Origin: Candidatus Abyssobacteria bacterium SURF_5
Lineage (GTDB): Bacteria; Abyssobacteria; SURF-5
DNA: 26,725 bases
Reading direction: 5' to 3'
NCBI GenBank assembly: GCA_003598085.1
Contig: QZKU01000116.1
Coordinates: forward strand, 1-26,725
Positions 1 to 26,725 of the stretch are shown one piece after another (positions within the stretch are counted from its first letter, which is position 1; the number at the start of each line of letters is the position of its first letter). Below the pieces are notes generated by a model that saw only the letters and a program-made list of their open reading frames with translations, made no database searches and was not told the origin of the DNA. The position numbers were made by a program, and so were the translations under genes.

Positions 1-205
1 ACACCAAAGCTATCACTCAGAAGAAAAAGAACAAAAGCCGCCCTCGATCAAACTTTCCTACAGAAATTACTCGGAATTTAGATGCGTAAGCCCTGGGCGT
101 TCCAACGGGGAGAGGGCCCCTTTCGTTAATCGAGCAGTGGTCGTCATGAAAAGTTGTGGCGAGATGACGGACCGGAAGGATTTCCTGGGGTTTGAAAATG
201 GCGGG

Positions 206-235
206 AAAAAAGGGGCGACCGCACGAGGCCGCCCC
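206..235 (-). terminator. Intrinsic terminator of the FG-GAP protein gene
   Basis: Read on the minus strand, GGGGCGGCC and GGTCGCCCC form a 9-bp stem (one G.U pair) with a 6-nt loop, followed directly by six Ts. It lies about 25 nt past the stop codon of the gene ending at 260, where a rho-independent terminator is expected. The rest of positions 1-259 shows no convincing gene. Confidence 0.85.
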
Positions 236-259
236 GATTCTCCAGCAAGCCGATACAGG

Positions 260-2269
260 TTAATCGAACGTGTGCATCACCACATTACTCACAGTGCACG
301 AGCTTGCTTCGATGGCTTGCAGATATACCGTCCGCCCGTCCGCCGCCATGGGGACGGAAGCTGAAAGAGTCGCGTCACCTTCCCCACTGACGGCCGCAGA
401 TCCTAATAGTTGCGGATCACCGAGCCCGAGTTCGACTCCTGGACACGGGCCGGGGAGGATCGTGGAGCCGGGAATGAGGGAATACGCGAAGTAAATCAGG
501 TCGCCAGCTTCCGGCCAAGTGGCGGTGATGGTGTTCGTGGTCCCTGCAAGACCGGGAACCGGAGGCGAAAGCGCCAGTTGGGGCGCTCCGGGTCCAATTT
601 TCACCTCACGAACGACGGGAGAAACCGAGGAATTGCTGCTCGACAGCAGGAGCCGGTATTGCAGGTAACGAGCGTTTGGATCGATAAGATTCGCGAGGGC
701 GCATCCCGAATACGGGACCGAAACGAACGGACCCAGATTGGCAGAATCGCTTGATGCCCGCACCTGCACCTCCAGAGATGTATCCGCCGCGACCGTAGCA
801 TCCCAGGAGAACGCGCTCCATGCCGGTTCTGCTCCGCCATCAAGGACGGAACTGAGGAGCCCGCCGCTTGATTTGAACTGCGTCAGATTAAACCATGAGA
901 GCTGCTCGATCTCTTCCCGGTAGACATCCTCGAATGCCAGAACGGCATCGAGTTTGCCGTCGGCATCGGCATCAGCGGGAGCGACCCAAGTGCGCCCGGG
1001 CAGGTCATTTTTAAGAAAATGAAACGACCACACAGGTCCCTCGCCCAGAGGATTCTCGGCCCAAAGAGACGTGAGCGCCAGCGGGAGGATGTCATTTCGA
1101 CACAGAAGCGCATCCAGGTCGCCGTCTCCATCCAGATCCGCCACATCGAGATCCCATACGTTCGTGAGGCCGGCAATTATGCGCGTTTGCCACAAATCGC
1201 CTGCTCCATCAATATTTTCCCACCAGAAAAGGAACTGCGCATTATAACTGGTGCCCAGAATATCCATGTCGCCATCGTTGTCGATATCGCCTGTATCGAA
1301 GTAGCCGGCACCATCTTCATCCACAAAGATCGGCTGTTTCGCCCAGAGCAAGCCGTCGCCGCTGACATTCTCCCACCAGGAAAGGTCGCCGCTTCTGGCG
1401 GCGACTATGTCTATGTCTCCGTCGCTGTCGATATCGGCCGCTTTGGCCCGAAGCGCGTGGTCGAATTCCTCGATGACTGCGTGTTCAGCCCAAATATCGC
1501 CTTCACCGTCAAGATTCTCAAACCAGATCACATCTCCATCCTTCTCGTATATGCCGCGTGCGATTTCTGCGGATCCTATGAGGTCGACATCACCGTCGCC
1601 GTCAATATCGGCCGCATCTATATAATTGGCTCCCCAGAACATCTCGCCGACGACGTGTTGAGACCAAGCCGAGCCGTCACCCTGCAGGTTCTCGAACCAT
1701 GCGAACCGGCCGTTGCGCTCCGGGGGTGGCGGCGGGGCCGGGTCAGCGATTCCATAATAGGCGGCGGCGATCACGTCGAGGTCGCCATCGCCGTCTACGT
1801 CCGCACTGTCGACATAATAAGCTCCCCAGAAATCACCCGAGACAAGGCGCCCGGCCCAGTTGCCCGAAGCCAGATTTTCCCACCAATAGACAGCCCCTTT
1901 CCGGCGAAGCACGTCGTACACGGCATCAGTGCTCAGAATGTCTGCCCGGCCATCGCCATTTACATCGCCTGCCCCCACCGAGCTGGGCATGCCGGCGTTG
2001 CCTGCGATAATGTCCTGAATCGGGTCTTCCCTTTCAACTGCCGAAAGGACGAGCTGGCCTTCGATTGAGCGCCAGGAAATGTCGAGTGAATTCTGAAACT
2101 GGCTTTCCCACTGGATGAGGGGGCCGGAGGCGCCCGGACCGCCCGACCAGTCGGTCTGGACCTGCTCGGACTGGGCAAGAGCCGGTATTGCCGCCATCAT
2201 CATCATCGCGAGAGCGGCTGAAAAGACGGCATGAGGAACCAGGTGTGTTCGCGTCGCGTTCGTAGACAT
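260..2269 (-). CDS. Secreted FG-GAP/VCBS repeat protein
   Basis: A 669-residue exported protein. Residues 13-33 are a hydrophobic signal peptide ending in PALAQ. Seven calcium-loop repeats of the type DxDGDGDxDxx follow, from about residue 102 (DVNGDGRADIL) to about 440 (DADADGKLDAVL). They are spaced 50-60 residues apart and interleaved with WWEN or WFEN strands, as expected for blades of an integrin-like beta-propeller. The C-terminal 200 residues are Ser/Ala/Pro-rich and look like beta-sandwich domains, and no sorting signal is evident. FG-GAP proteins of this kind are extracellular Ca-binding adhesion or surface proteins; the partner here is unknown. The ATG is preceded by GAGGAGG at good spacing. 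It appears to be monocistronic, with its own promoter and terminator. Confidence 0.88.
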   Translation of the reverse strand: MSTNATRTHLVPHAVFSAALAMMMMAAIPALAQSEQVQTDWSGGPGASGPLIQWESQFQNSLDISWRSIEGQLVLSAVEREDPIQDIIAGNAGMPSSVGAGDVNGDGRADILSTDAVYDVLRRKGAVYWWENLASGNWAGRLVSGDFWGAYYVDSADVDGDGDLDVIAAAYYGIADPAPPPPPERNGRFAWFENLQGDGSAWSQHVVGEMFWGANYIDAADIDGDGDVDLIGSAEIARGIYEKDGDVIWFENLDGEGDIWAEHAVIEEFDHALRAKAADIDSDGDIDIVAARSGDLSWWENVSGDGLLWAKQPIFVDEDGAGYFDTGDIDNDGDMDILGTSYNAQFLFWWENIDGAGDLWQTRIIAGLTNVWDLDVADLDGDGDLDALLCRNDILPLALTSLWAENPLGEGPVWSFHFLKNDLPGRTWVAPADADADGKLDAVLAFEDVYREEIEQLSWFNLTQFKSSGGLLSSVLDGGAEPAWSAFSWDATVAADTSLEVQVRASSDSANLGPFVSVPYSGCALANLIDPNARYLQYRLLLSSSNSSVSPVVREVKIGPGAPQLALSPPVPGLAGTTNTITATWPEAGDLIYFAYSLIPGSTILPGPCPGVELGLGDPQLLGSAAVSGEGDATLSASVPMAADGRTVYLQAIEASSCTVSNVVMHTFD

Positions 2270-2316
2270 AAAGTCCTCCTCGATTCAAGGGCCGGAAAGT
2301 TCGACAGCGTACGCCT

Positions 2317-2345
2317 AATATAAACACCTTTGCATGATGCCGCAA
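2317..2345 (-). promoter_or_regulatory. Probable sigma70-type promoter of the FG-GAP gene
   Basis: On the minus strand, TTGCGG (2340-2345) and TATATT (2317-2322) are separated by 17 bp. The -10 matches the consensus at five of six positions and the -35 at only three. This would give a leader of about 40 nt before the ATG at 2269. Confidence 0.5.
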
Positions 2346-2428
2346 GTCGAAAATCAGATACGACGAAAATGAACGAGCCGGTTCAGGAATGCCGGCTGGA
2401 GGCGGAGACCATCTTTGCAGGTGGCGGA

Positions 2429-2473
2429 AAAAGGAAAAGAAAGGGGCAGAGGAAAAAGGAAAACCTCTGCCCC
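2429..2473 (-). terminator. Intrinsic terminator of the 274-aa secreted protein gene
   Basis: A perfect 10-bp stem (GGGGCAGAGG with CCTCTGCCCC, 2443-2452 and 2464-2473) has an 11-nt loop and is followed on the minus strand by a long T-rich run. It begins 7 nt after the stop codon of the gene ending at 2481. Confidence 0.88.
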
Positions 2474-2480
2474 ATTTGAA

Positions 2481-3305
2481 TCACTCGGCAATCCAATAGC
2501 TCTGCAGTTCGTATACTCCGGCAGAAGCTTTGTAGACGGACAACCCGTAAGCGGAGATATCGGTAGTCATCCGCTTCACGATGCCGACGCCTTTTGCGTA
2601 CCATGCGTCTTCGGTGCGGATCCCCTGTGCGCCGTCCGAGCCGGTATAGGACATGTTAAAAGTAGCGCGGAAGCAGTCGGTGAATGTGCCTGCCGGCACA
2701 GTCACATCCTCCAGTCCTTTCACGGAAAATTCAGACCAGCCGTCAATCGTTCCGAATACTCCCCACCAGGTCCCGATGACGGCATCGTAGAAGGGATTTA
2801 GCGACTGCGATCCGATATAGAGATGCGCGGGCGATATCTTCATCGGAGGGCACCATGCGTTGAAGATGCCGTCCGGGAAAACGTACTTGGTCATCGAGAT
2901 GCCGGTATCGTCGCTGATCCAGTAGGTCTCGCCGCCGCTGGAATCAAGAAGCCGAACGCATGGCTCGCCGCAAACGTAATCGATCCCGCTAACAGTCAGA
3001 GTCAGCGGCATACCAATCGAAGATGCATATGTCCAAGTGCTGCCATCTGTCAAGGGAAAATAATCGCGCGAGCTGAAATCTTCAAGCTTGGCCCCAGTGG
3101 CCACCCACGCATTCTTCTTGGCGTTCCACAGGAAATCAACTGAATAATATCCAGTTACTGCAGAAACATTATGCAGCACCATGGTGTCAGGGCCGGTTAC
3201 TTCCATACCGCTGTCGGTGATATCGATCCAAACGGCTTCGGCAAAACCGGCTGCCAAGAGAAGGATTGCAACGACAGCGATAAACCTGCAGATGAGATTC
3301 TTCAT
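2481..3305 (-). CDS. Secreted protein of unknown function
   Basis: I do not recognise this 274-residue protein. It starts with a clear signal peptide (MKNLICRFIAVVAILLLAAG, ending in FAEA). The mature part is rich in aromatic residues and beta-prone, and contains PLTDGSTWTY, VPAGTFTDC and WYAKGVGIVKR. This pattern recurs in poorly characterised exported bacterial proteins in which a 'G..W.Y' strand is followed by a 'vPAGtF.tC' segment. Three mature Cys residues near CGEPC and the TDCF segment could form disulfides. The reading frame extends upstream to 3413, but the ATG at 3305 has a strong AAAGGAGGGG site and starts the signal peptide, so it is preferred. Confidence 0.75.
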   Translation of the reverse strand: MKNLICRFIAVVAILLLAAGFAEAVWIDITDSGMEVTGPDTMVLHNVSAVTGYYSVDFLWNAKKNAWVATGAKLEDFSSRDYFPLTDGSTWTYASSIGMPLTLTVSGIDYVCGEPCVRLLDSSGGETYWISDDTGISMTKYVFPDGIFNAWCPPMKISPAHLYIGSQSLNPFYDAVIGTWWGVFGTIDGWSEFSVKGLEDVTVPAGTFTDCFRATFNMSYTGSDGAQGIRTEDAWYAKGVGIVKRMTTDISAYGLSVYKASAGVYELQSYWIAE

Positions 3306-3394
3306 GATACTTCCCCTCCTTTGACTTGTGGCCACGGAATAATAAAGGAACCCATACTGCAACATAATCCGGATGAATCTGGTGAGGCTGAATG

Positions 3395-3408
3395 AAAGGA
3401 ATTCCTTT
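3395..3408. promoter_or_regulatory. 14-bp perfect palindrome upstream of a secreted-protein gene
   Basis: AAAGGAATTCCTTT is a perfect 14-bp inverted repeat about 90 bp before the ATG at 3305, in the AT-rich 3306-3543 gap. A possible -10 (TATTAT) lies between it and the gene. It could be an operator for a dimeric regulator, but chance cannot be excluded. Nothing else recognisable is seen in this gap apart from a weak stem and T7 run near 3501-3531 after the GNAT gene. Confidence 0.3.
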
Positions 3409-3500
3409 TTCACTGGCCTTGCAGAGGGGACTGAGTGTATATATTTTGTTTGAATGGAAAAATTATATCCTGATGATGCATAAAAGTCAATGGGGTGGAG

Positions 3501-3531
3501 AAAAAAATTACATCATTTAGACATTAGTAAT
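3501..3531 (-). terminator. Weak possible terminator after the GNAT gene
   Basis: On the minus strand a short ATTAC/GTAAT stem (3507-3511 with 3527-3531) is followed by seven Ts, just past the stop codon at 3544. The stem is only 5 bp and AT-rich, so this is a tentative call. Confidence 0.3.
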
Positions 3532-3543
3532 GCCGGCAGACCT

Positions 3544-4662
3544 TCAGTCTTTATCGGCGAAGCTGACCAGCCAATCGCCTTGCGGCGTATTGAGGGTGTC
3601 GAAATCTCCGGGCGATCCTATTCGAATAAAGCCGTACCTCCTCATGCGAAACCCTACGCTCTTGAAAACGACCTCACTGATGCCCTTTCCTCTCAGATGA
3701 TCGATCAAGAGCCTGAGACATGCTCGCGGGCGATAAGTCAGCACCATGTCGTATATTTTGGCTAACGATTCATCAATGTCATAGACGCAGTAGCCGGTAT
3801 TTTCATTCCCGCGGAAGAAGCCGTAGGCGGAATATCGGCGGACCGGATTGTCGATGAAACGCCAATTCAAGAATTCAGCGGAGCGGACGCCATGAATGAA
3901 ACTGGGGTTCAGTCCGAAGTCGCGCTCGAATCTATGAATGGGATTCATGCGCAGTTCCTTCGCCCTTCTGCCGAGCCAGATGAAGGTGTACAGTTTGGAG
4001 AGGATTCCTGCCGCCGGCGCGATAGCCGTTTTTCGGTTTGTCAGAAACAACTGATCCAGGCGCACAGGAAACCACCATTCCTCGATCGGGAAATATGTTC
4101 TTGTGTCTCCCGGATATGTTTTGGTGATCCGTCGCGAAATCTCGTTGGGGAATCCGATAGTCGGATAATCTCTTCTCGCCCGGGAAAATTCCCGGAGTTG
4201 TGAATAGACGCCGGTTCCTCGATCGGCCTCGGCTACAAACCAATCCACCGCCTGCCGCACCATGAAGACGCCGGTCTCGCGACTCGTGAACAGGCGCGGC
4301 ATATGTACTCGGAGCGCCACGATCTCGCCGGCGGTATTCTCCGCCACGAAAATCTTTGCTCGACCGGCAGGGTTGCCGAAGTATTTCCATCGCAGCAATT
4401 CCGCGCTCTGCAATCCGTAATTGTGGCGGCGAAAGAGCAGCGCTATGGCTTGCAGGTCGTCCTCACACGCTTCGCGGCATACATAGTGCTGTTTCTCCCG
4501 CGCGGGTGGACGTTTTGCCTCGGGTTTTGTTTCTTCAATGACAGCCGCCTGCACTGGCGCTCCGGCCGTTCCCCCCGCAGCCGACCCCGTCGAGTGGAAG
4601 GGGCCGGCGGCCTGCAGTACGGTGGAACTTCTCCAGAATCGACGCAAGACAGTCATGTCCAT
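3544..4662 (-). CDS. GNAT-family acetyltransferase-like protein
   Basis: A 372-residue protein. The first 55 residues are Ala/Pro/Gly-rich and look like a disordered leader. From about residue 60 (REACEDDLQAIALLFRRHNY) it reads as a GNAT fold: the LLRWKYFGNPAGRAKIFVAE block is a hallmark of GNAT proteins found with surface polysaccharide genes. A second RW-x-DNP block (FLNWRFIDNPVRRYSAYGFF) about 190 residues later suggests a duplicated two-GNAT arrangement like that of FemAB-type enzymes. The substrate is unknown. The ATG at 4662 has a purine-rich GGGGGAAG site. The upstream gap 4663-4849 has no recognisable gene or clear promoter. Confidence 0.7.
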   Translation of the reverse strand: MDMTVLRRFWRSSTVLQAAGPFHSTGSAAGGTAGAPVQAAVIEETKPEAKRPPAREKQHYVCREACEDDLQAIALLFRRHNYGLQSAELLRWKYFGNPAGRAKIFVAENTAGEIVALRVHMPRLFTSRETGVFMVRQAVDWFVAEADRGTGVYSQLREFSRARRDYPTIGFPNEISRRITKTYPGDTRTYFPIEEWWFPVRLDQLFLTNRKTAIAPAAGILSKLYTFIWLGRRAKELRMNPIHRFERDFGLNPSFIHGVRSAEFLNWRFIDNPVRRYSAYGFFRGNENTGYCVYDIDESLAKIYDMVLTYRPRACLRLLIDHLRGKGISEVVFKSVGFRMRRYGFIRIGSPGDFDTLNTPQGDWLVSFADKD

Positions 4663-4849
4663 CGTGCTTCCCCCGATGCCGTAGCTTGCCGATAAAAGCG
4701 TTCGTTAGCATGCATAGGAAAAACAGCTTCACTCAAGTATGGGCGCCGCACCTGGGCAACGATGAAGATATTTGGGGACGGAAACAGGACAACTATAACA
4801 ACGAACTGGAAATGCGCAAGAAGGAGGACCGTAGGGGCGAGGGAAAGAA

Positions 4850-5245
4850 TTACTTATGTGAGCGGGAAGTCGTGGATTTCAGGCGTGCGAATGCGCGCTG
4901 TGCCTTTTTCAACTGCTGAGGAGATAGGCGTCCGCTCAGAATCAGAATCTCGGCCGATTGAAGGTTCACTCGTTTCTGTTCGGCGAGAAGCGCCTGCAAT
5001 TGTTGACGATTGAGGAATTTTTCCTTGAGCGCAATTTGTCCGAAATGGGCGCCGGTTTCCTTTTGAATCAAGAGAATCCGTTTCACATCATCCAGGATGA
5101 GCAGGTTCCTGTTGACAGCGATAATACCGAGAGTGACGTTCGTATCCCGTTTCATTTTCTCAATGGCCACCAGGTCTTCATGTTGGATCAACCCTCTTGC
5201 CAGCAGGAACTTCTCGAACTCTTTGTCTTCTTTATCTGGCTTCAT
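4850..5245 (-). CDS. Small GspE N-terminal-like helical protein
   Basis: A 131-residue soluble protein made of two similar helical units (about residues 10-60 and 66-115). Each has the form 'LL..G.I....L..I......L..I' (FLLARGLIQHEDLVAIE and ILILSGRLSPQQLKKAQ). This resembles the N-terminal helical domain of type II secretion/type IV pilus ATPases (T2SSE_N), but there is no ATPase domain and the c-di-GMP-binding MshEN consensus is incomplete. The ATG overlaps the last 14 bases of the upstream PilZ gene and has a GGAGGA site, indicating translational coupling. Because its partner is a c-di-GMP receptor, a role in motility or secretion signalling is inferred. Confidence 0.6.
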   Translation of the reverse strand: MKPDKEDKEFEKFLLARGLIQHEDLVAIEKMKRDTNVTLGIIAVNRNLLILDDVKRILLIQKETGAHFGQIALKEKFLNRQQLQALLAEQKRVNLQSAEILILSGRLSPQQLKKAQRAFARLKSTTSRSHK

Positions 5246-6050
5246 TTTTTCCTCCGACCCGCGCTCCGGAGGCCGCTATATCGCGTTGCCGATCGGCCAC
5301 GTACCGGTACAGGCGGTTGATGGCCAGCTTGTACTCGAACTTTTCGGAGATATCAATGAACTCGATGCCCAGAGCATCGGCCTCCGCCGATGAGCGTTCT
5401 TCGATGCGGCGGATGATTCCTTTCAGAACAAGTGGACTCTCCTCCGGTTGCAAGGCAAACCACATGCCCAGCTTCGTCCCCACGACCAAAGCATGCGCAT
5501 CGCCTTTGTTGATTGCCAGCAGCATTCCGCCAACGCTGATGTTGAGGATTTCTCCTTCGAACCTGATTTGTGACGGAAAATTCCACGCGCCCGGTTCCTG
5601 GATGAACCAATTCTTCTTGTCGCCGATGACGCCGCACTCCACGGAAATTGGTTTTCCCTGTGGGACCGGAACGCGAAAGAACATGCGTCGCTGCCCGTTC
5701 TTAAGGATGTTTGGATAGGTGATCTCGAATGCGGAAACCGTTCGCTTGCTGGCGAGAGTGAACATCATCTTGTGGATGATGCTGCTCTCGAAGAAATAGC
5801 GGTCGTTGTTCAGGGCGAAGAAGACCGAAATTTTGATGTTGGGAGTGAGTGCGATCGCAGGACCGTCGGTAACGGGATGATCGATCACGAGCCGCCGCGT
5901 GCTCGGGGTGCGGCGCATTTCAAACATGCGGCTCTTGTAGCGATAGACCATATCGTCGGCTTCGGCCGTAACCGTCAGGGGTACGTTATAGACGCACGCC
6001 AGTTCCAGCAGGCGTTCGATTCGCGTTGGAGAAACAAGGTCCTCTTTCAC
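5232..6050 (-). CDS. YcgR-like PilZ-domain protein (c-di-GMP receptor)
   Basis: A 272-residue cytoplasmic protein with an N-terminal YcgR-type split-barrel (about residues 5-115) and a C-terminal PilZ domain (about 118-255). Both c-di-GMP motifs are visible: RxxxR in QRRMFFRV (R122 and R126) and NxSxxG in NISVGG (170-175). YcgR proteins bind c-di-GMP and typically act as flagellar brakes; no flagellar gene is nearby, so the target is unknown. The start is GTG at 6050, with AGGGAG about 10 nt upstream, and it lies 13 nt after the homocysteine methyltransferase stop. It is therefore probably read from the methyltransferase operon, which is an unexpected link. Confidence 0.83.
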   Translation of the reverse strand: MKEDLVSPTRIERLLELACVYNVPLTVTAEADDMVYRYKSRMFEMRRTPSTRRLVIDHPVTDGPAIALTPNIKISVFFALNNDRYFFESSIIHKMMFTLASKRTVSAFEITYPNILKNGQRRMFFRVPVPQGKPISVECGVIGDKKNWFIQEPGAWNFPSQIRFEGEILNISVGGMLLAINKGDAHALVVGTKLGMWFALQPEESPLVLKGIIRRIEERSSAEADALGIEFIDISEKFEYKLAINRLYRYVADRQRDIAASGARVGGKNEAR

Positions 6051-6063
6051 GCGCTACGACTCC

Positions 6064-6939
6064 CTAAGCCTTCACTAATTTCGCTATCTCCCGCAGATGA
6101 TCGGGCGTAGTTCCGCAGCAGCCGCCAAGGACACGGACGCCCATATCGAGTAGAGGTTGCATTTTTTGGGCCAATTCGGCCGGTTTTTCGGGATAAATTG
6201 TCTTTGTTCCCTCCAGAACAGGCAGGCCGGCATTCGGCTTCGCCAGTAGATAGGATTGAGTCGCTTCCGACATTTCCCGCAGAATGTCCACCATCTGGTC
6301 GGGACCGGCGCCGCAGTTGGACCCGATCAGATGCGCCCCCGCCTGCTCGAGCGCGCGCGCGGCGGTCGCGGGGTCGGTGCCCATGAGGGTGTGGTATCCG
6401 CGCTTGTCCCGGTTAAAAGTCATGGATGCGAAAACCACGCAGGGGGTATTTTCGCGAGCGGCCTCGATGGCGGCTTGGGCCTCTTTTACGTCCGACATCG
6501 TCTCGACACAAATGATATCCGCTCCAGCCTCGGCAAGCGCCAGTATCTGTTCCCGGAACACTTCGAGCATTTGGGCATACGTAACCGAACCATATGGCTC
6601 CAGGAATTCGCCTGTCGGCCCGACAGAACCGGCGACGAACTGGTTTTTTGCGGCCGCGGAATGCGCATTTTGCACGGCAGCACGATTAAAAGAGGCTACC
6701 CTGTCGCCCAACCCAAACCGACTGAGTTTGATGCGATTGCCTCCAAACGTATTGGTTTCAACGATATCGCAGCCACAATGGAAATAGGCCTCGTGAATCT
6801 GCCTGACCACGTCCGCATGAGAAACATTCCATTCCTCCGGGCAATCACCCACGCCCAGCCCTTTTGCCTGCAGCATCGTTCCCATCGCGCCATCAAAAAC
6901 CAACTTCTCTCCCGATTTCAACCTTTCCATGATCGTCAT
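6064..6939 (-). CDS. Homocysteine S-methyltransferase module (MetH N-terminal-like)
   Basis: A 291-residue TIM barrel that transfers a methyl group to homocysteine to give methionine. The zinc ligands of the family are intact: C209 in GSNCG, and C274/C275 in GGCCGTTPDH. The N-terminal FDGAMGTMLQ and VETNTFGGNR motifs match module 1 of cobalamin-dependent methionine synthase. The protein stops after this module, so the folate-, cobalamin- and SAM-binding parts of MetH are absent. It is the third gene of the operon, 15 nt after the activation-domain gene, with a GGAGG site 9 nt before the ATG. It probably accepts methyl groups from a corrinoid protein encoded elsewhere, though a BHMT- or S-methylmethionine-type donor is possible. 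Confidence 0.88.
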   Translation of the reverse strand: MTIMERLKSGEKLVFDGAMGTMLQAKGLGVGDCPEEWNVSHADVVRQIHEAYFHCGCDIVETNTFGGNRIKLSRFGLGDRVASFNRAAVQNAHSAAAKNQFVAGSVGPTGEFLEPYGSVTYAQMLEVFREQILALAEAGADIICVETMSDVKEAQAAIEAARENTPCVVFASMTFNRDKRGYHTLMGTDPATAARALEQAGAHLIGSNCGAGPDQMVDILREMSEATQSYLLAKPNAGLPVLEGTKTIYPEKPAELAQKMQPLLDMGVRVLGGCCGTTPDHLREIAKLVKA

Positions 6940-6954
6940 GCAAACATTCCTCCG

Positions 6955-7638
6955 TCATCGGCGCCGCCTGTAGGCGCATTTCTTGAAATTACATTCCTGG
7001 CAGGATGGCTGAAATTTTTGCACCGGCTCATTTTCGCCAAGGGGGATCAAGAAGGAAATGGATTTTTTCGGCTGCATCATGCAATACTGGTTAAGAGATA
7101 CGCCTAAAGGCGCGGGGTCCAACAGCGAAAAAAGAGTCCGCTGCCCGGAAACATCCCACTTTCCGTATCCGGGACTGATGCGGCAGAGGGGGAATAGACC
7201 TTGCTCAGACGCTTTGGCGCACAGGAAATCGGAGCATGCCTCACCCGCCTCTTCCACTGCGCGGCTGGCGACCACATCTGCGATCATGGCAACCAGATAA
7301 TCTCCCCGCGCAAAACAATCGTCAATCATGAGATCAATATCGGGTCCCACCGTGCAAATTCCCAGACCAAGAACCTGTGCGCCGTCGAGCGCCCGCGCCA
7401 GGAATTCGTCCTTAAACCTGATATCGCTTCCCCCGGATGCTTCTCCGGATCGTGAAACCGGGATCAAATCGGTTATGAACCGCGGCTTCAGCAGGGTCTT
7501 GCAGCGGCTGCTTTCTTCAAGGATTTGTTGCATCACGCCAGGGGTAACCTGCTCTTTTGCCTTATATCCAAGCGGCCCGAGCAGATCCTCCAGAGGAATG
7601 TGAACCTCGACTTCCCGAATTTGTTGCTGACTAGACAT
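6955..7638 (-). CDS. Stand-alone methionine synthase activation-domain protein
   Basis: A 227-residue homologue of the C-terminal reactivation domain of cobalamin-dependent methionine synthase. The SAM-binding signature is clear: RISPGYGKWDVSGQ, followed by LGVSLNQYCMMQPKKSISFL. A C-terminal CxxCx4C cluster (CQECNFKKC) is followed by YRRRR; it may bind an Fe-S cluster or a metal. Such free-standing domains reductively reactivate corrinoid proteins using SAM, as in Thermotoga's split MetH. The ATG at 7638 overlaps the last 8 bases of the UroD-type gene. The frame extends upstream to 7668, but the shorter start fits the coupled layout. Confidence 0.83.
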   Translation of the reverse strand: MSSQQQIREVEVHIPLEDLLGPLGYKAKEQVTPGVMQQILEESSRCKTLLKPRFITDLIPVSRSGEASGGSDIRFKDEFLARALDGAQVLGLGICTVGPDIDLMIDDCFARGDYLVAMIADVVASRAVEEAGEACSDFLCAKASEQGLFPLCRISPGYGKWDVSGQRTLFSLLDPAPLGVSLNQYCMMQPKKSISFLIPLGENEPVQKFQPSCQECNFKKCAYRRRR

Positions 7639-8605
7639 CGAATTTGCCCGCTCTCTTGAACGCTTCAAACATTCTCTTTTTCTGCTTGTAAGACACCTGG
7701 ATCGCTTCAGAATCAGTGTAGTCGCTCAGAATAAAGCCGCCCTCCGGCGTCGCCCAGTGCTGGAGCAGCAGGGAAGCTTCATTGTTTATTTCCTCTTTGC
7801 TGCCGCCGGGCAAAGTGGTCTGGATGTCGACCAGCGACTCGAAGCAGATTTTGCCGCGGAACTTTCGACCTATGTCTTCTATGCCGAGAGCGCGGGGCTG
7901 TTGCAGGTTGATGACGTCGAGGCCGAGGTCGATGAACTCAGGCATCAATGCATTGATACGCCCGCACGAATGCAGCCAAAAGTGCATACCTGCCGCGTGC
8001 GCTGTGTCGAACAGTCTCTTGTAGCGCGGCCGGAAAAAAGTGCGCCACATGGGGACGCTCACGAACGTTGCCTGTTGAGTCCCCCAGTCATCGGTCATCG
8101 TCACGCCGTGGATCATTCCGGGGAATCGCTTGTGAAAGTTTTCGATCAGCCGTACCTTGAAATTCAGAATCACGTCCAACAGCGTCTCAATCAGCGCCGG
8201 GTTCAGATAAAGATCTGCCAATGACTCGGTAAAGCCGTGGAGGAAATGAAGCTGCTCGAAGATACCGAAGCCGATGTAGCCGATCACGTACCGGCCGTCC
8301 GCATACGGGAGTATGCTTTCGATGATTTCATAGCGGGCATCGTCATCCGGATTTGGGAAGGCGCGATTTCTAAGGTCATCAATCGTTTGAATCGGATGCA
8401 CCTTCACTTGACCCATGTTCGGCATGCCCGTCTTCTCATGGGTATATCCCCATTCATCCTCATCAGGCGTGGCCGGCTGAAACTCTTTTCCGAATCCGTA
8501 CGTCACGATGTACGTATCATTCACCCCCATCTCGTCGAACATAATGCCGATGCGCGGGGGACACTCGAATTCAATCGCCCTTCTGATGATTTCGTGGCCG
8601 GTCAT
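7631..8605 (-). CDS. UroD/MtaA-family corrinoid methyltransferase
   Basis: A 324-residue barrel of the uroporphyrinogen decarboxylase superfamily. It begins with the typical MTGHEIIRRAIEFECPPRIG start and contains MTDDWGTQ (170-177) and LHSCG (H212, C214). The H-x-C pair is the zinc-binding feature of the MtaA/CmuA methyltransferases rather than of heme-pathway HemE. These enzymes move methyl groups to or from a corrinoid protein. It is the first gene of an operon with an activation-domain protein and a homocysteine methyltransferase, which supports a methyl-transfer role; the methyl donor is unknown. The frame opens at a TTG at 8644, but the ATG at 8605 has AGGAG 9 nt upstream and lies downstream of the -10 element. 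Confidence 0.85.
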   Translation of the reverse strand: MTGHEIIRRAIEFECPPRIGIMFDEMGVNDTYIVTYGFGKEFQPATPDEDEWGYTHEKTGMPNMGQVKVHPIQTIDDLRNRAFPNPDDDARYEIIESILPYADGRYVIGYIGFGIFEQLHFLHGFTESLADLYLNPALIETLLDVILNFKVRLIENFHKRFPGMIHGVTMTDDWGTQQATFVSVPMWRTFFRPRYKRLFDTAHAAGMHFWLHSCGRINALMPEFIDLGLDVINLQQPRALGIEDIGRKFRGKICFESLVDIQTTLPGGSKEEINNEASLLLQHWATPEGGFILSDYTDSEAIQVSYKQKKRMFEAFKRAGKFDV

Positions 8606-8646
8606 TCCAAGAAGCTCCTGTTGATGCGGTGCGGACAGCCGCAATG

Positions 8647-8655
8647 ATTATAACA
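8647..8655 (-). promoter_or_regulatory. Extended -10 promoter of the methyl-transfer operon
   Basis: On the minus strand the sequence TGTTATAAT is a perfect TATAAT (8647-8652) with a TGn extension; no good -35 is seen. Transcription would begin near 8640, about 35 nt before the ATG at 8605. This would make the upstream TTG at 8644 unusable. Confidence 0.6.
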
Positions 8656-8702
8656 TGTATTACTGAGGGCACGCTCAAAAAGAGCGGCCGGGGAATTCCG
8701 TT

Positions 8703-8732
8703 TTTACAAAAGAGCCGGAACGCTGTTATACT
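8703..8732 (+). promoter_or_regulatory. Sigma70-type promoter of the HEAT-repeat gene
   Basis: TTTACA (8703-8708) and TATACT (8727-8732) are separated by 18 bp, and TGT directly precedes the -10 as an extension. It lies divergent to the methyl-transfer operon promoter and about 70 bp before the ATG at 8800. Confidence 0.6.
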
Positions 8733-8799
8733 TAGTCAGCAAGCAAGCGCCCCCGATTTTCGAAAATTTCCCCGGTAACGCAGGAGCGGTGATTTCTTC

Positions 8800-10002
8800 A
8801 TGAAAAAAGCGTTCCTCTTCCTCTCTCTCTTGCTTCCCCCGACTATCATTTTCTGCAGCCGCAGCGTGTCCCTGCAAAGTCAGAATGCGCAGGATGTGGA
8901 ATACGCTGTGATTGCCGAGAATGATCCGGCGGCCCGGCTTGCTGCGGTTGCGGTATTAAAAGAACAGGGGGAAATAGGAATTCCCGGTCTGACGGCCGCG
9001 GCTCATGATCCTGATGATGGCGTGCGAAAAGCGGCCATACGATCTCTTGGCGAAGTGGGTGGCCAAGAGGCCGCGGATGCGCTGGCTGAGTTGCTGGACG
9101 ATCCGGACAGGACGGTGCGCATGAGAGCCATCATTGCGCTTGGGCTCGCCGGTCGTCCGGGTTTCCCCTATTTGCTGAAGGTTCTTGACACCGAACCGTT
9201 TCCCCGGGGGAGAATGTTTGCCGCCAGTGCACTGAACCGCGTGGTGCAGCCGGGGGATGCTCCTGCGATTATGGAGCGATTTGACCGGCAAGATGTGACA
9301 ACGCAGATGCACCTTGTCACCGCCCTCGTTCATATTGGCGACGACGGCGCATATCAGGCGCTTGAAGTACTTGCCGAGCACCCTAACCGGCTGATACGGT
9401 TCTATGTTGTGAATACGCTGGCCGACACGCATCAGGATGAGCGGGCGCTGCCGATTTTCATTAACTCTCTCGAGGACGAGGCCGTTGAAGTACGGATGTG
9501 GGCGATTTTCGGACTTGAGCGGCTGAATCATCCTGCCAGTTTCCCCGCCGTTTTGGCTGCTCTCGGGGACCAGGACCCGTATGTGCGCAAGGAGGCGGCA
9601 TACACCCTCGGCTTGCTGAAGAATCCTGAGGCAATCCCATTCCTGATCGAAAGCCTGAAGGATCCGATCACCGTTGTCCGCGGCGATGCGGCCACGGCGC
9701 TGGGCATGATCGGAGATTCCAGTGCAACATCCACATTGCGGCCGCTCCTGAACGATTCCAGTCCGGTCGTCCAGATCAAAACGGCAGAAGCGCTTGCCCG
9801 TCTTGGCGATTACAGCGGAATTGATCTCGTCATCGAGCTGGTGGATTCCCCTGTTCGCATCCATTCATATGAAGCCGCTCGTGTGCTCCGGGAACTCAGC
9901 GGCGAGGATTTCGGGTATAATAAGGCAAGCTGGCGTACCTGGTGGATCTGTAACCGAGACGTGCTGGCCGATGGCGCTCGCCAATCGGCGCCCGCGGAAT
10001 AA
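8800..10002 (+). CDS. Exported HEAT-repeat protein
   Basis: A 400-residue protein built almost entirely of PBS-lyase-type HEAT repeats of about 31 residues, such as VRKAAIRSLGEVGGQEAADALAELLDD, VRMRAIIALGLAGR, VRKEAAYTLGLLKNPEAIPFLIESLKD and VRGDAATALGMIGD. Such stacks are alpha-solenoid scaffolds for protein-protein contacts. The N-terminus is a signal peptide (KKAFLFLSLLLPPTIIFC). The Cys after it could be lipidated, but Phe at -1 is atypical for a lipobox. The C-terminal SWRTWW segment is a common ending of bacterial HEAT proteins. The ATG has an AGGAG site about 12 nt upstream. The binding partner is unknown. It lies upstream of the cNMP-domain gene with a 124-bp gap. Confidence 0.82.
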   Translation: MKKAFLFLSLLLPPTIIFCSRSVSLQSQNAQDVEYAVIAENDPAARLAAVAVLKEQGEIGIPGLTAAAHDPDDGVRKAAIRSLGEVGGQEAADALAELLDDPDRTVRMRAIIALGLAGRPGFPYLLKVLDTEPFPRGRMFAASALNRVVQPGDAPAIMERFDRQDVTTQMHLVTALVHIGDDGAYQALEVLAEHPNRLIRFYVVNTLADTHQDERALPIFINSLEDEAVEVRMWAIFGLERLNHPASFPAVLAALGDQDPYVRKEAAYTLGLLKNPEAIPFLIESLKDPITVVRGDAATALGMIGDSSATSTLRPLLNDSSPVVQIKTAEALARLGDYSGIDLVIELVDSPVRIHSYEAARVLRELSGEDFGYNKASWRTWWICNRDVLADGARQSAPAE

Positions 10003-10043
10003 GTTCCTCAATATCGAAAGAGGACAGAAAAAGTGGGTGGGCC

Positions 10044-10079
10044 GGCATCCTCTTCGCCAGTTCTGGTCCGGCGGATGCC
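10044..10079 (+). terminator. Possible hairpin terminator after the HEAT-repeat gene
   Basis: GGCATCC (10044-10050) pairs with GGATGCC (10073-10079) around a 22-nt loop and is followed by TTCATT. The T run is short, so termination may be weak or partial. Confidence 0.35.
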
Positions 10080-10085
10080 TTCATT

Positions 10086-10105
10086 AACATCAAACCTTTG
10101 ATGTT
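10086..10105. promoter_or_regulatory. 20-bp palindrome upstream of the cNMP-binding gene
   Basis: AACATCAAA-CC-TTTGATGTT is a perfect 9-bp inverted repeat ending 21 bp before the ATG at 10127. It is not followed by a T run, so it is more likely an operator or an mRNA hairpin next to the Shine-Dalgarno site. The half-site resembles the TTGAT-type half-site bound by CRP/FNR-family regulators. Confidence 0.45.
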
Positions 10106-10126
10106 GTCAGCGGGAGGGAGGCGGGT

Positions 10127-11023
10127 ATGTTATTCTTCAAGAAGCAAGAGGACCTGGCCCGGATTTACCAGGGGATGAGCGGGTCCGAGGTGAAACAGAT
10201 CAACAAAGCGGGCATTCAGGAGTGGTTTGTGAAGGATGCACCCATCTTTCGCAAGGGGCAGGTGGGCAAGGAACTGTATATCATCATGGACGGCGCCGTC
10301 CGAATTGTCGATGATACAGTTGACCCGCCCAAGCAGATCGCTTTGTTGCAGCAGGGCGAACTTTTTGGAGAACTCTCTTTAACGGCCAAAGAGACTAGGA
10401 GATCAACCAAGGAGGAGTCGTTGCGGCGCTCCGCTTCAGCGCTTGCCGCACAAGATTCCACCCTCTTCGTAGTGCACGAGGATGCATTTCGCAATCTGCT
10501 CGATAACAACCCCGACATCGCTTCGAAACTGCTGATGAACTTGTTTTACGTGACCGGCGAGCGCTTGCGCGAGGCCATCCGCGGGAAAGTGCTCGCCGAA
10601 GGCGTGCCGATTCCGAAACTCATTCGCGGTCTCAAGGACGCCGAGAAGAAGAAACTGCTCAAATACAGCAATGTTCTGCACGTGCCGCAGGGGCAACCCG
10701 TTTTTGTCGAGGGACAGGTGGGAACTGAAATGTACTATGTGCTTGGCGGGAGCGTCGCCATCATGAAAAAGCAGGAAAAAGGGCAGAAGCGTCTTGCGGT
10801 AATGGGCGAGGGCGACGTCTTTGGAGAGCTGGGGCTTATCACCAAGAAGGGGCGCATGGCCTCCGCGGTTGCAATCAGCGATTCTGACGTTCTCGCTATA
10901 AGTGAAGATGGTCTGATGAAACTGCGGAAGAGGGCGCCCGATATAGCCACCAAAGTATTCCTGAACCTTTTCCGCATCACCACCGCGCGAATGCGCACAC
11001 TCATCAGCCCGCTGCCGGTGTGA
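10127..11023 (+). CDS. Tandem cyclic-nucleotide-binding-domain protein
   Basis: A 298-residue cytoplasmic protein with two cNMP-binding beta-barrels (about residues 25-150 and 170-290). The first has FRKGQVGKELYIIMDGAVRI and FGELSL. The second has FVEGQVGTEMYYVLGGSVAI and FGELGLITKKGRMASAVA. An Arg occurs near the expected phosphate-binding position in both (RRSASA and RMASAV), so nucleotide binding is possible. There is no helix-turn-helix DNA-binding domain and no kinase or channel domain, so it is not a CRP-type transcription factor. A sensory or regulatory-subunit role is inferred. The ATG follows a GGAGGGAGG site. Confidence 0.83.
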   Translation: MLFFKKQEDLARIYQGMSGSEVKQINKAGIQEWFVKDAPIFRKGQVGKELYIIMDGAVRIVDDTVDPPKQIALLQQGELFGELSLTAKETRRSTKEESLRRSASALAAQDSTLFVVHEDAFRNLLDNNPDIASKLLMNLFYVTGERLREAIRGKVLAEGVPIPKLIRGLKDAEKKKLLKYSNVLHVPQGQPVFVEGQVGTEMYYVLGGSVAIMKKQEKGQKRLAVMGEGDVFGELGLITKKGRMASAVAISDSDVLAISEDGLMKLRKRAPDIATKVFLNLFRITTARMRTLISPLPV

Positions 11024-11090
11024 TGGCCGCGGCGGCCGACCCTGTTCTGATGGACTCATCCGGGAATGGACGTCTTTGGTTTTTCGCGCG

Positions 11091-11119
11091 TTGACAACCT
11101 TTGCGACGGGTGATATCAT
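11091..11119 (+). promoter_or_regulatory. Strong sigma70-type promoter of the SDR gene
   Basis: A perfect TTGACA (11091-11096) is followed after 17 bp by TATCAT (11114-11119), with a TGA extension just before the -10. Transcription would begin near 11126, about 34 nt before the ATG. Confidence 0.8.
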
Positions 11120-11159
11120 CTGCGGGGTGTTTTGACCGGAACAGAAGGAGACATTATCC

Positions 11160-11921
11160 ATGGCGATTGACAGGTTCACTTTGGCTGGCAAAGTGGCGGT
11201 GGTCACCGGAGCAAGCAAGGGAATCGGCAAGGCAATAGCACTCGGTTTTGCCGGCGCTGGTGCGGATCTGGCGATATGCAGCCGCAAGGAAGAGAATTTA
11301 GAGCCGGTAGCCGCTGAGATTGAGCGGCTTGGCCGAAGGGCTTTCGCCGCCGTCGCCGACGTGAGCAAGCGCGACGACATCGAGCGATTTGTTTCCGATA
11401 CCCTCGGCAAGTTCGGCCGCATCGACATCCTCGTCAACAATGTCGCCCGCAACATCATGTCGCCGATCATGAACTTGCGCGAGGACGGCTGGGACAAGAT
11501 TATTTCGACCAATCTCAAGAGCTACTTCCTTTTTTGTCAGGCTGTCGGACAGGTGATGATGGGGCAGGGAAGCGGCGTGATCATTAATATGTCTTCGACG
11601 GCCGGCCAGAAGGCCGCTCCGCTGCTCGGAGCCTATAGCATAAGCAAAGCGGGTGTCGACATGCTCACGAAAGTGCTCGCCAGAGAACTCGCCGGCATCG
11701 GCGTCCGCGTCAACGCCATTTCGCCCGGCATGGTAGAAACCTCTTTCAGCCAGGCGATCTGGAGCAGCCCGGAAATGTACGGAGAGGTTATTCGCGATAT
11801 TCCCTTGGGTCGTCTTGCGACGACCGAAGAGATCGTAGGGCTCGCCATCTTTCTCGCATCTGACGCTTCAAGTTATGTGACCGGGTCTATCGTGAATATA
11901 GACGGAGGGGCGATGACATAA
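11160..11921 (+). CDS. Short-chain dehydrogenase/reductase (FabG-like)
   Basis: A 253-residue classical SDR. The Rossmann cofactor motif TGASKGIG is at 16-23, the NNVA variant of NNAG at 93-96, the catalytic Ser in NMSSTAG (about 146), and YSISK supplies Tyr159 and Lys163. The C-terminus ends in VTGSIVNIDGGAMT, as in 3-oxoacyl-ACP reductase and gluconate/glucose dehydrogenase-type members. Arg42 after the second strand (ICSRKE) favours NADP(H). The substrate cannot be read from the sequence. The ATG has an AAGGAG site and its own strong promoter. It is convergent with the zinc-ribbon gene, only 23 bp away. Confidence 0.9.
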   Translation: MAIDRFTLAGKVAVVTGASKGIGKAIALGFAGAGADLAICSRKEENLEPVAAEIERLGRRAFAAVADVSKRDDIERFVSDTLGKFGRIDILVNNVARNIMSPIMNLREDGWDKIISTNLKSYFLFCQAVGQVMMGQGSGVIINMSSTAGQKAAPLLGAYSISKAGVDMLTKVLARELAGIGVRVNAISPGMVETSFSQAIWSSPEMYGEVIRDIPLGRLATTEEIVGLAIFLASDASSYVTGSIVNIDGGAMT

Positions 11922-11944
11922 GGGGCTTAACGGATGATTCTCCT

Positions 11945-12382
11945 TTACCAGGGGCTTCCTTTGCCCCGCCTGGAATCGATGTGCGCCATTCGTTTAACGA
12001 AGCTATAGCATGCTGAAAAGAGTGAATGTATTCTCCATCTGAAACGTCTTCGCACCCCCGCCAAAAAGGCTGCGGACCCTGTTATCACGGCATCGCGGCA
12101 CGAGGGACAAAGAAATTCTATAGAGTTCCCGGCGCGATTCTCCACCACCAGGGTGGCTTCCGATGACATCAACTGGCTGCAGTTCGAGCAGGTGATCATC
12201 CTGCTGCAGTCGGCGCAGACGTAGAAATCCTTCCTGGAAAGGGTCAGCAACGCAATCGGCTGCCGGGAAAAGTAGATTTTTCCGCATGAACAACAACTCA
12301 GCAGCCTGTCGCAGAAGGCGGCTTTCGCGTGTTTTCCGGACTCTTTATCTTCGCCCGCCGGGGTCGGATTTTCATCATACAT
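11945..12382 (-). CDS. Zinc-ribbon protein of unknown function
   Basis: A 145-residue protein. Its centre carries four CxxC knuckles (CCSCG, CADCS, CSNCS and CPSCR, about residues 30-95), enough for two zinc sites. The C-terminal 40 residues are Arg-rich and basic (VRRRFRWRIHSLFS, SRRGKGSPW), suggesting nucleic-acid or membrane contact. I do not recognise the family. It lies 27 nt after the BCAM0308-like gene, probably as the third gene of the same transcript. The Shine-Dalgarno site before the ATG is weak (GAGAAG). Confidence 0.6.
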   Translation of the reverse strand: MYDENPTPAGEDKESGKHAKAAFCDRLLSCCSCGKIYFSRQPIALLTLSRKDFYVCADCSRMITCSNCSQLMSSEATLVVENRAGNSIEFLCPSCRDAVITGSAAFLAGVRRRFRWRIHSLFSACYSFVKRMAHIDSRRGKGSPW

Positions 12383-12409
12383 TATGAGATCACTTCTCTT
12401 TCCGCCCTT

Positions 12410-12853
12410 CTAAGGATATTGTGTCCATTTGACGGCCACGGTCCCTTCGCTTTGCTTGTTCCGGGGCCGGTGGCCCGGCGTGTTCCTGTAAATTTGCATC
12501 CTTCCTTTATAGGCTTTTTTCAATTGTTTCGCGATATGAATCGCCAGGGTTGAATTGACCGTTTGAACTTTCATTTTCTGGCCGTTGCTGTTGATGTCGA
12601 GAATGCGCGAGCAGTGGTTGCGGGCCTGCTCGATCCGCTCTTCCCGCCGGATCATCCGCATGACTTCTTCCGGGCGCGAGGCGATCACTTCTCCTTCAAG
12701 ATAAACCGTGCCGAAGACGATTTTGTCTCTCATTCGCTTGCACCCTGTACACAGCAGAAATTCCGGATTGGCCAGATGGTTCGAGGAGTGGGGACACGGC
12801 GCGCTCCATTTCCTGCCATCGTGAATAGCATGGCAATTGGGGCATATTCTCAT
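12410..12853 (-). CDS. BCAM0308-like/NMD3-type zinc-ribbon protein
   Basis: A 147-residue protein starting MRICPNCHAIHDGRKW. The two CxxC pairs (CPNC near the N-terminus and CTGC about 35 residues later) form a zinc ribbon. The rest matches the layout of BCAM0308-family proteins: a segment on exported or carried basic residues (IVFGTVYLEGEVI), then RREERIEQARNHCSRILDI, then LAIHIAKQLKKAYKGRMQIY, ending VAVKWTQY. The family is related to archaeal NMD3-like proteins; its function is not established. The frame stays open to 13021, but the ATG at 12853 has a near-perfect GGAGGTGA site 6 nt upstream, so the shorter start is used. Confidence 0.68.
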   Translation of the reverse strand: MRICPNCHAIHDGRKWSAPCPHSSNHLANPEFLLCTGCKRMRDKIVFGTVYLEGEVIASRPEEVMRMIRREERIEQARNHCSRILDINSNGQKMKVQTVNSTLAIHIAKQLKKAYKGRMQIYRNTPGHRPRNKQSEGTVAVKWTQYP

Positions 12854-12905
12854 ACGGTCACCTCCGACACCAGGAGCCACCCGCGGCCTGCCGAGGAAGG
12901 ATCTT

Positions 12906-13139
12906 TTACTGGGTAACGATATTAGTGGACGTTCTGAGGACCCCTCCGATCGACTGAATCTTCTCAACCACGAATTTTCCCAGCAGGTTAATATCGGCGG
13001 CATCAACAAAAGCGATGACATCTATTGGACCGGTAACCACATGGCTCTGCTTGACTCCTTCAATCTGCGCAAGTTTGCGGTTTACTTCGAGCGCTTTCCC
13101 CTGGATGCATTCCACAAAGATATATGCAGAGATGGCCAT
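12906..13139 (-). CDS. Stand-alone Lrp/AsnC ligand-binding (RAM) domain
   Basis: A 77-residue protein consisting only of the beta-alpha-beta-beta-alpha-beta ligand-binding fold of Lrp/AsnC regulators. GPIDVIAFVDAADINLLGKF and GGVLRTSTNIVT are the diagnostic segments, and the N-terminal helix-turn-helix is absent. Such SMRL-type domains form dimers or octamers and may bind amino acids; they can modulate full-length partners. The ATG has a GGAGGGC site. It is the first gene of a run with two zinc-ribbon proteins (52 and 27 nt gaps). The 13140-13282 gap upstream has only a weak -10-like TATAGT. Confidence 0.88.
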   Translation of the reverse strand: MAISAYIFVECIQGKALEVNRKLAQIEGVKQSHVVTGPIDVIAFVDAADINLLGKFVVEKIQSIGGVLRTSTNIVTQ

Positions 13140-13282
13140 CTCTTTTCGCCCTCCTTGTCCTGGTCAAGCCGCGGCAAGAAATGGTGTATATCTTCTATTC
13201 ATACTATATCGACCTGCACGTCTTTTGGAAAGGGAGAGCACCGACTTTTCCCGGCGCGCGGCTGGAATGGCGGGCGTCAATT

Positions 13283-14209
13283 TCACTCGGATTCGGGGCT
13301 GAAGTTTACGTGGGAGATGCGAAACCTCTCGCGCAGAGGGCGCTCGAGGCGCCGGAAAACTTCGGCGCACTCGCTGACCCTGAAGTTTTCACGAAAAACC
13401 AGGTGTGCGGTCATCGAGTACATTTGAGACGTGATCTCCCAGACGTGGACATCATGCACGTCGGCCACTTCCGGCGCTTCGTCACGGATAAGCCTCACCA
13501 CTTCATCGATTTTGATATGCCTGGGCGCCGTTTCGAGAAGGATGTGGATGGAATCCCTCAAGAGATTCCAGCTCCAGAAGAGAATGACGATCGCAATCAG
13601 GATGCTCAACAGGGGGTCGATGAAGTACCATCCGGTGAAGTAGATGATAGCGGCGCCGCCGACGATTCCCAACGATGAGGCGGTGTCGCCGAGCATGTGC
13701 AGGAATGCGCTTCGGACATTCAGGTCTTCCTTCCCGACATCGTACAGGATTACCGCGCTCAGGAGGTTGACCGCGAGCCCGAATACGGCGACGAGCAGCA
13801 TCGGCACCTCCTTGACGGGAGCGAGGTGGAATAAGCGGTTGAAGCCCTCATACAGAATGAGCGCGGTTATCACCAGGAGCGTCACGCCGTTGAACAGGGC
13901 CGCCAGCACCTCGACTCGATAGAGGCCGAAGCTGCGTTTCGGGTGCGTCGGGATCGCTGCGACAAGGATCGCGAGAAAACTGATCAGGAGTGCGAAGAAG
14001 TGGGTGAGCATATGGCCGGCATCACTGAGGAGGGCGAGGCTGCCGGTGAAGAGGCCGCCAATCACTTCGATGATCATCGTACTGCCGGTCAAGGCCATCG
14101 TCAGGCTGAGTCGCTTGCGTTCGGCCGCACGGTGCACATGCCGGTGCTCCGGCTCGTCGCGCTCGTGGAAGTGCTCGAGAGAAACCAGTGGCTGATGGAG
14201 ATGGATCAT
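13283..14209 (-). CDS. CDF-family metal cation efflux transporter
   Basis: A 308-residue inner-membrane cation diffusion facilitator with about six membrane segments and a C-terminal cytoplasmic domain (about 215-300, VADVHDVHVWEITSQM). The N-terminal 26 residues are His-rich, suggesting cytoplasmic metal capture. TM5 has the expected HxxxD (H171 and D175 in LHMLGDTAS). TM2 reads DAGHMLTH, giving H66 and H70 where most CzcD/ZnT-like members have HxxxD. The transported metal is probably Zn, Cd or Fe/Mn. It is the last gene of the LamG-EncFtn operon, 17 nt after EncFtn. The Shine-Dalgarno site is weak, so coupling is likely. Confidence 0.9.
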   Translation of the reverse strand: MIHLHQPLVSLEHFHERDEPEHRHVHRAAERKRLSLTMALTGSTMIIEVIGGLFTGSLALLSDAGHMLTHFFALLISFLAILVAAIPTHPKRSFGLYRVEVLAALFNGVTLLVITALILYEGFNRLFHLAPVKEVPMLLVAVFGLAVNLLSAVILYDVGKEDLNVRSAFLHMLGDTASSLGIVGGAAIIYFTGWYFIDPLLSILIAIVILFWSWNLLRDSIHILLETAPRHIKIDEVVRLIRDEAPEVADVHDVHVWEITSQMYSMTAHLVFRENFRVSECAEVFRRLERPLRERFRISHVNFSPESE

Positions 14210-14225
14210 GTGCGGCGAAGTTCCG

Positions 14226-14528
14226 CTAATCCGCTTCCTCTTCGATTTCAGTAATCGCTTTGCCGTCCTTGAACAGGTATGTCTTCATCTGCTTGGCGAA
14301 TTCGGGATCGTTCCGCCTGATCCATTCCATAAGCATGGCGGAATGTTCTTTTTCCTCGTCGCGATTGTGCTTGAGGATATCCTTCAATTCGAGATTATCC
14401 GTGGCGTCTATCCTCTGCTGATACCAATCCATCGCCTCGATCTCTTCTTTGAGAGAAATCCATGCGCGGTGCAGGTCGAGCGTGGCTTTCGACAGCTTTT
14501 CATACAGTTCATGATATGTTCCCGCCAT
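14226..14528 (-). CDS. Encapsulated-ferritin-type protein (EncFtn)
   Basis: A 100-residue two-helix ferritin. It matches the EncFtn family closely: SLKEEIEAMDWYQQRIDA, then LKHNRDEEKEHSAMLMEWIRRNDPEFAKQMKTYLF. The iron-site residues of the Rhodospirillum protein (E31, E32, E34, W38, E62 and H65) correspond here to E28, E29, E31, W35, E59 and H62, and all are present. EncFtn forms a decameric ferroxidase. The usual C-terminal encapsulin-targeting peptide is absent: the protein ends KAITEIEEEAD. No encapsulin gene is in the window. It is coupled to the upstream gene by a TAATG overlap, with a GGAGG site. Confidence 0.9.
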   Translation of the reverse strand: MAGTYHELYEKLSKATLDLHRAWISLKEEIEAMDWYQQRIDATDNLELKDILKHNRDEEKEHSAMLMEWIRRNDPEFAKQMKTYLFKDGKAITEIEEEAD

Positions 14529-15283
14529 TAGTCGCCTCCTTCTCCCGGGTCGTTTTGGGAGTTGATATCAGTGCTTCCTCGAGCCTCTTGCATCACCTTA
14601 ATCGCGTCTACTCTGGTTTCCACTATGCCTTTTCCGCCCACGTAATTGGCGTATACGCCAAAGAACCCGCCGGGGATGCGATCGTCCTGAAGCGGACAGC
14701 CCGGCAGTTCCTGCTCATCCCAGTATACCCAAAAATTGTTCCCGGCGCACCTCACGGCCATTTTATGCCACCCGCTCTTTTCAGAAACCCCGCCCGGTAT
14801 TTCCGCCTGCTTCCAGGACTTGATGTAGACCGGGTAATTATTCGTGTCGCTGCCGACGTATGCGAATGACAGCCGCTGCTCGGCATCGAAGTGCGTCGCG
14901 AACCGGTAGAAACGCTCGTTCTGCGGGTCGACCCTGACGGCTATCCCGTTGAGCGGCGCTCGGCCCTCCGGGACGACGACCGCATACACCCATGCCTCCA
15001 TCAGGTAATCGCGCAGATGCCGCATGCCTGAAAAGGAAAGCGAAGCGAATCCGCCAAGCTGCTGATTGGTTTGCCGGCCGGCCCAGACACCTTCGGGGGA
15101 AGTTGGATCGAGGATCGGCATGAGCGGGTCCTGACTGAATCCGGGAAACGGAACCCAGTTGAGGTTGAGCATTCCATCGTCGAAGCTTTCCGAGAAGAGC
15201 GGTGTCATATAGTCGGCATTCGTCGACGAAATAGAAAACAGGAGAACGAGACACAATAGAGTCGAAAATTTTACGGGACGCAT
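14528..15283 (-). CDS. Secreted LamG/DUF1080-like carbohydrate-binding protein
   Basis: A 251-residue protein with a signal peptide (RPVKFSTLLCLVLLFSISSTNA). The mature chain is a jelly-roll: LFSESFDDGMLNLNWVPF starts it, and GWHKMAVRCAGNNFWVYWDEQEL plus GGFFGVYANYVGGKGIVETRVDAIKV close it. This pattern is shared by LamG and DUF1080 (3-keto-disaccharide hydrolase-type) domains. Catalytic function is not established. The C-terminus is Ser/Asp/Glu-rich, possibly a tail. It is first in an operon with EncFtn and the CDF transporter, although its export does not obviously fit iron storage. The ATG at 15283 has an AAGGA site; the frame extends to 15334. Confidence 0.78.
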   Translation of the reverse strand: MRPVKFSTLLCLVLLFSISSTNADYMTPLFSESFDDGMLNLNWVPFPGFSQDPLMPILDPTSPEGVWAGRQTNQQLGGFASLSFSGMRHLRDYLMEAWVYAVVVPEGRAPLNGIAVRVDPQNERFYRFATHFDAEQRLSFAYVGSDTNNYPVYIKSWKQAEIPGGVSEKSGWHKMAVRCAGNNFWVYWDEQELPGCPLQDDRIPGGFFGVYANYVGGKGIVETRVDAIKVMQEARGSTDINSQNDPGEGGD

Positions 15284-15321
15284 TGCTGATTTTCCTTTGG
15301 TGTCGCGGGCCCTATTGCCCC

Positions 15322-15330
15322 AATATAACA
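15322..15330 (-). promoter_or_regulatory. Extended -10 promoter of the LamG-EncFtn-CDF operon
   Basis: On the minus strand TGTTATATT is a -10 (TATATT, 15322-15327) with a TGn extension; the -35 is not recognisable. Transcription near 15315 would leave a leader of about 32 nt before the ATG at 15283, agreeing with that start. Confidence 0.55.
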
Positions 15331-15395
15331 TCATCCGAAATGGCCGCGCTAGCGCGAAAGCGCCCCGGTCAGGAAGGCGTGATCAGCAAAAGAGA

Positions 15396-15433
15396 GGCGG
15401 CCGAAATTCCGCTTTTCGGGAACTTCGGCCGCC
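15396..15433 (-). terminator. Intrinsic terminator of the cytochrome gene
   Basis: GGCGGCCGAA (15396-15405) pairs perfectly with TTCGGCCGCC (15424-15433), with further TTCC/GGAA pairing inside. On the minus strand it is followed by TCTCTTTTGC. It lies about 40 nt past the stop codon at 15474. Confidence 0.75.
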
Positions 15434-15473
15434 ATGTCATTTTACTTGGAATATCAGAAGAAACGGCACATCA

Positions 15474-16022
15474 TCATTCGGCGGCTTCAGGGACTGGATG
15501 GGCAATTTTTGCCGCCATCTCGTCATAGTTGAAGCCTTTGTAGGTCGGGCTCTCTTCGTTGTGGCACTTCTTGCAGACATCGGCCGTGGGCAGAATCAGG
15601 CCGTTCTGCAGGGCCAGATTCTGGTCCTTCATGATGTTCATCTTCTTGTAAGCACTGCCGGGCCCGTGGCAGGACTCGCAGCCGACGCCCTCTTCTTTGG
15701 TATAGGTCGCTTCGAAGCGGCTGTCAGGAAGACCATAACCGGTAACGTGGCACTTCAAGCAGTCCGCGCTCTCCTGCGGATTGGCAATTCCTTTTTCCGC
15801 GCCGATCTTTTTGGCCTCTTCGGTTGCCAGGGTTGCATAGGCTTTGGAATGCTGCTGTTTTTCCCAGATCTGATACTGCTCACCGCTCTTTTTCGTCATG
15901 TGGCAGGTCTTGCAGCCTTTGACGCCGACATAATTAAATTCTTGCGCGGGGACAGGGGCGCTAAGAAGTGCGACGATAACGAGCGCGACAAAGGCGGCAA
16001 CAACTAGTGGTACAGGTTTCAT
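15474..16022 (-). CDS. Tetraheme cytochrome c (c554-like)
   Basis: A 182-residue periplasmic protein. A signal peptide (MKPVPLVVAAFVALVIVALL, then SAPVPAQ) is followed by four CxxCH haem-binding sites: CKTCH (37-41), CLKCH, CESCH and CKKCH. Spacing of the sites, and the segment EQYQIWEKQQHSKAYATL before the second, are typical of cytochrome c554/c'-family multihaem proteins that carry electrons in the periplasm. No catalytic partner or quinol oxidoreductase is encoded nearby. The frame opens at 16109, but the ATG at 16022 has a strong AAGGAG site and starts the signal peptide. Confidence 0.9.
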   Translation of the reverse strand: MKPVPLVVAAFVALVIVALLSAPVPAQEFNYVGVKGCKTCHMTKKSGEQYQIWEKQQHSKAYATLATEEAKKIGAEKGIANPQESADCLKCHVTGYGLPDSRFEATYTKEEGVGCESCHGPGSAYKKMNIMKDQNLALQNGLILPTADVCKKCHNEESPTYKGFNYDEMAAKIAHPVPEAAE

Positions 16023-16084
16023 GTTCTCCTTCCTTTCAATTGGAACTTTTCCCCCAATTCGCGGATCTGTCTTCCCAACTCGAT

Positions 16085-16090
16085 AGTATA
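16085..16090 (-). promoter_or_regulatory. Possible -10 element of the cytochrome gene
   Basis: TATACT on the minus strand matches five of six consensus -10 positions and lies about 63 nt before the ATG at 16022. No convincing -35 is present. Confidence 0.35.
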
Positions 16091-16113
16091 GACGCCGCCC
16101 GATTATCATTTAT

Positions 16114-16356
16114 TCAGGCTGCAGCTTTGAATAGAGCGGGATCTATCCGCATGAAATCCCCGTGGCAGAAAGTGACATCTTCTGAAAATCCTGCCGTCTC
16201 CAGGAATTCACAGGCAGATGCCGCTAAACAGAAAAGTCCCTTTTCTGCTTCGAGGGCCAGCGAATGTAGCAAAGAGGAAAATTTGTGGAAATGATCGTTT
16301 CCACGAGGGCGGTATGAGCAACCGCATTGATATGAAGCCCCCATTGGCTCAACCAT
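16114..16356 (-). CDS. Possible small leaderless Cys-rich protein
   Basis: An 80-residue open frame in an otherwise empty 400-bp gap; I do not recognise it. It has five Cys residues (CGC near the N-terminus, then FCLAASACEF and TFCHGDF) and a helical centre (HKFSSLLHSLALEAEKG). A TATAAT with TGn extension lies only 9 nt before the ATG, and no Shine-Dalgarno site is visible, so if real it would be translated from a leaderless mRNA. Codon use looks reasonable but this alone proves little. It might instead be a small RNA region. Confidence 0.4.
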   Translation of the reverse strand: MVEPMGASYQCGCSYRPRGNDHFHKFSSLLHSLALEAEKGLFCLAASACEFLETAGFSEDVTFCHGDFMRIDPALFKAAA

Positions 16357-16365
16357 ATCGACCCA

Positions 16366-16394
16366 ATTATACCAATACTCGTTGCAAAAAGCAA
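16366..16394 (-). promoter_or_regulatory. Promoter with perfect -10 before the 80-aa ORF
   Basis: On the minus strand TATAAT (16366-16371) is preceded by TGG (TGn extension), and TTGCTT lies 17 bp upstream (16389-16394). Transcription should start near 16359, almost at the ATG at 16356. The -35 overlaps the terminator hairpin of the ankyrin gene. Confidence 0.6.
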
Positions 16395-16405
16395 TCCATT
16401 GCTTT
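16386..16405 (-). terminator. Intrinsic terminator of the ankyrin gene
   Basis: AAAGCAAT and ATTGCTTT (16388-16395 and 16398-16405) form an 8-bp stem with a very small loop. On the minus strand a run of Ts follows. It starts about 21 nt after the stop codon at 16426. Confidence 0.65.
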
Positions 16406-16425
16406 CCCCTTTACCGGAATCGACC

Positions 16426-17079
16426 CTACCGAAAAAGGATAATATGGGCATCGGGTATGATCGGCAGATCGGGATGCGTCAGAGCATACCAATTCTGAAG
16501 CTCATATAGAGAAGCCCTGTTTCCCGCCGATTCGGCAAACGCCAATGCCGTCCATCCATTCTCTGCGCGCGCATCGATGTCGGCGCCGCTCCGCAGAAGA
16601 AGCCGCACCAGCTCGGGCTCACCGCTCTCGGCAACCACCATCAGCGGCGTCAAGCCATCAGGGCCCTTGGTATTTGGGTCGGCGCCATACTTCAGCAATA
16701 TCCTCGCTGTCTCCGGGTGCTCGTTCTCCACCGCGTAAAAGAGGGCGGTCTTGTTGGTTTGCGGGTCAATAGCATTGACATCGGCCCCATATGTAATTAA
16801 TCTTTCCACTATAGAAGAATGTCCTTCCTCGGCTGCGCGGGTTATCGCGGGCGCCGTTCCCGCTCCTGAAACATTGGGGTCCATGCCTGCAATCAGGTAC
16901 AATTCGACCGCACTCAGGTCGCCTGTCTCTGCGGCCGCGACAAAGTCTTCTCCGGTAAAACGATATCCGAGCCGTTGCAGGCGCTCGCGGGCCTCTTCGT
17001 CCTCCTCCGGATTCTGAGCAGCGGCCGGAATGGTGATAAGCAGCAGCGATAGCAGTGAAATCATCGCCATTCTCAGCAT
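16426..17079 (-). CDS. Exported ankyrin-repeat protein
   Basis: A 217-residue protein with a signal peptide (LRMAMISLLSLLLITIPAAA) and four to five ankyrin repeats across about residues 45-195. GADVNAIDPQTNKTALFYAVENE, GADPNTKGPDGLTPLMVVAESGE and GADIDARAENGWTALAFAESAGN show the GADxN turn and the TxL(x)xA helix start clearly. Ankyrin stacks mediate protein contacts, here probably in the periplasm. The frame opens with GTG at 17088, but the ATG at 17079 is placed 6 nt after GAGGTG and is preferred. The partner is unknown. Confidence 0.85.
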   Translation of the reverse strand: MLRMAMISLLSLLLITIPAAAQNPEEDEEARERLQRLGYRFTGEDFVAAAETGDLSAVELYLIAGMDPNVSGAGTAPAITRAAEEGHSSIVERLITYGADVNAIDPQTNKTALFYAVENEHPETARILLKYGADPNTKGPDGLTPLMVVAESGEPELVRLLLRSGADIDARAENGWTALAFAESAGNRASLYELQNWYALTHPDLPIIPDAHIILFR

Positions 17080-17201
17080 TACATTCACCTCTTTTAATAA
17101 AATTGAATATTGTTTCCAATAAAGTATGCATACATAAACAGGAACCCGGCAAATGAAACACCATCAACGCACATAAAGGAAACGGGAAACCAGATCCCGC
17201 T

Positions 17202-17230
17202 TTGTCCGTGGATCATGGTTCATATATAAT
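17202..17230 (+). promoter_or_regulatory. Promoter abutting the membrane-protein start
   Basis: TTGTCC (17202-17207) and a perfect TATAAT (17225-17230) are 17 bp apart. Transcription near 17237 would begin within 2-3 nt of the ATG at 17239, implying a leaderless mRNA. Confidence 0.65.
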
Positions 17231-17238
17231 GGAACTAT

Positions 17239-18459
17239 ATGCAGATATCAATCCCGCACAAGAACAGCCCGCTTGAACATGTAACCCGGGCAGCCGGGTG
17301 GTCGACAAAGCGAGCAGCGACCGTTGCTTTCGTAAGCGTTATCGTCTACCTTCTTCTGATCGCATATCAAGTTGCACCATATGGATACAACCTGACCAGC
17401 CTGATCCGCGTCGGTTCAACCAATCCATTTTATGATCCTGCCATTCTTGGGGACGGCGTCGTAGTCTTTAACGATCCGAAATCGGGCGGCGACGGCTATG
17501 ACGGCCAGTTTTACCTGTATATGATCAAGGGACTGCTGATGGGTGAAGATGGGATTTCCAACCCGTTCCGGTACCAGCGAATCCTGTATCCGGTCGTTGT
17601 GTATCTATTCGCACTGGGGCAGCCTGGTCTGATACCGATCTCGATGCCGCTCGTCAACCTGCTCGCCATCTCGATCAGCTCGCTGCTTCTTTGGAAGCTG
17701 GTGCGTGATTTCGGCTTGCGCCCCAAATACCTGTTCCTGTATACGCTGAACATCGGGTTCCTCGTTGCCGTTTTCTATGATGTCGCGACGCCGCTTTGCA
17801 TTTCGCTGGTGGTGGCATCTATATACTTTCTTGTCCGCGAGCGGCTGTGGCTGGCGTCGGCGATGATGGCCCTTTCGCTGCTCACGCAGGAGAACGGCGC
17901 CATCGTGCTTGCGGTTGTGACCGGATGGCTGCTGGCGCAAAGGAACCTTCGTGGGGCGATCGTTTTTTCCTGCTCGGTAGTCCCGTGGACGGTGTGGCAA
18001 CTTTTCCTGTGGCTGCGGGAAGGCAAATTGCCGTTCATCATGTCCGGCAACCATTTTCGCCCGCCTTTTGCGGGGATGATTTCCTACATTTCAGCTTTCG
18101 AGTGGGCGGGCGACTGGCAGCATATGCTGAGGGACGCGAGCGTTTTCCCGATGATGCTTTTTGTGACTGTCCTGCTGGTGGTAAGCGTCTTCGAGATGAA
18201 GAGAAATCCGCAGGTTTTCACCCTGCTGCTTGTTGTCCACGCGCTGGTCGGCGTCTGTTTCAACAAGGAACAGATCTGGAGTTCTACGATCAGTTCGCCG
18301 GCGCGAGCGCTTGCCGGCGTCTTCCCTTTTCTCGTGATCTGTTACGCGCAGAACCCGTCCAGGAGGCTGCTGTTGCTTATCGTTCTCAGCGTGCTGTTGT
18401 CGCTGATGGGAATTGCCCGTATCCTGCTCATGCCATCCCACCCCTATTTCGTTACGTGA
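17239..18459 (+). CDS. Polytopic membrane protein, AZOBR_p60025-like (GT-C-type)
   Basis: A 406-residue integral membrane protein with about nine to ten hydrophobic segments, the first at residues 28-47. The loop after TM1 has SGGDGYDGQFYLYM followed by FRYQRILYPVVVYLFALGQP. This GYDGQFY/YQRILYP signature is shared by the AZOBR_p60025 family, which is linked to cell-surface glycopolymer formation and resembles GT-C glycosyltransferases. The substrate is unknown. No Shine-Dalgarno site is usable, as GGAA is only 4 nt from the ATG. No other in-frame start exists before the first membrane segment. It is convergent with der. Confidence 0.8.
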   Translation: MQISIPHKNSPLEHVTRAAGWSTKRAATVAFVSVIVYLLLIAYQVAPYGYNLTSLIRVGSTNPFYDPAILGDGVVVFNDPKSGGDGYDGQFYLYMIKGLLMGEDGISNPFRYQRILYPVVVYLFALGQPGLIPISMPLVNLLAISISSLLLWKLVRDFGLRPKYLFLYTLNIGFLVAVFYDVATPLCISLVVASIYFLVRERLWLASAMMALSLLTQENGAIVLAVVTGWLLAQRNLRGAIVFSCSVVPWTVWQLFLWLREGKLPFIMSGNHFRPPFAGMISYISAFEWAGDWQHMLRDASVFPMMLFVTVLLVVSVFEMKRNPQVFTLLLVVHALVGVCFNKEQIWSSTISSPARALAGVFPFLVICYAQNPSRRLLLLIVLSVLLSLMGIARILLMPSHPYFVT

Positions 18460-18475
18460 ACGAGCGGGATCGAAC

Positions 18476-19816
18476 TTATTCGCGCTCGCGTCTCCTGACC
18501 TCGATCACAATGGGGGCTCCCGTAAAATCAAACCGGCTTCGAATCTGGTTTTCGAGATACCTCAAGTAGTTCCTGTCGAGCGGATCGGGCCGGTTCATGA
18601 AGAGGACGATTGTGGGCGGGCCGGCCGCAACCTGGGTTGTGTAGAGCAATTTTGGGGGACTGCCCCTTTTGAGGCGCGGCGGATGGCTATTTATCACCTG
18701 GCGAAGGAACGTATTCAATTCGCTGGTGGGAATGCGTTTCATGTAATTGGCATAGACGTTCTTCACCAGTTCGAAAATCCTGTTGAGGCGCAGCCCCGTT
18801 TTTGCCGAGGTCGAAATCGCGGGGACATAGGATAGAGTGGGCATCCTGCTTCTGATGGCGGCCACCATCGCGTCAAATGTTCGGTCATCCTTCTCCGCGA
18901 TGTCCCATTTATTCAAAATAATGGTTTGGCCGCGTCCGCTCTCGTGGATCTGATTGGCGATGCGCGCATCCTGCTCGGTGATACCATGCGGATTGCTTGC
19001 GTCAATGAGAAGCAGTGCGACGTCGCAGCGCCGGATGCTCTGCAATGCTCTCTTGACGCTGTAACGTTCGATGCCCGGTTCCACCTTGCTCGGCTTCTTC
19101 AATCCAGCTGTGTCAATCAAGATGTAATCTTCGCCGCCGCGGTGGAAGCGCGCGTCGATGGAATCGCGCGTTGTGCCGGCCTCCTCATCGACCACGACGC
19201 GCTCTTCGCGAAGCAAAGAGTTGACCAGAGAGGATTTCCCTACGTTCGGCTGACCTACAATCGCTATTTTTACTACTCCCTCCGGTTGCTCCTCCTCGAC
19301 GTGCTCGGGAATGATTTCGATGATGCGATCCAACACCTCGCCGATTCCGATGCCGTGCAGGGAGGAAACAGGATACGGCTCGTCGAGCCCGAGTGAGTAC
19401 ATTTCCGCCGAGTTCAGGGCCAGCGTGGGGTTATCCGCCTTATTAACAGCCACAATCACAGGTTTTCCACTCTGCCGAAGGAGGTCGGCGATGCTTCTGT
19501 CTCCGGGCGTGACTCCGTCTCTGACGTCGGTAACGAAGAGGATACAGGAGGCGTCTTGAATGGCGCGAAATATCTGTTTGTGGACCTGTTGGACCCTGCT
19601 GTCGGCGATCCCGTAGGCGAGCCCGCCCGTATCGACAATATCGAAGGAACGGCCTGTCCATTCCACCCGCCCATAGATGCGATCGCGGGTGACACCCGGC
19701 TCATCATGCACGATTGCGGCGGGCCTGCCCGTCAGTCGGTTGAACAGGGTGGATTTACCCACATTAGGTCTTCCGACGATAGCAACCAAAGGGCTTGCGT
19801 TTGTATCTTTTTTCAT
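18476..19816 (-). CDS. der: Ribosome-assembly GTPase Der (EngA)
   Basis: A 446-residue GTPase with two tandem G domains and a C-terminal KH-like domain, the layout unique to Der. First domain: GRPNVGKS (15-22), VDTGG (61-65) and NKAD (125-128). Second: GQPNVGKS (188-195), DTAG (235-238) and NKWD (302-305). The KH region ends FTGAPIVIEVRRRE. Der acts in late 50S ribosomal subunit maturation and is generally essential. The ATG lies 6 nt after the stop of the double flavoprotein gene and lacks a clear Shine-Dalgarno site, so it is probably translationally coupled. Length is normal for the family. Confidence 0.97.
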   Translation of the reverse strand: MKKDTNASPLVAIVGRPNVGKSTLFNRLTGRPAAIVHDEPGVTRDRIYGRVEWTGRSFDIVDTGGLAYGIADSRVQQVHKQIFRAIQDASCILFVTDVRDGVTPGDRSIADLLRQSGKPVIVAVNKADNPTLALNSAEMYSLGLDEPYPVSSLHGIGIGEVLDRIIEIIPEHVEEEQPEGVVKIAIVGQPNVGKSSLVNSLLREERVVVDEEAGTTRDSIDARFHRGGEDYILIDTAGLKKPSKVEPGIERYSVKRALQSIRRCDVALLLIDASNPHGITEQDARIANQIHESGRGQTIILNKWDIAEKDDRTFDAMVAAIRSRMPTLSYVPAISTSAKTGLRLNRIFELVKNVYANYMKRIPTSELNTFLRQVINSHPPRLKRGSPPKLLYTTQVAAGPPTIVLFMNRPDPLDRNYLRYLENQIRSRFDFTGAPIVIEVRRRERE

Positions 19817-19822
19817 TGTCGA

Positions 19823-22498
19823 TTATGACGCCGACTGGCGCCCCTGTGCGCGGCGCATTGTCAGCCGGTTCAGCAAGTGTTTTCCCGATTTCAAAAAGAG
19901 CCGGCGTGAAGTCCTCGGCCGCATCAGCCGCAAAATCACGTTCCTGTATGAGTCCTCGCCGGATACAGCCATATGAAGGATCGATCGCAGGCGTTCGTCA
20001 TCCTGGGCGGCCCGCAGAAGGACGTCGAACAACCCGAACGAGCGGGCAAACCCGCAGAGCGAGCGCACCAGGAGGCCATACAGGTGGTCTTTTCTCAAGT
20101 CTGCGCAGGTTTGCTGGTATTCTTCAAAAGCCTGCCGCGAAAATCCCCGCTCCAGAATGGTATCCGCAGCCCTGATGCCTGTGACAACCGCGGTGTTGAT
20201 CCCTTTTCCTTTGAAAGGGCGCATCCAGCCGGTCGCGTCACCGACGAGGACGTAGCGGTGGCCGTAAGGATTTGCCGCAGGCGACGTGGGAAAATTACCG
20301 GCGTAAAAGTTGAGCGTCTTCAGGTCGACATCCGGGAGAACTTCCCGCACTTTCGGCAGTTCGAGGAACGAGTCCAGATCGAGCGAACTGATGTCGCGGC
20401 CGGCAATGTTGATGATGATATGGTCTCCCTTCGGCGTTACCGCACCGAACTCGATATTCGAATGCGCCGGCAGAAACGCGTGAATGGTATTGCCAAGACT
20501 CTCTTCTATGAAAACGGGGTCAATGTGTATTTTTGTAACGAAGGTCTTCAGCAGTTCCCTGGGGCGCTCGTAGGAATGATCCTCTTTGGTGGCGCGCTCA
20601 AAGGTATTGAGCATGGCCTCATCGAGACCGAAAGCGCCGACCACGACGTCGGCCCGCAAATACTGGCTCTCGCTGTAGACGCGAACCTCGTCCAACGTGC
20701 GGCCATTGACAAATTCGACGCCGGTGACGCGGCTGCGGACCACTTCCGCGCCCACCTCCTCCGCCTTCTTGAGGAGGAACCGATCGAACATCACCCGCCG
20801 TACCGTATATGTCGGCTTGGAGTCGGGCGCCCCGCTCAAAACGATATCGCTGTTGTCGCTGTGGAGCCGGTAGTTTTGGATCGTGCGCTTTATCAGTTCC
20901 TGCGGCAGTTCTATCTTGAGCTGATCGTGCAGCAACGTTTCGAGCGGCGGCGACAGAACGCCGACGCACTGATTATAGTGCCGGTCGAAGTCCTTGCCTT
21001 CGTAAATCACCACTCTGATCGGGATGTTGGCCGCTCGAGCGCGGCTCAGCAGCCGGATCGCGCAGGCTGCTCCGCCGGGACCGCCCCCGATAATAGCGAC
21101 CGTGGAATTCGGCTTCAGCCGAAGCTGCTTTTCATGCAGCCGTGCGCGCAGGCGCGCGAGTTTCCGATTGGAATATTTCTCCCATGAACGCGAGCCGGAG
21201 ATCAGCGAATGCGCTCCCTCGACGAGCAACCTGGCCTGCACCGCCGGCTTCAGTAACTCCCTGAGAATCTTACGATAGGCGGTGTCGCCGGTGAACATGC
21301 TCCACAACGCATTGGCGAGGACCTGACGGCGCCGTCCCTTCGTTATTCGCTCGACTTCCGCGAGCAGCAGGTGCGCGCGCGCCAGCCGGTGCCTTGCGGC
21401 CACCGTATTGTGAACGAAGAAGAGCAGCTTTCCGCACCGATTGTCAAAGGTGAAGCGCCTGCGGCACATGCGCGCATACTCGGCAAGCTCATTTTCGCCT
21501 ATGCCGACGTTCAAAACTGTTTTGGCGGCAAAGAGCGAAGTGAAGTAGGCCGACTCGATCCCGTTCTTCAAGTACCTGGCGTGGCAGGCATCGCCCACGA
21601 GCAGACCGCGATCCCGGTATGGTTTGCGGGCGGCGGTGACGGGAAAAAACGGGTGACAATGACAACTGATGCCCCAGTCTCTCGGCAGAAAAGGCCGGAA
21701 CTCCGGCCGGCCCAAAACCTGCTCCAGATCCGCCATTTTCACGGACGGCCCGATTGCGGTTAGCGTGATGAATCTGCCTTTCGGCGTCATTGCCACGAAC
21801 TGGATGCCCTGTTCGCCCACGGAGAACACGTGAATGTTGCTGCCCAGGGTTCGGCGGCTGAACTCCACATCGACCGGCATCTCAGCCTGGCACGCCAGCC
21901 ACGTCTTCGGCGGGCGATATCCTTCCATGAAGCGCTGCCGCAGGTTGGTATTGACGCCGAACGCGCCGACAACCAGGTCGGCCTCCAGGAGCGAGCCGTC
22001 CTTCAGCGACAATCGCACCTGTTCGGCCGGATCCCGCGGCCAGCGCACCGCGATGACATCCTGGCGAATGAATCGAGCCCCAAGAGAAATCGCGCTGTCG
22101 AGAAGGAACTGGTCGAAGCTGACTATTCCCTCCTCGGGAGCCGCGCCGGGGCTGTTCCCGCGGAAAACCGTATAGATGGGCCGCTCGTCCTGCCGGAGCA
22201 AAACGTGCTTGTCGCGCACGTGCAGAATGTAGCCTTCGATCTCCTGTCGAACCACATGGAGCGGCAACGCGATACGCTCGCGCCTCAGATGCTCCACCAG
22301 GTGATGCCCCAGGGCGCCCGCGCACATGTTACACCCTTTGGGGCCATGATCGAGAAACGATTTCCGGTCGATGATGGTGATCTCGGGCCGAATTCCGAGA
22401 TGCGCTCCCTTGGTCATCAGGAAGTGAGCAAAGAAACTACCCGCGGGACCGCCCCCGATAACGACGACTTTCGGATTTTTTGTCAGCTTTAATGTCAT
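19823..22498 (-). CDS. Fused double geranylgeranyl-reductase-like flavoprotein
   Basis: An 891-residue protein made of two similar FAD-dependent oxidoreductases joined head to tail. Unit 1 (about 1-455) has GGGPAGS (15-21), KGCNMCAGALG and GLLVGDACHARYLKNGIESA. Unit 2 (from about 465) has IIGGGPGGAACA near residue 470, NQCVGVLSP and VLVGDATGWMRPFKGKGINT. These are the dinucleotide-binding and second FAD motifs of the geranylgeranyl reductase family, which reduces isoprenoid or polyprenyl chains. A fusion of two is unusual. The frame extends to a TTG at 22525; the ATG at 22498 is preferred because it follows the promoter by about 36 nt, although the Shine-Dalgarno site is weak. Confidence 0.85.
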   Translation of the reverse strand: MTLKLTKNPKVVVIGGGPAGSFFAHFLMTKGAHLGIRPEITIIDRKSFLDHGPKGCNMCAGALGHHLVEHLRRERIALPLHVVRQEIEGYILHVRDKHVLLRQDERPIYTVFRGNSPGAAPEEGIVSFDQFLLDSAISLGARFIRQDVIAVRWPRDPAEQVRLSLKDGSLLEADLVVGAFGVNTNLRQRFMEGYRPPKTWLACQAEMPVDVEFSRRTLGSNIHVFSVGEQGIQFVAMTPKGRFITLTAIGPSVKMADLEQVLGRPEFRPFLPRDWGISCHCHPFFPVTAARKPYRDRGLLVGDACHARYLKNGIESAYFTSLFAAKTVLNVGIGENELAEYARMCRRRFTFDNRCGKLLFFVHNTVAARHRLARAHLLLAEVERITKGRRRQVLANALWSMFTGDTAYRKILRELLKPAVQARLLVEGAHSLISGSRSWEKYSNRKLARLRARLHEKQLRLKPNSTVAIIGGGPGGAACAIRLLSRARAANIPIRVVIYEGKDFDRHYNQCVGVLSPPLETLLHDQLKIELPQELIKRTIQNYRLHSDNSDIVLSGAPDSKPTYTVRRVMFDRFLLKKAEEVGAEVVRSRVTGVEFVNGRTLDEVRVYSESQYLRADVVVGAFGLDEAMLNTFERATKEDHSYERPRELLKTFVTKIHIDPVFIEESLGNTIHAFLPAHSNIEFGAVTPKGDHIIINIAGRDISSLDLDSFLELPKVREVLPDVDLKTLNFYAGNFPTSPAANPYGHRYVLVGDATGWMRPFKGKGINTAVVTGIRAADTILERGFSRQAFEEYQQTCADLRKDHLYGLLVRSLCGFARSFGLFDVLLRAAQDDERLRSILHMAVSGEDSYRNVILRLMRPRTSRRLFLKSGKHLLNRLTMRRAQGRQSAS

Positions 22499-22540
22499 CT
22501 CTGCCCACACCGGTTCGCCACCCAATTACCCATGAGTACA

Positions 22541-22569
22541 ATTTTACCATACTGTCAAATAGCAGTAAA
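22541..22569 (-). promoter_or_regulatory. Promoter of the double flavoprotein-der operon
   Basis: On the minus strand TTTACT (22564-22569) and TAAAAT (22541-22546) are 17 bp apart, matching the -35 at four and the -10 at five of six positions. The start point near 22534 gives a short leader. Confidence 0.6.
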
Positions 22570-22724
22570 CATTGATTGATAGTGAGCCGGGTAGTCGGCG
22601 GCAAATCGACGGCGGAACCGGCGGGCGATGATCCCTCCCGGAAAGAGACTCCTCCACTGGCAGAGACAGCGACCGGGGGCAATAATGTAACGAATGACAC
22701 GTATCGCCTATGCCGGAGTTCTCA

Positions 22725-23375
22725 ATGAAATATCTTCTGATCCTGGGATTGCTTGCGGCTTTTGCCTTGAATCGTTCATCGTCCAAGGCCGAGGCCGCCG
22801 ATTATGTCGTCGACCCCGCCCAGACCATACTGGTGGTGCGCCTGTTCAAGGCCGGAATCGGGTCGGCGCTCGCTCATGATCATATTATTCGCGCGGCCGA
22901 TCCTGCCGGTGAAGCAGTCATTAATTTTGAAAATCCTTCCGCATCCTCTCTGTGGGTGGAGGTTCGGACCGACGCCTTGAAAGCCGACGAACTTTCCATG
23001 CGCAAAAAATATGGGCTTACCAAGGAAATGAGTGAGAAGGATCGGCGGGAAGTGCAGGAGACCATGCTCTCAAAAAAGCAGATGGACGCAAAAGCGTATC
23101 CAACCATTCGGTTTGAATCGACCAAAATCGAGATGCTCTCGGAAGGCCAATTTCTGATTACCGGAAGCCTGACGATCCATGGGGTGAAAAATCAGGTTTC
23201 CTTTCCAGCCGTAGTGAAAAAGCTGAACGGGACGCTCAGCGGGCAGGCATCATTTCGTTTTAAACAGAGCGATTTTAAAATCCAGCCTTACAGCGCCTTC
23301 TTCGGAACGGTTCGCAATCAGGATGAGTCGGTTATGAATGTCGATCTCGTCCTGGCACCAAAAACACCCGAGTAG
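22725..23375 (+). CDS. YceI-family secreted lipocalin-like protein
   Basis: A 216-residue protein with a signal peptide (KYLLILGLLAAFALNRSSSK, then AEA). The mature part is the YceI beta-barrel: YVVDPAQTILVVRLFK, HDHIIRA, the MDAKAYPTIRFEST block, and LTIHGVKNQVSFPAVV. YceI barrels bind long isoprenoid chains such as polyprenols. This fits the neighbouring divergent reductase gene, whose family reduces isoprenoids, but the shared substrate is inference. The frame opens at 22710, while the ATG at 22725 has CGGAG at 7 nt and starts the signal peptide. Confidence 0.9.
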   Translation: MKYLLILGLLAAFALNRSSSKAEAADYVVDPAQTILVVRLFKAGIGSALAHDHIIRAADPAGEAVINFENPSASSLWVEVRTDALKADELSMRKKYGLTKEMSEKDRREVQETMLSKKQMDAKAYPTIRFESTKIEMLSEGQFLITGSLTIHGVKNQVSFPAVVKKLNGTLSGQASFRFKQSDFKIQPYSAFFGTVRNQDESVMNVDLVLAPKTPE

Positions 23376-23384
23376 GATACGGCG

Positions 23385-24338
23385 TCACTTCGCCCGACCC
23401 TGTCTAAGGGCGGCCATGGAATCGGCCATCGCAAGAAAATCGACGGGCGCATCGAATGGTTCATGCCTGAACTCTCGATAAGCGCGCGATACGTTGAAGA
23501 CGATCCTCTCGGGTTCGGTCCACGCGGCATACGGGCCGGGATCGATCCGCCGTGCCGCTTCGGCTTCCGGAAGGCCACGATCAAAGCATGCCTGTGCCTC
23601 TCGATACACAAACTGGAGATACTCCTTCATTTCGGCGGCGCCCTCCACCCCGCAAAGCGGACCGTGGCCCGGGACGATTTTTTCCGGAGCGAGCGCTACA
23701 ATTCTTTCCAGCGCCTCGATCCATTTCTGAAAAGTTCCTTCCCAACCTATCGGGGTGCACATCCGAAAGATGATGTCGCCGGCGTACAGGATGCGTTCTT
23801 CGGGAAAAAAGACAATGACGTCGGTTGAGGTGTGGGCGGGGCCGACATACAGCAGATCCACCGCGCTGTCATCTATGTAAAGGGTAAGCCGGTCGTCGAA
23901 CAGCAGTGTCGGCGGGGTCGGGACTATATCCGAGAAGTCGAACGACGCAAGCGCTCGCTGCAGTCCGGCCATGCCGGCGTTTGCCGCCGGCATTTGTTTC
24001 ATCGCCTGCGTCAACTGGGGGGACATCTTCAGCATTTCCTCGCGGAACCCGCGGTGTGCGATGATTTCGGCGTCTTTTACCAGTTGATTGCCCCAGCAGT
24101 GGTCGCCGTTGTGGTGGGTGTTCACGAGACGTCGAACCGGCTTCTTGATCCTTTCCGCCACCTGGGCCAGCATTGCCTGCGTCAGCCGGAGGTCGAACAG
24201 TGTGTCAATAAGAAGAGAACCGTCCTTGCCGGTTATGATTCCCGCATTGCTCCAACCGAGGCCATCATCCTTCTGCAAATAGCCGTATGCGCGCTCGGAC
24301 AGGCGCACCAGGCCTAATTCGTTTCTCGATCGGCTCAT
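23385..24338 (-). CDS. MBL-fold metallo-hydrolase (HxNxDH variant)
   Basis: A 317-residue metallo-beta-lactamase-fold protein. The first metal motif reads NTHHNGDHCWGN, giving HxNxDH in place of the usual HxHxDH; this variant is common in one MBL subgroup. Downstream AHTSTD and a metal Asp in YAGDIIF, then PGHGPL, supply the remaining ligands. Hydrolysis of a thioester, lactone or ester is likely, but the substrate cannot be assigned. No signal peptide is visible. The ATG has an AGGAGGG site, and a good promoter lies upstream. Confidence 0.88.
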   Translation of the reverse strand: MSRSRNELGLVRLSERAYGYLQKDDGLGWSNAGIITGKDGSLLIDTLFDLRLTQAMLAQVAERIKKPVRRLVNTHHNGDHCWGNQLVKDAEIIAHRGFREEMLKMSPQLTQAMKQMPAANAGMAGLQRALASFDFSDIVPTPPTLLFDDRLTLYIDDSAVDLLYVGPAHTSTDVIVFFPEERILYAGDIIFRMCTPIGWEGTFQKWIEALERIVALAPEKIVPGHGPLCGVEGAAEMKEYLQFVYREAQACFDRGLPEAEAARRIDPGPYAAWTEPERIVFNVSRAYREFRHEPFDAPVDFLAMADSMAALRQGRAK

Positions 24339-24381
24339 AAGAGACCCTCCTGTACCGATTAATGCACGAAGCTTTCCCGCA

Positions 24382-24410
24382 AATATAGTGATTGGCGGCG
24401 CTCAAGTCAA
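24382..24410 (-). promoter_or_regulatory. Sigma70-type promoter of the MBL-fold gene
   Basis: On the minus strand TTGACT (24405-24410) and TATATT (24382-24387) are 17 bp apart. Each matches the consensus at five of six positions. Confidence 0.75.
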
Positions 24411-24429
24411 GTTGGGAGCGGAATGCCGG

Positions 24430-24459
24430 TTGATTACAGGCGAAAACAAAAACTATAAT
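24430..24459 (+). promoter_or_regulatory. Sigma70-type promoter of the sulfatase-fold gene
   Basis: TTGATT (24430-24435) precedes a perfect TATAAT (24454-24459) by 18 bp. It is divergent from, and next to, the MBL-fold promoter, so the two genes could be co-regulated. Confidence 0.65.
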
Positions 24460-24494
24460 AAAGGAACATCTGGAGGAGGAAGCGGGAAAAAGGA

Positions 24495-26618
24495 ATGGTA
24501 AATTCTGCAATCGGTTCTGATCGCGCAGCAATGCGAAGCGCCGCACAAATTGCCGTCGGCGTCGGTATCATCTGGGCGTTGACAAGTCTGAGCATCGAGA
24601 GCATTATGCTCATCCGGTATTTCCATCAACTGCCCGATAACAATTTCATCACCAAAATTATGAATGACGCGATCCGCCTCTTTCCGTTGGCTCACGCCTG
24701 GCTCGCGTTGCGCATTTTGGCCTTCTATATTTTATTGGGCACCTTTGTTGGATTACTATCAGGGGCTTCGACCGCAGCCTCGATGGGATGGCCGACAACA
24801 CGCACGCGGAAAATAGTCTTCACCTGCGTCACGTGTCTGTACCTGGGGCTTGTCATGTTGTTCGTCTTCTGGAAGTTCTACTTCCATTTTCCCGCCGCCG
24901 TCCCGGAGTACAGGATGTACGAGCCGGTCCTGTCCCTGGTAAAGCGGACGGGACCTGTTCATTTCCGCGTCGCAGGCTCGGTGTTCTTTCTGGTTCATGG
25001 GCTCCTGCTTGTCTGGAGGTTTCGCAGTATTGCGGCAGTAAGAGTCAAGCGGGCGGCGCAGTTTTGGAAACCGGCTATCGTCATGCTGGCGGTGGCTGCG
25101 CTTTTTTCGGTTGTGAAGGAATTGCGCGCGTCGCCTGAAAATAATAAAGGCCCTAATATCATTCTTCTCTGCTTCGATTCGCTTCTTCCGAGTCACCTTC
25201 ACTCGGAGAGGTATCCCCGGAACACGTCGCCTCACATGGACCGGTTCCGCAGCGAGAGCGTCTTCTTCCGGCAGGCATTTAGCCCCCTTGCGCGCACAAT
25301 GCCTTCATGGGCGAGCATGCTGACCGGCGCCTACCCGCATCGGCACGGAATTCGATGGGACCTTCCTTCGCGGGACCGGCGCAAGATCATCGCTCCGAAC
25401 CTGCTCACTGAACTTGGAAAAAACGACTACTATCTCGCCTTTATGACCGACGATTCCACGTTTTCCTATATGGAGCCGTCAATGGGGTGGGACACCGTCG
25501 TGCAGCCCGAGCCCGGGTATTTCAATTTTCTCACCTGCTACGCACTGAAATTGAACCTGATCGAAATGTTCGGGAATAACGCTGTCGGCGAGCTCTTCTT
25601 TCCATTGAAGAAATTCAATCGGGCCGTTTCCTACACGTATCTGCCCGAGGAGATGACCGATCAGATCGTGCGCATGCTGCATAAGCTGAAGAGCAAGGAG
25701 CGGTTCCTGCTGGCGGTCCATTTTGATGTTCTCCATGCTCCCGGCACCGTCCCCTATCCTCATTATCGCCATTTTGAAAACGGGGCGTTTGAGATTCCCT
25801 ATCGATTCATATTCGGAGAGACCGATCTCTCGTTCCTGGAAGCGGAGTTCTCCGAATCTCCTGATCAGCGCGACGAAGTCGAATGGCATCAGACGCTGAT
25901 CTACGACAAGCTCTTTCGGGCGAGCGATGAACAGTTCGGCGTCATCTGGGAGACCATTCAGCAGCTTCAGCTTGATCAAAACTCGCTGATTATCCTCTGC
26001 TCCGACCACGGCGAAAACCTGGGTGTCGTCCCGCATCACGGGAATACTCTGCACCAGGGCGACGACGCGAACTCGATCATCCTGATGGTGCGCCTTCCGG
26101 GAGGAGGCTCCGGCGCACTGGAATTCGACGACGCGGTGAGCAACGCGGACATTTTCCCGACGATTCTCGACTATCTCGGCCGAGAGATTCCCGGGACGGT
26201 GGAGGGGATCTCTCTGCTGCCCCTGATGGAGGGCATGGCTGGCCAGCCAGGCCGGTTCCTATTCGCCGAGACTGCGCTGAATTTTCTCTCACTCAAGGCC
26301 AGTGGATATGCCCCGGATCATCCGATGCTCGGGAATCCGATGCGGGTATATTCCCTGGAGCCTGACGGCAAGATAGCGGTCGATGAGAAATTCTGCCGCG
26401 AGATCATGGGCTCGCGCGATTTCATGGTGAGGAGCCGTGACCACAAGCTTGTGGCCTTTCCGCGCCTCGACGGCAGCCTGCGGTATAGTCTGTATGACGT
26501 GAAGAATGATCCCGAAAATACGGTCGATATTAAAACAGATGATCCGCAGACTTATTCTTTCCTGGTGCCCATCTTGAACGATTACATTCGCGAACAACCT
26601 CTGGACCCCTGCGATTGA
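24495..26618 (+). CDS. Membrane-anchored sulfatase/phosphotransferase-fold protein
   Basis: A 707-residue protein. The N-terminal 205 residues carry four to five hydrophobic segments. The rest is an extracytoplasmic alkaline-phosphatase-superfamily domain: NIILLCFDS (metal Asp228), ARTMPSWASMLTG (266-278), SDHGEN (about 503-508), and SNADIFPTILDYLG near residue 552. The sulfatase consensus C/S-x-P-S-R is replaced by T268-M-P-S-W, so formylglycine cannot form. A Thr nucleophile is the arrangement in LtaS and EptA-type phosphotransferases, so a cell-envelope phosphotransferase or phosphodiesterase is more likely. GGAGGAGG lies about 14 nt before the ATG, which is rather far. Confidence 0.82.
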   Translation: MVNSAIGSDRAAMRSAAQIAVGVGIIWALTSLSIESIMLIRYFHQLPDNNFITKIMNDAIRLFPLAHAWLALRILAFYILLGTFVGLLSGASTAASMGWPTTRTRKIVFTCVTCLYLGLVMLFVFWKFYFHFPAAVPEYRMYEPVLSLVKRTGPVHFRVAGSVFFLVHGLLLVWRFRSIAAVRVKRAAQFWKPAIVMLAVAALFSVVKELRASPENNKGPNIILLCFDSLLPSHLHSERYPRNTSPHMDRFRSESVFFRQAFSPLARTMPSWASMLTGAYPHRHGIRWDLPSRDRRKIIAPNLLTELGKNDYYLAFMTDDSTFSYMEPSMGWDTVVQPEPGYFNFLTCYALKLNLIEMFGNNAVGELFFPLKKFNRAVSYTYLPEEMTDQIVRMLHKLKSKERFLLAVHFDVLHAPGTVPYPHYRHFENGAFEIPYRFIFGETDLSFLEAEFSESPDQRDEVEWHQTLIYDKLFRASDEQFGVIWETIQQLQLDQNSLIILCSDHGENLGVVPHHGNTLHQGDDANSIILMVRLPGGGSGALEFDDAVSNADIFPTILDYLGREIPGTVEGISLLPLMEGMAGQPGRFLFAETALNFLSLKASGYAPDHPMLGNPMRVYSLEPDGKIAVDEKFCREIMGSRDFMVRSRDHKLVAFPRLDGSLRYSLYDVKNDPENTVDIKTDDPQTYSFLVPILNDYIREQPLDPCD

Positions 26619-26628
26619 GCGCGGCACA

Positions 26629-26725
26629 ATCGAGTAGGAGGCGGAGTCGCCCCCGCCGACCTCTCACACCACCGGGCATACGGTTCCGTACCACGGCGGT
26701 TCATGAAGTACCTAAGCTTGCTGAA
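26629..26725 (-). mobile_element. 3' end of a group II intron (truncated by the window)
   Basis: On the minus strand a domain V-like hairpin (26668-26700) has ACCGCCG pairing with CGGTGGT, and TACG pairing with CGTA around a 4-nt loop. Domain VI follows: GAG and AGG pair with CTC and CCT and leave a single bulged A (26635), the expected branch point. The intron ends CGAT, 7 nt from the branch A, at about 26629. The intron-encoded reverse transcriptase and 5' part lie beyond the window. The 3' exon begins 11 nt after the sulfatase-fold stop codon, antisense to that gene. Confidence 0.78.

What the first reader, a model, noticed from the sequence alone, without database searches (positions are those of the whole stretch)
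13283..15283. Encapsulated ferritin without encapsulin, coupled to a CDF metal exporter
The EncFtn protein keeps all six iron-site residues but ends without a targeting peptide. It is locked in a coupled operon (TAATG overlap, 17-nt gap) with a secreted LamG-like protein and a CDF exporter with a His-rich N-terminus. EncFtn is known as encapsulin cargo. A free EncFtn next to an efflux pump suggests a shell-less iron-oxidation or metal-handling module in which ferroxidase and export act together.
Basis: partly seen in the sequence, partly recalled or inferred. Interest (0 to 1): 0.75.

Follow-up and report, generated by a model that had tools for sequence, protein, structure and literature searches.

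The report
Shell-less encapsulated-ferritin beside metal exporter gene
A deep-subsurface bacterium carries an iron-oxidising protein of a kind usually locked inside a protein shell, but with no address tag and no shell gene, and makes it from the same gene cluster as a probable zinc pump; the tagless protein is common in bacteria, the pairing with a pump was seen only in this small bacterial lineage.

Summary
Window 14226-14528(-) encodes a 100-aa EncFtn-family protein with all six metal ligands and no targeting peptide, lying between a secreted beta-rich protein (TAATG overlap) and a CDF exporter (gap 16 nt, not 17). The genome (98.5% complete; candidate phylum Abyssobacteria) has no Family 1 encapsulin gene.

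'EncFtn without encapsulin' is not new as a class: the 2024 review calls it s-FLP (N. europaea NE0167, 3k6c) but leaves open whether it is encapsulated. I tested this on 96 genomes: 0 of 80 with only tagless EncFtn have a Family 1 encapsulin, 15 of 16 with a tagged EncFtn do. Two genomes with both forms keep the tagged copy beside the shell gene. Tagless EncFtn is therefore most likely a free-standing ferroxidase; 17 proteobacterial copies sit in the rubrerythrin-RFO-DUF3501 cluster.

Apparently new: EncFtn directly followed by a CDF, in all three genera sampled and in none of the other EncFtn loci examined. That CDF has an unusual HH-HD metal site conserved in all three, predicted zinc-type, so direct iron export is unlikely. 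LamG is not a fixed part (2 of 3). Best model: free EncFtn oxidises Fe(II); the CDF keeps inhibitory Zn(II) low. The coupling is inferred only.

The parts
14226..14528 (-). Tagless EncFtn-family ferritin-like protein (s-FLP class), 100 aa; metal ligands E28, E29, E31, Y36, E59, H62
   Evidence: PF22277 E=1.3e-37; PDB relatives; alignments; AlphaFold model and fold match
13283..14209 (-). CDF transporter, His-rich N-terminus, A-site quartet H66/H70-H171/D175 (HH-HD)
   Evidence: PF01545, PF16916; PDB alignment to ZnT8/ZnT3; A-site comparison
14528..15283 (-). Secreted beta-rich (LamG/ConA-like?) protein, signal peptide, overlaps EncFtn start by 1 nt; present in 2 of 3 genera
12906..13139 (-). 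Stand-alone Lrp/AsnC ligand-binding (RAM) domain, conserved next gene in all three genera
   Evidence: PF01037 E=1.8e-13; synteny
12410..12859 (-). BCAM0308-family protein, conserved in all three genera
   Evidence: NF040826 E=1.1e-22, 80.3 bits, under its cut-off of 100; synteny
11945..12382 (-). Cys-rich small protein, conserved in all three genera
   Evidence: no clear Pfam family
15396..15433 (-). Predicted intrinsic terminator between upstream cytochrome gene and the LamG-EncFtn-CDF genes
   Evidence: 15-bp stem with 10 G-C pairs

Best explanation
EncFtn at 14226-14528 is a free cytosolic ferroxidase of the tagless s-FLP class. It most likely forms the usual ring of ten subunits and oxidises Fe(II) at the subunit interface without any encapsulin shell. 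It is probably made from one message with a CDF exporter that most likely pumps Zn(II) (perhaps Co or Cd) out of the cytosol. Working model: the pair keeps a diiron protein working in a cell exposed to Fe(II) and oxygen or peroxide bursts. EncFtn removes Fe(II); the exporter removes Zn(II), which is reported to inhibit EncFtn. Shown here: protein family, ligands, absence of tag and of a Family 1 shell gene, conserved adjacency. Inferred: decamer, ferroxidase activity, single transcript, zinc specificity, the functional link.
For: Family and ligands. No PF04454 encapsulin in this genome, with positive controls ringing, nor in the two others of the phylum at E<=10. Across 96 genomes, tagless-only 0/80 and tagged 15/16 have an encapsulin (Fisher p about 1e-16, not corrected for ancestry). 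The two genomes with both forms (G044, G267) have a second, tagged EncFtn touching the encapsulin gene. The only PF00210 ferritin-type match in this genome is a rubrerythrin. EncFtn-CDF adjacency with 16-19 nt gaps in all three genera while the upstream flank differs. CDF A-site HH-HD in all three. Literature: EncFtn assembles with Fe(II), Zn(II) and Co(II) (PMC5012862); its ferroxidase activity is inhibited by Zn(II) (PMC7762939); Zn-type CDF sites are His-rich (PMC5703985).
Against: A-site composition predicts CDF metal only loosely (PMC5703985). Three genera of one family could keep neighbours by descent alone. Isolated EncFtn aggregates on adding iron (PMC5012862), so a shell-free form needs some other sink for Fe(III). 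On phylogenetically independent, well supported branches there are only 3 tag contrasts, mostly concordant and none opposed; too few for significance. Family 2 or other shells were not excluded: the PF19307 search rang in no control genome.
Confidence: 0.6

Rival explanations
1. Iron-detoxification pair: the CDF is an Fe(II) exporter like FieF, and EncFtn buffers or oxidises what is left. Both act on iron.
For: Adjacency; FieF-type CDFs relieve iron stress (cited in PMC7762939).
Against: The A-site is HH-HD, not FieF's DD-HD; the CDF scores far better against ZitB (233 bits) than FieF (63 bits) and is closer to human ZnTs than to YiiP.
Confidence: 0.15
2. Peroxide and oxygen defence: free EncFtn is a partner of rubrerythrin-type chemistry, and the CDF is an unrelated neighbour kept by descent.
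For: Seventeen proteobacterial tagless EncFtn genes have both RFO and DUF3501 on the same strand within 1.5 kb, most with rubrerythrin too. Published context for RBR-RFO-DUF3501: PMC5114695.
Against: No rubrerythrin gene in this window's cluster; the rubrerythrin of this genome lies elsewhere beside Fur-type and peroxiredoxin genes. Rru EncFtn showed no peroxidase activity (PMC5012862). CDF adjacency is strict in all three genera.
Confidence: 0.2
3. EncFtn is still encapsulated, through an unrecognised C-terminal signal and an encapsulin missed in the assembly or of another family.
For: The 2024 review considers a putative s-FLP tail signal possible; PF19307 search lacked a positive control.
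Against: No PF04454 gene in three Abyssobacteria genomes and in 0 of 80 tagless-only genomes, including isolates.
Confidence: 0.05

Closest known systems
s-FLP class of EncFtn (NE0167 of Nitrosomonas europaea, PDB 3k6c; PMC11202242)
   Same: About 95-100 aa, all ferroxidase ligands, short tail after ...YLFTD, no targeting peptide; 61% identity to the aligned NE0167 stretch
   Different: Tail is ITEIEExxx rather than PIAHE; a CDF gene follows directly, which was not seen beside other tagless EncFtn genes
Tagged EncFtn of Rhodospirillum rubrum (Rru_A0973, 5da5) and Haliangium ochraceum (5n5f)
   Same: Fold and six metal ligands
   Different: Those carry a SLGIGSLK tag and an encapsulin gene; this has neither
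Aerobic-type rubrerythrin cluster RBR-RFO-DUF3501 (PMC5114695)
   Same: Another setting of tagless EncFtn, with both RFO and DUF3501 near it at 17 loci
   Different: None of these genes is in the window's cluster
ZitB-type CDF transporters
   Same: Overall sequence, His-rich N-terminus, TM5 HxxxD
   Different: TM2 is HxxxH instead of HxxxD; shared with 8 of the 26 closest non-Abyssobacteria CDFs examined, none beside an EncFtn

Membership tests
EncFtn-like (PF22277) | Whole-model match over gathering score | tested here: met
   127.8 bits against 27
EncFtn-like (PF22277) | Two long antiparallel helices plus short helix, as in 5da5 and 3k6c | tested here: met
   H14-42, H46-73, H75-85; matches at 1.2-1.4 A
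EncFtn-like (PF22277) | Ferroxidase ligands E32, E62, H65, Y39 and entry site E31, E34 (Rru numbering) | tested here: met
   E29, E59, H62, Y36, E28, E31
EncFtn-like (PF22277) | Decameric ring and ferroxidase activity | not testable with these tools
   needs purified protein
Encapsulin-associated ferritin-like protein (TIGR04535) | Score over the curated cut-off | tested here: not met
   118.7 bits against 125; the profile's last 20 positions are not matched
Encapsulin cargo system (Family 1) | C-terminal targeting peptide | tested here: not met
   ends ITEIEEEAD; no tag in any frame
Encapsulin cargo system (Family 1) | Encapsulin shell gene in the genome | tested here: not met
   no PF04454 match, controls ring; none in G001 and G002
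s-FLP class (tagless EncFtn) | EncFtn core with about 10-residue tail and no tag | tested here: met
CDF transporter | Cation_efflux and ZT_dimer domains | tested here: met
Zn-type CDF (ZitB-like) | HD-HD A-site quartet | tested here: not met
   HH-HD, not among the quartets listed in the parts of PMC5703985 read; so filed as a CDF, not as a ZitB orthologue
Zn-type CDF (ZitB-like) | Metal transported is Zn(II) | not testable with these tools
   needs transport or complementation assay

The most novel reading that the evidence does not exclude
A shell-free EncFtn and a zinc-type CDF form a dedicated two-protein metal module: the exporter keeps Zn(II) off the EncFtn diiron site so that the ring can act as a cytosolic Fe(II)-oxygen or Fe(II)-peroxide sink without a storage shell. 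Tagless EncFtn would then be a general non-storage ferroxidase whose partners change by lineage (CDF here, RFO-DUF3501-rubrerythrin in proteobacteria).
Probability: 0.25. Interest if true: 0.65.

Novelty: new variant of a known kind. Interest (0 to 1): 0.45.

Why it matters
EncFtn is described in reviews as a protein that cannot handle its ferric product without an encapsulin shell (PMC7762939, PMC8346489), and the 2024 review leaves it open whether the tagless forms are encapsulated. The genome survey here indicates they are not. That makes 'what does a ferroxidase ring do without a store?' directly testable, with two conserved gene settings as leads: a CDF pump here and the rubrerythrin-RFO-DUF3501 cluster in proteobacteria.

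Tried and rejected
Riboswitch control of the CDF: no Rfam match at gathering scores in 11900-17300. Hidden tag by read-through or frameshift: none in any frame. Family 2 encapsulin (PF19307): no match, but no control genome rang, so uninformative. LamG fold: no Pfam match up to E=5 in the window copy, model pLDDT 56, not searched further. EncFtn-CDF linkage elsewhere: not within 6 kb (less where the contig ends) of the 79 best EncFtn relatives in other genomes, nor in the Acidobacteriota-group loci of about 3 kb, and no EncFtn near the 26 closest other CDFs examined. Two apparent exceptions to the tag rule (Sulfuricella G044, Hydrogenophilales G267) dissolved: each has a second, tagged EncFtn beside its encapsulin. 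One tagged genome (G242) has no encapsulin found; it is a draft of unknown completeness. My encapsulin query was a wrong-strand ORF, and its CAP row is ignored. The plasmid search with the CDF only showed that such CDFs are widespread (under 60% identity).

Full report
What is there. On the minus strand of the window, 15283-14528 encodes a secreted beta-rich protein, 14528-14226 a 100-residue EncFtn-family protein, and 14209-13283 a CDF transporter. The first two genes overlap as TAATG, with AAGGAGG before the EncFtn start; the EncFtn-CDF gap is 16 nt. A predicted terminator with a 15-bp stem at 15433-15396 separates them from the upstream c-type cytochrome gene. Downstream on the same strand follow a stand-alone AsnC-type ligand-binding domain, a BCAM0308-family protein and a small Cys-rich protein.

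EncFtn identity. PF22277 matches end to end at E=1.3e-37; PDB relatives are Rru_A0973, NE0167 and Hoch EncFtn; the AlphaFold model has pLDDT 89.5 and fits the first two at 1.2-1.4 A. All six metal ligands described for Rru EncFtn are kept, as E28, E29, E31, Y36, E59 and H62. TIGR04535, the encapsulin-associated subfamily, is just missed (118.7 against 125 bits); the last 20 positions of that profile are not matched.

No shell. The genome is 98.5% complete and has no PF04454 encapsulin, while three control genomes ring. The two other held genomes of the phylum have none even at E<=10. The organism belongs to the candidate lineage Abyssobacteria: G002 corresponds to the contig of MAG SURF_17, from anoxic deep-subsurface fluids (PMC6121073). 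Shells other than Family 1 were not excluded.

The tagless class is known. [quoted passage not shown] I tested this. Of EncFtn relatives found in named genomes and in the phylum of one relative, I classed the tails and searched each genome for PF04454. Genomes with only tagless EncFtn: 0 of 80 with encapsulin, counting the window's genome and G001. Genomes with tagged EncFtn: 15 of 16. In both genomes with a tagless EncFtn and an encapsulin, a second EncFtn with a tag (RLTVGAMKGA; PTIGTLKEQST) lies directly before the encapsulin gene. On the tree the tag changes about 7 times, at least 3 on supported branches, and tagged and tagless forms occur side by side inside Actinomycetota and Pseudomonadota. 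Independent contrasts are few (3) but none oppose. So tagless EncFtn goes with absence of the shell; this is a genome-level association, not a biochemical test.

Neighbours elsewhere. In 17 proteobacterial loci the tagless EncFtn has both RFO (CCG-domain Fe-S protein) and DUF3501 on the same strand within 1.5 kb, most with rubrerythrin as well. PMC5114695 described the RBR-RFO-DUF3501 cluster; the passages I read do not mention EncFtn. This sets free EncFtn in a peroxide-defence setting.

The CDF link. In all three Abyssobacteria genera, EncFtn is followed after 16-19 nt by a CDF (72-74% identical to the window's), then by the RAM, BCAM0308 and Cys-rich genes, while the upstream side differs. 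The LamG-like gene is present in two of three. None of the other EncFtn loci examined has a CDF of this type nearby, and none of the 26 next-closest CDFs examined has an EncFtn nearby. The link is thus lineage-specific as far as searched.

The CDF metal. Aligned to ZnT8 and ZnT3, the A-site is H66-H70 in TM2 and H171-D175 in TM5, that is HH-HD; it is the same in all three genera and in 8 of those 26 other CDFs, while the rest are HD-HD. HH-HD is not among the quartets named in the passages of PMC5703985 that I read. Three His and one Asp, and much better scores to ZitB than to FieF, argue for Zn(II) and against Fe(II), but that paper also warns that the site predicts metal only loosely.

How it most likely works. 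Inference: EncFtn works as a free ring that oxidises Fe(II); this genome's only PF00210 match is a rubrerythrin, so EncFtn is the only ferritin-type ferroxidase detected with these profiles. Published work says Zn(II) assembles EncFtn and inhibits its ferroxidase, so co-expression with a Zn-type exporter would keep the diiron site in iron. Against this: shell-free EncFtn aggregates with excess iron in vitro, and the gene order may be plain descent. I give the free-ferroxidase part high confidence (about 0.9), the shared operon about 0.85, and the zinc link about 0.3.

Verdict. Observation confirmed; interpretation partly right. Tagless EncFtn is a known class, its shell-free state is supported here by survey, and the CDF operon is a new lineage-specific variant.

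Noticed in passing
L016, L018, L020, L021, L028, L033, L039, L040, L042, L047, L050, L065, L067, L072, L073 (EncFtn near position 6001 in most): Tagless EncFtn is a fourth member of the proteobacterial rubrerythrin-RFO-DUF3501 cluster; the passages of PMC5114695 that I read do not mention it.
   Followed up: partly
L119:4572-5793 and L120:5164-6470: Two Proteobacteria (Sulfuricella and a Hydrogenophilales MAG) carry both a tagged EncFtn-encapsulin pair and a separate tagless EncFtn elsewhere in the genome.
   Followed up: yes
L128, L129, L131, L132, L133, L134, L136, L143: CDF transporters with an HH-HD A-site form a small group outside Abyssobacteria, in several families; metal unknown.
   Followed up: partly
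L157:809-2447: The window's genome has a rubrerythrin beside Fur-type regulator and peroxiredoxin genes, and no other PF00210 match.
   Followed up: partly
window 12410-12859: BCAM0308-family gene kept beside the EncFtn-CDF pair in all three Abyssobacteria genera; role unknown.
   Followed up: no
L008 and L011: A Clostridiales MAG and an Aminicenantes MAG share several genes around closely related tagless EncFtn genes, suggesting transfer or mis-binning.
   Followed up: no
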